Source: an uncultured Coriobacteriaceae bacterium | GTDB taxonomy: Bacteria; Actinomycetota; Coriobacteriia; Coriobacteriales; Coriobacteriaceae | NCBI GenBank assembly: GCA_944321435.1 | Contig: CALULH010000005.1 | Location: 62,001-126,000, forward strand | Length of the DNA stretch: 64,000 nt | Direction: 5' to 3' | Shown here: one piece after another, positions 1 to 64,000 of the stretch | How positions within the stretch are numbered: the first letter of the stretch is position 1 | How the letters are laid out: every line of letters begins with the position of its first letter | Program-made: the position numbers and the translations under genes | Notes under the pieces: generated by a model | Database searches by the model: none | What the model saw: only the letters and a program-made list of their open reading frames with translations | What the model was told of the DNA's origin: nothing

Positions 1-619
1 GCTCCCCGGCAAAGCCACGGCGGCGGAAGGCCGGGAAGACCTCGAGCATGCCCATGGTCGCCTCGTCATGCTCGCCGATGAAGCCCACGAGCTCCCCGGA
101 GGCGTCGAAGCCGCCGTAGATCCACCCGCAGTCCAAATGGTCGTACACGTCCTGCTCGTCGATGAGGTGGTACCGCTCGAGGATCACCGGCGCATGGGCG
201 CGCGTCAGGCGTCGGATACGCAGGCACCCCGCCGTGCGCACGGGCTCGCTCTTCTCGTACACCCAGAGCTGATACGGGTAGACCGCACCTCCCGGCACCA
301 GCGCCTCGGCGTAGCGCGCGTCCGCCAGCGCGACCGTGGGCTCCCCCGCCACCAACGGGGCCATGCGCCGCGCGGCCTCCTCGCTGCTCGGCGCGACGAA
401 GGGCACCGCGTTGCGCGTCATGTCCAGGAGCACGCCGTCAACGCCCGCGTAGCGCACGGTGGCGCGCCCGAGACGCAGGGGCTCCCGCAGATACCACAGC
501 CAGCCGGGGCGCTCGGCATCCCACGCGCCGAGCAGCGCGATGGCTTGGGCGATAAGATCGGCTGGCGCGCCGCCTCCGTTGCCGCCGGGCCGCCGTGATT
601 CCAGATGCTCCGCGCTCAT
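1..619 (-). CDS. GNAT family N-acetyltransferase (partial)
   Basis: Incomplete gene whose C-terminal end lies beyond the left edge; 206 codons are visible. The ATG at 619 follows GGAGGGAG. The translation starts MSAEHLESRR and, near the cut, contains MGMLEVFPAFRRRGFAGE, which matches the acetyl-CoA pyrophosphate loop (R-x-x-G-x-A type) of GNAT enzymes. Family knowledge: such proteins move an acetyl group from acetyl-CoA to an amine. The substrate cannot be told from sequence. It is transcribed in the same direction as scrB, from which it is separated by a 126-bp palindromic element, so it is probably a separate unit. Confidence 0.8.
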   Translation of the reverse strand, partial: MSAEHLESRRPGGNGGGAPADLIAQAIALLGAWDAERPGWLWYLREPLRLGRATVRYAGVDGVLLDMTRNAVPFVAPSSEEAARRMAPLVAGEPTVALADARYAEALVPGGAVYPYQLWVYEKSEPVRTAGCLRIRRLTRAHAPVILERYHLIDEQDVYDHLDCGWIYGGFDASGELVGFIGEHDEATMGMLEVFPAFRRRGFAGE

Positions 620-718
620 GCCGCGCTCCCTCCCACATGGTTTTTGCGGGACAGTATAGCGAGGCGCAACGCTCCGGAAAAGGCGCGACGGCACGGACGC
701 CCTTCTCGCCCGCCGATG

Positions 719-844
719 TATTGCATGCATTCCCGTTCACCAGGCACGGTTGCATGCAAAACGTATCGCCAGGACGCCGGAAGCTGCCTCCTGGCGAACG
801 AACGTACATGCAACGCTCCCACGCGAACAGCTTTGCACGCGGAA
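719..844. repeat. 126-bp four-unit palindromic element, copy A
   Basis: Four related units of about 22 bp start at 719 and 748 (plus orientation) and at 794 and 823 (inverted). Units within each pair are 29 bp apart, and a 24-bp centre separates the pairs. The centre is bounded by the inverted words CGCCAGGA and TCCTGGCG. The unit core is TGCATGC followed by a tail ending in TATCGC or a variant. Copy B at 31481-31606 has identical length and spacing. This copy starts 10 bp past the scrB stop codon. Function is unknown; a REP/BIME-like 3' element or a multi-site binding array are both possible. Confidence 0.85.
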
Positions 845-854
845 GCTGACGGGA

Positions 855-2453
855 CTACTGCGCGGGGGCGTTGAGCGGCCAGAACCGAATGGCCGCCCGA
901 GGGGCCTCGACGTTCAGGGCGTGGCGCTTGGGGTAGTAGCGCGTGGTGAGGGCCGCGGCGCCGTCGTTCAGGAAGACCTCGACGCTCGACGCGTCGGCTA
1001 CCACGCGCACGGATTCCAGGCGCGCAACGGGCACCGCGCGCTCGGTACGGCCGCAGCCAACGCCCGTGCGGGCGGTGTCGGCAAAGCGCATGGCAAACAC
1101 GCCGGACTCGGCATCGTAGCGCAGCTCCAGCTCGTCGGCGATCAGCGCGAGGAAGGACTCCAGGCCGGGGCAGGAAGCGGCCGCCGCGTCGGAGCTGTCC
1201 TTCTCGCCCGGCAAGTCCGCCTCCCCCGCCGTAACCTCAAGGTCAAAGAGGCGCGCCGCCGCACCGTCGACGGAGAAGACGCCGTCGGCGCGCTGCTCGG
1301 CGGTGCGCCAAGCGAGGAGCTCGTGCACGGGAAGGGTGCGCACCTGGCCGTCCGCGCCCACCGAGACCTCGCGCGGCACGGTGAGGGCGTGCTGCCAGCC
1401 CCGCGCGACCGTGGGGTCGTTGCCGTACGCGGGCTCGTCGGGGATGCCCATCCAGCCGATGAGGATGCGGCGGCCGTCCTCGGACAGGAAGCTCTGGGGG
1501 GCGTAGAAGTCAAAGCCCCAATCCCAAAGGCAAAACTCCCCGAGCTCGCAAGCGCCGGCGATATCGCCCGTCACCGGAAAATAACCGGACTGGTAAACGT
1601 TGAGCGCGTCGTAGGGGGCGCCGGTCAGCCCCTGCGGGGAGACGGAGAGGAGCTTGGCCTGCGCGCCCGCGCCGCCGGCCGGCAGCTCGAAGTAGTCGGG
1701 GCACTCCCACATGTAGCCGAAGCGCTCCCGCGTGCTCACGCGGTTCACCAGCCGCCAGGCGCGCGCGTCCGCGCTGGCGTACACCAGGACCTCGCCGGCG
1801 TCGCCGCCGTGGTCTTGGGACTCGGGAAGGTCCCCGCGCCGCCGCGCGCCGAGCACCATGAGGTAGGGGCCCGCGCCGCGCTCGGCCGCCTCGTCCGCCG
1901 CCGCGCCGGAAAGCCGCCATACCTTGGGGTCGCGCACGTGCAGGGTGTCGTCGGCGGGATAGTCGGCGTTGGTCAGCAGCACGCGCTTGCGGCGGAGAAG
2001 GTCCCCGTCGGCGCTTTCGGCGCGCACCACGGCGGCCTCGCGCCCGCTGGTGACGTAGTCGTAGCCATCGTCATCCTCGCGCTTGACGTTGCCGGTGTAG
2101 AAGACCGTGATCCGGCCGTCCTCCACCAAGGCGGACCCGGAGTAGACGCCGTTGACGTCGAACGGATGGTCTGGGAAGAGCGCGGCCGGGCGGTAGTCCC
2201 ATGCGAGCAGGTCGCGGCTCACGGCATGGCCCCAGAGCTTGATCCCGCCGTCCACGTTGAAGGGCGCGTACTGGTAGTAGGCGTGGAAGACGCCGTTTGC
2301 CTGGCAAAGCCCGTTGGGGTCGTTGAGCCAGCCGGTCGGCGGCATGAGGTGGAAGCTCAGGCGATAAGGGTCGGGCGCGGCGGCGCGCTCGGCGGCGGCG
2401 CGGCGCTCGGCCTGCTCGGTTAGGATCGCGAGGTCCCTGCTCGTTGCGTTCAT
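855..2453 (-). CDS. scrB: sucrose-6-phosphate hydrolase (GH32)
   Basis: Cytoplasmic GH32 beta-fructosidase of 532 aa, predicted to hydrolyse sucrose 6-phosphate to glucose 6-phosphate and fructose. Visible family motifs are WLNDPNG (residues 42-48, Asp45 the expected nucleophile), VRDPK (RDP transition-state motif) and WECPD (EC motif with the acid/base Glu). The reading frame is open upstream to 2669, but the ATG at 2453 has a GGAGAGGGG ribosome site and starts just before the conserved N-terminus, so it is chosen. It lies 184 bp after scrA in the same direction, with a strong hairpin between them. The partner PTS transporter supports a sucrose (or related beta-fructoside) role. Confidence 0.92.
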   Translation of the reverse strand: MNATSRDLAILTEQAERRAAAERAAAPDPYRLSFHLMPPTGWLNDPNGLCQANGVFHAYYQYAPFNVDGGIKLWGHAVSRDLLAWDYRPAALFPDHPFDVNGVYSGSALVEDGRITVFYTGNVKREDDDGYDYVTSGREAAVVRAESADGDLLRRKRVLLTNADYPADDTLHVRDPKVWRLSGAAADEAAERGAGPYLMVLGARRRGDLPESQDHGGDAGEVLVYASADARAWRLVNRVSTRERFGYMWECPDYFELPAGGAGAQAKLLSVSPQGLTGAPYDALNVYQSGYFPVTGDIAGACELGEFCLWDWGFDFYAPQSFLSEDGRRILIGWMGIPDEPAYGNDPTVARGWQHALTVPREVSVGADGQVRTLPVHELLAWRTAEQRADGVFSVDGAAARLFDLEVTAGEADLPGEKDSSDAAAASCPGLESFLALIADELELRYDAESGVFAMRFADTARTGVGCGRTERAVPVARLESVRVVADASSVEVFLNDGAAALTTRYYPKRHALNVEAPRAAIRFWPLNAPAQ

Positions 2454-2585
2454 CGGCTTCCCCTCTCCGCCGCCCGCGCCGCGTTGCGCGAGCAGCCCGT
2501 TCTTACGTGCCGTTAGGCCGCGCACCGCGCTGGCCTGGCGGCGGGGCGCGCAAGGTCGGCATGCGTGCCCCGCCGTCAAACCGGC

Positions 2586-2626
2586 GCGCCGAGCACCCCG
2601 TCCGCGAGAGACGGGGCGCCCGGCGC
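2586..2626 (-). terminator. intercistronic hairpin after scrA
   Basis: GC-rich stem-loop about 12 bp beyond the scrA stop codon. The inner arms CCCCGTC/GACGGGG enclose a 7-base loop, and outer arms GCGCCG/CGGCGC extend the stem. In the transcribed (minus) direction only a short T run follows. It may be a partial terminator or mRNA-stabilising structure that lowers scrB expression relative to scrA. Confidence 0.55.
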
Positions 2627-2637
2627 ACGGGACAGCC

Positions 2638-4026
2638 TTAGGCGCTCTCCTCGTCCTTGTAGAGCGCAAAGGAGATGGCGAAGGCCACGGCGAACGCTAC
2701 GGCGAACATGATGACATACTGCACGGGCTGCGAGAGGCACAGCAGCAGGCCGAAGATACCCGTGACGCCGGTGCCCGAAGCGGCCAGGCCGGTGAGCGCG
2801 CAAACCAGGGCGCCGCAGCCGCCGCCAACGCAGCCGGCTACGAAGGGCTTCACGAAGCGCAGGTTCACGCCGAAGATGGCCGGCTCGGTGATGCCCATGA
2901 GCGCCGACAGGCCGGAGGGCAGCGCAAGGCCCTTGACCTTTGCGCTCTTGGTCTTGACAGCCACCGCCAGAGCCGCGCCGCCCTGGGCGATGTTGGCCGC
3001 AGAGGCAACGGGCAGCCAATAGGTCACGCCGTACTGCGCGAGCTGGCCCAAGTCGATAGTGGTGTACATCTGGTGGATGCCGGTGACCACCGTGGGGGCG
3101 TAGAAGCAGCCGATGATGAAGCTGCCGATGCCCAGCGGAAGGGTGAGCAGCGCCTGGATGACGCCGAGGATGGCGTTCTCGGCCCAGACGAAGACGGGGC
3201 CCACCACCACGAGGGTCACAAAGGCGGTCGCGAACACCGACACAAGCGGGGTCACGAAGAGGTCGAACATCTCGGGAACGATCTTGTGGAGGCGCTTCTC
3301 GATCACCGAGAGGATAAAGACGGCCACCACGATGGGGATGACGTGGCCCTGGTAGCCAACCCACTCGATGCTGTAGAGGCCCGGGATGATGGTGACGTAC
3401 TGCGCCACGCCCTCGGAGGCCACCGTGTTGGCGTTCTGCAGGGCGGGGTTCACGAGCACCATGCCGATAACCGCGCCCAGGTAGGGATTGGCGCCGAAGG
3501 CCTTGGCGGCCGAGAAGCCGATGAGGATCTGCAGGAACGTGAACGAGGTGCCCGAGACGAGATCGGCGATCTTGTAGATGAAGTTGTCGGTGTCGATGGC
3601 GATGATGCCCTGGGAGCTCATGAAGTTGAGGGCGCTCATGATGCCCAGCAGCAGGCCCGAAGCCACGATGGCCGGGATGATGGGCACGAACACGTCTCCC
3701 AGGAGCTTGACGGCGCGCATGAGCGGGTTCTGCTGCGCCGCGGCCGCCTGCTTGGCCTCCTCCTTGCTGGCGGCGCCCACGCCGGCCATGGCGATGAACT
3801 CGTCGTAGACCTTGTTGACGGTGCCGGTGCCCAGGATGACCTGCAGCTGGCCCTGCGCCTCGAAAACGCCCTTGACGCCGTCGACGTTCTCGATGTCCTC
3901 TTTCCGGACCTTGCCGTTGTCGGCGATCACCAGGCGCAGGCGCGTAGCGCAGTGCGCCGCGGACGCGATGTTGTCCTTCCCGCCGACGAGCTGGAGGATC
4001 TCCTCCGCGCATTGCTTGTAGTCCAT
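2638..4026 (-). CDS. scrA: PTS sucrose-type transporter subunit EIIBC
   Basis: Membrane permease of 462 aa that imports and phosphorylates a sugar using the phosphotransferase system. The N-terminal EIIB domain carries the phosphocysteine motif HCATRLRL (Cys26). An Ala/Gln-rich linker near residues 90-100 leads into a multi-span EIIC domain with hydrophobic segments to the C-terminus ([18 protein letters not shown]). No EIIA domain is fused, so EIIA must come from another protein. The ATG at 4026 has AGGAGAAAGGGG upstream. Its neighbours scrB (GH32) and scrR (LacI) point to sucrose. It is transcribed first, from a promoter with LacI-type operators near 4230-4311. Confidence 0.92.
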
Positions 4027-4229
4027 GGAACGTTCCCCTTTCTCCTGGACATACGGCCCTGTTCACGGCGGCTGCAGCTGGGCGAGGCGGCGCGGCCGGC
4101 TTGGCGCGGCCCGATGCAGCGGATGAGCTGCGGGCCGGACGGCCGGCGGGTGGTTGGCCTAACCGGGCGGCCAATGCCGCGGATCGCGGTTCTCGCACGC
4201 TTTGGCAACCGGTATGAATTCGATTTCAT

Positions 4230-4258
4230 ACTGTAATCGTTTTCAGCTTGGATGTAAA
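4230..4258 (-). promoter_or_regulatory. scrA promoter
   Basis: On the minus strand, TTTACA (4258-4253) and TACAGT (4235-4230) are separated by 17 bases, a reasonable sigma-70-type promoter. It would give a leader of about 200 bases before scrA. A LacI-type operator overlaps its -10 side. Confidence 0.55.
4231..4246. promoter_or_regulatory. LacI-family operator 1 (putative ScrR site)
   Basis: Reading the minus strand, CTGAAAACGATTACAG is a LacI/GalR-type operator with the central CG step. It overlaps the -10 and spacer of the scrA promoter, a position suited to repression by the adjacent ScrR. Confidence 0.65.
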
Positions 4259-4297
4259 CAAAGAAGAGAAAACTGCCGTGAATGGTAAGTTTTCAAG

Positions 4298-4311
4298 TGT
4301 AAACGGTTTCA
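4298..4311. promoter_or_regulatory. LacI-family operator 2 (putative ScrR site)
   Basis: Minus strand TGAAACCGTTTACA is a near-consensus LacI-family operator, 67 bp upstream of operator 1. The spacing could allow looping or cooperative binding, or this site may serve a second promoter. Confidence 0.65.
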
Positions 4312-4434
4312 TATCAACGATCGGAAAGAACGGCCGAGGCCTGCGCATGAGGCGATAAGCGCGCGACCCCCCCTGATTGCTCGTCGCTCGTCGCTCGCCG
4401 CCCGCCCCGTAGCCCGTAGCCCGCCCCGCAGCCC

Positions 4435-4480
4435 ATCGAAACTCTGGCACCTGTGTTTCGCGAGTTCCAGTGTTTCGATA
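4435..4480. repeat. 46-bp palindromic repeat, copy 1
   Basis: Imperfect palindrome with TCGAAACTCTGG at the left end and CCAGTGTTTCGA at the right end, plus an internal inverted GTTTCGCGA word. A second copy of the same length lies at 4579-4624 in the same orientation. Both sit in AT-richer DNA between scrR and scrA. Function is unknown. Confidence 0.75.
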
Positions 4481-4578
4481 AAAAGCAACTTCACATGAAT
4501 ACGCTTTTCTCTCCTGTGCATAAAAAGTTCGATCATCTGCAACAACGTAAAAGCAAGTGCATACCTGCGAGAAGAACC

Positions 4579-4624
4579 GTCGAAACTCTGGAGCGAGAGT
4601 TTCGACGGTTCCAGAGTTTCGACC
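4579..4624. repeat. 46-bp palindromic repeat, copy 2
   Basis: Begins GTCGAAACTCTGG and ends CCAGAGTTTCGAC, with the inverted word AGAGTTTCGAC inside, so the same ~13-base word occurs three times. It is a direct copy of 4435-4480, and 98 bp of AT-richer DNA separates them. It lies downstream of the scrR stop codon. Confidence 0.75.
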
Positions 4625-4730
4625 AACCGTGTGCACAAGGCGGGAAAAGCAGGCAAGCGCTCCGCGTTCGGCCACGACACAAGGGCGCAGGGTGAATGCG
4701 AGAAGGCCCGCGAGAGAACCGGCATCCGCC

Positions 4731-5741
4731 TTACGCGCAGGGCTCTTCGAGCTTGCCGAGCTGAAACCCAAGCTTGAGCTGGACGGATACCGGGTTTTTG
4801 CTGCCCAGCTGGTCGATAAGCATCTCCGCGCCCTTGATGCCGCTGGTCATGTAGCCGAAATGCACCGTGGGAATGCCCCCGGTAACGGCGCGCAGCAGCT
4901 GGTTGTCGCCAAACCCGCTCACAAGCGGCTTGGAGAAAGGCACCTCGGCAGCGGCTGCCTCGCGCGCGAGCTCGTTCACGGCCTCAATAGCTCCGGCGGC
5001 GATGGTATCCGTAGCACAGGCTATGATATCGATGTCAGGATGCCGCGCTATCAGGTTGCACGCGCCGCGATGCCCCGCGCCCGTGGTAAAGGCCCCGCGC
5101 TCGACCAGGCGCCGATCCAGCACGGCCCCTCCGGCGGCAAGCCCCGCAGCCAGACCATCCTCGCGCGCCGCGCCGGCCGACGCGTCGTCGCGCGTAACGC
5201 CCACGTACCCCACGGAACCCCCCGCGCGCAGACGGCCGGCCAGGTAGCGCCCCATCTCGTAACCGGCATGGTAGTCGTCATGGAACACGCAGCTGGTTTC
5301 GGCGACCTCCTGGCCTACCACCACCACGGGCACCTTTGCCTTGCGGAAGAACGCGCGGTGCCGGTCGGTTACGACCGTGCCCGCCAAGATGATGCCGTCC
5401 ACGGGGTAGTTCTCGAAGAGCTCCAGGTACTCGAGCTCTTTCTCGGGGGTGTTATCGGTATCGGCCAACAGCATCTGGTAGCCGCGCTCGGCCAGAACCT
5501 GCCCCACGCCCGCCACCACGCGCCCAATGGACTCGGAGCTGATCTTGGGGACCACCACGCCGATAAGCCGCCCGCTCTTGGTGCGCAGCGCCCGCGCCTG
5601 GGCCGACGGCCGGTACCCGGTCTTCTCGATGACCTCCCGGATGCGCTCGCGCTTCTCAACCGCTACGTAGCCGCCGTTGAGGTACCGCGACACCGCCGCG
5701 CTCGACACGCCCGCCATCTGGGCGATTTCCTTGATCGTCAT
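4731..5741 (-). CDS. scrR: LacI family transcriptional regulator, probable sucrose repressor
   Basis: Regulator of 336 aa. The N-terminal helix-turn-helix reads TIKEIAQMAGVSSAAVSRYL, followed by the hinge-helix region and a periplasmic-binding-protein-like sugar domain (for example GVVVPKISSESIGR and DGIILAGTVV). It lies upstream of scrA-scrB on the same strand, and LacI-type operators sit at the scrA promoter. Repression relieved by a sucrose-derived ligand is therefore the natural inference. The 700-bp gap to scrA holds the promoter, operators and two 46-bp repeats. No motif excludes another beta-fructoside as ligand. Confidence 0.88.
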   Translation of the reverse strand: MTIKEIAQMAGVSSAAVSRYLNGGYVAVEKRERIREVIEKTGYRPSAQARALRTKSGRLIGVVVPKISSESIGRVVAGVGQVLAERGYQMLLADTDNTPEKELEYLELFENYPVDGIILAGTVVTDRHRAFFRKAKVPVVVVGQEVAETSCVFHDDYHAGYEMGRYLAGRLRAGGSVGYVGVTRDDASAGAAREDGLAAGLAAGGAVLDRRLVERGAFTTGAGHRGACNLIARHPDIDIIACATDTIAAGAIEAVNELAREAAAAEVPFSKPLVSGFGDNQLLRAVTGGIPTVHFGYMTSGIKGAEMLIDQLGSKNPVSVQLKLGFQLGKLEEPCA

Positions 5742-5884
5742 GCCGCCGCGCCCCTCGTGTCCCTAAAATCGATTGCAGATACGCTACCTATCCTACCCGA
5801 ACGAACGTCCCGCATTGCCGCCCAGTCCGCAAACGGCATGGCATGCGAGAAGAGCGCGGGAGAGCTCGCGCGGCGCAGGCGCCT

Positions 5885-6841
5885 TCAGAGCGACGACAGC
5901 TCGGCCGCGCAGTCGCGAACCGCTTGGGACAGCGCGTCGACCGCCCAGGGACGATGACGGTCCCCGCGGCGGATGAGCAGGAGCTCGCGATCGAGCGCCA
6001 GCCCCTAGACATCGACCTCCGCCAGGCTGCCCGCGCGCACCTCGGCGCGCACGAGCAGCTCGGGAAGCACCGCGAGCCCCAGACCCTCCCGCGCCGCGGC
6101 CAGGGCCGCGCCGGTGCTCACGGTTTCCCAGACGGGCTCCGCCGCGCGGCCAGCCGCCGTCAGCGCCGCGTCAAAGCGCTCGCGCACGCCGCTTCCCTGC
6201 TCGCGCAGGATAAGCGGTTGGGCGAGAAGCTCACCCAGCGCAATGCGGCGGCGCGGGAGCCCGGCCGCGGCGCCGGACGCCCCCGCCCAGGCATACCCAG
6301 GCGCGCAGACCACCGCCAGGCGGTCGGCAAGCACGGGCTCCCCCTCGATGCGCGGATCATGCGCCAGCCCCTCGATAAGCCCGACGTCGAGAGCCCCGTC
6401 CAGCACGCCGCGCTCCACCGCGGCGGAATCGGCAACGCGCACCCGCAGCTCGAGCCGCGGATGCTCCCTCCGCAGCCGACGCGCGGCCACGGGCAGCAGG
6501 CGCGTGCCCGCCGTGATGCTGGACCCCACGGCCAGCACGGCGTGCTCGGGGTCGGCCATGTCGCGCCGCATGTCGCCCATCAGGTCCAGCACGCGCCGCG
6601 CGTAGTCCAGCAGTTTGCGACCGTCGTCGGTGAGCACCACCCGGTGCGACACCCGGTCGAAAAGCACTGTGCCGAGCGCCCGCTCGAGCTCGCGCACGCT
6701 GAGGCTCACCGCCGGCTGGGCGGTGCGCAGACGTTCGGCGGCACGCGTCATGCCGCCCTCCTCCGCCACGCAGCGAAACACCGCCAGCTGGCGGAGCGTA
6801 ATCGAGCCCGCCCCCGAGCGCTGCAGCGCATCCTTCTCCAT
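5885..6841 (-). pseudogene. LysR family regulator interrupted by in-frame TAG
   Basis: LysR-type regulator. The N-terminal HTH is ITLRQLAVFRCVAEEGGMTR with AQPAVSLSVRELE following, and the effector-binding domain comes next. Translation stops at TAG (6005-6007) after SLAEVDV. The same frame continues past the stop with GLALDRELLLIRRGDRHRPW and ends naturally at TGA (5885-5887). That is the expected LysR C-terminal strand and helix, so a single GAG-to-TAG change is likely. Reading through would give 318 aa, the usual family length. The ATG at 6841 is preferred to a TTG at 6865. It is divergent from the P-type ATPase gene. It may be a pseudogene or a protein lacking its last 40 residues. Confidence 0.82.
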
Positions 6842-6876
6842 ACGCCCGCCCCCCCTGTCCCGCAAAGCCGTTGTAT

Positions 6877-6914
6877 ATACTAAAAATCATATCTCCAATA
6901 TTACAATATAGTAT
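6877..6914. promoter_or_regulatory. AT-rich dyad between LysR gene and ATPase
   Basis: ATACTA (6877-6882) and TAGTAT (6909-6914) flank an AT-rich core in otherwise GC-rich DNA, between divergent genes. The position fits LysR binding and overlapping divergent promoters. It is about 75 bp upstream of the ATPase start. Confidence 0.45.
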
Positions 6915-6988
6915 TTTACCTATGGAAAAGCGCGCGGGACAATGGACGCACCACGGCAAAACATCAAGAAGCGAAAAGGAAGCCCCCT

Positions 6989-9601
6989 ATGAAGCACCCC
7001 TCGCGCACTCTTTGGCAAAACGCCTCGCCCGGCGCATCCGACGCACCGACGGCGGCAAGCGCCGACCCGCGGCGCAGCGCCGCCTCGGAGCGCACGGCGG
7101 AAGACTACGCGGCCTTGGGCGTTGACGGGGCGCTCGAGGCCTTGGGGACCACCGAGCTGGGGCTCAGCTCACCGGAGGCCGCGCGGCGCCTTACCGCATA
7201 CGGGCCCAACGCCCTGCCCGAGAAGCGCCCCACGCCCATCCGGTCCTTCCTCAAGCGCTACTGGGGACCTATGCCCTGGCTGCTTGAGCTGGCCGCAGTT
7301 CTCGCCCTTGCCGCCGGCCATGCGACGGAGAGCCTGGTCATCTTCGTGCTGCTAACCGTCAACGCCGTGATCGGCCAGGCGCAGGCCCATGACTCCGCCC
7401 GCGCGGTGTCCCTGCTCAAGGCGCAGCTGACCGCGCAGGCAACCGTGCGCCGCGACGGCACCTGGCAGCGCGTGGAGACGGCGGACCTGGTTCCCGGGGA
7501 CATCGTGGCCTGCCGCATGGGCGACCTGGTGCCGGCCGACTCCGTGGTGGTAAGCGGCGCCGCCTCGCTTGACACCTCGGCTCTGACCGGCGAGTCCGCC
7601 GCCCGCCAAGCGCGCCCCGGGACGGTCGCGCTGTCCGGATCCACCGTGATGCGCGGAGAGATGCGCTGCGCGGTGGCCCGAACCGGCACCGGCACCTACT
7701 TTGGGCGCACGGCGGCCCTGGTGCGCGACGCACGACCGGCGTCGCGCCAGCAGCAGCTGCTCTTCGACATCGTGCGCTACATGATGTACGTCGGCGTGGC
7801 GGGGGCGGCGGCCGTAAGCGCGTACGCGCTGGCGCTGGGGCAGGACGCCGTCACGGTCCTCTCGCTGGTGGTGACCTTCCTTATGGGGGCCGTGCCCGTC
7901 GCGCTGCCGGCTGTGCTCACCATCGTGCAGGCCAAGGGGGCCCTCGACCTGTCGCGTCGCGGCGTGCTGGTAACCCGCCTGGACTCAGTGGAGGACGCTT
8001 CGGCGGTGGACGTCTTCTGCTTCGACAAGACCGGAACGATCACGCGGAACCAGCTCGCCGTGCGCGCCGTGCGCACGCAGGGAGGAGCGCCCGCGGAGGC
8101 CCTGGCACGGCTCGCGGGGCTCGCGTGCGCGGACACGGCCCCCGACGCCATCGACCAAGCCGTGCGCGCGTACGCCAAGCAGGCTGCGGCGGACGCGCGC
8201 GGCGGCGGGGCGGAGAAAAGCGGTTCCGATACTGTCCGCAGGGAAGAAGGGGCGCCGGCCGAGAAGAGCGGCGCCGAGGCCCTCCCCGCCTGGGCCGCCT
8301 ACGATCCGGCAACCTGGGAGAGAACGGGCTTCGAACCCTTCTCGCCCGAGTCCCGCCGCGCCTTGGGCATGGCGACACACGACGGCACGGCAATCTGCGC
8401 TGTCAAGGGCGCACCGCAGGCGGTCCTCAACCTTGTCGACGACGGGGAGGACGTGCGCTCAGAGGCCCTGGATACCGTGCGGGCCTGGTCGGAGAGCGGT
8501 TGGCGCGCGCTCGCCGTGGCGGCCTCAGTCGACGGCTCCCCTTTGCGCCTGGCGGGCCTCATGGCCCTGGCGGACCCGCCGCGCGCCGACTCGGCGGCGC
8601 TTATCGCTCAACTCAGAGAGCTGGGCATACGCTCGATGATGCTGACCGGGGACGACGTGGCCATCGCACGGCAGGTTGCGCGCGAAGTCGAGATCGGCGG
8701 GCGCGTGCGGCGCGCCTGCGAGCTGCGGGGACTGCCCGAGGCGGAACAGCTGCGCCTCGTGGAGGAAAGCGACGGCTTTGCCGAGGTCTACCCCGAGGAC
8801 AAGCACGCCATGGTGAGCCTGCTGCAGCGGGCGGGGCACGCGGTGGGCATGACCGGCGACGGCGTGAACGACGCGCCGGCGCTCAAGCAGGCGGAGCTGG
8901 GCTGCGCGGTCAGCGGCGCCACCGAAGTGGCGCGGGCGGCGGCGAGCGCGGTGCTCGCAAAACCCGGCCTGGGAGAGATCCTGGACACCGTGCGGGTGAG
9001 CCGCCAAACCTACCAGCGCATGCTCACCTGGGTCGTCAACAAGGTGGTGAAAGTGGTGGAGGTGGTGGCGCTCTTCACCTTGGGCTACTTCTGGACGCAG
9101 GGCATGCTCGTGTCGCTTTTGGGGATGTCCCTCCTGGTGTTTGCCAACGACTTCGCCACCATGTCCATCGCCACCGACAACGTGACCTCAACGGCCTCCC
9201 CCAACGGCTGGAACCTGCGTCGGATCGTGGGCGCCTCGAGCGTGCTCGGGCTGCTCTTTGCCCTGGAGGACCTGGCTTTTGCGGCAATAGGGCGAGAAGC
9301 GCTGGGACTGGGCGCCGATGAGCTCTCCACCCTGGTGATGCTGGTGCTGGTCTTCAACTCCCAGGCACGGATCCTCACCGTGCGGGAAAGAAGGCACCTG
9401 TGGAGCTCGCGTCCGAGCACCGGCATGATCGCGGTGGCCGCGGCAACCTGCGCGGGGTTCTGCGCGCTCAGCGTGGCCGGCATAGGGGTGGCGCCGCTCA
9501 GCGCCCCTGTGGCCCTCGGAGCGCTGGCAGCCTGCGCCGCAGGGGCGCTCGTGCTCGATATGGCCAAGTACACGCTGTTCCGCGTCTTCCAGGTGGCGTG
9601 A
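6989..9601 (+). CDS. P-type ATPase, plasma-membrane H+-efflux (P3A) type
   Basis: Integral membrane ATPase of 870 aa. It has an N-terminal actuator region (LSSPEAARRLTAYGPN), a TGES motif (ALTGESAA), the phosphorylation motif DKTGTITRNQ (Asp346) and the hinge GMTGDGVNDAPALKQ, with about eight to ten hydrophobic segments. It lacks the N-terminal CxxC metal-binding domains and CPC motif of heavy-metal pumps, and the sequence style fits the P3A proton-pumping group. A 40-residue Glu/Lys/Gly/Ala-rich insert follows the phosphorylation domain near residue 405. The ATG at 6989 has AAAAGGAAG upstream. It would extrude protons under acid or energy stress, but substrate is assigned by family only. Confidence 0.85.
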   Translation: MKHPSRTLWQNASPGASDAPTAASADPRRSAASERTAEDYAALGVDGALEALGTTELGLSSPEAARRLTAYGPNALPEKRPTPIRSFLKRYWGPMPWLLELAAVLALAAGHATESLVIFVLLTVNAVIGQAQAHDSARAVSLLKAQLTAQATVRRDGTWQRVETADLVPGDIVACRMGDLVPADSVVVSGAASLDTSALTGESAARQARPGTVALSGSTVMRGEMRCAVARTGTGTYFGRTAALVRDARPASRQQQLLFDIVRYMMYVGVAGAAAVSAYALALGQDAVTVLSLVVTFLMGAVPVALPAVLTIVQAKGALDLSRRGVLVTRLDSVEDASAVDVFCFDKTGTITRNQLAVRAVRTQGGAPAEALARLAGLACADTAPDAIDQAVRAYAKQAAADARGGGAEKSGSDTVRREEGAPAEKSGAEALPAWAAYDPATWERTGFEPFSPESRRALGMATHDGTAICAVKGAPQAVLNLVDDGEDVRSEALDTVRAWSESGWRALAVAASVDGSPLRLAGLMALADPPRADSAALIAQLRELGIRSMMLTGDDVAIARQVAREVEIGGRVRRACELRGLPEAEQLRLVEESDGFAEVYPEDKHAMVSLLQRAGHAVGMTGDGVNDAPALKQAELGCAVSGATEVARAAASAVLAKPGLGEILDTVRVSRQTYQRMLTWVVNKVVKVVEVVALFTLGYFWTQGMLVSLLGMSLLVFANDFATMSIATDNVTSTASPNGWNLRRIVGASSVLGLLFALEDLAFAAIGREALGLGADELSTLVMLVLVFNSQARILTVRERRHLWSSRPSTGMIAVAAATCAGFCALSVAGIGVAPLSAPVALGALAACAAGALVLDMAKYTLFRVFQVA

Positions 9602-9749
9602 GCGAGCGCAACCCGCAAGCGGCAAGGGTCCTCCTCACCCGCGCAAGGGCCCTCCCGCCCGGCGGTAAAGAGTGTGGCGCAGTCATGGCGATTGCGCGAA
9701 GGTTATCATGAATAACTTTCAAGTTCAAGTTTAAGGTGAGCTTTTAGCG

Positions 9750-9755
9750 TATACT
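9750..9755 (+). promoter_or_regulatory. -10 box for the RlpA-like gene
   Basis: TATACT lies 36 bp upstream of the ATG at 9791, in a locally AT-rich stretch. No convincing -35 at 16-18 bp spacing is visible. Confidence 0.35.
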
Positions 9756-9790
9756 ATCCAGCGACACCGAAACGCTGATTGGATGGTTTC

Positions 9791-10957
9791 ATGCTGGATC
9801 ACGACGGTTCCACGTCACGTTGCGCTCTGCGCGCAGTCGCGCGTTTTGCCTGCACCGCGGGCCTTTCCGCAAGCATTGCGCTGGGCGGCGCGCTTATCGC
9901 CCCCGCAAGCGCCTTTGCGGCCACGGCCGCAACGCAGGCGGAGCTCGCGCAGCTGCAGCAGCAGATCGCCGAGGCCGAGGCTACGTACCAGGATTCGGTC
10001 AACCAAGCCGACGAGCTGCAGCAGCAGATCGACGAGGTGGCCCAGGAGATCCTGGACCTCGAGCAGAACATCATCCCCGAGCAGCGCGCACGCGCGGCCG
10101 AGGCGGCAAGCGACCTGTACAAGATGCAGTGCAACTCCCCCAATATCGTGTCGCTGCTGCTGCAGGCCGACTCGCTGGAGGACTTCATCTCCACCACCAA
10201 GTACCTCACGGTCATCCAGGACACGCACGCCGACGAGCTCAAGCGCCTCGAGGAGGCGGAGAACGACCTCAACGACAAGATGAACGAGCTCAACTCCGCG
10301 CAAGCCGAGGTGGCCGCGCAGCAGCAAGCTGCGTCCGATGCGCTGAGCACGGTGCAGAGCGCCGCCGCCGAGGTCCAGGCCAAGGCCGATGCCGAGAACG
10401 CCGCCGAGGCGCAGGCCGCCGCCGAGGCCGCCCAGCGCGCCGCCGCGGAACAGGCGGCACGCGAGCAGGCGGCCCAGCAGCAGGCCGCTGCCGCCACGGA
10501 CAACACCTCCACCTCCGCGCCGGAGGATACGGGCGGGTCCCAGAATTCCGGCAGCACGGGCGGCTCGTCCTCGAGCGGCTCGAGCTCCAGCCAGGGTGGC
10601 TCGTCGAGCAACTCCGGGTCTAGCTCCGACTCCGGCTCCTCAAGCAGCGGCTCCAACGACACGGGCGGCTGGCTCACCGGCGTTGCCTCCCATTACGGCA
10701 CCGGCGACGGCTTCATGGGCGGCACCTGCGCCGACGGCTCCATCGTTACCGAGACTTCCATGGGCATCGCCATGCGCACCGTGCCGTTGGGCACCAAGGT
10801 GCAGATCAGCTACGGCGGCAAGACCGTGGTTGCCACCGTGGTGGACCGCGGCCCGTACAGCGGCAACCGCGTGATCGACATGCAGCCCGCCGTTGCGCGC
10901 GCCCTGGGCTTCCTCAGCGTGGGCGTGGGCACCGTAAGCTACCGCATCCTGGGGTAG
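9791..10957 (+). CDS. secreted coiled-coil protein with C-terminal RlpA-like double-psi beta-barrel
   Basis: Predicted exported cell-wall protein of about 388 aa. A signal peptide (about residues 1-45) ends near ASAFAATA. A long PcsB-like coiled coil (about 45-235) is rich in Ala, Gln and Glu. A Ser/Gly-rich linker follows, and the final ~95 residues form an RlpA-like domain beginning TGVASHYGTGDGFMGGTCAD, with VVDRGPY and the VIDMQPAVARALG signature. The layout suggests a peptidoglycan-associated factor, possibly in division, with the barrel acting on or binding glycan. ATG 9791 is preferred to TTG 9779 because GGATGG precedes it. It is followed at once by a strong terminator. Confidence 0.82.
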   Translation: MLDHDGSTSRCALRAVARFACTAGLSASIALGGALIAPASAFAATAATQAELAQLQQQIAEAEATYQDSVNQADELQQQIDEVAQEILDLEQNIIPEQRARAAEAASDLYKMQCNSPNIVSLLLQADSLEDFISTTKYLTVIQDTHADELKRLEEAENDLNDKMNELNSAQAEVAAQQQAASDALSTVQSAAAEVQAKADAENAAEAQAAAEAAQRAAAEQAAREQAAQQQAAAATDNTSTSAPEDTGGSQNSGSTGGSSSSGSSSSQGGSSSNSGSSSDSGSSSSGSNDTGGWLTGVASHYGTGDGFMGGTCADGSIVTETSMGIAMRTVPLGTKVQISYGGKTVVATVVDRGPYSGNRVIDMQPAVARALGFLSVGVGTVSYRILG

Positions 10958-10990
10958 GTCATCCAAACATTGAGCACCGCTTTATAGGAA

Positions 10991-11020
10991 GGGTCCGGGC
11001 AGATGCCCGGACCCTTTTTT
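10991..11020 (+). terminator. rho-independent terminator
   Basis: GGGTCCGGGCA-gat-GCCCGGACCC followed by TTTTTT. A textbook terminator 33 bp after the RlpA-like gene. Confidence 0.95.
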
Positions 11021-11032
11021 ATCGCAAACACC

Positions 11033-11064
11033 AAGCGCCCGCTGCTGCAGGGCAACGGGCGCTT
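11033..11064 (-). terminator. stem-loop downstream of HAD gene
   Basis: Arms AAGCGCCCG and CGGGCGCTT (9 bp) around a 14-base loop, 40 bp past the HAD stop codon. In the minus direction the following T content is modest, so a transcription stop for the folC-HAD unit is likely but not certain. Confidence 0.6.
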
Positions 11065-11103
11065 GAGATTGCAACGCAAAGGCCGTGCGAGGCGGCTGCG
11101 CGA

Positions 11104-11775
11104 TTAGGCGATAAGGTCGGCCACCTGGTCGATCTTCTCCAGCATGATGCACTGGCAGGCCAGGTCCTGCGGCACGGCGACAAGGTCCGGGATCACTGCC
11201 ACGTCAATGCCGGCGGCCAGCCCCGAGCGGATGCCGTTGGGCGCATCTTCCACCACCAGGCACTCCTCGGGAGCGCAGCCGAGCTTCTCGGCGGCCATGA
11301 GATAGATATCCGGGGCCGGCTTACCGTGCTCGATCTCGGCACCGCACACCAGCGCGTCGAAGTGCTTGAGGATGTCGGCGCGGCCGAGGTTCTCCTCCAC
11401 CGCCTCGCGCGGGGACGACGATCCCACGGCCAGCTTGATCCCGCGCGCGGAAAGCGCCGCCAGCATCCCGGGCAGGTCGTCGCCTTTGAGCGGAACCGGC
11501 CCGCTCACGCGCATCTCGCGCCACACCTGGGCGTGCAGGGCCATCAGCTCCTCTCCGGTGGGCTGCCCGGGACCGTCGAGCTGACCGGGCAGGGCTTCGC
11601 GGATGGTGGCCAGCACGCGCGTTGCGGGCGATCCGGTGAAGCTCAGGATCACATCGTCGGGAACGCGGACGCCGCAACGGTCCGCAACGCCCTCCCACGC
11701 CTTGAACGACAGGGTCTCGGTGTCCAGCAGCGTGCCGTCCTGGTCGAACAGCACCGCACGGTACGGTTTAGCCAT
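11104..11775 (-). CDS. HAD family phosphatase, beta-phosphoglucomutase-like
   Basis: Soluble HAD hydrolase of 223 aa. Motif I is FDQDGTLLDTE (Asp11 nucleophile, Asp13 acid), motif II is VGSSSPRE, motif III Lys is in HGKPAPDIYL, and motif IV is VVEDAPNGI. The helical cap between motifs I and II fits subfamily I (sugar-phosphate phosphatases, phosphoglucomutases). The substrate is not identifiable. It starts 36 bp after folC on the same strand, so the two are probably co-transcribed. Confidence 0.85.
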   Translation of the reverse strand: MAKPYRAVLFDQDGTLLDTETLSFKAWEGVADRCGVRVPDDVILSFTGSPATRVLATIREALPGQLDGPGQPTGEELMALHAQVWREMRVSGPVPLKGDDLPGMLAALSARGIKLAVGSSSPREAVEENLGRADILKHFDALVCGAEIEHGKPAPDIYLMAAEKLGCAPEECLVVEDAPNGIRSGLAAGIDVAVIPDLVAVPQDLACQCIMLEKIDQVADLIA

Positions 11776-11811
11776 GATGGTCCTCCTCGGAAATCGTCTG
11801 CACGCCTCATT

Positions 11812-13251
11812 CTACGCGAAGAGCGCGGCGACTTCGCCGGCGAGCGTGATGGTTCCACAGGCAATGAAGCCCTCGTTGCGGTCAGTGAGCGCCGCGACGG
11901 CCTCGTCCACCGTAGCGTACACGGCAGAGGGCTCCAAGCCCTGGGCGCGCAGGAGCTCGGCTGCGTCCTCCGCGCTCAGGGCGCGTGCGGCGCGCGTGGC
12001 GGTGACCACCGCGCGCGGGAAGGCGGGGGCGAGAAGTGCGGCGATGCCGGCCACGTCCTTATCGGCCAGCACGGCGAAGAGCAGCGTGGGGCGGTCTTCG
12101 ACGCGCGGCGCCACCTCGTCCAAGCAGCCGATGAACGTCTCGACCGATTGCGGGTTGTGGCAGGCGTCGATCATGGCGAAGGGCTCGCGGCGCAGTACCT
12201 GGAAGCGCCCGGGAACGGGGGCGTCGTCCAAGCTGCGCTGCAAGCGCACCGTATCGAGCGGGCGGCCCAGGTACTGCTCGGCCAGGGCAACCGCGCACGC
12301 GGCGTTCTGCGCTTGGTAGGCAGGTTGGACAAGCGCCAGCTCATACGAGCTGAAGGCCCCCTCGGCGGCGAAGCGCACCGGATCTCCCAGGGCCGTCGGA
12401 CGCGACAGCAGGCGATGGCCCGAGCAGAAGGGCTCGACGCCAGCGGCGGCGCACTGAGCGCGCATGACCTGTTCGACCGACGGCTCGTGCGTGCCCTCCC
12501 CCAGCACCACGCGACGCCCCGGTTTGATGATGGCGGCCTTCTCGCCCGCGATCTCGGCGAGCGTGTTGCCGAGGATCTTCATGTGGTCGAGTCCGATGCC
12601 CGTGACCCCCACTACGCACGGATTCGCGGCGCTGGTTGCATCCCAGCGGCCGCCAAGGCCCACCTCGAGCACGGCAACGTCAACCTGCTCGCGCGCGGCA
12701 ATGCAGAATGCCGCCACCGTGAGCACGTCGAAGGCGCTGACCGTGTACGCCGGCATTCCGGCAGCGGCACGGCGCGCGTTGACGCGGCGGCCCGCCTCGC
12801 CTGCTGCTGATACGCCCCAGGCAAAGAGCTCATCCGAGACGGAGGCGCCGTCGATCTCGATGCGCTCGTTGAAGCGCACCAGCTGCGGGCTGGTGTAGAG
12901 CATGGTGGAGAGACCCTCGCCGCGCAAGATGGCGGCGGTGAAGCGCACTGTGGAGGTCTTGCCGTTGGTCCCGGCAACCTGAATGCAATCGTAGGCGGCG
13001 TCGGGGCGGCCCAGCTCGTCGAGCAGCGCCACCACCACTTCCAAAAGCGGCCCCTCGGTACTGCCCATGAAACCGGTGTCGGACGCGATGGGCAGGGCCT
13101 CCTCGTAGCTGAGCGGCGGCACGGGAAACGGCGGCGCATACGGGCGGCTGCCGTCGGCGCGCGCGCCGGTTGGGCGCTTCTCGCCTGCCTGAGTGGGAGC
13201 GCCGGGCGCCTCGAGGAGGGCGGCGCGGGCTGCTTGGCTGTTCTCGCACAT
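11812..13251 (-). CDS. folC: bifunctional folylpolyglutamate synthase / dihydrofolate synthase
   Basis: Cytoplasmic Mur-ligase-family enzyme of 479 aa that adds glutamate to dihydropteroate or folates with ATP. The ATP loop VAGTNGKTSTVRF, the SPQLVRFNERI block and VGLGGRWDATSA are characteristic, and the C-terminal domain includes MIDACHNPQSVETF. About 50 N-terminal residues are low-complexity and unlike the family; a later start is possible, but the ATG at 13251 has AGGAGCTGG upstream. It forms an apparent operon with the HAD gene. No other folate genes are nearby. Confidence 0.92.
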   Translation of the reverse strand: MCENSQAARAALLEAPGAPTQAGEKRPTGARADGSRPYAPPFPVPPLSYEEALPIASDTGFMGSTEGPLLEVVVALLDELGRPDAAYDCIQVAGTNGKTSTVRFTAAILRGEGLSTMLYTSPQLVRFNERIEIDGASVSDELFAWGVSAAGEAGRRVNARRAAAGMPAYTVSAFDVLTVAAFCIAAREQVDVAVLEVGLGGRWDATSAANPCVVGVTGIGLDHMKILGNTLAEIAGEKAAIIKPGRRVVLGEGTHEPSVEQVMRAQCAAAGVEPFCSGHRLLSRPTALGDPVRFAAEGAFSSYELALVQPAYQAQNAACAVALAEQYLGRPLDTVRLQRSLDDAPVPGRFQVLRREPFAMIDACHNPQSVETFIGCLDEVAPRVEDRPTLLFAVLADKDVAGIAALLAPAFPRAVVTATRAARALSAEDAAELLRAQGLEPSAVYATVDEAVAALTDRNEGFIACGTITLAGEVAALFA

Positions 13252-13384
13252 AACTACCAGCTCCTACGTTGCATGTGATCCAGAGCGGTGATTGCCTACC
13301 GCAAACTGCTCTAGTCTAGCACTGCCCGCACCGCCGCGGCGGAGCTCAACCGATCTATCCGCGCCCATCACTCCGACCGCATGG

Positions 13385-13454
13385 AAAAAGCGTCGCACAG
13401 CTTACGCAGCGAGACCTTTTGAAGCCCCTCCGCGTAAGCCGTGCGACGCTTTTT
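13385..13454. repeat. long inverted repeat (23-bp arms)
   Basis: Left arm 13385-13407 and right arm 13432-13454 are complementary except for one position, around a 24-base loop. The arms begin and end with five A and five T, so on either strand the hairpin is followed by T5. It could be a bidirectional terminator for this folC/valS gap. The stem is unusually long for that role. Confidence 0.7.
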
Positions 13455-13510
13455 GGATGTGTGCTGCTTTTGGCCGGGCGGCGAGGGCCGAGCCCCCGCC
13501 GCCGCTTCAA

Positions 13511-13540
13511 GAAAACGGCCGCCCCGAAACGGAGCGGCCC
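13511..13540 (-). terminator. valS terminator
   Basis: On the minus strand, GGCCGC and GCGGCC pair around a short loop and are followed by GTTTTC. It lies about 115 bp past the valS stop codon. Confidence 0.7.
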
Positions 13541-13656
13541 GTCAGCCGACAAGAACGTCCCCGGCAGGGCAGGTTTGCGCGAAGGCGGCCACGTATGCGC
13601 CTTGTTGCGACGCGCGGCGCCCGAGCGCCAAGGTGCCTGCTGGGGAAGCTGCAGTA

Positions 13657-16368
<2,712 letters not shown>

Positions 16369-16438
16369 GAGAAGTCCTCCCCTCGCGCCGCCAACGGCAC
16401 GCGTTATCCAAATATACAAATTACGAGGATAGCACAGC

Positions 16439-16463
16439 AAAAGGCCCGCTTGTAGGCGGGCCC
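16439..16463 (-). terminator. clpX terminator
   Basis: On the minus strand GGCCCGC pairs with GCGGGCC around a 6-base loop and is followed by TTTT. It lies about 50 bp past the clpX stop codon. Confidence 0.85.
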
Positions 16464-16513
16464 TGCAGGCAACGAAACGGTATCAATCGGGCGAGAAGCG
16501 CGGGCGCCGGCCT

Positions 16514-17890
16514 TTACGCCGCGAGCACGCGCCTGGGCTGCTCGTCGCCGTCGACGGACGCCTTGGTCACCACGACCTCGGCCACGCCGTGCTCGGAGGG
16601 CAGGTCGAACATGGTCTGCTGCAGCACGTCCTCGCAAATGGAGCGCAGGCCGCGAGCGCCCGTTTTGCGCGCGATGGCCTTCTGCGCGATGGCGCGCAAC
16701 GCGTCCTGCTCGAAGGTGAGCTTGCAGCCCTCGAGCTCGAACATGCGCTGGTACTGCTTGACGATGGCGTTCTTGGGCTGCGTCAGGATGGTCACCAGGT
16801 CATCCTCGGTGAGCGCGCGCGTCTCGGTGATGATGGGCGTGCGGCCCACGAACTCGGGGATCATGCCGAAGGTGTGCAGGTCCTGCGGGAGAACCTGGCT
16901 GAGCAGCTCGTTCTCGTCGGCCGAGAGGGGCCCGGCGATCTCGGAGTTGAAGCCCACGCCCTTGTTGCCCACGCGGTCGGCCACGATCTTATCGAGCCCC
17001 ACGAAGGCACCGCCGCAGATGAAGAGGATGTTGGTGGTGTCGATGGCGATGGTCTCCTGCTGCGGGTGCTTGCGGCCGCCCTGCGGCGGAACCTGCGCCA
17101 CCGTGCCCTCCAGGATCTTCAAGAGCGCCTGCTGGACGCCCTCGCCGGACACGTCGCGCGTGATGGAAAGGTTCTCTGCCTTGCGGGCGATCTTGTCGAT
17201 CTCGTCCACGTAGACGATGCCGATCTGCGCGCGGTCGACGTCGCCGTCGGCCGCGGTGATGAGCTTGAGGAGGATGTTCTCCACGTCCTCGCCCACGTAG
17301 CCGCTCTCGGTGAGCGCGGTGGCGTCGGCGATGGCGAAGGGCACCTCGAGGATGCGCGCGAGCGTCTGGGCAAGGAGCGTCTTGCCCGTGCCCGTGGGGC
17401 CGAGCAGGAGGATGTTGCTCTTGGCGAGCTCCACCTCGTCGTCAGCGGCGTCCACGCCCAAAAGCACGCGGCGGTAGTGGTTGTACACGGCAACCGACAT
17501 GGCGCGTTTGGCGTCCTCCTGCCCCATCACGTAGAGCGACAGCTCGTCATAGATCTCGTGCGGCGTGGGAACGTGGGTGATGACGCTCGCAGCCTTCTGC
17601 CGGGCGGCACGCGCCGCATCGCGCTTGGCAGCGCGCCCCTGCGGCTGATCTGCCTCGTCGGCGGCCATCTGCCCCTGCTGCGCCTGGGCGGCAAGCGCCG
17701 CCAGCTGCTGCGGGGTCATGAAGTCCTGCGCCAGCGACTCCTCCAAGATGCTGGCGCACTCGGCCACGCACTCGTCGCAGATGAAGACGTTGCCGTTGCC
17801 GCGCACGAGCTTGCGCACCTGTTCGCGCGTTTTTCCGCAGAAGGCGCAGCGCACCTCGTTGGGACCGTAATAATCGTGGTAGTCGGCCAT
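16514..17890 (-). CDS. clpX: ATP-dependent Clp protease ATP-binding subunit ClpX
   Basis: AAA+ unfoldase of 458 aa that feeds substrates to ClpP. The N-terminal zinc-binding domain has Cys15, Cys18, Cys38 and Cys41 (CAFC and CDEC). Walker A is GPTGTGKT (164-171), Walker B is IVYVDEID, and the sensor-2/arginine-finger region is near GARGLRSI. A Gln/Ala-rich linker between zinc and AAA domains (about 60-105) is longer than in many homologues. The ATG overlaps the clpP stop codon by one base (TAATG), indicating translational coupling. Confidence 0.97.
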
Positions 17891-18507
17891 TAGCTCTCCT
17901 TGGCGCTGTCGCGCGCGGTCATGATGCGGTCAACGATGCCGTACTGAAGCGTCTCCTCGGCGGTCATGTAGTGGTCGCGCTCGGTATCGGCCTGAACCTT
18001 CTCCATGGGCTGACCCGTGGCGTCGGCCAGGATCTGGTTGAGCGTGGCGCGGTTGCGGCGGATCTCGTCGGCCACGATCTCGATCTCGGTCTGCTGGCCC
18101 TGCACGCCGCCGGACGGCTGATGGATCATGCACATGGAGTGCGGCAGGCAGAAGCGCTTGCCGTGCGCGCCGCTCGCGAGAAGCACCGCGGCCATGGAGG
18201 CGGCCATGCCCACGCAGATGGTGGACACGTCGGGTTTGATGAAGTTCATGGTGTCGAGAATGGCCATGCCCGAGTACACCTCGCCACCGGGCGAGTTGAT
18301 GTAGAGCGAGATGTCCTTCTCGGAGTCCTGGCTCTCCAGGTGCAAAAGCTGCGCGATCACCAGGTTGGCGGTCACGGAGTTGATCTCCTCGCCCAGAAAG
18401 ACGATGCGATCGTTCAGCAGGCGGGAGTAGATGTCGTAGCTGCGCTCGCCGCGGGGGGTCTGCTCAATTACGTACGGCACCAGGGCAGCGTCCATGCGTT
18501 GGATCAC
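17890..18507 (-). CDS. clpP: ATP-dependent Clp protease proteolytic subunit ClpP
   Basis: Serine peptidase of 205 aa forming the ClpP barrel. The catalytic serine is in VGMAASMA (Ser104), the histidine in [10 protein letters not shown] (His129), and the aspartate in YGIVDRIM near the C-terminus. The N-terminus [20 protein letters not shown] is the canonical processed start. The GTG at 18507 is chosen because GGAG lies seven bases upstream; the next ATG (18495) lacks a site. It is co-transcribed with clpX and follows tig, the usual bacterial order. Confidence 0.96.
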
Positions 18508-18654
18508 GGTTGCTCTCCAATCTGTTGTGAGACAAGTACGGTGCAGACGCGCCGAAAGCGGCTCGCGGCTGCACCGTACCAACTGTACCCATTGTAATGC
18601 TTCGCTAACGCCAGCATATGAGCCCGCAAGGGCGGGAGATCGCGCGGATGCGCT

Positions 18655-19971
18655 TTACTCCGCCTGGGACTCCTCGGCGCGCTTGGCGTACTCGTCGACC
18701 TCGGTCACCTGGGCGTTGTCGACGAGCCACTCAATGGCCTTGCCGCGCTTGATGGAGTCGCGCACGGCCGGGATGCGGCCCTCGGCCTCGAACTGCTTCT
18801 TGGAAGCCTCGATGTCCTTGACGCCGGCGTCGGCGAACTCCTTGTCCACGTCCTCCTCGGTCACCTCGACCTCGAGATGACGGGCCAGGGCGTCGAGCGC
18901 CAGGGACTCGCGCGCAACGTCGTCGGCCTGACGGTGCAGGTCGGCGATGAACTGCTGGGAGCTGAGGCCGGAGGCCTGCAGCCAGCCGTCGAGCGTCATG
19001 CCCTGGGCGGCCAGGTTGCTCAGGAAGTTCTGGCCCAGCTCCTGGAAGACGGACTGAGCGTAGTCCTCGTCGACCTCCTCGAGCTCAAGGCGCGTGGCGA
19101 GCTCGGCCACGGCACGGTTCTCCTTGAGCTGCGGAAGCTTGCCCTTCTTGTCGGCCTCGACCTCGATCTTGATGGCGTCGCGCATGGCGGCGACGTCGTC
19201 GAAGCCGAAGGACTCCTTGGCGAACTCATCGGTGAGCTCGGGCACGTTGCGGGTGCGGATGGAGGTGATGGTCACCTTGACGGCGGCCTCCTCGGCCTCC
19301 TGGCCCTCGGGCGCCTCGGGAGTCCAAGCGATCTCCTTGGTCTCGCCCTTCTTCATGCCCACGAGCGCCTCGTCCACCGGAGCGGGCAGGTTGCCGGAGC
19401 CCACGGAGATCATGCGGCCCTTGTTGGCGAGCGCCTCGGCGTTCTTCACGTTCTCGATGTCGGCGTTGACAATGTCGCCGTTCTCGATGCCGCGGTCATC
19501 CTCGACCTCGTCGAAAGTGGTGTGATAGCCCATGAGCATGTCGACCTGGGCGTCGATCTCGGCCTCGGTGGCCTCGGCCGGCGGCATCTCGATGGCCACG
19601 GGATCATAGGAGCTGAGCTCGGCGGACGGGCGGAGCTTGTACTCCATCTGGAAGGTGTAGTCCTCGCCGTCCTTGACGATCTGGATGTCCTTGACGTCAC
19701 CGTTCTTGACCGGAACGATATCCAGCTCGTTCAGCACCAGCGGCTCGTTCTTCTCGAGCAGCTCGTTGGTGGCCTGACCGAGCACGAAGTCGCTGCCGAG
19801 CATGGCATCGATGACCGGGCGCGGAGCACGGCCCTTGCGGAAGCCCTGGAAGCGGTACTTGGACGCAGCGTCCTTGTACGCCTTCTTGATGGCAGCGTCG
19901 ACGTCGGCGGCGGGGATCGTCACCGTGGCGGTGAGCGTGCTGTCCTGGACGTCAGAAGCGGTGATGTTCAA
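18655..19971 (-). CDS. tig: trigger factor (ribosome-bound chaperone and PPIase)
   Basis: Chaperone of 438 aa that binds nascent chains at the ribosome exit. The ribosome-binding loop reads YRFQGFRKGRAPRPVIDAML. The central FKBP-like domain (GDIVNADIENVKNAE, SGNLPAPVDEALVGM) and C-terminal helical chaperone domain follow. The start appears to be TTG at 19971 with a strong AGGAGG seven bases upstream; a rare start codon can lower or tune expression. It lies 147 bp upstream of clpP on the same strand. Confidence 0.95.
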   Translation of the reverse strand: MNITASDVQDSTLTATVTIPAADVDAAIKKAYKDAASKYRFQGFRKGRAPRPVIDAMLGSDFVLGQATNELLEKNEPLVLNELDIVPVKNGDVKDIQIVKDGEDYTFQMEYKLRPSAELSSYDPVAIEMPPAEATEAEIDAQVDMLMGYHTTFDEVEDDRGIENGDIVNADIENVKNAEALANKGRMISVGSGNLPAPVDEALVGMKKGETKEIAWTPEAPEGQEAEEAAVKVTITSIRTRNVPELTDEFAKESFGFDDVAAMRDAIKIEVEADKKGKLPQLKENRAVAELATRLELEEVDEDYAQSVFQELGQNFLSNLAAQGMTLDGWLQASGLSSQQFIADLHRQADDVARESLALDALARHLEVEVTEEDVDKEFADAGVKDIEASKKQFEAEGRIPAVRDSIKRGKAIEWLVDNAQVTEVDEYAKRAEESQAE

Positions 19972-20067
19972 CGTTCCTCCTCATTGTGCGGCACGGCGCG
20001 GGTGCGCCGAGATAACCCTGAGCTACGCGGCGCCTGCGGTGACGCAGGGCCGGCGCGGCCGTATGGC

Positions 20068-20151
20068 TGGTGCGGGCGAAAGGACTCGAACCTTCACGGG
20101 AATCCCGCCAGGACCTAAACCTGGTGCGTCTACCAATTCCGCCACGCCCGC
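20068..20151 (-). tRNA. tRNA-Leu (anticodon UAG)
   Basis: The minus strand begins GCGGGCGTGGCGGAATTGG and ends in an encoded CCA. The 7-bp acceptor stem pairs with CGCCCGC. The anticodon loop TTTAGGT gives anticodon TAG, and a long class II variable arm is present, as expected for leucine. Confidence 0.97.
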
Positions 20152-20633
20152 ATTCTGGCCATAGCTTGTAAATCATAGCAAAAACGCACGCCTGTGCGCA
20201 GGAAAGAAGGTCGAATAGCGAAGCAACACAAAAGCGCCGCCGGTAAGGCGCGCCGGCGACGGCGCGAGGACGCAGCGGGCAGGGCGCGCCACGCCCTTGC
20301 GACCGCGGCATGGCGCCGCGGCATGAAAAAGCGCCTCTCCGCCTCGCCATGCGGAAAAGCGCTCTAAAGGGAGGTAGTGCCTCTGTCCGGCAGGCACTGA
20401 TGCTAACCTACCCACTCAACGTGAAACACCGTTCCACATATCAGCGCATCCACAGGGAATGCGCGAGTCCTGCATGAAACCTGCACGAGCCCGTGCGCCC
20501 TCAGCAATGCGAGCACCGTTTATACAGGTTTCTTTAAGGCAATCTATCACGTTTCCAACACGCCGGACATGAACCGTTTCCGCTTGCGCAGGTGAAGGCT
20601 TCAGAAGGTGATATTCGTGCTAGGCTCCCGGTC
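20152..20633. other. intergenic region between tRNA-Leu and DUF559-like gene
   Basis: About 480 bp with no convincing ORF. It contains the stem-loop at 20369-20413, a direct repeat of AAAAGCGC (near 20324 and 20354), and AT-richer DNA around 20515-20575 that could hold promoters for the flanking genes. No known riboswitch or RNA family was recognised. Confidence 0.5.
20369..20413. other. structured stem-loop with asymmetric bulge
   Basis: AGTGCCT and AGGCACT form a perfect 7-bp stem around a 9-base loop. Outward, GGGAGGT pairs with ACCT-A-CCC after a 7-base one-sided internal loop. This looks more like a small folded RNA than a simple terminator. No T run follows on either strand. Confidence 0.4.
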
Positions 20634-21662
20634 ATGGATACCGTCGTTGCATCACATATCACCGCCCTCCGCGCCATCCGCTGTGCACGGCGTCGCTCCT
20701 ATCTTCTGCCCTGGAATGAGATCGATGAACAGGAGCAGCAACGTGCCCTCTCCGCATGCTCTCCGGCCGCACGCGCACTGGACTGGGATTTTCTCGCCTA
20801 CAGCGGCATGGTCGACGCCGACAATCCCATGGCGCACATCCTGGTGGCCAATCCCAACGAGCGCCGAAAAAGCGCGCACGTCTCCTGCCATGTCGCCGCC
20901 GCAACACTGCCGCCGTGTTCGCTGCTTCGGGTCCGCAGCGGCCTATACGTTGCCTCCCCCGAGCTCTGCTGCCTGCAGTATGCTGAAACTCATTCGCTGA
21001 TCCAGACGCTCGCGCTGATCATGGAGCTCAGCGGCTCGTTCTCCATGCATGAAACGTTGTTCGATGAGGAACAGAAAGCCGATATGGAAGACGACGACGG
21101 CTACTGCGAGGCGGAACAAGCGCTCATCCTTGACGAACTCGGCGCCTATCTTGCGCGGGCAGCCGGAATGCGCGGGGTCGCTAAAGCGCGGCGGGCGCTG
21201 CGGTACGCGTGCGAGGGAGCCCGCTCTCCTATGGAAGTCATCATGGCGGCGCAATACCACCTGCCTTTCTCGCTCGGAGGGTTCGGATGCCGCTCCATGC
21301 TGCTGAACTATCAACTTCCCTTTACGCGGCAAGCGCAGGCAGCGTCGGGCATGCCGTACGCCGTGTGCGATGCCTACCTCCCTTCAGCGCGCGTCGACTT
21401 GGAGTACAACGGCGGGTATCACGACGGGCGTGGGGCGCGACTGCATGATGAGAGGCGCGCAGCGGGCCTGAGCGCGTTGGGCGTCCAGACCATCGTCGTC
21501 AACAATGAGCAGCTGAGGAACATCGAGGCGCTTGAGGCGATTGCGCAGACGATCTACCAGCGCGCCGGCAAGCGCTTCCAGAACCGCACAAAGGGGTCGG
21601 CGGTGAAGCAGCTTGATCTTTTGAACGAGCTGCGAAGGTGCTTCGGGCTCAAAGCATGCTGA
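20634..21662 (+). CDS. hypothetical protein with C-terminal DUF559/Vsr-like nuclease fold
   Basis: Protein of about 342 aa, not assigned to a named family. The C-terminal third contains VDLEYNGGYHD, then HDERRAAGLSALGVQTIVVN. This matches the D-x-E...G-x-H...D-x-x-R layout of DUF559/very-short-patch-repair-like PD-(D/E)XK proteins. The first two-thirds are mostly helical with no clear motif and may be a recognition domain. ATG 20634 (MDTVVASHITAL) is chosen; a GTG at 20592 is possible. It is followed 14 bp later by a 182-bp inverted-repeat element. A DNA-acting role is inferred from fold only. Confidence 0.6.
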   Translation: MDTVVASHITALRAIRCARRRSYLLPWNEIDEQEQQRALSACSPAARALDWDFLAYSGMVDADNPMAHILVANPNERRKSAHVSCHVAAATLPPCSLLRVRSGLYVASPELCCLQYAETHSLIQTLALIMELSGSFSMHETLFDEEQKADMEDDDGYCEAEQALILDELGAYLARAAGMRGVAKARRALRYACEGARSPMEVIMAAQYHLPFSLGGFGCRSMLLNYQLPFTRQAQAASGMPYAVCDAYLPSARVDLEYNGGYHDGRGARLHDERRAAGLSALGVQTIVVNNEQLRNIEALEAIAQTIYQRAGKRFQNRTKGSAVKQLDLLNELRRCFGLKAC

Positions 21663-21676
21663 GAGCCCGACGACCG

Positions 21677-21858
21677 TGTGCAAATACTCGAGCTATGAAC
21701 GATTTGCCGTTATGTTTCTTATTGCCAAGCATTTGATAACGCTCGTTTTATGCATGTGATCTCTTATTTCACCAGGTAATACGCAATGCGTATTCAAATT
21801 GTCCTGAACAAAGCTTGGATGAAATTACTAAATCGTTCATAGCTCGAATATTTGCACA
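21677..21858. mobile_element. MITE-like element with 29-bp terminal inverted repeats
   Basis: Terminal arms 21677-21705 and 21830-21858 are inverted copies with one mismatch (arm contains CTCGAGCTATGAACGATTT). The interior is AT-rich, unlike the surroundings, has a small palindrome AATACGCAATGCGTATT, and encodes nothing. The outer flanks on both sides resemble each other (AGAGCCC..GA.GACCG), a possible imperfect duplication. It is too small for its own transposase. A very long hairpin terminator is the alternative. Confidence 0.6.
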
Positions 21859-22064
21859 AGAGCCCCTGATGACCGGGGAGCAGTGGGCTCAGCTCGCCCA
21901 CCTGGCCACCTCTCGAGCCGTCTCTCAATCGCCTTATGCCGCAGATGGGCCCTGAGGGGAACATGGCCCGCAGGGTGCGTCCGACCGCTCGGGACTGTTC
22001 CAGTGCAAGCGCGCCTTCGGAAAACCGGCCCACAGGAAAATCGGCCAGATGGGTGCGGCCGGTG

Positions 22065-22100
22065 AAAAAAGGCGCTTGCGCGCTTAAGCGCGCAAGCGCC
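22065..22100 (-). terminator. xdhA terminator
   Basis: GGCGCTTGCGCGC and GCGCGCAAGCGCC (13 bp) pair around TTAA, followed on the minus strand by six T. It lies 27 bp past the xdhA stop codon and ends the xdhB-xdhC-xdhA operon. Confidence 0.95.
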
Positions 22101-22126
22101 CCTCGTCTAGATGGCAACTTCCGCCG

Positions 22127-24631
22127 TCAGCCCTCCTCCCCGAAGAGGACCTTCTCGGGGGTAAGGGGCAGCGTGCGGATGTAGTGGCCGGTGGCATGGG
22201 CCACGGCGCTGGCAATGGCGGGGCTCGGAGTGTTGATAACCACCTCGCCTATTGACTTGGCGCCCAACGGCCCCGTCTTCTCATAGCTCGGCACAAAGTC
22301 CACGCGGATGGACGGCACATCCTCGCGCGCGGGCAGCTTGTAGCTCATGAACGAGCGGGTGCGCATGCGGCCGCGAGCGTCGTACTGCACGTCCTCGGTA
22401 AGCGCCATGCCGATCCCCTGGCTGATGCCGCCCTCGGCCTGCACGCGCGCCAAGTTGGTGTTGACCACGGTGCCGCAGTCGACCACGCCCACGTAGTCCA
22501 CCACGTCGACCTTGCCGGTGGCCTTGTCGACGTCCACCTCGGCGATACCGGCCATGAAGGGGGGCGGCGAGAACTCCGACCATTGGGCGGCATGGGCCGT
22601 CAAGGCGTCACCCTTCCCGCCCGACACGCATTTGTTCGCAAAGGCCTCGAGCGTCATCTCGCGCAAAGGCGCCGGCGCGTTCCCCACAGCGCCCTCCGGC
22701 ACACCCGCCAGGCCCTCCGGCGCGGGCACGTAAACGCGGTCTCCGTCAAAGCGCACGTCCGCCGGGTCAACGCCCCACCAGCCAGCCGCCATCCGCGCCA
22801 TCTGCGCACGCAGCTGCTCGGCCGCCTTGAGCGTCGCCGCACCGGTTATATACGTAGTCGAGCTCGCATAGGAGCCCGTGTCGTAGGGGCTCGTGTCGGT
22901 ATCGACGCCGCGGACCACCACCCGGTCCACCGGGCAGTCCAGCGCCTCGGCCGCAAACTGCGCCAAGATGGTGTCGCAGCCGGTGCCCATGTCGGTGGCC
23001 CCGATGGACAGGGCGTAGAAGCCGCCCTCCTCCAGGCGCAGGTCCACGCTGCCGATATCCACGTTGAGGATGCACGACCCCTGCATGGCGAGCGACACGC
23101 CGAGCGCACGGACCTTGTCGCCCATATCGCGCGCAAGCGGCTTCTTGTCCCAGCCGATCATCTCCTGGGCCCGGCGCAGGCAGCGCTCGAGCGTGGTCGA
23201 GTAGAGCACCTGGTTGTCGAACTGCGGCATGAGCTCGCCCTCGCGGGTGAGGTTTTGGACCCGCAGGTCGCAGGGGTCCATGCCGAGCGTATCTGCCAGC
23301 TCGTTCACCGCGCTCTCCAGCGCGAACAAGCCCTGCGTGGCACCGTACCCGCGGTACGCGCCAGCCGGCATGGTGTTGGTGTAGACCACCTGGAAGGTAA
23401 AGCGGCTGGCAAGCGCGCGGCTGTAAAGCGGCAGCGACTTATGCCCGGACAGGCCCACCGTAGTGGGTCCGTGCTCGCCGTAAGCGCCGGTGTTGGAGAG
23501 CGTGTGGAGGTCGATCGCCACGATGGTGCCGTCCTTGCGCGCGCCCAGGCGCACGTGCATCTGCATCTCATGGCGCGAGTTTGAGGCCGTCATGGTCTCC
23601 TCGCGCGTATAGGTGATCTTGACCGGACGGCCCAGGCGCTGCGCCGCGAAGGCCACGAACGTCTCGCAGCAGCCGGTCTGCTTGGCGCCGAAACCGCCGC
23701 CGATACGGGGCTTGACCACGCGCACCTGCGAGGGGGGAATTTCGAGCGCCGTGGCGATCTGCCGGCGGATGTGGAACGGGACCTGGGTGGAGCTCACACA
23801 GGTGATGCGCCCGTACATGTCCGGGTAGGCGTAGGCGCGGAACGTCTCCATCATGGCCTGCGCGTCGGCCTTGGTGTGGTACACGCGGTCGATAACCACC
23901 TCGGCCTGGGCAAAGGCGGCGTCCAGGTCGCCGAAGGAGCTCTCGCCCTGCGCGCAGATGTTGCGGAGGCGCTCGTTGTTGATCCAACCGGCCTTTACCT
24001 GGTAGCCCTCCTCGTCGTGAACCACCACCGGGTTGTCTATGGCGCTGGTGAAGTCGAGCAGGGCGGGCAGAACCTCGTAGTCGACCTTGATGAGGCGCAG
24101 CGCCCGCATGGCGGCGCGCTCGGTCTCCGCGACCACGAAGGCCACCTCGTCGCCCACGTAGCGCACAACCTCGTCCAAGATGAGGCGATCGTAGGGAGAG
24201 GCCTCGGGGTTGGACTGCCCGGCCAAGGTGAAGCGCGTGCGCGGCACGTCGCGGTAGGTGTAGACGGCCACCACGCCCGGTACCTTGAGCGCGCGGCCCG
24301 TGTCGATGGCCCTGATGCGGGCATGGGCGTGCGGCGAGCGCAGGATCTTCATAACGAGGGCATCGGCGGGGGCCAGGTCGTCGGTGTAGACGGGCTTTCC
24401 GGCGAGAAGCGCACGCGCATCCTTCTTGACCACCGGATGCGAGACCTGCGCGAGACCCGGGGTGATCTCGCGGGCCAGGTCGTACGAGGACGATGCCGGC
24501 CAGGCGGCGTTTGCGTAAGCGCGCGTAGCGGCGGGCTTGGTGTAGGCCGGGGACGCGTCGGGCGCGGGGGCAGCGGCGGGCCGGGCGCCGTTCTCCGCCT
24601 GCTGACGCGACGTGTTAAGCGACTCGGTCAT
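22127..24631 (-). CDS. xdhA: xanthine dehydrogenase, molybdenum-binding subunit
   Basis: Large catalytic subunit of about 834 aa of a molybdopterin hydroxylase, expected to oxidise hypoxanthine/xanthine (or a related purine) in the cytoplasm. Visible family blocks are the aldehyde-oxidase-like N-terminus (SHPVVKKDARALLAGKPVYTD in two parts), IGGGFGAKQTG, AYRGYGATQGL, and the C-terminal active-site Glu in LGAKSIGEVVIN. The ATG at 24631 follows GGGGAGGTGG and is one base past the xdhC stop, implying coupling. About 50 N-terminal residues are Ala/Pro-rich and extra to the family. A terminator follows directly. Confidence 0.92.
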   Translation of the reverse strand: MTESLNTSRQQAENGARPAAAPAPDASPAYTKPAATRAYANAAWPASSSYDLAREITPGLAQVSHPVVKKDARALLAGKPVYTDDLAPADALVMKILRSPHAHARIRAIDTGRALKVPGVVAVYTYRDVPRTRFTLAGQSNPEASPYDRLILDEVVRYVGDEVAFVVAETERAAMRALRLIKVDYEVLPALLDFTSAIDNPVVVHDEEGYQVKAGWINNERLRNICAQGESSFGDLDAAFAQAEVVIDRVYHTKADAQAMMETFRAYAYPDMYGRITCVSSTQVPFHIRRQIATALEIPPSQVRVVKPRIGGGFGAKQTGCCETFVAFAAQRLGRPVKITYTREETMTASNSRHEMQMHVRLGARKDGTIVAIDLHTLSNTGAYGEHGPTTVGLSGHKSLPLYSRALASRFTFQVVYTNTMPAGAYRGYGATQGLFALESAVNELADTLGMDPCDLRVQNLTREGELMPQFDNQVLYSTTLERCLRRAQEMIGWDKKPLARDMGDKVRALGVSLAMQGSCILNVDIGSVDLRLEEGGFYALSIGATDMGTGCDTILAQFAAEALDCPVDRVVVRGVDTDTSPYDTGSYASSTTYITGAATLKAAEQLRAQMARMAAGWWGVDPADVRFDGDRVYVPAPEGLAGVPEGAVGNAPAPLREMTLEAFANKCVSGGKGDALTAHAAQWSEFSPPPFMAGIAEVDVDKATGKVDVVDYVGVVDCGTVVNTNLARVQAEGGISQGIGMALTEDVQYDARGRMRTRSFMSYKLPAREDVPSIRVDFVPSYEKTGPLGAKSIGEVVINTPSPAIASAVAHATGHYIRTLPLTPEKVLFGEEG

Positions 24632-24632
24632 A

Positions 24633-25187
24633 CTAGGCCACCTCCCCGGAAGCCGCAGCGGAAACGGGGGCGACGGGTGCGGGCCCGGCAACGTCGGCCA
24701 TTACCGAGGTCCCCTGCCAGTCGTCCGGCCCCAGCGCGCAGCCCAGGTAGCGCTTGACAGCGCGCATCTGGCTCATGTAGCCGGTGCAGCGGCAGAGGTT
24801 GCCGGCCAGGTAATGGCGAATCTCCCCGTCGGTGGGCACGCGGCCAGCGAGCTCGCGCTCAAAGGCAAGCACGTTCATGATGAGCCCCGGCGAGCAGAAG
24901 CCGCACTGCTCGGCCCCTTGCTCGGCCAGGCACTGGGCAAGGCGCGCGGACTCGGCCTGCAGGCCCTCCAACGTCGTGACGGAGCGGCCGTCCGCGCGCA
25001 CGGCGAGCACGGCGCACGACAGCACGGGCGCGCCGTCGAGCCACACGGTGCACAGCCCGCAGTTGGTCGTCTCGCATCCGCACTTGACGCTCTTGCAGTT
25101 GTGGTCGCGCAGGAACGCGTACAACGTGGTGTCGGGGGCCACGTCGTCGGTCACCGCGACGCCGTTGAGCTTCATGGTTACGTTCAC
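24633..25187 (-). CDS. xdhC: xanthine dehydrogenase, [2Fe-2S] subunit
   Basis: Electron-transfer subunit of 184 aa with two [2Fe-2S] centres. The first is Cys38, Cys43, Cys46 and Cys58 (CETTNCGLC...SC). The second has CGFC and CRCTGY downstream. It passes electrons from the molybdenum site to the FAD subunit. A GTG start at 25187 is chosen because GTGA overlaps the xdhB stop codon by four bases and GGGGAGAGG lies upstream. The last ~30 residues are an Ala/Pro-rich tail not typical of the family. Confidence 0.93.
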   Translation of the reverse strand: MNVTMKLNGVAVTDDVAPDTTLYAFLRDHNCKSVKCGCETTNCGLCTVWLDGAPVLSCAVLAVRADGRSVTTLEGLQAESARLAQCLAEQGAEQCGFCSPGLIMNVLAFERELAGRVPTDGEIRHYLAGNLCRCTGYMSQMRAVKRYLGCALGPDDWQGTSVMADVAGPAPVAPVSAAASGEVA

Positions 25188-26059
25188 TGCGCCTCTCCCC
25201 TCTCGGCGCGCGCGGCGGCGCGGGCTTCGGCAGACGATTCCAACGCGTCGGTCCGCACAGGGCCGGCCGCGTCCTCCACGGCGCGGCACGCCAGCACGCC
25301 GGCCACATGGCGGCGGTAGCGCTCGCTCGCCCACATATTGCCCGAGAAGGGCAGCGTCCGGGCCGCGTCCGCAAGGGCTTCGAGCTCTGCCGGCGCGGGC
25401 TCCGCGGAAAGCGGCGTCGCGACCAGCCGCGCCCTGCCGGGACGGGCCCCCACGGCCACGCGCCAGCCGCCGCCTTGCGCGTAAACGGCGCAGGCGCTCG
25501 CCACGGGAAAGTCGGTCGACTGGTTGCGCACGGCCTGGTAGCTTGCCCGTACGGGACCGGCCGGGACGATGACGCGTGTCAGAACGTCGCGCAGGCGGCC
25601 CTGTCGGGCGAGAAGGTCCTCCATGGGCAGGCGGCCGGCTCCGACCAGCTCCGCATGCGCGCCCAGCGCCAAAAGCGCGCAGCACACGTCGGAGAAGCCG
25701 AAACGCCCCGCCACGCTGCCGCCAACGGTGGCCACGTTGCGGAACTGCACCCCCACGATATCGCGGACCGCGCGGGCGAGAAGACCGTCGGTTGCCGCCG
25801 CGAGCTCGGCGCTTCGCTCAAGCTGGCGCAGCGTTACGTACGCGCCGATGCCCAGCGCCCGCCCGAACACCGGGTCGTCGTCGATCGGCTCGACGGTGTC
25901 GAGCGCGCAGTCGGCAAGGTCGATGGCAACCGGGATCGTGCCCGTGCCCAGCCTGAGCCATGCGCCGCCGCCCAGCACGCAGGCGCGCCGGTTTTGCCGC
26001 ACGAGCTCGTAGGCCTCCTCAACGCTGCCCACGCGCACGTACTTGCCCATAGAAAGCAT
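25184..26059 (-). CDS. xdhB: xanthine dehydrogenase, FAD-binding subunit
   Basis: FAD subunit of about 291 aa (CoxM/PCMH type). Signatures are ACVLGGGAWL (phosphate loop), FRNVATVGGSVAGR (FAD contact) and the C-terminal CO-dehydrogenase flavoprotein domain (PARTLPFSG-like, with SERYRRHVAG). The ATG at 26059 is chosen because AAAGAGGGGAG precedes it; in-frame starts further up lack sites. It is the first gene of the three-subunit operon, and the dyad at 26097-26119 lies just upstream. Confidence 0.9.
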   Translation of the reverse strand: MLSMGKYVRVGSVEEAYELVRQNRRACVLGGGAWLRLGTGTIPVAIDLADCALDTVEPIDDDPVFGRALGIGAYVTLRQLERSAELAAATDGLLARAVRDIVGVQFRNVATVGGSVAGRFGFSDVCCALLALGAHAELVGAGRLPMEDLLARQGRLRDVLTRVIVPAGPVRASYQAVRNQSTDFPVASACAVYAQGGGWRVAVGARPGRARLVATPLSAEPAPAELEALADAARTLPFSGNMWASERYRRHVAGVLACRAVEDAAGPVRTDALESSAEARAAARAERGEAQ

Positions 26060-26096
26060 GCGTCTCCCCTCTTTGACGAGCGCCCTCATTATGTTG

Positions 26097-26119
26097 GCTA
26101 ACACGCGAATGCGTTTAGC
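26097..26119. promoter_or_regulatory. dyad operator upstream of xdhB
   Basis: GCTAACACGC-gaat-GCGTTTAGC is a palindrome 38 bp upstream of the xdhB start, overlapping the likely promoter (CATAAT on the minus strand nearby). Its half-site CTAAC/GTTTAG resembles the ends of the CTAACAAAAAGTTTG repeats at ygeX. A shared regulator is possible. Confidence 0.5.
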
Positions 26120-26249
26120 ATACCTTGTGCGCGGGGAATGCGCTCGCCACAAGCCCTGGCAAGGGCCCGCGGTGCCGCAAAAAGCTACAACTCACCACGT
26201 AAGAGAGCGGTAGCGCACCTAGCTCGATTTTATTTGTACATGAGAATAA

Positions 26250-26876
26250 GGCGGGCGAGAAGATCAAGCCGCCGTCGCGGCCCGCGCCGCGCGCCGTCTG
26301 ACGAGCCTCTGCCAGCTGCGCGCCGAGACGGCTTGGCGAACCGCGCAGATCCAAGACGCGGCCACTGTGGAGCGCGCGGCCAACATCCTCGCGCGCTCGC
26401 GCAAGATAGGCCTCTTCGGCGTGAGCGTCAACGCGCTTCTGCTCGCGCTGTTCCAGCGCAAGTGCATGACCATAGGAGTCGACGCCGCGCAGCCGCCGCA
26501 GGCCGAGTTCGGGATCTTCGCGCGCACGCTCACCGCCGAGGACTGCGCCCTTATGGTCTCCTACACGGGCGAAAGCGAGTACCGCGCTCCCATGAAGCGC
26601 ATACCGCTGCTGCGGGCAAACGGCGTCAAGATCATCTCGATCACCGGCGAGGGCGATAATTACCTGCGCGCCAACTCCGACGTCAACCTCACGATCCTGA
26701 GCTGCGAGAGCCTGTACGCGAAAATCGGGACCTTCTCCACCGAGGAGTCGGTCTCCTGCGTGCTCGACATGCTCTACGGGTGCCTGTTCGCCAAAAACTA
26801 CGAGAGCAACCTACGCTTCAAAACCGAGACCTCGCGCATGGTCGAACTGAACCGCCGCCCCGGGGCGCCGGAATAA
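26250..26876 (+). pseudogene. RpiR-type regulator, N-terminally truncated (SIS domain only)
   Basis: The C-terminal SIS (sugar isomerase) domain is well preserved: RSRKIGLFGVSVNALL, LMVSYTGESEYRAPMK and VKIISITGEGDN. In-frame sequence upstream of the best-placed GTG (26367) continues the family linker (LCQLRAETAWRTAQIQDAAT) back to a TAA at 26247-26249. The N-terminal HTH domain (about 80 residues) is absent from all frames. A 169-aa SIS-only protein could be made from the GTG, but its ribosome site is weak. It probably represents a former MurR/RpiR regulator, now broken, beside the divergent xdh operon. Confidence 0.7.
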
Positions 26877-26882
26877 AGAAAG

Positions 26883-26908
26883 GCGCCGCGGAAGCCCCTC
26901 CGCGGCGC
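26883..26908. terminator. GC hairpin between SIS gene and gdhA
   Basis: GCGCCGCGGA and TCCGCGGCGC pair around a 6-base loop. It follows the SIS stop codon; on the minus strand it is followed by TTTCTTTATT, so it may be a second stop for gdhA. Confidence 0.65.
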
Positions 26909-26916
26909 GCGCCAAC

Positions 26917-26954
26917 AAAAAACGGGCGGGACGGCAACGCCGCAACCCCGCCCG
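26917..26954 (-). terminator. gdhA terminator
   Basis: On the minus strand CGGGCGGG pairs with CCCGCCCG across a 16-base loop and is followed by TTTTTT. It lies about 55 bp past the gdhA stop codon. Confidence 0.85.
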
Positions 26955-27010
26955 CAGCAAAGCGAAACCTTAGGCGCCCGTTTATCCTAAGCGCCTGAGA
27001 GCCGCCGCCC

Positions 27011-28722
<1,712 letters not shown>

Positions 28723-31075
28723 ATGTACACCGTCGACACGCTGGCGCTTTACGATCTCACCGTCGAGCACCTGGCAAACCCGATCGGAATCGACTGCCTC
28801 CGGCCGCGCTTTGCCCGGAAGCTCGCGAGCGAACGGCCCGGGACCGACCAGGCGACCTACCGACTGCGGATCTTCTCGGACGGGCACCTGAGTGCATCGC
28901 GGCGCACGCTCGTGGCCGACACCGGCACGGTAGCGTCCAGCCAGAGCATCGAGGTGGAGGTGCCGGGATTCGAGGCGGAGCCGCAGACGGCCTACGCTTT
29001 CGAGATCACGGTAACCGACGCCTTCGGCAGGATCGCGCAGGGCGGCGGGCGCTTTGAGACGGGGCTCATGGGCACGGGGTTCGCGGGCGGCTGGGTGGAG
29101 CCCGTGCAAGAGCCAACCCCGGAGACCATGGGAACGGACGCCGGCGCGCATGCTGGCGCCGCACGGGATTGAAGCGCCTTCAAGCCCGCCCAGTACGTGC
29201 GCGTCCCCTTCACGGCCGCGCGCCCCGTGGCCGCGGCACGCGCCTATGTCACCGCCCACGGCATCTACGACCTCACCGTGAACGGAACGCGGCCCGACGA
29301 CCGCGTGCTCGCCCCCGAGCACACTCCCTACGGTGCCATCCAGCTCTACCAAACCTACGACATCACCGTCCTCGTCTCAGCCGGCGGCAACGCCCTGGGC
29401 GTGGTGCTCGCCGACGGCTGGTGGACCGGGCGCATCGGCACCACCGGGGACTCCTGCCAGTACGGCACTACGTTGGGACTGCTGCTGGACGTTGAGCTTG
29501 CCTACGTCGACGGCACCTGCGAGCACTTCTCGGCGGAGCACGGACGCTCGCACGAGGGGCCGGTGCGCCGCGCCGACCTCTTCGTGGGCGAGGCCTACGA
29601 CGCGCGGCGCGAGCTGGGAGCCTGGGACCGCCCCGGCTACGACGATGCCGCATGGCTTCCCGTGCGCCGCGTCCCAGCCGCCCCGGGGACGCTCATCGGC
29701 CAGGACTTCGAGCCCGTGCGCCCGTTTGAGCCCTTCTCGCCCGCCCGGATCCTCACCGCCCCCAACGGCGACACCGTCCTCGACGCCGGCCAGGTAGTGG
29801 CGGGCGTGGTGGAGATACGGCTCTCCTCGCGCGCGGGGCACGTCATCACGTTGGAGCACGGGGAGACGCTGGACGCCGACGGCAACTTCTTCAACGGCAT
29901 CCTGAACGACAACAAGGACCAGACGGACGTCTACACCACGCGCGACGGCTACCAGGAGCACCGCCCGCACTTCACCTACCACGGCTTCCGCTACGTGCGC
30001 ATATCCTGCTGGCCGGGCGACGTGGCGGTGTACGCGCCCACCATGTGCTTCCTGCGCGGGGCGCACGCGTTTCTGCGCTCCTGGCTGCGGAGCCTGCGCG
30101 CCGAGCAGCTGGCAACGGGCGCGGTGCCCATGATCGTGCCGTACCTCAAGGCGTACCGCACCTTCTTGAAGGACCAGCTGGGCAGCGACACGTCGAGCGG
30201 TTGGGGCGACGCCGTCATTCTCGCCCCGCTGGCCCTGTGGCGGGCCTACGGCGACAAGCGTGCGTTGGAGGAGAACTACCCCGCCATGCAGGCGTGGCTG
30301 GCCTACATAGAGCAGAGGGCCCGCACGCAGCACCCGGCGGGCTTCGAGGGCTGGTCGCCCGAGGAACGGGAACGCGACCGCTATCTTTGGAACACCGACT
30401 TCCATTTCGGCGACTGGCTCATCCCGAGCATCGTGCTGGGCAACCCCGACGCCAACGCCATGAACCTCACGGCCGAGCGCACCATGGGCGTCGTGGGGCC
30501 GGCTTTCTACGCCTTCACGGCCGAGAAGCTCGGCGAGGTCGCTGGGATCCTGGGGCGCGCCGACGATGCGGCCCGCTATGCCGCGCTGGCCGAGAAGGTC
30601 CGCGCCGCCTTCGCAAGCGCCTACGTGGGGGCGGACGGGCGCATTGAGCCCGAGTACCAGGGGATCTACGTGATCGCGCTGGCGCTGGGCCTGGTGCCCG
30701 AGGACGGCACGGCGAGCTCCTACAGCTACAACCATTACGCCTTCGGCTGCGTGGGCGATTGGCTGTACCGGCGCATCGGGGGGGCTTGCGGCCGTCGAGG
30801 CCGGTTGGAGGCGCTTCCGCGTGGAGCCGGCGCTTGATTGCGGGCTCGCGCGCGCAGCGGTGTCCGAGGAGACGCCGTACGAACGGGCGGCGGTTTCCTG
30901 GGAGATCGTCGGGACCCAGGGCGACGACGACCCGCAGTGCGGCTATCGGACGGCATTCGTGCAGGTGGACGTGCCGGCTAACACCCGCGCCGAGATTCGC
31001 CTGCCCGGCATGCCCGAGCAGACGGTCAAAAGCGGGCACCACGTCTTCCTCACGCGGACCGAGCGGCGGGCGTGA
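28723..31075 (+). pseudogene. alpha-L-rhamnosidase (GH78) pseudogene
   Basis: GH78-type sequence carrying several lesions. Translation from ATG 28723 (GGAAGG upstream) stops at an in-frame TGA (29170-29172); the same frame continues SAFKPAQYVRVPF, so Trp TGG to TGA is likely. Near 30020 the block ending FRYVRISCWPG joins directly to GDVAVYAPTMCFL. The family's usual ~65 residues with the catalytic DCPxRxER region are missing. A second gap is apparent at about 30710. A run of seven G (30778-30784) shifts the frame; removing one G restores GLAAVEAGWRRFRVEPALDC to the end. The barrel remnants (YLWNTDFHFGDWL, NHYAFGCVGDWLY) identify the family. Not functional. Confidence 0.88.
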
Positions 31076-31203
31076 GGCGCGGCGACGGCAGGCGAATCGC
31101 GGCGCGCATGTGCGCATCCATTGGATTCGTTTGCCAGATGCCGGGCAAACCCGTATACTAACGTGGTCGAGAGACAGGCCGACAATCGCGTGTCTGTCGC
31201 TGT

Positions 31204-31280
31204 CGGGGCGTGGCGCAGTTTGGTAGCGCGCCTGCTTTGGGAGCAGGATGTCGCAGGTTCAAGTCCTGTCGCCCCGACCA
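31204..31280 (+). tRNA. tRNA-Pro (anticodon UGG)
   Basis: 77 bases including encoded CCA. Acceptor stem CGGGGCG/CGCCCCG, anticodon loop TTTGGGA giving TGG, and T-loop GTTCAAGTC. It lies 8 bp upstream of tRNA-Gly, probably in one transcript. Confidence 0.97.
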
Positions 31281-31288
31281 TACGCTGT

Positions 31289-31362
31289 GCGGGCGTAGTT
31301 CATCGGTAGAACCTCAGCCTTCCAAGCTGATGAGGCGGGTTCGACTCCCGTCGCCCGCTCCA
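31289..31362 (+). tRNA. tRNA-Gly (anticodon UCC)
   Basis: 74 bases including CCA. Acceptor stem GCGGGCG/CGCCCGC, anticodon loop CTTCCAA giving TCC, and T-arm GCGGGTTCGACTCCCGT. Confidence 0.97.
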
Positions 31363-31370
31363 GAACCTTC

Positions 31371-31407
31371 AACGGCCCCGGCTGCCCCAGCGGCACCGGG
31401 GCCGTTT
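31371..31407 (+). terminator. tRNA operon terminator
   Basis: AACGGCCCCGG and CCGGGGCCGTT pair around a 14-base loop 9 bp past tRNA-Gly, followed by a short T run. The right arm can alternatively pair with ACGGCCCCG at 31413-31421. Confidence 0.65.
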
Positions 31408-31410
31408 GCC

Positions 31411-31440
31411 GTACGGCCCCGACGGGAGTCGAACCCCGCT
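31411..31440 (-). other. inverted tRNA T-arm fragment
   Basis: On the minus strand, GCGGGGTTCGACTCCCGTCG closely copies the T-arm of the neighbouring tRNA-Gly (shared run GTTCGACTCCCGTCG), but in inverse orientation and without the rest of a tRNA. It may be a rearrangement scar or a remnant of element integration at the tRNA. Confidence 0.55.
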
Positions 31441-31480
31441 GGGAGACGCCCCTTTCTACACGCATCATCCCCATGCAACC

Positions 31481-31606
31481 TTCTGCATGCATTTCTTATC
31501 GACCAAGTATTCTGCATGCATTCCGTATCGTCTAGGGGCGGTTTACGGGCCCCAGGCGATAAGGAATGCATGCAGAACTTGCTAGCGATAAGGAATGCAT
31601 GCGCAA
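31481..31606. repeat. 126-bp four-unit palindromic element, copy B
   Basis: Units at 31481 and 31510 (plus) and at 31556 and 31585 (inverted) share the core TGCATGCATTCC followed by KTATCGC-type tails. The spacing is the same as in copy A (719-844): 29-bp step, 24-bp centre, 126 bp total. The centre carries CTAGGGGC and GCCCCAG as inverted arms. It lies between the tRNA terminator and the 3' end of an XdhC-family gene, so like copy A it is downstream of a minus-strand gene. Confidence 0.85.
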
Positions 31607-31651
31607 TCGCAGGGCACGTACGCGATCGCTAGGGCACATGCGCAACCGCAA

Positions 31652-31671
31652 GGCGCTGCCGAAGCAGCGCC
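31652..31671 (-). terminator. UUCG-loop hairpin at XdhC-family gene end
   Basis: On the minus strand GGCGCTGC-TTCG-GCAGCGCC begins right after the TAG stop codon. The 8-bp stem with a C(UUCG)G loop is very stable. Only TTG follows, so it may protect the 3' end rather than terminate. Confidence 0.6.
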
Positions 31672-32787
31672 CTAGCGGCCCTGCGCCGGCACCTCGGGTC
31701 GCAGCGCGCCCCGGCGCACCGTTATGATCTCGGCCGCAATGGAGATGGCTATCTCGGCGGGGGTCTCATCGCCCAGCGGGATGCCCACGGGCATGTGCAG
31801 GCAGGCCAAGTCTGCCTCGGAGATGCCGGCCTCGGTTAGCGTGCGGCGGATGAACGCCGTCTTCTTGGCGCTGCCCAAGCAGCCCACGTAGCGAGGACGC
31901 GCCGCCATAACCTGCGTGAGCACCGCGGCGTCCGATCCGTGCGTGGGCGTGCAGCACACCACGTAGTCGCGCGGGGTGATGCGCACGTGCTCCCCCAGCT
32001 CCTCGAAAGGCGCGCAAACCACCTTCTCCGCCTGCGGGAAGAGTTCGGGGCGCGCCAGATCGGGCCGGCTGTCGAGCACCGTCACCGCAAAGCCGATCCC
32101 CGCGAGCACCGGCACCAAAGCCGCGCCCACGTGGCCGGCGCCGATAACGTAAGCGCGCCCCTCGGACGCCAGCGGCAGCGCGAACACGTTGCCCAGGAGC
32201 GCGGGCTCCGTAACGGACTCCGCCTGTCGGCGCACCTCCGCGGTGAAGGAATCCGAGGTCGCGGCAACGCCCACGGCCCCCTGCTCCGCACGGACCGCCT
32301 CGATGGCCGCGCGCGCCGCGGCGCACAAGGACAGCGGGTACTCCACGCGCTCCCCGCTCCCGTCGCGCACCAGCAACGCGGCGCAGGGGTCTTTCTCGTC
32401 CAAGTCCACCAAGCAGCAGCACGGGTCGCCCGCGCGCAGGCGCGCCGTCAGCTCGCGGAAGCCGTCCCGCGTCAAGGCGTCGACGTACAGCAGGCACACG
32501 CGCGCATCGCCGCCGCAGATCATGCCGGTATCGCTGCCCGCCCCGTCCATGGTGAACGAGCGCACGGCCGAAACGCCCTGCGCAAGGCAGCGCGCGGCCT
32601 CCTTGAGCACGAGGCGCTCGAGCGCCCCGCCGCCCACCGTGCCCGTTGCGCGGCCGTCCGCGTCAACCGCCAGGCACGCGCCCGGCTTGCGCGGCGATGA
32701 GCCGCGCGTCTCCACCAACAGGCAGAGCTCCACCCCCTGGCCGGAGTCAAGCGCCCCCAGCACCCGGCTTGCGATCTTCTCGTCCAT
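31672..32787 (-). CDS. XdhC/CoxI family molybdenum hydroxylase maturation protein
   Basis: Protein of 371 aa of the XdhC/CoxI family, which binds molybdenum cofactor and helps insert its sulfur (or selenium) ligand into xanthine dehydrogenases. The N-terminal domain has ETRGSSPRKPGACLAV and VGGGALE; the C-terminal Rossmann domain has YVIGAGHVGAAL and CLGSAKKTAFIRRTL. This family must not be confused with the iron-sulfur XdhC subunit. The ATG at 32787 has AAAGG upstream. It follows yqeB by 51 bp on the same strand, a pairing typical of selenium-dependent hydroxylase clusters. Confidence 0.9.
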   Translation of the reverse strand: MDEKIASRVLGALDSGQGVELCLLVETRGSSPRKPGACLAVDADGRATGTVGGGALERLVLKEAARCLAQGVSAVRSFTMDGAGSDTGMICGGDARVCLLYVDALTRDGFRELTARLRAGDPCCCLVDLDEKDPCAALLVRDGSGERVEYPLSLCAAARAAIEAVRAEQGAVGVAATSDSFTAEVRRQAESVTEPALLGNVFALPLASEGRAYVIGAGHVGAALVPVLAGIGFAVTVLDSRPDLARPELFPQAEKVVCAPFEELGEHVRITPRDYVVCCTPTHGSDAAVLTQVMAARPRYVGCLGSAKKTAFIRRTLTEAGISEADLACLHMPVGIPLGDETPAEIAISIAAEIITVRRGALRPEVPAQGR

Positions 32788-32838
32788 GAAAAGCACCTTT
32801 CACCCGCTCTGCGCCCCCTGATGGCGCCGCGACGCCCG

Positions 32839-33630
32839 TCAGCGAAGCGCGCCCGTCAGCGCAAGCAGGGCCTCCAGCACGCCGCCTCCGACGGCGCGCG
32901 CCTTATCGGACACGCTGAAGCAATGCGCGCGCACGCCGCGCGGGTCTATGTCTCCCGCCTTCATGCCCTTCTCGACCGGCACGCCCGGCGCGAGCAAGCC
33001 GCGCAACACGCCGTCGATCGTAGCCGGTAGGGGCACGCCCGCCACGTAAGCGCAGACATCGCCCGCGCGCACCGTCTCGCCGATCCGGCGCACCGGGTCA
33101 AAGGGGCCCGCCGCGGGCGCCCGCAGCACCCGCTCCGCCCCGTACCCGTCGATGACCCCGGGCACGCCCGTGTTGGGGATGGCCGACCCCTTCCAGATGA
33201 CGCGCCCCAGGTAATGGCCGCGCTTGGTCTCCACCACCGCATGGCAGTCGGCACCCGCCGTGAACCCGGGCCCCACCGCTATCACGGCGGGGGCGTCGGT
33301 GATGCGCGTGCCCAGGTTGCGCTTGGCGATAACGGCATCGACGAGCGCGTCGGGCCTGAGCGCGGCAACGCACCGCGCATCCGGGTCCACGAGCACGGCG
33401 ACCCGCCCCAGCTCGGCAATCACCCGCGCCTCGGCGGGCCCTTGGGCCAGGCGCGCGCGCACGCCCTCCACCTCGGTCTCTCCCAGGCGGATGGCCTCGG
33501 CAAACGCGACCGTACGCCGCACCACCGTGGGCCGCTCGATGTCGCACATCACCACCTGGCAGCCAGCCGCATGCAGCCGAACGGCAACGCCCGTCGCCAA
33601 GTCACCCGCACCGCGAATCACAACCAGCAT
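32839..33630 (-). CDS. yqeB: YqeB, selenium-dependent molybdenum hydroxylase system protein
   Basis: Protein of 263 aa of the EF2563/YqeB family, known from comparative genomics to accompany selenium-dependent molybdenum hydroxylases. It starts with a Rossmann-like loop MLVVIRGAGDLATGVAVRLH. Conserved blocks include VIAKRNLGTRI, VGPGFTAGADCHAVVETKRG and SIPNTGVPGVIDGYG-like (here GSAIPNTGVPGV). The ATG at 33630 follows GGGGGGAGAGG. Divergent yqeC begins 210 bp away. Together they suggest the xanthine dehydrogenases carry a labile selenium ligand. Confidence 0.9.
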   Translation of the reverse strand: MLVVIRGAGDLATGVAVRLHAAGCQVVMCDIERPTVVRRTVAFAEAIRLGETEVEGVRARLAQGPAEARVIAELGRVAVLVDPDARCVAALRPDALVDAVIAKRNLGTRITDAPAVIAVGPGFTAGADCHAVVETKRGHYLGRVIWKGSAIPNTGVPGVIDGYGAERVLRAPAAGPFDPVRRIGETVRAGDVCAYVAGVPLPATIDGVLRGLLAPGVPVEKGMKAGDIDPRGVRAHCFSVSDKARAVGGGVLEALLALTGALR

Positions 33631-33840
33631 GGCAGCCTCTCCCCCCATCCGACGGTTTGCCCCGATACGCCCATTCTCTCACGCCCGCGGCGGGGCAAGG
33701 CGAGAAATGCGCCGAGAAGCACGGCGGGAAGCGCGTGCGGCATGCGAGAATGGAGGCAGGCGGCGTACGCCCGCGGCGGCGCGCCCATGAGCCGCCGGCA
33801 CCTCCGCGCCCCTCCGTCCCCGCACAGGAAAAGAAGGCCC

Positions 33841-34647
33841 ATGGTAGAGAGGATCCCCTTCAACGCACTCCCCGCAGCGCTCGGGCTCGGCCCGGGCGTC
33901 ACCGCCGTCGTGGGAAGCGGCGGGAAGACCACGCTGATCGCCACGCTTGGCCGCATGCTCGCAGGCGCCGACGGATGCGCGGCAGACGGCGCGCAGGGAG
34001 GCGAAGGCCGCGCTGCCGGGCAGGGGCCCGCAAACGACCGGCCAGCCGCGCGCGCCGCCGCCGGCCGCGGCGGCGCGACGGTCGTTCTCGCCACCTCGAC
34101 GCGCATCCTCCCCTTCCCGGGAACCGTGCTCTACACCGGAAGCAGCGAGGAGGCGCTCCGCGCGCTGCTCGGAACGCACCGCGTCGTCTGCTGCGGGACG
34201 CCCGCCGAGCAGGGCAAGCTCGCCGCCTGCGCCCTCCCCTTCCGCGCGCTCGCCGCCTGCGCCGACTACGTGCTGGTGGAGGCCGACGGCTCGCACCGCC
34301 TTCCGCTCAAGGCCCACGCCCCGCACGAGCCGGCGGTTCCGCCCGAGGCAGCGCGCGTTCTGGCCGTGGTGGGCGCGTCGGGCTTCGGGCGGCCGGTTGG
34401 GGCGGTCGTGCACCGCCCGGAGCTCTTCTGCCGCCTTGCCGGCTGCTCCGCCGCCGACAAGGCAACCCCCGCGCGCGTGGCGCGGGGGCTCCTTGCCGAG
34501 TGCGCAGCCCAAGTCCCTGCGGCCGTGCTGGTGAACCAAGTGGACAACCCGGAGCTCCTTGCGCAGGCGGCCCTGCTCCAGCACGCGCTCGGCATGCCCG
34601 TCTTGGCCGCGAGTCTGCGGCAGCAGCGCCTCTGGCGCATCGGATGA
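33841..34647 (+). CDS. yqeC: YqeC, selenium cofactor biosynthesis protein
   Basis: Protein of 268 aa of the YqeC family. A P-loop-like motif is visible at GSGGKTTL (25-32), followed by a Gly/Ala-rich insert (about 45-80) that looks low-complexity. LVEADGSHRLPLKAHAPHEP is the family's conserved block, and VNQVDN resembles a nucleotide-base motif. It is predicted to act in making or loading the selenium-containing hydroxylase cofactor. The ATG at 33841 follows AGGAAAAGAAGG. It is divergent from yqeB and converges with the hydantoinase gene. Confidence 0.87.
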   Translation: MVERIPFNALPAALGLGPGVTAVVGSGGKTTLIATLGRMLAGADGCAADGAQGGEGRAAGQGPANDRPAARAAAGRGGATVVLATSTRILPFPGTVLYTGSSEEALRALLGTHRVVCCGTPAEQGKLAACALPFRALAACADYVLVEADGSHRLPLKAHAPHEPAVPPEAARVLAVVGASGFGRPVGAVVHRPELFCRLAGCSAADKATPARVARGLLAECAAQVPAAVLVNQVDNPELLAQAALLQHALGMPVLAASLRQQRLWRIG

Positions 34648-34689
34648 GGGCGCTCGGCCAGACGGCGGGCGCGGGGTGCCGGCCTTAAG

Positions 34690-36075
34690 CTAGCGCCCGC
34701 CGTGGCGCGGCACGTAGCGGCCGGCAACCGCGCCCGTCGGCTCGCCATCGCGCGCTGCGAGCCGGCCGTTCACGAACACCAGGCGCGCCCGCCCGTGCGC
34801 TTCGAGGCCCTCCCACGGCGTGTAGTCCACGGCCTGATGCTGGGTCGCCGCGCTGATCGTCCAGCGCGCGGACGGGTCCCACACGCAGACGTCGGCCGCG
34901 GCGCCCTCGGCAAGCCGGCCGCGCTCCGGCCACAGGCCGAAGGTGCGCGCCGGTCCCTCGGAGAGCAGGCGGCACAGCCCCTCGGGGCCGAGCTGCCCCT
35001 CGAAGACCGTGGCCGTCACGGCCGGACGGTGCTCGATGCCCGGGCCGCCGTTGGGGATCTTGGTGAAGTCGCCGCGCCCGCGGTCCTTCTGGCCGCGCAG
35101 GTTGAACGAGCAGTGGTCCGTCGCGATGGAGTCCACCTCGCCGGCGAGCACCGCCGCGCGCAGCGCGGCTACGTCCGATGGCTTGCGCAAGGGCGGGCTC
35201 ATCACGTACTTTGCGCCCGCAAAGCCGTCGTCGCCCGCCTCCAGGTAGCGCGTGTCGTCGAGCGAGAAGTACTGCGGGCAGGTCTCCACGTAGACACCGC
35301 GCTGCCCGCGCGCCCGCGCGGCGCGCACGGCGGCAAGCCCGAGCTCCGTGGACAGATGCACCACGTTGACGCGCGCGCCCGCGATCTGCGCCAGGTAGAG
35401 CAGGCGGGAAACGGCGTCCGCCTCGGCCTCGGCGGGACGGGAGAGCGGATGCCCCTCCGGCCCCGTGATGCCGGCGTTCAGCACGCGCCGCTGCAGCTCG
35501 TTCACCACGTCGCCGTTCTCGCAATGCACGCAGAGCACGGCGTCCAGGTCGCGGCAGACCTCCAGGCAGCGCAGCGTCTCGGCGTCCGAGAGGCGCAGGT
35601 GGTCGTAGGCCAGGTAGGTCTTGAAGCTCGATACGCCCGCCTCGCGCATGCGGCGCATCTGCTCGGCGGAGTCCTCGCCCCACTCGGAGATGGCCATGTG
35701 GAAGCCGTAGTTGGACGCGCAGCCCGCACCCGATGCCGCCCGCGCCTGCCACTCGGCCAGCGCCTCGTCCATCGTCACGCCGCGGTCGGCCGTGGCGTAG
35801 TCCACGATGCAGGTGGTCCCGCCGCAGGCCGCCGCGCGCGTCCCGGTCTCAAAGCTGTCGGCCGTCCAGTCCATGCCGGTCCAGCACTGCAGATGCGTGT
35901 GCGCGTCTATGAATCCGGGAAAGACCCAGCAGCCCGAGACGTCGTGCGCCTCGTCTCCCGGCTCGGGCTCGATCCCCTCGGGCGCCACGCGGACGATCTT
36001 GTCGCCCTCCAACGCAACGTCGGCGCGCACCGGACCCCGCGGGGTCACCGCAACGCCACCGGTCAACACGATCAT
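34690..36075 (-). CDS. hyuA: dihydropyrimidinase/hydantoinase (YgeZ/HyuA-like)
   Basis: Cyclic amidohydrolase of 461 aa. The metal-binding DAHTH has His59 and His61, the carbamylated lysine is expected in SSFKTYLAYD (Lys152), and further metal ligands are in VNVVHLST and DSIATDHCSF. Family role: reversible opening of hydantoin- or dihydropyrimidine-type rings. In the purine clusters of gut bacteria this enzyme is proposed to open a purine-derived ring. The ATG at 36075 has GAGAGGAG upstream, and mocA lies 40 bp away on the same strand. Confidence 0.9.
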   Translation of the reverse strand: MIVLTGGVAVTPRGPVRADVALEGDKIVRVAPEGIEPEPGDEAHDVSGCWVFPGFIDAHTHLQCWTGMDWTADSFETGTRAAACGGTTCIVDYATADRGVTMDEALAEWQARAASGAGCASNYGFHMAISEWGEDSAEQMRRMREAGVSSFKTYLAYDHLRLSDAETLRCLEVCRDLDAVLCVHCENGDVVNELQRRVLNAGITGPEGHPLSRPAEAEADAVSRLLYLAQIAGARVNVVHLSTELGLAAVRAARARGQRGVYVETCPQYFSLDDTRYLEAGDDGFAGAKYVMSPPLRKPSDVAALRAAVLAGEVDSIATDHCSFNLRGQKDRGRGDFTKIPNGGPGIEHRPAVTATVFEGQLGPEGLCRLLSEGPARTFGLWPERGRLAEGAAADVCVWDPSARWTISAATQHQAVDYTPWEGLEAHGRARLVFVNGRLAARDGEPTGAVAGRYVPRHGGR

Positions 36076-36115
36076 GGCTGCTCCTCTCGCCCGCGCAGCC
36101 CGCGCTGCGCAGCTG

Positions 36116-36724
36116 TCACTCCTTGCGGCCCGCCAGCACGCGCTCGGCGCACGCAAGATCCTCAGGCACGTCCACGTCCAAGAGCTCGTCGGGCCCCAGC
36201 GCCTCCACCAGCGCCACGCGCTCCTCGCCCGCAAGCACCGAGCGCCCGCCGTCCTGCCCATCGAGCGCCATCAGCGCGCCGAACAGGCGGCGCGGAAACA
36301 GCACCGGGCTCGCCGGGACCCCTTGCCAGGACAGGCGCACCGGCACCTCGGGCTGGGCGAGAAACGCGGTGCGGATGGCCCGGAAGCTCTCGGGGCGCAC
36401 AAGCGGCTGGTCCCCGGGCAGGAACAGGCATCCATCCCAACGCGCCGCCCCGTACAGAAGCCCGGCGCGCACCGAAGCGCTGCGCTCGGCGCCGCCGTGC
36501 AGCACGCAGGCCAAGCCGCGCGCCGCGCACGCCTCGGCCACTTGGGGCCAGCGCGTCGAGACCACGCACGCAAAGCCGCCCTCGAGCGCGGTGGGAACCG
36601 AGAGGGCCGTGCGCGCCACCAGCGGCTCGCCGTCGAGTGGAGCCAGGAGCTTGTTGCCCCCGCCGCCCGCCGCGGCAAAACGGCGCCCCGACCCGGAAGC
36701 CATTGTCACGCAGCCTATGAGCAC
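36116..36724 (-). CDS. mocA: molybdenum cofactor nucleotidyltransferase (MocA/YgfJ-like)
   Basis: Nucleotidyltransferase of 202 aa. The N-terminal signature is MASGSGRRFAAAGGGGNKLL, and LFLPGDQPLVRP provides the metal-binding block. Family members attach CMP (or a related nucleotide) to molybdopterin for hydroxylases; YgfJ homologues are linked to selenium-dependent enzymes. The GTG at 36724 is the start, with GGGAGGCG upstream. It sits in one transcription direction with the hydantoinase and carbamate kinase genes. Confidence 0.85.
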   Translation of the reverse strand: MLIGCVTMASGSGRRFAAAGGGGNKLLAPLDGEPLVARTALSVPTALEGGFACVVSTRWPQVAEACAARGLACVLHGGAERSASVRAGLLYGAARWDGCLFLPGDQPLVRPESFRAIRTAFLAQPEVPVRLSWQGVPASPVLFPRRLFGALMALDGQDGGRSVLAGEERVALVEALGPDELLDVDVPEDLACAERVLAGRKE

Positions 36725-36850
36725 GGGCGCCTCCCTTCCGCGGGCCTTCAGCCGGGCACCCTGCGCCCGGCGTGCGTTCCGGTCCCATTGTACCCGCCGG
36801 CCCGCCTCGACCCCGTCGGCGACCGGGGCCGTCGCAGCCCCCGCGCGGGC

Positions 36851-37792
36851 TCAGCGCGTGATGCGCGTGCCCGTCTTGCCGGCGATCCCGTCGCGGGCCT
36901 TCTCCAGAAGCGTGATGAGCGCCTCTCTCCCCTCGCCCGACTCCACAAACCGCGTGCAGGCCTCGACCTTGGGCTTCATCGAGCCCTCGCCGAACTCGCC
37001 GGCGGCGGCCAGCGCCCGGGCGCGGGGCGCAGTAAGCTCGTCCAGCCACTCCTCGTGCTCGGTCCCAAAGCCCACGGCCACTTTCTCCACCGCGGTGAGG
37101 ATGATGAGCGTGTCGGCACCCAGCTGCTCGGCGAGCTTCTCGGCCGCAAAGTCCTTGTCGATCACCGCCGCAGCGCCCTTGAGGTGAAAGCCCTCGGTGG
37201 GGAGCACGGGGATGCCGCCCCCGCCGCAGGCGATGACGATGTGCCCTGACTCGAACAGCGTGCGGATGGTGTCGATCTCCACGATGGCGCCGGGAAGCGG
37301 GCTCGCCACCACGCGGCGGTACCCCTTCTGCGGGTCGAACATGAAGTCGTACGCGCGCTCGTCGCGCAGCGCCCGGGCCTCCTGCTCGCTCATGAACGAG
37401 CCGATGGGTTTGGTGGGATGCGCGAAAGCCGGGTCGTCGGGGTCGACCTCCACCTGGGTGAGGACCGTGGCCACTCCTTTGTCTATGCCGCGGCGCAGCA
37501 TCTCCTCGCGCAAGGCGTTCTGCAGGTCGTAACCGATATAGCCCTGGCTCATAGCGCCGCAAACGGAAAGCGGGCAGGGAATATAGCGCTCGGGATCCGA
37601 GCGCGTGAGCTCGGTCATGGCGTTGGCGATCATGCCGACCTGCGGCCCGTTGCCGTGCACGATCACCACCTCCTTGCCCTCCTCGATGAGGTCGACGATG
37701 GCGCGCGCCGTGCGCTGCACGGCGACCATCTGCTCGGGCAGGTTGGATCCGAGGGCGTTGCCGCCCAGGGCGATGACGATACGCTGGGTCAT
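36851..37792 (-). CDS. arcC: carbamate kinase
   Basis: Enzyme of 313 aa converting carbamoyl phosphate and ADP to carbamate and ATP. Conserved blocks are IVIALGGNAL, VIVHGNGPQVGMI, VIACGGGGIPV and ILTAVEKVAV. The ATG at 37792 follows GAAAGGGGAG. Placed after ygeW, a carbamoyltransferase, it would harvest ATP from the carbamoyl phosphate formed in purine breakdown (equivalent to YqeA in Escherichia coli). Confidence 0.95.
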   Translation of the reverse strand: MTQRIVIALGGNALGSNLPEQMVAVQRTARAIVDLIEEGKEVVIVHGNGPQVGMIANAMTELTRSDPERYIPCPLSVCGAMSQGYIGYDLQNALREEMLRRGIDKGVATVLTQVEVDPDDPAFAHPTKPIGSFMSEQEARALRDERAYDFMFDPQKGYRRVVASPLPGAIVEIDTIRTLFESGHIVIACGGGGIPVLPTEGFHLKGAAAVIDKDFAAEKLAEQLGADTLIILTAVEKVAVGFGTEHEEWLDELTAPRARALAAAGEFGEGSMKPKVEACTRFVESGEGREALITLLEKARDGIAGKTGTRITR

Positions 37793-37876
37793 GGGGCTCC
37801 CCTTTCAGATGCGCGGCTGCTCGCCCCCATAGGTGCCTTGCGGGCCGACGGCCCTCCGCGCTTCGACGAGAACGAC

Positions 37877-37921
37877 GAATGCCCGGGACGATGCGCTTGT
37901 CGCGCACCCACCCGGGCATTC
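37877..37921 (-). terminator. hairpin between ygeW and arcC
   Basis: GAATGCCCGGG and CCCGGGCATTC form an 11-bp perfect stem around a 23-base loop. It follows ygeW on the minus strand without a clear T run, so it may be an attenuating or processing structure within the operon. Confidence 0.55.
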
Positions 37922-37996
37922 GGGACGGTGTGTGGTTAAGGGTCGGCGCACCGGGACCGCGGCGCCGGCGCGGGCGGCCGGGGCCCGGCGGGGGCC

Positions 37997-39199
37997 TTAA
38001 GCCTGGTACCAGCGGGGCGTGCCGGCCTCCTCGAGCGCCCTGAGCGTGGCCACCGGGTCCTTGACCTTCTGCAGGAAGATCATCGCGGCGATGGCGTAGG
38101 GCTTGTAGCTGGCCTCCTTGTACATGCCCACGCGGTGCATGTCGAAGACGTCGGCCATGACCTCGCCGTGCTCGCAGGAGACGCCGGAGATGTCGGCGGG
38201 CAGCGGGTGCATGTAGATGGTGTCATCGCCGTGCGCGGTCTTGGCCATGAGCTCGCGCGTTGAGCACCAGTCCTGGTGCGTGGCGTTCTGGGCGAGAAGC
38301 TCCTTCTCGAGCGCCTTGATGCCGGCGTCGTCGCCCTCGGCGTAGAGGTTGGTGCGCTTCTCCATGGCGGCGTAGGGCGCCCAGCTCTTGGGAATGACGA
38401 TGTCGGCACCCTCGAAGGCCTCGGCCATGGTGTTCACCTGCTTGAAGGTGCAGCCGGACTCGGCGGCGTAGGCGCGGGCGGCCTCCACGCGGTCGCCCAT
38501 GAGGTCGTAGCCCTCGGGGTGCGCCAGCGTCACGTCCATGCCGAAGCGCGGCAGCAGCGAGATGAGCGACTGCGGGCAGGAGAGCGGCTTGCCGTAGGAG
38601 GGCGAGTAGGCCCAGGTCACGGCAACCTTCTTGCCGCGCAGGTTCTCCAGGCCGCCGAACTCCTCGATGAGGTAGAGCATGTCGGCGGAGGACTGGGTGG
38701 GGTGGTCGGAATCGGACTGCAGAGAGATGAGGGTGGGACGGTGGTCGAGCACGCCGTCGTGATACGCCTCGTCGACGGACTCGGCGACCTCGGCCATGTA
38801 GGCGTCGCCCTTGCCGATGTACATGTCGTCGCGGATGCCGATGACGTCGGCCATGAAGGAGATCATCGTGGCGGTCTCGCGGACGGTCTCGCCGTGCGCG
38901 ATCTGGCTCTTGCCCTCGTCGAGGTCCTGGAGCTGGAGGCCCAGCAGGTTGGTTGCCTTGGAGAACGAGAAGCGCGTGCGGGTGGAGTTGTCGCGGAACA
39001 GCGACACGGCGAGGCCCGAGTTGAAGATGCGCGGCGAGATGTTGCGCTCGCGCAGGTTGCGCAGGGCCGCGGCCACGGCGTAGAGGGCGCGCAGCTCGTC
39101 GGTGGTCTTGTCCCAGGTATGCAGGAAGTCGGCGTTGTACATGCCGGAGAAGTCGTAACCGGAGAGCTCGTCGAGAAGCGCGGAGAAATCCTTGGCCAT
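37997..39199 (-). CDS. ygeW: knotted carbamoyltransferase YgeW
   Basis: Carbamoyltransferase of 400 aa. The carbamoyl-phosphate motif FRDNSTRTR (STRTR 72-76) is present, with LDEGKSQIAHGET, QSDSDHPTQ and the C-terminal MHPLPAD. The YgeW family is a knotted transcarbamylase whose natural partner is thought to be an oxamate- or allantoin-like purine breakdown product. The ATG at 39199 has AAAGGAACC upstream. It lies between ygeY and arcC; a strong three-stem structure occupies the gap to ygeY. Confidence 0.95.
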   Translation of the reverse strand: MAKDFSALLDELSGYDFSGMYNADFLHTWDKTTDELRALYAVAAALRNLRERNISPRIFNSGLAVSLFRDNSTRTRFSFSKATNLLGLQLQDLDEGKSQIAHGETVRETATMISFMADVIGIRDDMYIGKGDAYMAEVAESVDEAYHDGVLDHRPTLISLQSDSDHPTQSSADMLYLIEEFGGLENLRGKKVAVTWAYSPSYGKPLSCPQSLISLLPRFGMDVTLAHPEGYDLMGDRVEAARAYAAESGCTFKQVNTMAEAFEGADIVIPKSWAPYAAMEKRTNLYAEGDDAGIKALEKELLAQNATHQDWCSTRELMAKTAHGDDTIYMHPLPADISGVSCEHGEVMADVFDMHRVGMYKEASYKPYAIAAMIFLQKVKDPVATLRALEEAGTPRWYQA

Positions 39200-39254
39200 G
39201 GTTGGTTCCTTTCGATTCATGATCCAGAAATCGCAGGTCAAACAAAGTCAGCGA

Positions 39255-39353
39255 GCGGCGCTGTGGCGAGGCGAGGTGCCCCGAACGGGGAGGCCGCACG
39301 CCTGGAGTGCGGTGGCCGACGCGTGAGGGGCAGATCGCCCGCCACAGCGCCGC
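39255..39353. other. three-way-junction structure between ygeY and ygeW
   Basis: A 14-bp perfect outer stem (39255-39268 with 39340-39353: GCGGCGCTGTGGCG and its complement) encloses two hairpins. CCCCG-AA-CGGGG is at 39279-39290, and CCGCAC/GTGCGG at 39294-39312 has a 7-base loop. As mRNA it would fold in the 166-base gap after ygeY. It may protect, process or attenuate the ygeY-ygeW transcript. Confidence 0.7.
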
Positions 39354-39365
39354 GCAGCGTCGAGC

Positions 39366-40769
39366 CTACTTGATGTCGTTGTCGGTAGCGCCGGCGCGGA
39401 AGACCGTCACGTCGCCGGTCTTCTTGGACGGGTCGTAAAGGTTGAGCGCAGCGGTGTAGAGCGCGGCCGCCGTCACGAGGTCCTGCTTGTAGGTGACCTC
39501 GTTGGGAGCGTGCGCCTGGCTCTCGGCGCCGGGACCGAAGCCCACGCAGGGGATACCGTAGCGGCCCTGGATGGAGACGCAGTTAGTGGAGAAAGTCCAC
39601 TTGTCGGTCAGCGGGCGACCGGCGCGCTTGTCCATCGAGGCCTCGCAGCCGATGCGCTCCTCGCCGAAGAGCGCGTGGTGCGCGTCCACGAGCGCCTGCA
39701 CATGGGCGGCGTTCTCGGCGTTGATCCACGTGGGGAAGTAGGCCTCGGTCTCGTAGACGGTGCCCTTCCAGCTGGGACGGTCGTACATGTACATGGAGAC
39801 CTCGACGTCCTCGCCGTACTTCCTGACGGCGGGCAGGTCGCGGATCTCCTGCAGGCAGGAGTCCCAGGTCTCGCCGGCGGTCATGCGGCGGTCGATGGAG
39901 ATGGCACACGAGTCGGCCACGGCGCAGCGGCTCGGCGAGGTGTAGAAGATCTGGGAGACGGTGCAGGTGCCACGGCCCAGGAAACGCGCGTCGGCGTAGT
40001 GCTCGGGGTTGTACTTGGGATCGAGCATCTTGACGAGGCCCTTGATGTCGGTGGACTCGTCGCAACCGTTGTTGTTGAGGGCGCGGACGTCGGCGATGAT
40101 GTCGGCCATCTTGTAGATGGCGTTGTCGCCGCGGTCGGGCGCGGAGCCGTGGCAGGAGACGCCGTGCACGTCGACACGGATCTCCATGCGGCCGCGGTGA
40201 CCCCGGTAGATGCCGCCGTCGGTGGGCTCGGTGGAGATGACGAACTCGATCTTCTCGCGCGCGTCCTCCGGGCCGTCGAAGTACTTGTTGACGATGTACT
40301 GCCAGCACATGCCGTCGCAGTCCTCCTCCTGCACGGAGCCGACGACCATGATCTTGTAGCCCTCGGGGATGAGGCCGAGGTCCTTCATCATCTTGGCGGC
40401 GTACGTCGCGGAGGCCATGCCGCCCTCCTGGTCGGAGCCACCGCGGCCGTAGATGACGTCGTCGGTCTCGTAGCCCTCGTAGGGGTCGGCCTCCCAGTTG
40501 TCGCGGTTGCCCACGCCCACGGTGTCGATGTGCGAGTCGATAGCGATGATCTTGTCGCCCTCGCCCATCCAGCCGATGACGTTGCCCAAGCCGTCGACCT
40601 CGACCTTGTCAAAGCCGAGCTTCTCCATCTCGGCCTTGATGCAAGCCACGACCTCGCCCTCCTCGCAGGACTCCGACGGGTGGGAGATCATGGCGCGCAG
40701 AAACGCGGTCATGTCCTTGCCGTAGCCCTCCGCCGCGCGCTTGATGCCCTCAAAATCCAGCTCTGCCAT
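39366..40769 (-). CDS. ygeY: YgeY family M20 peptidase-like metallohydrolase
   Basis: Di-metal M20-family hydrolase of 467 aa. The metal site and catalytic Asp are in [23 protein letters not shown] has the bridging Asp, VQEEDCDG the catalytic Glu, and ISTEPTDG a further ligand. The YgeY subgroup is linked to selenium/purine metabolism rather than peptide cleavage, and probably deacylates an intermediate to give 2,3-diaminopropionate for YgeX. The ATG at 40769 follows AGAAAGGACG. It is 39 bp after ygeX, so the genes are co-transcribed. Confidence 0.93.
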
Positions 40770-40808
40770 TATCGCGTCCTTTCTCAACGTAGTGCCGCTG
40801 TGCATCGT

Positions 40809-42032
40809 CTATGCCTCCGGCGCAGGGTACGCGCCGTCCCATACCACTTTGCGGTAGTTAACCGGATCCGTGTCGCCCTCGGTCGAGAAGAGCAGCACCG
40901 AGCTCTCGCCGGTGAGCCCGATCGCCTCGCGCAGGTCCGCGTAGGCGGGGTCGGTCATCACGGTGGCGATAAGCCCCGCGCCCACCGCGCCGGACTCGCC
41001 GGAAATCACGCGGGGGTCGCCGGCGAGCGGGGCGCCGAGCACACGCATGCCGCGCGCCGCCACCCAGTCGGGGCAGGACACGAAGACCTTCACGTGGTTG
41101 CGCAGGATGTCCCAACCCAAGATGTTGGGCTCGCCGCAGGCAAGGCCCGCCATGATGGTGGGCATGTCGCCGTCCACGATGCGGGGCTCCCCGTCTCCGG
41201 CCACGGCGCCCTTGTACAGGCACGCGGCCTCGGCGGCCTCCATCACCACGAAGGTCGGCGGGTTGTCGGGGAAGCGGTTTGCGAAGTAGCCCACCACGGC
41301 GCCCGCGAGCGAGCCCACGCCCGCCTGCACGAACACGTGCGTCGGGCGCTCGACGCCTGCGGCGGCCAGTTGCTCGGCCGCCTCGGAGGCCATGGTGCCG
41401 TAGCCCTCCATGATCCAGCTGGGGATGTCCTCGTAGCCCTCCCACGCGGTGTCCTGCACGATGACGCCGTTCTCGCATGCGTCGGCCTCGGCGGCCGCCA
41501 TGCGCACGCACTCGTCGTAGTTCACGTCCTCGATGGTGACCTGGGCGCCTTCCTTGGCGATATTGTCGAAGCGGCTCTTCACGCTGCCCTTGGGCATGTG
41601 CACCACGGCCTTCTGGCCGAGCTTGTTCGCCGCCCATGCCACACCGCGGCCGTGGTTGCCGTCGGTGGCGGTGAAGAAGGTTGCCTGGCCGAAATCGCGC
41701 TTGAGCTCCTCGCCCGTAAGGTAATCGTAGGTCATGGCCGAAACGGGCTTGCCGGTTTTGCCGGCGATGTAGCTCGCCATGGCGAAGGACCCGCCCAGCA
41801 CCTTGAAGGCGTTGAGCCCGAAGCGGTAGCTTTCGTCCTTCACGGCCAGCGCGCCGAGCCCGAGCTCGTCGGCCAGCGCGTCCAGCTTGGCGAGCGGCGT
41901 CACCGCGTACTGCGGGAAGCTCTCGTGGAAGGCGCGCGCCTCGGCTACGCGCTCCTCCGCCATGATGGAAAGGTGCGCGTCGTCGCTCCCCTCCATGCGG
42001 TTGAGCGCCCACTTGATCGTTTGGTCGGCCAT
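40809..42032 (-). CDS. ygeX: diaminopropionate ammonia-lyase
   Basis: PLP enzyme of 407 aa splitting 2,3-diaminopropionate to pyruvate and two ammonia. The PLP lysine is Lys77 in GLNAFKVLGG, the glycine loop binding PLP phosphate is AGVGSLAGA, and TDGNHGRGVAWAA is a fold-type II signature. The ATG at 42032 has AAAGGAGACG upstream. It heads the ygeX-ygeY-ygeW-arcC run and is divergent from the YheO-type regulator, with shared repeats in the gap. Confidence 0.95.
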   Translation of the reverse strand: MADQTIKWALNRMEGSDDAHLSIMAEERVAEARAFHESFPQYAVTPLAKLDALADELGLGALAVKDESYRFGLNAFKVLGGSFAMASYIAGKTGKPVSAMTYDYLTGEELKRDFGQATFFTATDGNHGRGVAWAANKLGQKAVVHMPKGSVKSRFDNIAKEGAQVTIEDVNYDECVRMAAAEADACENGVIVQDTAWEGYEDIPSWIMEGYGTMASEAAEQLAAAGVERPTHVFVQAGVGSLAGAVVGYFANRFPDNPPTFVVMEAAEAACLYKGAVAGDGEPRIVDGDMPTIMAGLACGEPNILGWDILRNHVKVFVSCPDWVAARGMRVLGAPLAGDPRVISGESGAVGAGLIATVMTDPAYADLREAIGLTGESSVLLFSTEGDTDPVNYRKVVWDGAYPAPEA

Positions 42033-42150
42033 GTGCCCTTCGTCTCCTTTGGTTCGCATCGCGGGGCGGAACGCGGGCAGGCGGCGCAGTGCGCCGGGCG
42101 GCCCGCTTAACCGCCCTCCTTCCTGTGAGGCAAATTATTTATCCGTTTGC

Positions 42151-42165
42151 CTAACAAAAAGTTTG
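42151..42165. promoter_or_regulatory. direct repeat CTAACAAAAAGTTTG, copy 1
   Basis: 15 bp identical to 42292-42306, 118 bp upstream of ygeX in AT-rich DNA. AAC-AAAAA-GTT gives it partial symmetry. It is a likely regulator site for the divergent ygeX promoter. Confidence 0.6.
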
Positions 42166-42193
42166 TTACTGACGTTTTACCATAGGAGAATCA

Positions 42194-42221
42194 GGCATCA
42201 CAAGACAATTTGTCTGATGCC
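42194..42221. promoter_or_regulatory. imperfect palindrome in ygeX-regulator gap
   Basis: GGCATCA and TGATGCC-type arms flank GACAA/TTGTC, with three extra bases on the left side. It is centred between the two 15-bp repeats and could be an additional operator. Confidence 0.45.
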
Positions 42222-42291
42222 GCGAACGGATGGTTTGCAACGGTAAACGGTCTATTATTTGTGAAGAGCGCATATGCATGGTAGAAGGTAA

Positions 42292-42306
42292 CTAACAAAA
42301 AGTTTG
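42292..42306. promoter_or_regulatory. direct repeat CTAACAAAAAGTTTG, copy 2
   Basis: Second exact copy, 80 bp upstream of the regulator start. GTAA and TTAC flank it, extending the dyad. The two copies, one near each divergent gene, suggest joint control of ygeX and autoregulation. Confidence 0.6.
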
Positions 42307-42385
42307 CTTACACGCTCCTGCCAGATACACTGCGGTCGCAACGCGTCTGCGGCACGCTGTGCGGGGCCGCGGGCAAGGAGGGGCC

Positions 42386-43045
42386 ATGACCACCGGACAG
42401 ATAGACTTCTACCAGCGCCTGGCGCGCACGCTTGCCATGGAGTTCGGACCGAGCTGCGAGGTGGTGGTGTACGACCTCGAATGCACCGACATGGACCGCT
42501 CCATCGTGGCGATCGAGAACGGCCACGTAAGCGGGCGCGGCTTGGGTGCCGGACCGTCGCACGTGGTTCTGGAGGCCCTGCAGGGCGCTCCCGCGGCGCT
42601 TGAGGATCGCCCGCCCTACTTCACCAAGACGGCCGACGGCAAAACGCTCAAGTCGAGCACGCTGTTCATCCGCAACGACGAGGGCAAGCCGGTGGGCGTG
42701 CTGGCCATCAACTACGACATCACGCTCATGGCGGCCATGGCCTCGGAGCTCACGGCCTTCGTGCAGACGCGCGGCGAGGGCGCCTCGAACGAGCCCGAGG
42801 AGATCACCCGCAACATCGCCGACCTCCTGGAGGACCTGCTCGAGGAGAGCGTGCGCTACGTGGGCAAACCCGCGGCGCTCATGACCAAGGAGGACCGCGT
42901 GCGCGCCATCGGCTACCTGGATCGGCGCGGAGCCTTCCTCATCAGCAAGTCGAGCGAGCGCGCCTGCGAGTTCTTCGGCATCTCCAAGTACAGCTTCTAC
43001 TCTTACCTGAACGAGGCCAAGGCCGCGGCCGACGCCAGCGCCTAA
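42386..43045 (+). CDS. YheO/DauR-type PAS-HTH transcriptional regulator
   Basis: Regulator of 219 aa. The N-terminal YheO-like PAS domain (about 8-115) includes FGPSCEVVVYDLE and FIRNDEGKPVGVLAINYD. The C-terminal helix-turn-helix (about 160-215) includes AIGYLDRRGAFLISKSSERA and FFGISKYSFYSYL. In other bacteria this family controls amino-acid or D-amino-acid genes in response to small ligands. Here it is divergent from ygeX across a repeat-bearing gap, so a purine or diaminopropionate sensor is inferred. The ATG at 42386 follows AAGGAGGGG. Confidence 0.88.
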   Translation: MTTGQIDFYQRLARTLAMEFGPSCEVVVYDLECTDMDRSIVAIENGHVSGRGLGAGPSHVVLEALQGAPAALEDRPPYFTKTADGKTLKSSTLFIRNDEGKPVGVLAINYDITLMAAMASELTAFVQTRGEGASNEPEEITRNIADLLEDLLEESVRYVGKPAALMTKEDRVRAIGYLDRRGAFLISKSSERACEFFGISKYSFYSYLNEAKAAADASA

Positions 43046-43151
43046 GCAGCGCGCGAGAAACGCCGCGAGGAAGCGACCAGGCGGCCGGCCGCGCGGACAA
43101 CGAAAACGCAGGCAATGCCCGATGCGCCGCGGCGGCACGCCGGCGAGCCCC

Positions 43152-43520
43152 TTACCGCACCTCGGCGCCGAAGGGCCACAGGGTGAGCTTGGCCATCTTG
43201 AAGAGCTGCAGGCCGAACGGGATCCCGACGACGGTCACGCAGTAGAGGGCGCCCTCGAGCAGGTAGCACAGGGCCGACCACCAACCGCCCAAAAGCAGCC
43301 AGACCACGTTCGCGGCCACCGACGGCGCGCCGCCGCCGTAGGCGATCTCCTTGCCGAACGGCGCCAGCGTGAGGCTCGCCATCTTGAACGCCTGCCGCCC
43401 TATGGGGATCCCTATGATCGTGATATGGCAGAGCACGCCCAGGATAAGAAACCCGAGCGCGGTAACCCAGCCGCCCGTGAGAATCCAGATCAGGTTAAAC
43501 AGCACGCCGAAACAGCCCAT
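43152..43520 (-). CDS. YccF domain inner-membrane protein
   Basis: Small membrane protein of 122 aa built from two YccF repeats, each with the GIPxGxQxFKMAxLTLxPFG signature (GIPIGRQAFKMASLTLAPFG and GIPFGLQLFKMAKLTLWPFG). About four hydrophobic segments are visible. Function in the family is unknown. ATG 43520 is preferred because GGAGGG precedes it. Confidence 0.9.
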   Translation of the reverse strand: MGCFGVLFNLIWILTGGWVTALGFLILGVLCHITIIGIPIGRQAFKMASLTLAPFGKEIAYGGGAPSVAANVVWLLLGGWWSALCYLLEGALYCVTVVGIPFGLQLFKMAKLTLWPFGAEVR

Positions 43521-43571
43521 GGCCACCCTCCGCAACATGATTCGAACACGAGGGAGTGTACCCGAGCAGGC

Positions 43572-43608
43572 GGCGAGAAGGGCCCGCGGGCAGCAGGTTC
43601 TTCTCGCC
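43572..43608 (-). terminator. hairpin after VWA gene
   Basis: GGCGAGAAG and CTTCTCGCC (9 bp) pair around a 19-base loop about 30 bp past the VWA stop codon. Each arm holds the over-represented octamer GCGAGAAG. No T run follows, so termination is weakly supported. Confidence 0.45.
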
Positions 43609-43639
43609 AGCACTACTTAGAGGCGCTAGCTTTGCGCGC

Positions 43640-44284
43640 CTACCGCCTCCTCGCCTGCACGTCCGCGTCGAGTCGCGCGCGCCACGTATCGTCCATCGCC
43701 GCACTGGACGAGCACGCGCGCGCCTGGGCCACCGCACACGCCATGGCCTCGTAGAGCACCCCGGTCCCGCGGCCGTCCGCCACGTAGTCCGCCGCGCGCT
43801 CGGGCGCGATGCCCAGGCTCGCCGCCTCCGCCGCGGCGTCGATGTTGGCCCCGATAAACAGGAACTCCCAGCCCCTCTCCCGATGTTCCTCGATTATGCG
43901 CTTGACCTGCGGGTACGTGTAGCGACGGCTCGCGTTCTCCTGGCCGTCGGTGGTGATGACAAAGAGCACCCTTTCCGCCTCGTAGCCCTTGGGCTGCACG
44001 CCCTGGACCAGGTCGACGTGCCTGATGGCGCCACCCACGGCGTCGAGCAGCGCCGTGCACCCGCAGCACTCGTAGTCGCGCCTCGTAAGCCGGGGCACCT
44101 CGCGGATGTCGAGCCGGTCGTGCAGGACGCGCGAGCCGTCCGAGAAGAGCACCGTGGACACCACTGCCTCACCCGGCTCCTCCCGGTTCTTCTCGATGAG
44201 GCTGTTGAAACCGCCGACCGTGTCCGCCTCGAGGCCCGCCATCGAACCGCTCGCGTCCAGGATGAAGACGATCTCCGTGCGCAT
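43640..44284 (-). CDS. von Willebrand factor A domain protein
   Basis: VWA-fold protein of 214 aa. The metal-ion-dependent adhesion site is DASGS (Asp10, Ser12, Ser14), with a Thr in GCTALLDAVG and Asp in ITTDGQENAS completing it. There is no signal peptide or membrane segment, so it is cytoplasmic, probably binding a protein partner. The ATG at 44284 follows GGGGGG. It is adjacent to a macrodomain protein. Stand-alone VWA proteins of this type occur beside stress and defence genes, but no partner AAA+ ATPase is present. Confidence 0.88.
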   Translation of the reverse strand: MRTEIVFILDASGSMAGLEADTVGGFNSLIEKNREEPGEAVVSTVLFSDGSRVLHDRLDIREVPRLTRRDYECCGCTALLDAVGGAIRHVDLVQGVQPKGYEAERVLFVITTDGQENASRRYTYPQVKRIIEEHRERGWEFLFIGANIDAAAEAASLGIAPERAADYVADGRGTGVLYEAMACAVAQARACSSSAAMDDTWRARLDADVQARRR

Positions 44285-44387
44285 TGTTGCCCCCCTTGTC
44301 GCAGCTTACCTGACGACACCAAGGCTACGCGGAGAGGCAGGCGCAGAGGTAAACCGCCGGACGACATCTGGCGAGGAACGTCTGCGA

Positions 44388-45416
44388 CTACTGCGAGCCC
44401 AAAAGCGGCTGGTCGAAAGCGAAGAGCGCCTCGTTCACGGTCATGACGTCATGGACGCCGCGCGCGATATAAAACTCGACGATCACATCGAACTTGCTGC
44501 TGCGCGAAAGCGTGAGCCCAGCGTGCGCGAGAAGCTCCTGCGTCTGCGGTAGCGTGAGGCCGAGCGCGAGCGCCAGTGCCACCGCCGTGGGCTTGCTTGG
44601 CCGGTAGTCGGGCTTGGAGCGAATCTTGGAGAAGAGCTGACGGCTGAGGTTTGCCCGGCGATAGACCTGGGCGTCGGTGAGCCCGCGCTCATCGATCAAC
44701 GCGAGCAGCGCCTCCGAGAAGGAAGCGTCCAGGCGCGCCAGGCGCTCGGTGAGTTCGTCGGGCGGCACCGACCCGCCAGCGGCAGGGGCGGGTGCGGCGA
44801 GAGATGCCGCCACGAAGGGATGCGCCTCGGGGGCGTCTAGCACCCGGAACTCGGCGGAGCGGTCGTACAGGTGCGGGCTGCTGTCAACGTACGCATCGTC
44901 CACGTACTCGCACAGCTCGCCCAGGAGCGCCACGCCCTGCGCAACCACATCGCGCGTGAAGACGACGAGCGTCACCTCCACGTCTGGGTGAGTGTCGAGA
45001 AACGACGACGCCTCCGCGCGCGCAACGTCGAGCGCCTCGCGCACGGGATAGCCGAAGATGCCAGCGGATATGAGGGGAAAGGCCACCGAGACCGCGTCCA
45101 GGCGCGCCACCTCAGCGAACACGCTGCGGTAGCAGCTCCGCAGGAGCTCCCTCTCACCATGCGTCCCGCCTCGCCAGATGGGGCCCACCGCATGAACCAC
45201 CCAGCGGCACGGCAGGTCAAAGCCCGAAGTTGTCACTGCCGAACCCGTAGGGCAGCGACCGATTTGCGCGCACGCGGCCGCCATCCTGCTCGCGCCAGCG
45301 CCGTCGAAGATCGCCCCGCAGACCCCTCCCCCTGCGGCGAGCCGCTCGTTGGCGGCGTTGACGAGCACGTCGGCGCGCACGTGCGCGATGTCGTTGCGAA
45401 CGATGGAAAACGGCAT
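44388..45416 (-). CDS. macrodomain protein with C-terminal helical/HTH domain
   Basis: Fusion of 342 aa. Residues 1-155 form an ADP-ribose-binding macrodomain: VLVNAANERLAAGGGVCGAI and PLISAGIFGYPVREALDVA are the classic loops. Residues 215-340 form an all-helical domain with a helix-turn-helix-like stretch (GLTDAQVYRRANLSRQLFSKI; AVALALALGLTLPQTQELL). The Asn and Gly residues that remove ADP-ribose are present. It could reverse ADP-ribosylation or sense ADP-ribose and bind DNA; this is inference. It is near two toxin-antitoxin loci, but no ADP-ribosyltransferase is seen beside it. Confidence 0.85.
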   Translation of the reverse strand: MPFSIVRNDIAHVRADVLVNAANERLAAGGGVCGAIFDGAGASRMAAACAQIGRCPTGSAVTTSGFDLPCRWVVHAVGPIWRGGTHGERELLRSCYRSVFAEVARLDAVSVAFPLISAGIFGYPVREALDVARAEASSFLDTHPDVEVTLVVFTRDVVAQGVALLGELCEYVDDAYVDSSPHLYDRSAEFRVLDAPEAHPFVAASLAAPAPAAGGSVPPDELTERLARLDASFSEALLALIDERGLTDAQVYRRANLSRQLFSKIRSKPDYRPSKPTAVALALALGLTLPQTQELLAHAGLTLSRSSKFDVIVEFYIARGVHDVMTVNEALFAFDQPLLGSQ

Positions 45417-45522
45417 GGTGACCTCCCGCTTCGACCTTGAGGCGATGGTAGCAGGACGGGCGGACAGATACGCAGCTAGGAGGACGGCGCTTGTCGTACA
45501 GAGCCCACTTCACTCAGTTTTT

Positions 45523-45552
45523 TTGACTCAACTATTTTGAGTCAACTTTTTT
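45523..45552. terminator. AT-rich hairpin downstream of PIN gene
   Basis: TTGACTCAA and TTGAGTCAA pair around a 5-base loop, followed on the plus strand by a run of T. A weaker outer pair CACTTC/GAAGTG encloses it. It lies between the PIN toxin stop and the macrodomain gene start, in DNA much richer in A+T than its surroundings. Confidence 0.5.
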
Positions 45553-45686
45553 GACTAAAACGAAGTGAGTAAAACGGAGCAACGGCAGCGGCAGAGCCCG
45601 CACGCTGCCACTCGGCCACTCGCGAGACAACTTGACCCCTCCTCCACCCCCCTCCGCCTTGAGATTCTGGGATCCTTCGGAGCAGA

Positions 45687-46172
45687 CTACTCCCCCACCA
45701 GCACAAGGAAGTCGTCGACCGAAAGCGCTGCCACGGGCGCATGGCGCAGGAGTGCCTCGTCGCTCGTCACGAGGAAGTCCGCCTTTGCACGCTGAGCAGC
45801 GGCAAGCACGAGACAGTCCTCGAAGTCCGCATGGATGCGCTGGTACTTCCGGGCGAGCCAGACGTCGGACGAGTCGGCACCCACGGCCGTTGCGATTTCG
45901 TCCATGTTTGCCACGCATGCCGCCACGTAGGCGGATGCCGCCCGCGCCTGCTCCTCGGAGAGCGTCTCCCCTGCCGCCCGAGCCTGCCGCTTGAGCGAGG
46001 CACCCACGAGGTAGTACACGTCCTTTGCCGTGCCGACCGCGTAGAGCAGCTCGATTCCCTTGCGCACGCAGGCATTGAGCAGCTCGTTCGCCGCATGGGA
46101 GCGCGGTCGCGCGCCGTCGAACGCGTCGAGCCAAACGTTGGTGTCGAGAAGAACGCGCGACGGCTGTGACAT
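45687..46172 (-). CDS. PIN-domain toxin (VapC-like)
   Basis: Protein of 161 aa. PIN-fold acidic residues are visible in VLLDTNVWLDAF (Asp10), FEDCLVLAAAQ and FLVTSDEALL, as in VapC-type ribonucleases that cleave specific RNAs. It begins immediately after the antitoxin stop codon (TAG then ATG), so translation is coupled. Toxicity and target are inferred from the family. Confidence 0.85.
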   Translation of the reverse strand: MSQPSRVLLDTNVWLDAFDGARPRSHAANELLNACVRKGIELLYAVGTAKDVYYLVGASLKRQARAAGETLSEEQARAASAYVAACVANMDEIATAVGADSSDVWLARKYQRIHADFEDCLVLAAAQRAKADFLVTSDEALLRHAPVAALSVDDFLVLVGE

Positions 46173-46550
46173 CTACGCCTCCCTCTCCAAACGTTCGTCG
46201 TACCAGTCCCCGCGAAGGTCGTCCCAAGACGGGAGGTCCGCTTCGGCTTTGTCGGGAATGCCGAGCTCGCAGGCCGTCTGCTCGTACAAGGACCGCAGGC
46301 CGGAGATTGCGGCCGCCTTCCAGGACGCCTCGTCGGAGAGCGCGGAGGCAGCGTCGGGCTCTATGACCTCACGTACGGCCGCAGCGTCGTCCTGGTGGTC
46401 CACCACGAACCGCCAGAGCCCGCGCACCGCCGCCGAGGGCGTGTAGCCAAGATGCGCGAGCGCGGCGTCGCCGGCTGCCTTGAGCTCGGCGTCTATGCGC
46501 GTGTTCATCTGCACCTGACGTGCTGCTGGCGCCGCGTTTGTCGCAGGCAT
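46173..46550 (-). CDS. antitoxin of the PIN pair (RelB/DinJ-like ribbon-helix-helix)
   Basis: Protein of 125 aa upstream of, and coupled to, the PIN toxin. The N-terminus VQMNTRIDAELKAAGDAALA resembles the ribbon-helix-helix DNA-binding part of RelB/DinJ antitoxins, and the acidic C-terminus (DLPSWDDLRGDWYDE) would wrap the toxin. The ATG at 46550 is favoured by GAGGTG six bases upstream. An AT-rich stretch (TATAGCAGTATAGC, near 46573) is the probable promoter and operator. Confidence 0.8.
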   Translation of the reverse strand: MPATNAAPAARQVQMNTRIDAELKAAGDAALAHLGYTPSAAVRGLWRFVVDHQDDAAAVREVIEPDAASALSDEASWKAAAISGLRSLYEQTACELGIPDKAEADLPSWDDLRGDWYDERLEREA

Positions 46551-46823
46551 GCCCATCACCTCGCTTGATTGTATAGCAGTATAGCAAAAGTGAGGAGGTG
46601 GAACGCGGCAACCACGGGCAGGCGCAGAGATGTTGTTTGACCCCCTCAGCCCGCCCAGAACCTGACGCCCTCGGCGAACCTGACGAGAGAAGCGGAAGCG
46701 GACTACCCTCTCGGTCCCCCTCCAGGCCCCGGGACGGTGCCTCCGCGAAACTGGAGAGGACCATCAGCTTCACGGCACCCGCCGGCACGGCAAACGCGGG
46801 AAAGCCGCCGTGACAACGGGAAG

Positions 46824-47864
46824 CTATCTCGCCATGCGACGCTCGATTGCGTCAGCAACCTGCCCTGCGTTTGCGACGTAATCGATAGGCCGACCACTCT
46901 CGGTGTCCTTCCACGCATCAAGGCCATGCGAGAAGGACGAGATGTCCGTTGCCTTCTCGAACGTATTGACGAAGGCCGCCACCTCGTCGACAAGCTGGAT
47001 CTCGTCCTCGCTCAAAATGCCAGTCGGACGATGTCTGGACACAACCACCTCTCCCCACCCCTTCTGGGCAAGGTCAATGGCCTCGCAATCCTGAAGGAGC
47101 GCAACGATTCGGTCCTTCCCGTCCATGACGGGGCCGTAGTCCGCGTGTGCATAGGAGAGCCCCGTCATCGACCGTGTGGTGCGCGCGTAGCACAGAAAGT
47201 CGGTGAAGAACATCGCCTTCTGCAGCTTGGTCTTGTACAGGTCGACGCAACGAGACGCCAGCTCGCATACGACTGCGGCAATGCGATCTATATCGAACGG
47301 GCGATAGCCGTTGAACCTGCCGGGAACTAGCATCGCCGGGGTGGGCCACTGACGCGCGGTAAAGGCGGAAGAGGCTCCGGAGACAGGGGTCTTGCTCTCG
47401 ACGAACCGACGAACCGCGGCGACGGTCCTCTCACTCAGCTGGCCCTCCCTCACCGAGAGCAGGGCGGCAGCCCCGGAAGCCGTTGCGGCAAGCATGAGCG
47501 TGGTGTTATGCGAGTCATCGGGGATTGCGCCTGCCTCGTAGCGGGCCACGGTTTGCTCGCCGAACCCGAGGAATTTGCTGAACTCGCGCAGGGAGAGACC
47601 GTAGCTGTTCCGAAGGCTTCTGACCTCGTCCGGAGCCATGAGTCCATGGGCGGAGCAGTAGGCGGAGTAAGCGCGGCGCAGGTTCTCGCCCTCAATGCGG
47701 GAGTCTCCGATTGCCCCGCCACAGCACGGGCAGACCGCAACCTCGGCATCATAGGAGGTCGGCTCGCCCTTTACGGACAACGTCTCAACCTTGTGCTCGA
47801 CGAACGCGACAACCTCGCGGTCGCACTCAGGGCAATAGGTGTTAGCGGTCTTCTCCACGCTCAT
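46824..47864 (-). CDS. antitoxin with zinc ribbon, HTH and Panacea (DUF4065) domains
   Basis: Protein of 346 aa. A YgiT/MqsA-like zinc ribbon (CPEC and CPCC, residues 11-45) is followed by an XRE-type helix-turn-helix (SLREFSKFLGFGEQTVARYEAG) and a C-terminal Panacea/DUF4065 domain (LYKTKLQKAMFFTDFLCY, YAHADYGPVMDGK, SFSHGLDAWKDT). Panacea is known as a versatile antitoxin domain. The ATG overlaps the toxin stop codon (ATGA), so the toxin is first in the operon. The HTH probably binds the palindrome at 48223-48240. Confidence 0.9.
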   Translation of the reverse strand: MSVEKTANTYCPECDREVVAFVEHKVETLSVKGEPTSYDAEVAVCPCCGGAIGDSRIEGENLRRAYSAYCSAHGLMAPDEVRSLRNSYGLSLREFSKFLGFGEQTVARYEAGAIPDDSHNTTLMLAATASGAAALLSVREGQLSERTVAAVRRFVESKTPVSGASSAFTARQWPTPAMLVPGRFNGYRPFDIDRIAAVVCELASRCVDLYKTKLQKAMFFTDFLCYARTTRSMTGLSYAHADYGPVMDGKDRIVALLQDCEAIDLAQKGWGEVVVSRHRPTGILSEDEIQLVDEVAAFVNTFEKATDISSFSHGLDAWKDTESGRPIDYVANAGQVADAIERRMAR

Positions 47865-48202
47865 TTCCTCGTCTCCCGTCGGCCAACAAACAGCTTTACC
47901 GACAAGCACTTGCATCGCTCGGCGTCAGTCCGAACGGACAGCTTCAGGTACAGCGTCTCGCTCCCATACGCAGGCGAAAACTCCGCGACGGTCCACTTGT
48001 CCCTAAAGCGCGGGTCTCGATCTTGCTCGGGGCCGTCGAACATGTCCTTCGGCTCAAGCGAAAGAATCACTCGCCTGAGGTCATCTATCGTCATGCCAAG
48101 CTCGGCCATGAACGTTATGTTCTGCCCACGAGGCACGAGAACGAAGCCGTTCTTCTCGACGAACTTTTTGACTTGGTGCAGAAACAGCGCCCTTGTATCC
48201 AT
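47861..48202 (-). CDS. MqsR-like toxin
   Basis: Small protein of 113 aa at the head of the toxin-antitoxin operon. The layout (LVPRGQNITFMAELGMTIDD, a central acidic GPEQDRD turn, LYLKLSV, then a final strand) resembles MqsR/related ribonuclease toxins, which are normally translated before a zinc-ribbon antitoxin. The family call rests on length, order and partner as much as on sequence. ATG 48202 is chosen; GTG 48205 is possible. Its promoter is at 48227-48256. Confidence 0.75.
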   Translation of the reverse strand: MDTRALFLHQVKKFVEKNGFVLVPRGQNITFMAELGMTIDDLRRVILSLEPKDMFDGPEQDRDPRFRDKWTVAEFSPAYGSETLYLKLSVRTDAERCKCLSVKLFVGRRETRK

Positions 48203-48222
48203 CACCCTCCCGTGCTGTGGAG

Positions 48223-48256
48223 TGTAATTATATGATTACATTGTACGCCATGGCAA
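48223..48256 (-). promoter_or_regulatory. toxin-antitoxin promoter with overlapping operator
   Basis: On the minus strand TTGCCA (48256-48251) and TATAAT (48232-48227) are 18 bases apart, a strong promoter. An 18-bp palindrome TGTAAT-n6-ATTACA (48223-48240) covers the -10 box and is the probable autoregulatory site of the HTH antitoxin. Confidence 0.8.
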
Positions 48257-48413
48257 GAAGTCTGCAGAGCTCACGCCATCATTTCCCCTCATCGAACGTC
48301 CTTCCTGGGCGCGGGTCAGGAGCCCCAGAAGCAACGGGACGATTGCCGGCATTCAGGTCCACGATAGAATGACTTTCAGACACACAGACACACTCTTCGA
48401 CGATGGGAGCATC

Positions 48414-49211
48414 ATGGACTTTGGAAACCCGTTTGAGGAGCTTCAGAAAGCGGGTGCCGCAGTACAGAACCTGGTCGGAACAGCTGTGAATGCAGCAGGC
48501 GAAGCCGCAACACAGGTTGGCGAGGTGGCGGGGAGCATCGCGTCACAGGCGGGAGAGGCGGCGAGCGGAGCGGCGTCTCAGATTGGTGAAGTCGCAAGCG
48601 GAGCGGCATCTCAGATTGGAGAGATGGCAAGCGATGCGGGCAAGGCAATCTCCGGAACCATCGACAACATCAAGCAGGACGTAGAGCGCCAGAAGGCGAT
48701 GAACTTCCAGAGCATCGAGGCCCTCCAACCGGTTGCCAACGTGGTGAACGAGGCCACCGCCGCGCTTGACGACGAGACTCGGACGGTCCGCGAGAGCTCC
48801 ATCCCCGAGGTGCTGGGAGGGGCCCTCGGGGCAACTGCGGGAGGAATCGCCTCCTTCGCTGCCCTCTACGGACTCGGGACCGCCGGCCTGTCGGCGGCGG
48901 GAATGACCTCGGCCCTCGCCGCCGCAGGCGCCGTCGTGGGAGGCGGAATGGCGGCGGGCGTGTTTGTCCTCGCGGCGCCCGTGGCAATTGGTGCGGGAGT
49001 GGGAGTTGGCCTTGCGGCAAAGCTCAGGGCAGATCAGCTCAAGCAGGAGAAGGAGCGCCTCTATGAGGAGGCCCTCAGGAAGCACCAGGCAATCATCCAA
49101 GCGCTGAAGGAGGAGACGAACGCCACCAAGGAGCGGATGGAGTACCTTCAGTCGCTCAACATCCTTCTCACCAAGGCGATTGAAGAGCTCCGTGAGGATC
49201 TGAGCAAGTGA
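48414..49211 (+). CDS. unrecognised protein with glycine-zipper membrane segment
   Basis: Protein of 265 aa, no family recognised. Residues 1-80 contain repeats of about 11 residues (SQAGEAASGAASQIGEVASG and variants). The middle is Gln/Asn-rich and helical. Residues 130-205 are two to three hydrophobic Gly/Ala stretches (SALAAAGAVVGGGMAAGVFV), and the C-terminus is a coiled coil (LKQEKERLYEEALRKHQAI). The Gly-rich stretch recalls ISG12/IFI6-like membrane proteins. ATG 48414 has GGGAG upstream. The stop overlaps the next gene (TGATG), so the pair probably forms one system; a membrane effector is one possibility. Confidence 0.7.
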   Translation: MDFGNPFEELQKAGAAVQNLVGTAVNAAGEAATQVGEVAGSIASQAGEAASGAASQIGEVASGAASQIGEMASDAGKAISGTIDNIKQDVERQKAMNFQSIEALQPVANVVNEATAALDDETRTVRESSIPEVLGGALGATAGGIASFAALYGLGTAGLSAAGMTSALAAAGAVVGGGMAAGVFVLAAPVAIGAGVGVGLAAKLRADQLKQEKERLYEEALRKHQAIIQALKEETNATKERMEYLQSLNILLTKAIEELREDLSK

Positions 49212-50599
49212 TGAGTCGCTACGAGTACAGCGAGGAAGAGCAAAGAATCAACGCCGTCCTCGCCTATCAGGACAAGCTGCTTAACGAGATTGGCCTTCCG
49301 GACACCAAGGGCCTGGAGGAGACCATCGCTTCGTCAGAGAGCTTGCTGAGGTCGCTTGGCTACAATCCAGCACAACCAGCTGATATGGGCGTTGAGCAAC
49401 TCGACCCGCTGTCGGTGCCCCCTGAGCTCATATCCCCCAAGCGCATCTATCTCCCCTCGTGGGACGAGCTTGTTGCGGAGGCGTGTGAGAACGGTTGCGC
49501 CGACGCCACGCTTGAGGACCTGTTCACTCCGGAGGAGCTCAATGACAACGTCAAGGCGGTGAGGCAGCTCAACGCTGAGTACAACGCCATCCATCAACTC
49601 GACGAAATCGACGTCGCCATCGCCGCTGGTGCAGGACTTCTCTCTGCGGCTATCGAGATTCTTCTTGTGGGCATTCCCCGCAAGACTCCAAACGGCGTCG
49701 AGGCAGGCCCGGTCACTAATTTCATTCGCGGTCATCTCGAACACTCCCTCAGTCCCAGTCAACTAAGGGAGCTGGAGAGGGCGGCCGAGGTCCCCTATGA
49801 CGCAACGGTCAACGAAGGCTATACGACAACCCGGGTCGAGGGACTCTGCCCCGGCATGCACCGCCTGTACTCGTTGGGACACGACCCGCTCCTAGGCCTT
49901 GTTGTTGGTGTTTCCGACATCCTCACGGGACGGATGACCACTATCGACAAGCACGGAAAGATCGTCGTTCAGGCAATCGAGCGCTACGCACACCTCCGGA
50001 AGACAGACGTCGTGCAGGCGCTTGTCACACAGCTCATGCACTTCTTCTCAGATGTCACGACACCCGCAGGCCTTCCCGCGCCCGGTATGGCCCTGTTCAA
50101 CCTCATGCAGTTTGGGAGTATTGGGGACGAGAAGGCAACCATAGCTGAGATCGTCCAAGGCATGTACTGGCAAGGATACGATTTTGTGCAGTTCTGCTCC
50201 CAGTCGATTCCCGTTGCCGTATGCGAAATCCTGGTACGCTTTGCCTATGCCTTCCGTAAGGTCAAGGGAGGGACGCCCGTTAAGGACGCCATCCCGCTCT
50301 CGACCAATCGCGAGAAGAACCCCAAGCTAGGAACCATGCTCTTTACTGCCCACAGCATCGCGACCGCCGCGAATGCGGGCGTAGTCGCATTTTCCAAGAA
50401 TCCCATGGCCGTCAGCTACCCCCAGTGGATAGCATTCGCCAAGTACTCGTACCAACAGCTCAGATGGGTATTCGTAGAAAAGCCCGCGGCGCGGGATCGA
50501 TATGTAAGGCTCGAGATAGCTGAACAGCTGCAAGACGTTTATGGTGACATCGACGACCTATTCGAAAGGGTAGCGGCAGATTCGATCGTGCTTGGATAG
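49211..50599 (+). CDS. unrecognised 462-aa partner protein
   Basis: Soluble-looking, helix-rich protein of 462 aa with no recognised family. Two short blocks look like active-site or ligand motifs: HRLYSLGHDPLLGLVVGVSD and LMHFFSDVTTPAGLPAPG, each with His/Asp and Gly/Pro. One hydrophobic stretch (about 135-155, AAGAGLLSAAIEILLVGI) may touch membrane. The start overlaps the upstream stop codon by one base, so it depends on that gene for translation. Codon and base use look less GC-biased than in the purine genes. A role with the glycine-zipper protein is inferred from coupling only. Confidence 0.7.
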   Translation: MSRYEYSEEEQRINAVLAYQDKLLNEIGLPDTKGLEETIASSESLLRSLGYNPAQPADMGVEQLDPLSVPPELISPKRIYLPSWDELVAEACENGCADATLEDLFTPEELNDNVKAVRQLNAEYNAIHQLDEIDVAIAAGAGLLSAAIEILLVGIPRKTPNGVEAGPVTNFIRGHLEHSLSPSQLRELERAAEVPYDATVNEGYTTTRVEGLCPGMHRLYSLGHDPLLGLVVGVSDILTGRMTTIDKHGKIVVQAIERYAHLRKTDVVQALVTQLMHFFSDVTTPAGLPAPGMALFNLMQFGSIGDEKATIAEIVQGMYWQGYDFVQFCSQSIPVAVCEILVRFAYAFRKVKGGTPVKDAIPLSTNREKNPKLGTMLFTAHSIATAANAGVVAFSKNPMAVSYPQWIAFAKYSYQQLRWVFVEKPAARDRYVRLEIAEQLQDVYGDIDDLFERVAADSIVLG

Positions 50600-50610
50600 C
50601 GGCGGCCCGC

Positions 50611-51066
50611 CTACGCAACTGGCTGTATCCTCTCTTCTGGCGAGACGTCCTCGTTGAGCCGCCTCAGCCTCGCGAGCGAGACCTGGTACTGCCCCGTCTT
50701 TGGCCTCTTCCGACCGGAGACGAGCTGCCACACCGGCATCCCGGGGCCGTTGTAGACCTCCGTCAGCTGACCCTTGTCATCGATGCTGAACGCCAGGAGG
50801 TAGTCGGGCTCGCTACTGATTGCGACAGCACGCCGCTGGGTCACCTTGATCTGCACGAGCCGTCCGTCCGGGGCCACTCCATCGTGAGTCTCGCAGCTCG
50901 CCGTAAACAGGCTGATGCCATAGCGTTCGGCGGCGAACACCTCGCCGATGCTCCCAACGAGATGGCCGTCCGGCGTGAAGTGCCTCCCAGGGTACATCGC
51001 CTCGAGCCTGCCCACGAGCTCGTACAGTTGATTTATGATGCTTGTCAGTTCCTGAGATTTCCCCAT
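50611..51066 (-). CDS. DUF6998-like protein, possible nuclease fold
   Basis: Protein of 151 aa converging on the two-gene operon. The core RHFTPDGHLVGSIGEVFAAE and THDGVAPDGRLVQIKVTQ resemble DUF6998 proteins. E...D-x-R-x-V-Q-I-K has the spacing of a PD-(D/E)XK nuclease centre (Glu, Asp, Gln/Lys). Such proteins often sit beside restriction genes. The ATG at 51066 has only a G-rich site at long spacing. Catalytic ability is not established. Confidence 0.65.
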   Translation of the reverse strand: MGKSQELTSIINQLYELVGRLEAMYPGRHFTPDGHLVGSIGEVFAAERYGISLFTASCETHDGVAPDGRLVQIKVTQRRAVAISSEPDYLLAFSIDDKGQLTEVYNGPGMPVWQLVSGRKRPKTGQYQVSLARLRRLNEDVSPEERIQPVA

Positions 51067-51241
51067 AGTCGAACGCACCCCCCGCTACACCATCCCGCTG
51101 GACAAAGAGCACCGCGGCGCGAACGCCCCGCCGTCCAAAACCAAACGCGGCGTACAAGCCGTTGTTCCCTACCTTACCCAATGGGTCCGGGTATACGCTT
51201 ACAAAGTCCGACCGCTCCGCGCAGCAGCCACAGAAGCCGTC

Positions 51242-52134
51242 CTAGAAGACTGACTTGAGGTCGGGAGTCTCCGCTCTCACGAAACGAACTGAGCGAATGT
51301 CGGGGAACGATGGACCGTACTTGCCCACGTGCCAGCACTCCCACCCATTTACGGAAATGCGCTTTCCCATCGCAAGCTCCTTCACCCACGTCGTAGCCCG
51401 AAATAGACTTTCAAGAGCCTCCATTTGAGAAGCGGGTACCGTACCCATCAGTAATCTCTGCGACGACAGAACGTCCAGCATCGCTAACAAACAGAGTACT
51501 TCGCAGAGCAGCTGACGCGACAGAGCAGACCGAGCTGAAGGGTCGTGAGAAAGAAGCCCTCTTCGCCGGTCCGTGCGACGCCACGATCTCTGCGCTCAGC
51601 TCTGGACCAGGACCCAGCAATCGAGTCGTCAAACGCGCGGTTCGACCGCAAATTACTCGCTCATCCCATGTGCCCACATCGTGCAGCTCCGTGGATATCA
51701 CCAGGCAATCTTTGCTGAGATCACCCGTTAAGTGAGCCCTTTTCTCGGTAAAAGACACATCCGAGAGCCCGAATAATAGGCGGAGAGAGTGAAGCTGCCG
51801 AGCGTGAAGAGCGCCAACAGTGACGTAGGCATGGTAGCCTGCACGGCGGCGAATCTCCTCAAGAAGGTCTGCCCATCTGCCCGGGCCTATCGTAATCACC
51901 ATCGGTCACGTGACGCGCATTCAGATCCTCAAGATGATGGATAACTGAACGCAGCGTAATTTGATCGTTCCGGGAAAACATCGGGCGATGGTAATTGTCA
52001 CCCTTCTTGTACAGGAAGTCCAAATAACCACCATCCACGACCTCCTCAAACGAGAAATACGAGGCCTTGTTAGGGTTATCGCGTGCAAACCAGCGTAGGC
52101 AACGAAAAGAAGTGTGAGGGTGATGATACGCCAC
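51242..52134 (-). pseudogene. decayed ORFs, unassigned
   Basis: Three overlapping short minus-strand frames (52134-51859, 51902-51411, 51490-51242) look like pieces of one or two broken genes. The middle frame has RAGYHAYVTVGALHARQLHS, and the last ends GKRISVNGWECWHV. The last block faintly resembles the RAMA domain found with restriction methylases, a weak suggestion only. None has a convincing ribosome site. The stretch 51067-51241 holds nothing recognisable. Frameshift repair by eye was not conclusive. Confidence 0.4.
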
Positions 52135-52187
52135 TGACCGTCATGAAGAGCACCATGACAACAGCGGAAAAGTTTAGCAGCCCGCCG

Positions 52188-54749
52188 TCAGCTGGCGCGC
52201 TTCCCGCGCGACCACGGGGCACGGCCGTTGGCCAAGTTCACGAGCGCGCGGGCGAGAGCCTCCGGGAACATCCCTCCCGACGAGTTCACGAGCACGAACA
52301 GCGCGCTCCTCACGCCCCCTTCAACCGAAGCACGGCACTCGGGGCAGGCGGGGTCGGCGTAATCGCGCTCGATGAACCACCGCACCAGACGCACCGCAAG
52401 CCGGCAGAGGCGCGACGATCGCGCAAGGTCCTCGAGCGTGTCCGTCTCGTCGAAGGACCCGCGCCCATGCGGGAGATCCTCGGGTATCTCCGCTCCGAGC
52501 AGAACCTTCGCGTCTTCCCGCGTCGGATAGCCGGGGCGCGGGCGCGCGTACCATGTTCCCGCGAAGCGCTCCGCGAGCTCCTGCGCCCGCTCGCGCGAGA
52601 GCCGCGCGAGCCCCGCAAAGGCAGGCGCAGCCGCCGGCCCCTCCGCATGGGTGCCGCCCGCATCGGTGCCAGAGCCCTCCTCCCCCACGGTAAGGACGCA
52701 GGTAAGGCGTATGTCGCGCACCGAGGCCCCTATGCGCAGCTCGTAGGGGCCGGGCACGAGCCGCCATCCGTTGTCCCAAAGGGAGAAGCTCTTGGGATCG
52801 AGCTCCACCCTGACGCGTCGGCGCTCGCCGCATCCGAGCGGGCAGCGCGCAAAGCCCGCGAGCGCCACGGGCGGTCGCGGCACGCCGTCAAACGGAGCGT
52901 CGGTGCAAAGCGGCACCGCGTACACCTGCGCCACCTCGGCGCCCGGGCGATCCCCTGTGTTGGCGAGCTCAAACGAAACCGCATCGCCCTCCACGCGCGC
53001 GCAGGCATAGGAAAAGCGCGCGTACGAGAGGCCGTGCCCGAAGCAGAAGGCAACCCGGGCCCCCACCGCCTCATAATACCGATAGCCCGAGAAAACGCCC
53101 TCGCGGTACTGCGCCTGGCGGTGCGGATCGCCCCACCACCCCATGCACGGCGCGTCCTGCGCGCTGAGCGGCCACGTCTCGGCCAAACGGCCCGAGGGAT
53201 CGGCCGAGCCGGTGAGTACCTGGTAGGAAGCCTCGGCGCCGGCCTCGCCGCCCAAACCTGCCCAGAGCACGGCACCGGCAGCACGGGCGCAGGAGAGCTC
53301 GACGGGGCTGCCGCTTTGAATCACCACCGCGCACCGCGCGCTTGCCGCCGTCACGCGCCTCACGAGCTCGCGCATTCCCTCGGGCATCTCCATCCCCGCA
53401 CGGTCAAAGCCCTCCTGCTCCCAAGAGCCCGGCAGCCCCACCACGACCACGCATGCGTCGGCGGAGCGCGCCGCCTGTTCCGCCTCTGCGAGCAGCACGG
53501 GCGTGGTCGATCCGTCGCGCGGGTCGTAGCCTGCCGCGTAACGCCACCCCGGCGCCTCGTCGCGCAGCGTCGAGACGCGGCGGGCGCTCACGTGGCTCGA
53601 CCCTACGCCCTGGTAGCGCGGCTCCGCAGCGAACGCGCCGATAAGCGCCACCGACGCGCCCGGCTCGAGCGGCAAGGTGCCGTCATTTGCGAGCAGCACG
53701 TGGCCCTCGGCGGCTACGCGCCGCGCAACGGCTCGGCGCTCCGCCACCGCCGCGGCATCAAGCGCCGGGCGCTCGGCGGCACGGGCGTCGGCCGCCACGG
53801 GCGCGCCGCCCGCGCCGCGCTTCGCGGCGTGCTTGAGCGCGAGACGCACGAGGCGCTCGGAGGAGGCGCGCACGTCCTCCTCGGAAAGCTCTCCCAAGGC
53901 AAGGGCGCGGCGCACATGGCGCTGGTGGTGGCGCGTGCCGCCCGGCATGGCGAGATCGCACCCGGCGCGATAGGCGGCAACGCGGTCGTGCATGCCGCCC
54001 CAGTCGCTCACCACCGCTCCCTGAAAGCCCCATTCCCCGCGCAGGATGTCGTTCAGCAGCAGGCGATTGTCCGAGCAGTAGGAGCCGTTCACCTTCACGT
54101 ACGCGCTCATCACCATCTCGGGGCGGGCGCAGCGCACCACGTGCTCAAAGGCGCGCAGGTACAGCTCGCGCAGAGTACGCTCGTCGATGACCGAATCGCT
54201 CGAAAAGCGCTGGAATTCCTGGGAATTGGCCGCAAAATGCTTGGCGCAGGCCCCCGCGCCCGCGCTTTGGATGCCCCGCACCTGCGCCGCGGCCATGACG
54301 CCGGCCAGGAGCGGGTCCTCGGAAAGGTACTCGAAATTGCGGCCGCACAGCGGGCTGCGCTTGATGTTGAGGCCGGGGCCGAGCACGATACCAACGCCGA
54401 GAGCAACCGCCTCGGCGCCGATGGCCGCGCCCACGCGCTCCGCGAGGGCGGGATCCCAACTGGCGGCAAGCGTGCAGAGGGCGGGGAAGCACGTTGCCGG
54501 CGCGGACTCGGTCACCACGCGCGCATTGGCCCCCGCCGACTGGTAGCGCAGGCCGCTGGGTCCGTCCGAAAGCGTGAGCGCGGGAATGCCCGACAGGGCC
54601 TTGGTGCGCCAGAAATCGGCGCCCACGCCGAGCTCAACCGCCTCGGAGAGCTTAAGGCCCGCCACGGCGTCGCGCGCCCGGCGCGCCAGCGCGTCCTCGT
54701 CACCGCGCGCACGAACCGCCGCGCGCCCTCTCGCCGTGCCATCGGGCAT
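52188..54749 (-). CDS. glycoside hydrolase family 3 beta-glucosidase
   Basis: GH3 enzyme of 853 aa without a signal peptide, so cytoplasmic. The nucleophile is Asp249 in AVVSDWGGMHD; KHF (170-172) and NGSYCSDNRLLLNDILRGEW are family blocks. A (beta/alpha)6 domain and fibronectin III-like domain (HGLSYARFSYA; ELDPKSFSLWD) follow. About 120 residues beyond the usual end (LARSSRLCRLAVRLVRWFIE and on) are extra and helical. The ATG at 54749 follows GGGGGAGG. It probably hydrolyses beta-glucosides taken up as oligosaccharides. It is unrelated in function to the adjoining purine genes. Confidence 0.92.
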   Translation of the reverse strand: MPDGTARGRAAVRARGDEDALARRARDAVAGLKLSEAVELGVGADFWRTKALSGIPALTLSDGPSGLRYQSAGANARVVTESAPATCFPALCTLAASWDPALAERVGAAIGAEAVALGVGIVLGPGLNIKRSPLCGRNFEYLSEDPLLAGVMAAAQVRGIQSAGAGACAKHFAANSQEFQRFSSDSVIDERTLRELYLRAFEHVVRCARPEMVMSAYVKVNGSYCSDNRLLLNDILRGEWGFQGAVVSDWGGMHDRVAAYRAGCDLAMPGGTRHHQRHVRRALALGELSEEDVRASSERLVRLALKHAAKRGAGGAPVAADARAAERPALDAAAVAERRAVARRVAAEGHVLLANDGTLPLEPGASVALIGAFAAEPRYQGVGSSHVSARRVSTLRDEAPGWRYAAGYDPRDGSTTPVLLAEAEQAARSADACVVVVGLPGSWEQEGFDRAGMEMPEGMRELVRRVTAASARCAVVIQSGSPVELSCARAAGAVLWAGLGGEAGAEASYQVLTGSADPSGRLAETWPLSAQDAPCMGWWGDPHRQAQYREGVFSGYRYYEAVGARVAFCFGHGLSYARFSYACARVEGDAVSFELANTGDRPGAEVAQVYAVPLCTDAPFDGVPRPPVALAGFARCPLGCGERRRVRVELDPKSFSLWDNGWRLVPGPYELRIGASVRDIRLTCVLTVGEEGSGTDAGGTHAEGPAAAPAFAGLARLSRERAQELAERFAGTWYARPRPGYPTREDAKVLLGAEIPEDLPHGRGSFDETDTLEDLARSSRLCRLAVRLVRWFIERDYADPACPECRASVEGGVRSALFVLVNSSGGMFPEALARALVNLANGRAPWSRGKRAS

Positions 54750-54850
54750 AGCGCACCTCCCCCTTGGATGCAGCATGCCCCACATTGTCCCACACACCGA
54801 GGTCCTCGTGCCAGCGGAACGGGGCCGCCCCTGCGGCCGCCCGGCCGCCC

Positions 54851-57595
54851 TTACCTGCGGTAGTAGCTGTGCGCAAGCGGCAAGCTCGTCTGCAGCTCTC
54901 CCGTGAGGGCTCGGTAGGCGTTTTGCACTGCAGGCGCCGTTGGGATCGAGGCGATCTCCCCAATGCCCTTTCCGCCGTAAGCCACGTCCAAGAGCTCGTC
55001 CTTCTCGACGCAGATAGCGTGGATGCGGGGGATGTCCGGAGCGCGGAAGAGCCCGAGCGTGCCGAACTTCACCTGCGGCACGCAATCCTCGAGGTCGAAG
55101 CGCTCGGTGAGCGCGTAGCCCATGCCCATGAGCACGCCGCCCTCGATCTGACCCTGGATGGCGATGGGGTTCACCACGCGCCCGGAATCGTGCGCGGCAT
55201 GGACCTCGGTCACGCGGCCATCGTCGTCCAGGATCACCACGTGCGTCGCGTAGCCGTAAGCCACATGGCTCTTAGGATGCGCGACATCCGCGCCGAGCTT
55301 GTCGGTCTTCTCCAGGTACTCGTAGGAGAACGAGCGGCCCTCGAGCATAGCCAGCGCCGCCGCCGGATCGGACGCATGGCAGTCCGCCCCCGGGCCCGCA
55401 TAGGGCGTGTCGTCGGCGTACTCCACGGTGAGGCCGTCGCCATGCGCGGCCACCGCGTCTGGGACCTCCGCTCCCCCCTCCGCCGCAAGCATGGCGTCGC
55501 GCAGCAAAAACGCCGCGCCGCGCACGGCCTCGCCGGTGATGAGCGTCTGACGCGACCCTGAGGTGGTACCCGAGTCGGGTGCGCGCTCGGTCGAGCACTC
55601 GCCGTTGGCGATGCGCGCGAGCGGCAGCCCCGTGGCCTCGGCCACGTCCTGCAGAAACACCGTGTTGCACCCCTGGCCGATATCGGACGTAGCGGAGTAA
55701 ACCACGGCGCGCCCGTCCTCCACGCGGATCGTGCAGCGCCCGGCATCGGGCAGGCCCACGCCCACGCCCGCGTTCTTCATCGCGCACGCGATGCCGGCGT
55801 GGCCGGGATGCGCCTCGTAGGCGTCGCGCACCGCGAGCAGCGTCTCCTTGAGCGCAGTGGAGCGGTCGGCGATCTGCCCGTTGGGCAGCGCCTTGCCTGG
55901 TTCGATGGCGTTGCGGTACCTGATCTCCCACGGCGAGATGCCCACCTCGTCAGCGAGAAGGTCGATGAGGCTCTCGAGCGCGAATACGCTCTGACATACG
56001 CCGAAGCCGCGGAACGCGCCGGCCGGCGGGTTGTTGGTGTACCAGCCATAGCCGCGGATATCGGTGTTCTGGTAGCAGTACGGCCCCACGGAATGCGTGC
56101 ACGCGCGCTCCAAAACCGGGCCGCACAGGCTCGCGTAGGCGCCGGTATCGAAGTTGATCTCGCAGTCCAGGCCCACGAAGGTGCCGTCCTCGTCGCAGCC
56201 GAGCGTGAAGGTGCCCTCCATGTAATGGCGCTTGGGATGGAAGTTGATGGACTCCTGGCGAGAAAACCGGCACTTAACCGGCCGCCCCACCGCAAGCGCG
56301 GCAAGCACGGCCAGATGCTGCGCGGATACGTCCTCCTTGCCGCCGAAGCCGCCGCCCACGAGCATGGTCTGAACGACCACGCGCTCCGGGGCGTCGTCCC
56401 AGCCGAGCATGTGGGCGATCTCCTTGCGGGAGTCGTAGGCGCCCTGGTCGGACGAGCAGACCTTCACGCCGTCCTTGTACGGGAAAGCCACGGCGCACTC
56501 CGGCTCAAGGAAGGCGTGCTCGGTGAACGGGGTCCTGAAGGTGCGCGTCACCTTGTGCGCGGCGCCCGCGAGCGCCGCGGCGGCGTCGCCGCGGACCACG
56601 TGGCGGCTCTGGCAGACGTTGCCCTCGGGTGTGACCCAGCTGCCGAAGGCGAGGTAGGGCTTGTGGAGGACGGGCGCGTCCGGGCGCCGCGCCTCCTCGA
56701 TCGAGCGCACGGGCTCGAGCACCTCGTACTCGACCTTGACGGCCCTCTTGGCCTTCTCGAGCGCAGCTGCGTCCTCGGCCACCACGAGCGCGACGGCATC
56801 GCCCACGCAATGCGTGACGTCGCCCTCGGCGATCATGACGTCCCAGTCGTAGACCAGGTGGCCCACGGCGTTCACGGGCACGTCGGCTGCGGTGAGCACG
56901 GCCAGAACCCCGGGCATCGCACGGGCCCTCTCGGCGTCTATCCTGACCACGCGGGCGCGCGGGTGCCTGGAGCGCACCGCGCCCGCGTAGGCGAGGTCGG
57001 GGAAATCGCGCTCGTCGATGTCGTCGGGATACCTGCCGTAGCCGAGCACCTTCTGCCGCACGTCCACGCGGAAGGCGCGCTTGCCCACGCCGTAGTCGTC
57101 CCCGCGCTCGAGCGCCGGATCGATGCTCTTCTCGCCCCTCAGGACGGCGGCGGCCAAAAGGATGCCCTCGATGATCTTCTGGTAGCCGGTGCAGCGGCAC
57201 ACGTTGCCGCGGATGGCCTCCTTCACCTGGTCCTCGCTGGGATCGGGCTCGCAGGCGATAAGCGCGGCGCCCGCCATGACCATGCCGGGGATGCAGAAAC
57301 CGCACTGCACGGCGCCCACCGCGCCGAAGGCGTAGACAAAGGCCTCGCGCACCTGCTCGGGCAGCCCCTCGACCGTCACGATGTCGCGACCGCAGGCGAG
57401 CTCGGTCGTGAGGACGCAGGCCTTGACGGCAACCCCGTCGACGTGCACGGTGCAGGTGCCGCACGCACCCTCCGAGCAGCCGTCCTTAGCCGAATGTATG
57501 TGCAGGTCGTCGCGCAGGTAGCGCAGCAGCGGCTTGTTAACGGCGCATGTGCGCTCGACGCCGTTCACCCGGAAGGTGTAGCCCTTACCGCTCAT
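54851..57595 (-). CDS. xdhD: XdhD-type molybdenum hydroxylase (fused Fe-S and Mo domains)
   Basis: Enzyme of 914 aa. The N-terminal domain holds two [2Fe-2S] sites: Cys40, 45, 48, 60 and Cys98, 101, 133, 135. The C-terminal molybdopterin domain has GGGFGGKED, AGAFRGFGVCQS and the active-site Glu in GKGIGEIASIP. No FAD subunit is fused, and no ygfM-like gene is seen. This is the XdhD class linked to selenium-dependent purine oxidation or reduction. The ATG at 57595 follows GAGGAGG, and a ferredoxin gene is 12 bp upstream. Electrons may go through that ferredoxin. Substrate is probably xanthine, urate or a relative. Confidence 0.92.
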   Translation of the reverse strand: MSGKGYTFRVNGVERTCAVNKPLLRYLRDDLHIHSAKDGCSEGACGTCTVHVDGVAVKACVLTTELACGRDIVTVEGLPEQVREAFVYAFGAVGAVQCGFCIPGMVMAGAALIACEPDPSEDQVKEAIRGNVCRCTGYQKIIEGILLAAAVLRGEKSIDPALERGDDYGVGKRAFRVDVRQKVLGYGRYPDDIDERDFPDLAYAGAVRSRHPRARVVRIDAERARAMPGVLAVLTAADVPVNAVGHLVYDWDVMIAEGDVTHCVGDAVALVVAEDAAALEKAKRAVKVEYEVLEPVRSIEEARRPDAPVLHKPYLAFGSWVTPEGNVCQSRHVVRGDAAAALAGAAHKVTRTFRTPFTEHAFLEPECAVAFPYKDGVKVCSSDQGAYDSRKEIAHMLGWDDAPERVVVQTMLVGGGFGGKEDVSAQHLAVLAALAVGRPVKCRFSRQESINFHPKRHYMEGTFTLGCDEDGTFVGLDCEINFDTGAYASLCGPVLERACTHSVGPYCYQNTDIRGYGWYTNNPPAGAFRGFGVCQSVFALESLIDLLADEVGISPWEIRYRNAIEPGKALPNGQIADRSTALKETLLAVRDAYEAHPGHAGIACAMKNAGVGVGLPDAGRCTIRVEDGRAVVYSATSDIGQGCNTVFLQDVAEATGLPLARIANGECSTERAPDSGTTSGSRQTLITGEAVRGAAFLLRDAMLAAEGGAEVPDAVAAHGDGLTVEYADDTPYAGPGADCHASDPAAALAMLEGRSFSYEYLEKTDKLGADVAHPKSHVAYGYATHVVILDDDGRVTEVHAAHDSGRVVNPIAIQGQIEGGVLMGMGYALTERFDLEDCVPQVKFGTLGLFRAPDIPRIHAICVEKDELLDVAYGGKGIGEIASIPTAPAVQNAYRALTGELQTSLPLAHSYYRR

Positions 57596-57607
57596 CGCCG
57601 AACCTCC

Positions 57608-57817
57608 TCACTGGGCCGCGAAGATGCCCAAGGCGTCGTGGATCGCCTTCCTCGGGCACAGCGTAGCGCATCGGCCGCACGAGATGCAGTGCGAACGGTC
57701 GATAACCGCCCGCTTACCCGCCATCTCGATCGCGCCGACCGGGCACCCTCGCTCGCAGCGGCGGCACCCGATGCAGTCCTCCTCGGCGATCCAGATCCTC
57801 GTCATCGCGTCTGTCAT
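57608..57817 (-). CDS. small 2[4Fe-4S] ferredoxin
   Basis: Ferredoxin of 69 aa with two cluster motifs: CIGCRRCERGCP and CISCGRCATLCP. The ATG at 57817 follows GAGGAGGG. Located 12 bp before xdhD and 73 bp after ygfK, it probably carries electrons between them. Confidence 0.93.
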   Translation of the reverse strand: MTDAMTRIWIAEEDCIGCRRCERGCPVGAIEMAGKRAVIDRSHCISCGRCATLCPRKAIHDALGIFAAQ

Positions 57818-57890
57818 GGCGCCCTCCTCGCCGCCCGCGCGCGTCCCCCGGCAAAGGATGCGCGCGGGCCCGCCTTGAACCGCTGGCGCG

Positions 57891-59591
57891 TTAGCCCAGC
57901 AGGTAAGCGTAGTTGTCGCGAGCGGCCTGGATCACGCGGCGCACGTCGTCCGGCAGCCCGCAGGACTCGTCGTCCACGTCGAACGTCCCCGAGACCTCCG
58001 CCAACCGCACGCGGAACGTGCCGTCGGCGAGCTTGAGGAAGCCCTCGTTGTCGCTCGCGTCCATATCCCCCTCGCTCCAGAATACCGTGAGTTTGCCCTT
58101 GTAGGGACGGCCCTCGTAGGGGCAGAACACGGCGCAGTTGCCGCATTCGTTGCACATGCCGTCCACGTGCAGGATCTGCTTGCGCTTGAACCCGGGCACG
58201 TCGAGCAGCACGTTCGCGCGGTTGGGGCACACCGTCACGCAGGCCCGGCACGCCAGGCAGTCCAGAAGCGGCAGCGCGGCGGGAAGCGAGCGCTTGCCCT
58301 GCGCGCGCTCGGGGCGGCGGTACGCGTCGCCCGCAACGCAGGCCTCGTCGAGCGCGACCACCGCCGCAACGTCCACGCGCCGGCGGCTGACGTTCTCGAC
58401 CGTGCCCACGTTCTCGGCCATCTTGGCAAAGCGATCGTAGCCCGTGGGCCTCAGCAGTGCCGTGGCGAGCGTCACCGGCCAAATGCCCGCATGGTAAAGG
58501 TCGGCGATGTTGTTCTCGTCCGCGCCGGCCGAGAAGGAGATGTGGACCTTGCCCTCGAAGCGCTCGGCGATGCGGCGCACCACCGCGATGGCGAGCGGGA
58601 ACAGCGCCACGCCCGACATGTACATCTGGTCGGCGGGCAGCTCGTTGTACGTGACGTTCACCGGCAGGGTGTTGCACACCTTGATGCCGAACTGCCGGCC
58701 GTTGGACTTGGCCACCTCGATCAGGCGGCGGAACATCGACTCGGCGTCGTCCCACGCGAGGTCGTTCTCAAAGCTCGAGCGCTCCATGGAAAGCGCGTCG
58801 TAACCCAGGCTGTCGAGGCGGCTGCGCACGAAATCGTAGCCCATGAGCGTGGGGTTGACCTTCACGCAGGTGTCGAGGCCCTTCTCGGTCAGCAGGTAGG
58901 AGACGATGGACTCGATCTCGCCGGCAGGGCAGCCGTGCATGGTCGACACGGTCATGGAGGTGCTCACCTTGGGCGAGATGCCCTCCACGAAGGCGGCGTC
59001 CACGTACTCGAAGCGGTCGAGGTTGGCAAGCGCCCAGGAGCGACATTCCTCCCAGGCGGGCGTGGCGCTCGCGTCCTTGAGGCCCTCGATGAAGCCGTCG
59101 ACCTTTGCGCTCTTGATGCCGGCGAGGTCGTAGCCCACGCTCATGTTGAAGATGAAGCCGTCGTCGGCGCCAAGGCCCCACTCGCGCGACAAAAGCTTGC
59201 AAGCGAACCAGCCCTTGACGTACTCGGCCTGGGCGTCGGCGCAGGTGAGCTCGGTGGACCACTCGCAGTTGTAGCACACGTCGCCCGGGGCGATGCAGGG
59301 CTTGGGAATGCAGGCCGAGAGCTCGGCGCCGTCCATGACCTGCACGGTCTTGAGCTCGAAGAAGCGCGCTCCCGCCCAGTACCCGGCCACGAGGTTCTGC
59401 GCGAGCTGGGTGTTGGGGCCGGCGGCGGGGCCGAACGGAGCCTCGATGCGCCCGCCGAACAGGTCGATCCCGCTCCCCGGGGCGTACGACGCGCTGCGGC
59501 GCACGCCGAACACGCTCCCCTGCCGCTCGTGCTCGGTCAGCGCCCAGTCCATCAGCTGCCCAAAGGGCATGGGCTTCATAACGTCACTCAT
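57891..59591 (-). CDS. ygfK: YgfK-like protein, short form lacking the FAD/NAD(P)H domain
   Basis: Protein of 566 aa. The N-terminal TIM-barrel part resembles dihydroorotate/dihydropyrimidine dehydrogenases and YgfK (APFGPAAGPNTQLAQNLV, FELKTVQVMDG, KVNPTLMGYDF). The C-terminus has two ferredoxin-like clusters (CLACRACVTVCP, CNECGNCAVFCP). YgfK proteins are usually near 1000 aa with a GltD-like FAD/NAD(P)H domain between these parts; here they are joined directly. It may use the adjacent small ferredoxin instead of NAD(P)H. The ATG at 59591 has GAGGGGAG upstream. The 'selenate reductase' label of the family is not adopted. Confidence 0.88.
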   Translation of the reverse strand: MSDVMKPMPFGQLMDWALTEHERQGSVFGVRRSASYAPGSGIDLFGGRIEAPFGPAAGPNTQLAQNLVAGYWAGARFFELKTVQVMDGAELSACIPKPCIAPGDVCYNCEWSTELTCADAQAEYVKGWFACKLLSREWGLGADDGFIFNMSVGYDLAGIKSAKVDGFIEGLKDASATPAWEECRSWALANLDRFEYVDAAFVEGISPKVSTSMTVSTMHGCPAGEIESIVSYLLTEKGLDTCVKVNPTLMGYDFVRSRLDSLGYDALSMERSSFENDLAWDDAESMFRRLIEVAKSNGRQFGIKVCNTLPVNVTYNELPADQMYMSGVALFPLAIAVVRRIAERFEGKVHISFSAGADENNIADLYHAGIWPVTLATALLRPTGYDRFAKMAENVGTVENVSRRRVDVAAVVALDEACVAGDAYRRPERAQGKRSLPAALPLLDCLACRACVTVCPNRANVLLDVPGFKRKQILHVDGMCNECGNCAVFCPYEGRPYKGKLTVFWSEGDMDASDNEGFLKLADGTFRVRLAEVSGTFDVDDESCGLPDDVRRVIQAARDNYAYLLG

Positions 59592-59670
59592 GTGGTTCTC
59601 CCCTCTGGGGCGGCGCAGACCGCCGCCCGGATCGTTAGCATGCGAACCGCCGCGCGGTTCGGGCCCGCGC

Positions 59671-61023
59671 TCAGTACGCGCGGCCGTTGAGCCTCTCCCA
59701 GAGCAGCTTTGCCTGCTCGAGCGTCCAGGCGTTGATGCGCTCCTCGTCGATGCCCACGAACGCGCGATCGCGGTAGAGCACGCGCCCGTTGACGATGGTG
59801 GTGCGGCAGCTCCGGCCCATCATGCCGAAGAGCATGTGACCGTCGACGTTCTCATCTGAGAACGGCGTGAAGAACGGGTAGTCCATCACGATGACGTCGG
59901 CCGCCGCGCCCGGCTTGAGCGCGCCGATCTCGCGTCCGAAGTACGCGCTCGCCATGGCGGGATTGTTCTGGAAGAGCATGCCCATGTCCTCGGCCCAGCC
60001 CACGTTGGGCATGGCGGCGTTGTGCCGCTGCGCGATGATGAAGACCTTCAGGCTCTCGAGCATGTCGTGGGTGTAGGCGTCGGTTCCCAGGTGCACGGGG
60101 ATGCCGCGGCGCCAGAACTCGAGCACCGGCGCGATGCCTACGGCGTTGTTCATGTTGGACTCGGGGTTGTTGACCACGTGGGTGCCCGTCTCCTTGATGA
60201 TCTCCATCTCGGCGGGCGTGACGTGGATGCAGTGCCCGAGCATCGTGCGCGGGCCGAGAAGCCCGTGCTGCAGCAGCCGCTCAACCGGCGGGATGCCGCC
60301 GCGCTTCTCGCGGGAATCCCAGACGTCGTTCATGCCCTCGCAGACGTGGATGTGAAAGCCGGTGAGACCCGCGTTGGCCTCGGCCATCTTGTCCATCGTC
60401 TCGTCGGAGAGCGTGAAGGTGGCGTGCCCGCCGAACATCGCAGCGATCATGTGGTTGCCGGAGGACTGCCGCTCGGCCGCCCAGCGGGCGAACGCGGCGT
60501 TCTCGGCGATGGCCTGGTCGCGCTTCTCGTCCCCGCGGCGGTCGGAGGTCTCGTAGCAGAGGCATGCGCGGATGCCCGTCTCCTCGGCCACGTCCTTGAT
60601 CGCGAAGAGGGAGCCCGGGATCTCGCAGAAGCTCGCGTGGTGGTCGAAGATCGTGGTCACGCCGTTGCGCAGGCTCTCCAAGATGGTGGCGTAGGCGCTC
60701 GCGCGCGTGCCGTCGAGCGTGAGGTTGTCATCGATCTTCCACCACTGCTGCTCGAGGTTCTCGAGGAAGTTGCGCGGATCGCAGCCCTTGATGGAAAGGC
60801 CGCGCGCCAACCCCGAGTAGATGTGAGTGTGGCAGTTCACCAGGCCCGGCATGATGACGCCGCCGCGCGCGTCCACGTACGCAGCGTCCGGGTACCGCTC
60901 TTTAAGGGCGCTCTCCTCGCCCACGCAGGCGATCAGCTCGCCGTCGATGGCGACCGCGCCGCGCTCGATGTAGGGGCGCGCCGGATCGCGGGTGATCACA
61001 CGCCCGTTACCCACCAGCAACAT
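59671..61023 (-). CDS. ssnA: SsnA, amidohydrolase-family aminohydrolase
   Basis: Metal-dependent amidohydrolase of 450 aa in the chlorohydrolase/guanine-deaminase group. Metal ligands are NCHTH (His65, His67), then HIHVCEG, GHCIHV and GTDAYTHD. In purine clusters SsnA is thought to remove or cleave an amino/ring group of a purine intermediate; the exact reaction is unsettled. The ATG at 61023 follows AGAAAGGAG. It is 79 bp ahead of ygfK in the same direction. Confidence 0.92.
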   Translation of the reverse strand: MLLVGNGRVITRDPARPYIERGAVAIDGELIACVGEESALKERYPDAAYVDARGGVIMPGLVNCHTHIYSGLARGLSIKGCDPRNFLENLEQQWWKIDDNLTLDGTRASAYATILESLRNGVTTIFDHHASFCEIPGSLFAIKDVAEETGIRACLCYETSDRRGDEKRDQAIAENAAFARWAAERQSSGNHMIAAMFGGHATFTLSDETMDKMAEANAGLTGFHIHVCEGMNDVWDSREKRGGIPPVERLLQHGLLGPRTMLGHCIHVTPAEMEIIKETGTHVVNNPESNMNNAVGIAPVLEFWRRGIPVHLGTDAYTHDMLESLKVFIIAQRHNAAMPNVGWAEDMGMLFQNNPAMASAYFGREIGALKPGAAADVIVMDYPFFTPFSDENVDGHMLFGMMGRSCRTTIVNGRVLYRDRAFVGIDEERINAWTLEQAKLLWERLNGRAY

Positions 61024-61107
61024 AGGCGCTCCTTTCTCTCAGGGCGGCCGAAGCCGCCGCACACGCGGGCGCCGCATGCGGGCGCCCGCGCCTCTCGTCC
61101 TGCGACG

Positions 61108-62499
61108 CTAGCGGTCGCGCGCCACGTCGGGTTCCTCGCGGGCAGCCGCGGCCTCAGCCTCGGCCTCGGCGTCCTTGGGCAGCACGAGGTTCAGGATGAT
61201 GGCAACGATGGCGGAGACCACCAGCTCGGAAGCGCCGAAGACGCTCGAAACCCACTCGGGCATGCCGGGGCCGGCAAGGCAGCCGGACACGTGGTAGATG
61301 CCGAGGCCCAGCGCGATGGAGGTGCCCACGATGAGCTTCTTGCGCGGGGTGAAGCCGCCTTCGATGATGAGGTCGAGGCCGCTGACCGTGATGGTGGCGA
61401 AGACGCCGAGCACCGCGCCGCCGATGACCGGCTGCGGAATGCAGGTGAGCAGCGCCGCCAGCTTGGGCAGGAAGCCCGCGACGATGAAGACGAGGGAGGC
61501 GAACGTGAACACGAGGCGGTTCTTCACGCCGTTGGAGATGATGATGCCGGTGTTCTGCTCGTAGGTCGACTGGGGCACAGCGCCGATGAACGCGCCGAGG
61601 ATCGACATGATGCCGAGCGAGACGATGCCGCCGGTGTATTCGCGGCTCGTGGGGATGCGGTGCTCGACCGCGTTGGTGGTCATGGCCACGCCGCCCATGT
61701 TCTGCAGGCAGTTGACCACGTAGACGATGGCCGCCGTCGCCATGGCGGCCGGCGCGAAATCAAGTCCGAAGTGCATGACGCCGGGCACGGAGAACCATCC
61801 GGCGGCGGACAGGTTGCCCAGGTCGAGCATGCCGAAGGGGATGGAGACAATGGTGCCGATGATGATGCCGAACAGCAGCGAACCCTGGCTCAGGATGCCG
61901 GTGGTGAAGTTGGTGAGGATGAAGACCACCACGAGCGTGACGAGAGCGATGAGCCAGTTGAGCGGGCTGCCGAAATCGGGGGCGCCCTCGCCGCCGGCCA
62001 TCCAGCGAATGGCGATCGGGTAGAGCGACAGGCCGATGGTGAAGATCACGGTGCCGGTGACGACTGCCGGGAACAGATGCTTGATGTACTTGATGAACAG
62101 TCCCACGACCACGGCCACGATGCCGCCCACGATCTCGGCGCCCAGGATGGTGCCGATGCCGAAGTCGGCGCCGATGGTCTGGAACACGGGCACGTAGGCG
62201 AAGGCCGCGCCCATGATGATGGGCAGGCCCGTTCCGATGCGCCCGAAGAGCGGGAAGAGCTGGATGAGCGAGGCGATGCCCGTCATGATGAGCGAGGCCT
62301 GGATGAGCAGGGTCTCATCGGCTGCGGAGAGCCCGCAGACGCCGGCGATGATCATAGCCGGCGCGACCACGCCCATGGCCGAGGCCAGCACGTGCGAGAG
62401 CCCCAAGGGCACGATCTGCACCAGCGAGGGCCTTCCCTCCCAGGTGAACAGCGGGTTCTTCTCGTCCGCTGCTTGCGTTGCGGTGGCTTTGTCGGACAT
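61108..62499 (-). CDS. NCS2-family uracil-xanthine permease
   Basis: Transporter of 463 aa with about 14 membrane segments. NCS2 signatures are GAVPQSTYEQNTGI (NAT motif region), IPQPVIGGAVLGVFATI and NCLQNMGGVAMTTNAV. It imports purines or pyrimidines with protons. The first gene of the ssnA-ygfK-ferredoxin-xdhD block, it starts at the ATG at 62499 (GAGAGGAG upstream). Urate or xanthine is likely from context, not proven by motif. Confidence 0.93.
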   Translation of the reverse strand: MSDKATATQAADEKNPLFTWEGRPSLVQIVPLGLSHVLASAMGVVAPAMIIAGVCGLSAADETLLIQASLIMTGIASLIQLFPLFGRIGTGLPIIMGAAFAYVPVFQTIGADFGIGTILGAEIVGGIVAVVVGLFIKYIKHLFPAVVTGTVIFTIGLSLYPIAIRWMAGGEGAPDFGSPLNWLIALVTLVVVFILTNFTTGILSQGSLLFGIIIGTIVSIPFGMLDLGNLSAAGWFSVPGVMHFGLDFAPAAMATAAIVYVVNCLQNMGGVAMTTNAVEHRIPTSREYTGGIVSLGIMSILGAFIGAVPQSTYEQNTGIIISNGVKNRLVFTFASLVFIVAGFLPKLAALLTCIPQPVIGGAVLGVFATITVSGLDLIIEGGFTPRKKLIVGTSIALGLGIYHVSGCLAGPGMPEWVSSVFGASELVVSAIVAIILNLVLPKDAEAEAEAAAAREEPDVARDR

Positions 62500-62700
62500 A
62501 CGCTTCTCCTCTCACGGGGCCGAGCCCCGCCTGTCCGGCGCCTGGGGACGCACTCCGCGCATGCTCCGTGCGAGGCTGTTGCCGCTGCAGGCCGAGCACG
62601 TGCCCCGGATACGCCCGCCCGGATATGCCGCGCTCGCCTCGGTCAACCTCAGGTTGGGTGCGGAACCCGTCCCTGCGCTTGTTCTGTACCGTCATCATAA

Positions 62701-62737
62701 AATAATAATTTCTCATTTCTGATAAGAATTTATTATT
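62701..62737. promoter_or_regulatory. AT-rich palindrome upstream of permease
   Basis: AATAATAATTTCT and AAGAATTTATTATT form an imperfect inverted repeat about 200 bp upstream of the permease ATG, in GC-rich surroundings. It probably contains the promoter and an operator. Confidence 0.45.
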
Positions 62738-62788
62738 CTAGATGCGGCTTAGCAGGCGCGTTGCCCTTGTTTCCGCTGGTACCACCAT

Positions 62789-62801
62789 ACAGATAATCTG
62801 T
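62789..62801. promoter_or_regulatory. perfect 13-bp palindrome ACAGATAATCTGT
   Basis: Exact dyad around a central A, 288 bp upstream of the permease start and beside the CTAAAAGTTT stretch. Candidate regulator site. Confidence 0.45.
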
Positions 62802-62951
62802 TTGCTTTGCTAAAAGTTTTTCTGTTCACACCGTTCGCAGGCGCTTTCCTACCGTTGGCGCAGGGGCCTTGTGCAAAGCCCCGCTGCGCGCGGCCCGCCC
62901 CTGCCGCTCTAACGCCGTCGGCTTGCGGCAGGACCGCATACGGCAAGCGCA

Positions 62952-62988
62952 TAAAAATGGCGGCGAACGGTCAGACCGTCCGCCGCCC
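62952..62988 (-). terminator. second permease terminator
   Basis: On the minus strand GGCGGCGGACGGT pairs with ACCGTTCGCCGCC around a 3-base loop, then ATTTTTA follows. It ends transcripts of the permease gene about 230 bp upstream. Confidence 0.9.
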
Positions 62989-63220
62989 AGCTCAAAAGGA
63001 GCCCACGACGCCCCCATGGTTCCGTCCGCTCCCGTTTGCGGACGACGACCCATCGCGTCCGGCTACGCCCGGCATCGCGAGCCCTTGGGAAAGCGCAACC
63101 GCCCCCGCCGAAAACACGCGGGCAGACAAGCCGAGACCGACCTCGCCCCCATCGAGCCGCGTCGTCCGACGGGAGCATCGCATTGGGCAAGCCTTGACAC
63201 GGGAGCTTCTCGCCCCGGCG

Positions 63221-64000
63221 CTAATCCTCGGAGTTGTCGTCGGGCACGATGAGGTTCAGCACGAAGACCACGAGGAAGGCGACCATGAGCGAACTGCCTA
63301 GGATGTTCTGCGCAAGCTGGGGCATGAACTGCAGGATGCTCGGCACGGTCTCGATGCCCACGCCCAGTGCCAACGCAACGCCCACGATCATGCGGTTGCG
63401 GTAGTTGAGCGGCTGCTCGGAGATCAGCTGGATGCCCGAAAGCGTAATGGCAGCGAAAACGGTCACGGTAGCGCCGCCGAGCACCGGCTGCGGGATGGTG
63501 GCCATGAGGGCCATGAGCTTGGGGCAGACGCCCGCCAGGAGCATGATGACGCCCACGATGGCGAACACGCGCTTGGCCACGACCTTGGTGGTGCAGATGA
63601 GGCCCACGTTCTGGCTGTAGGGGTCGGTGGGCAGGCCGCCGATGACCGCGCCGATCATGCCGCAGATGCTTTGGCCCTTGATGGCGCCGCCGAGCTCCTT
63701 GTCGGTGGCGTCGCGGCCGAAGCCGCCCATGGCGGTGGAGGACACGTCGCCGATGGTCTGGACGGCCTGGACCACGTACATGAGTATCATCATGATGATG
63801 GCGTCCAGATGGAACTCGAGCCCAAAGTGGAAGGGCAGCGGCACGGAGAAGAACGCCGCGTCAGCCACGTCGGAGAAGTCCACGATGCCGCCCATGACGA
63901 GCGCGATGGCGTAACCCACGACGATGCCGACGATCATGCCGGAGACCTTGAGCAGGCCCTTGCCGAACAGGCTGCACGCCAAGGTGACCGCGAGCGTCAC
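63221..64000 (-). CDS. NCS2-family uracil-xanthine permease (partial, C-terminal)
   Basis: C-terminal part (about 259 aa) of a second NCS2 transporter; the gene starts beyond the right edge. Visible blocks are QAVQTIGDVSSTAMGG, GGLPTDPYSQNVGLICTT (NAT motif region) and IPQPVLGGATVTVFAAITL. It is similar to but clearly distinct from the upstream paralogue, so the two may carry different purines. It has its own terminator at 62952-62988. Confidence 0.9.
   Translation of the reverse strand: MTLAVTLACSLFGKGLLKVSGMIVGIVVGYAIALVMGGIVDFSDVADAAFFSVPLPFHFGLEFHLDAIIMMILMYVVQAVQTIGDVSSTAMGGFGRDATDKELGGAIKGQSICGMIGAVIGGLPTDPYSQNVGLICTTKVVAKRVFAIVGVIMLLAGVCPKLMALMATIPQPVLGGATVTVFAAITLSGIQLISEQPLNYRNRMIVGVALALGVGIETVPSILQFMPQLAQNILGSSLMVAFLVVFVLNLIVPDDNSED

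Follow-up and report, generated by a model that had tools for sequence, protein, structure and literature searches.

Putative 15-bp palindromic operators of a YheO-type PAS_6/HTH_22 regulator beside ygeX in an uncultured Coriobacteriaceae bacterium

We propose that two identical 15-bp repeats between ygeX and a divergent YheO-type regulator gene, reg1, belong to a set of at least three operators (O1, O2 and O3) of the regulator encoded next to them, Reg1, and we put the probability of this reading at roughly 0.75. The proposal is drawn from sequence comparison, chiefly from sites of the same palindromic form that recur upstream of reg1 in related genomes. The window is the whole 64,000-nucleotide stretch of DNA that was analysed, and coordinates refer to it.

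The repeat, CTAACAAAAAGTTTG, occurs as exact forward-strand copies at 42151-42165 and 42292-42306, with starts 141 bp apart. One copy lies on the ygeX side and the other on the side of the YheO-type gene, as the sequence-only reading had reported. Allowing up to three mismatches, we found 2 matches in the window, compared with a mean of 0.15 in shuffled sequence (0 of 100 shuffles reached 2), and across the whole of the bacterium's own genome (2.3 Mb), at up to two mismatches, 42151 and 42292 were the only matches. CTAACAAAAAGTTTG is a palindrome and putative operator with the motif CWRAC-N5-GTYWG. We scored sites with a matrix for which 55 Coriobacteriia loci supplied 28 distinct sites and the window's own genome none. 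Its top four sites across the whole window were 42151, 42292, 42202 and 62790, and a matrix made from Atopobiaceae sites only placed the identical four first. The ygeX/reg1 gap thus scored holds three sites, against 0.036 for permuted matrices, and none of about 2000 permuted matrices reached three. Searched as a bare pattern, CWRAC-N5-GTYWG gave 14 matches in the own genome against 8 for the reversed control, and 12 of the 14 fall outside the gap. We viewed eight of these 12 contexts: four were set aside as lying within a long open reading frame (L085, L086, L089 and L093), one as lying between genes (L084) and one as part of a long inverted repeat (L092), while L083 precedes the gene for RNase J.

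Within the gap, O1 (CTAACAAAAAGTTTG, 42151-42165, score 22.5) is the putative operator on the ygeX side; it is joint best in the window and conserved in relatives. O2 (AAGACAATTTGTCTG, 42202-42216, score 17.0) starts 51 bp from O1, ranks third in the window and is a strong site absent from the sequence-only reading. O3 (CTAACAAAAAGTTTG, 42292-42306, score 22.5) is the putative operator on the reg1 side and is conserved near the start of reg1 in relatives. A possible weak fourth operator, CGAACGGATGGTTTG, lies at 42223-42237 (score 8.3), 21 bp from O2; the same position holds better matches in loci L006 and L143, and its standing as a full operator is uncertain because it overlaps a conserved element, B. 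Across ten aligned gaps the order is O1, element A, O2, element B, O3, and the step from O1 to O2 is 51-52 bp in all ten, about five helical turns, with a weak O2 match in L130.

Elements A (42174-42186; GTTTTACCATAGG in the window) and B (42225-42251; AACGG repeats with CGGTAAACGGT) are both conserved in the gap, and further factors may therefore act there besides Reg1. A pattern for element B, CGGTAAACGG, had 15 matches in the genome against 6 for the control, including the promoters of RNase J and of two GntR-UTRA genes. These unrelated promoters rule out element B as a purine-specific site and mean that another, wider regulator may act in the gap. Just beyond O1 toward ygeX is an AT-rich stretch, GATAAATAAT, that by eye could be a -10 box, in which case O1 occupies the position of the -35 box; a sigma-70 scan of the ygeX/reg1 gap found no promoter. 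In two loci of the Collinsella tanakaei type (L139 and L145), some 12-13 bp separate the end of O3 from the start codon of reg1, so short a distance that autorepression is suggested.

The likely binder of O1-O3 is the product of reg1 (42386-43045, forward strand), which carries PF08348 (PAS_6; 115.4 bits, cut-off 27) followed by PF13309 (HTH_22; 56.9 bits, cut-off 29.6); among solved structures we found none resembling Reg1 by sequence. The divergent target is ygeX (40809-42059, reverse strand), a diaminopropionate ammonia-lyase gene (TIGR03528, 617.7 bits, cut-off 532) whose true start may be an alternative one at 42032. Other genes in the window encode YgeY, YgeW, an amino-acid kinase and a dihydropyrimidinase/HyuA-like hydrolase. 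The 313-aa open reading frame of the amino-acid kinase (36851-37792) is a likelier gene than a 585-aa frame (36162-37919), which we treated as spurious because it has no family match and the kinase frame overlaps it in another frame; the kinase is possibly the pathway's carbamate kinase. A second block opens with an NCS2 purine permease (61108-62499, reverse strand; PF00860, 240 bits), which matches pbuX at 355 bits, under the cut-off of 414. Behind the permease are SsnA (59671-61023), a YgfK-like protein (57891-59591) that matches the N-terminal part of YgfK, and a selenium-dependent XDH (54851-57595). The YgfK-like protein is only 565 aa long, and its best stretch covers positions 1-443 of a 1012-position profile; what the long form has beyond this is either absent or encoded elsewhere. 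The first permease shares 41% identity with a second purine permease at 63221-64000, which sits directly upstream of the permease block and continues past the end of the window. The genes of the two blocks are likely counterparts of both halves of the reductive uric-acid pathway, as laid out in the available part of PMC12507026.

The own genome encodes a single further HTH_22 protein, Reg2, whose gene is on contig C20; in the PAS part, Reg1 and Reg2 share 33% identity. The region upstream of this reg2 gene has no CWRAC-N5-GTYWG operator; another palindrome is present there. This second 15-bp palindrome, R2 (ATRAKAAWTTMTYAT), is common to the upstream regions of reg2 and the permease. At the permease it forms a tandem pair, ATAATAATTTCTCAT and ATAAGAATTTATTAT (62702-62736; starts at 62702 and 62722, 20 bp apart), which are likely Reg2 operators. 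ATRAKAAWTTMTYAT had 4 matches in the own genome and 0 for the control, the other two being upstream of reg2 and upstream of a RidA-family gene that adjoins reg2 on contig C20. Across the family we counted 14 R2 sites in 9 of 65 genomes (control 0); judged by coordinates, 12 of the 14 are upstream of the permease, reg2 or ridA, and the others are in G015:C36 and G024:C12. The R2 consensus was drawn by eye, partly from the sites then counted, and the clean part of this test is therefore the absence of matches elsewhere. A role for RidA would suit the pathway, given that 2-aminoacrylate arises from diaminopropionate ammonia-lyase, according to the available part of PMC9127364; a literature search for a link between YheO and RidA returned nothing usable. 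Judging by these sequence matches, Reg2 probably uses its own palindrome to act at the permease.

The permease upstream region also holds sites of the Reg1 type. The sequence-only reading had pointed to a weak similarity there, GCTAAAAGTTTTT at 62809, which turns out to belong to a weak operator match, CTAAAAGTTTTTCTG (62810-62824; score 8.55, or 12.9 with the Atopobiaceae matrix). The better match is one it did not name: the operator-like CAGATAATCTGTTTG at 62790-62804, 20 bp away, which scores 14.6 and ranks fourth in the window under the main matrix and the Atopobiaceae-only matrix alike. A link from Reg1 to the window's permease block is on these matches likely, though not certain. It is possible that the Reg1 regulon stops short of the permease here, in which case 62790 and 62810 would be chance matches in AT-rich promoter DNA and the block would be controlled by Reg2 alone. 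The sites are degenerate (14.6 and 8.55), and 2.2% of column-permuted matrices reach the single-site score at 62790; the score of the pair, by comparison, is reached in 0.3%. The arrangement CAGATAATCTGTTTG-ctttg-CTAAAAGTTTTTCTG (62790-62824) also resembles an Atopobiaceae pair, CTAACAATTTGTCTG-ctttg-ATGAAAATCTGTTAG, in both spacing and spacer, and pairs spaced by 20 bp occur in L144 and L076 as well. The permease upstreams of relatives speak on both sides. We chose 14 representatives from 30 that were fetched: three have very strong sites, two (L184 and L185) have best scores of 10.5 and 10.8, and four (L181, L187, L188 and L189) have best scores below 10, the values being 8.2, 8.4, 5.1 and -1.3. 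Several relatives are without any permease site. Against control by Reg2 alone, a site scoring at least 13.5 is present at each of the five permease orthologues with 88-100% identity (L176-L180, of which two are near twins), and three family genomes (G017, G023 and G043) have near-perfect sites upstream of the permease. The remaining site of the sequence-only reading, GCTAAC...GTTTAGC upstream of xdhB, was rejected: its letters are present at 26097-26119, but the half-sites are differently spaced, and the best operator score in 26041-26194 is 0.4.

To follow the putative operator through relatives, we scanned genome contigs for Reg1 and took the best 80 of 333 loci, comprising 34 of Coriobacteriaceae type, 22 of Atopobiaceae type and 24 of Bacillota type; the counts in this paragraph refer to these best 80. 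The CWRAC-N5-GTYWG palindrome and its variants recur upstream of reg1, with related sites in all 56 Coriobacteriia loci fetched. A score of at least 16 was reached upstream of reg1 in 34/34 Coriobacteriaceae-type and 22/22 Atopobiaceae-type loci, counts that include the training loci, and permuted matrices reached it at a mean of 0.40 and 0.09 loci, respectively. Loss of the motif at ygeX in relatives had been named beforehand as an observation that would count against the single-regulator reading; what we found is that the motif is kept there. The gene divergent from reg1 differs between the groups: it is ygeX in 32/34 Coriobacteriaceae-type loci, a purine permease in 21/22 Atopobiaceae-type loci, where the sites are kept and ygeX was found in 0/22 of the fetched stretches, and SsnA in 22/24 Bacillota-type loci. 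The operator thus accompanies reg1 when the divergent gene switches from ygeX to the permease. None of the Bacillota loci were used in training, and among them a score of 12 was reached in 16/24 (permuted mean 1.26) and a score of 16 in 0/24, leaving 8/24 without a site at score 12; the letters of the Bacillota sites drift to CWAAA-N5-TTTWG.

A strict form of the pattern, CWAACWWWWWGTTWG, had 52 matches in 65 genomes of the family and 4 for the reversed control. Forty-seven of the 52 are upstream of reg1 at a distance of no more than 420 bp, and three of the other five are the permease sites of G017, G023 and G043. A single site in G060 precedes a gene read by eye as feoA and was taken as unrelated, and the last is G063:C8:7565. 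Of the 37 genomes that encode a close Reg1, 31 have sites, as does 1 of the 28 that do not (Fisher's test, 2e-11, without correction for relatedness). The six Reg1 genomes without a strict site are G001, G003, G024, G037, G051 and G052; G001, G003 and G052 have near-consensus sites, and G024 and G037 are without ygeX. The YheO-type protein, suggested as the binder by the sequence-only reading, is favoured by this distribution as the probable one, given that the sites accompany reg1 whether the divergent gene is ygeX or the permease.

We consider it improbable that the palindromes are bound by another factor, such as Reg2 or a global regulator, with the link to reg1 reflecting a conserved gene neighbourhood only. 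Such a factor would fit with the conserved elements A and B that share the gap, element B also being found at unrelated promoters, and with the constant co-occurrence of ygeX and reg1 in the family. None of the 28 genomes that lack Reg1 has ygeX, which means that co-occurrence does not distinguish Reg1 from the cluster as a whole; what speaks for Reg1 itself, and not just for the cluster, are the contexts seen in Atopobiaceae and Bacillota. The operator remains with reg1 where the permease rather than ygeX is the divergent gene, which argues against another factor, and so does the region upstream of reg2 in the own genome, with its different palindrome in place of this operator. That the repeats are chance or a functionless leftover of duplication, as two exact copies confined to one gap might suggest, is refuted by conservation in other genera and families and by the permuted matrices, and we give it almost no weight.

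If Reg1 does read these sites, a dimer would sit on each palindrome. With five helical turns between them, O1 and O2 would act jointly on ygeX, O3 would serve autoregulation of reg1, and the weaker pair spaced by 20 bp would place the permease-SsnA-YgfK-XDH block under Reg1 too. The presumed ligand of the PAS_6 domain is a purine or an intermediate of the pathway. For the sign of control, we lean towards repression relieved by ligand, because O1 is positioned at the putative -35 box and because, in several relatives, O3 is close to the start codon of reg1.

A single regulator joining the two purine blocks, as the sequence-only reading had it, is made plausible by the similar sites at the permease block. 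The number of regulators is probably two rather than one, because a putative Reg2 operator is present at the permease promoter as well. Two YheO-type paralogues with separate operators thus probably control reductive uric-acid breakdown, as judged from their palindromes. In its full form, which we rate at about even odds, Reg1 and Reg2 would read different 15-bp palindromes and meet at the permease promoter: Reg1 would control itself and the block from ygeX onward, Reg2 would control itself and ridA, and both would control the permease-SsnA-YgfK-XDH block through a 20-bp-spaced pair of each. If this is true, uptake and reductive ring opening would be coupled to the later steps and also to the disposal of 2-aminoacrylate, a reactive compound formed by diaminopropionate ammonia-lyase.

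YheO of Escherichia coli and DauR of Pseudomonas aeruginosa are YheO-like PAS_6/HTH_22 regulators. A YheO-like PAS6-HTH flagellar regulator is described in Campylobacter jejuni in the available part of PMC10717218. Reg1 has the identical two Pfam domains, in the same order and above cut-off. A literature search for an operator of YheO-like PAS/HTH_22 proteins found none described, whereas for Reg1 we propose a palindrome of 15 bp, arranged in tandem at 20-bp spacing; if true, this would give the family a concrete operator, that arrangement and a small testable regulon. Reductive uric-acid gene clusters, whose likely counterparts are split here into two blocks, are described in the available part of PMC12507026 by their enzymes and not their regulation (the word "regulator" occurs 0 times there), and the same text links the pathway to host urate levels. 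Our reading, if true, would name a likely switch of this pathway for Collinsella-type gut bacteria. In Clostridioides difficile, the proposed regulon of DioR, an uncharacterised enhancer-binding protein, includes the xanthine permease pbuX according to the available part of PMC11448449, in which a YheO-type protein has 0 occurrences; the purine-permease target is alike, and the class of regulator is different from that of Reg1. No paper that treats a regulator alongside ssnA and ygfK came up in a literature search.

Divergent autoregulated pairs in the style of LysR or TetR have operators between the regulator and its divergent target. The Reg1 sites are also placed between regulator and divergent target, with one near each promoter. 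They differ in that Reg1 belongs to another protein family and in having at least three operators, a fixed step of 51-52 bp and a further site of the regulon at an operon far from the gap. The arrangement would be a familiar one, in which palindromic operators occur both at the promoter of the regulator and at that of its target.
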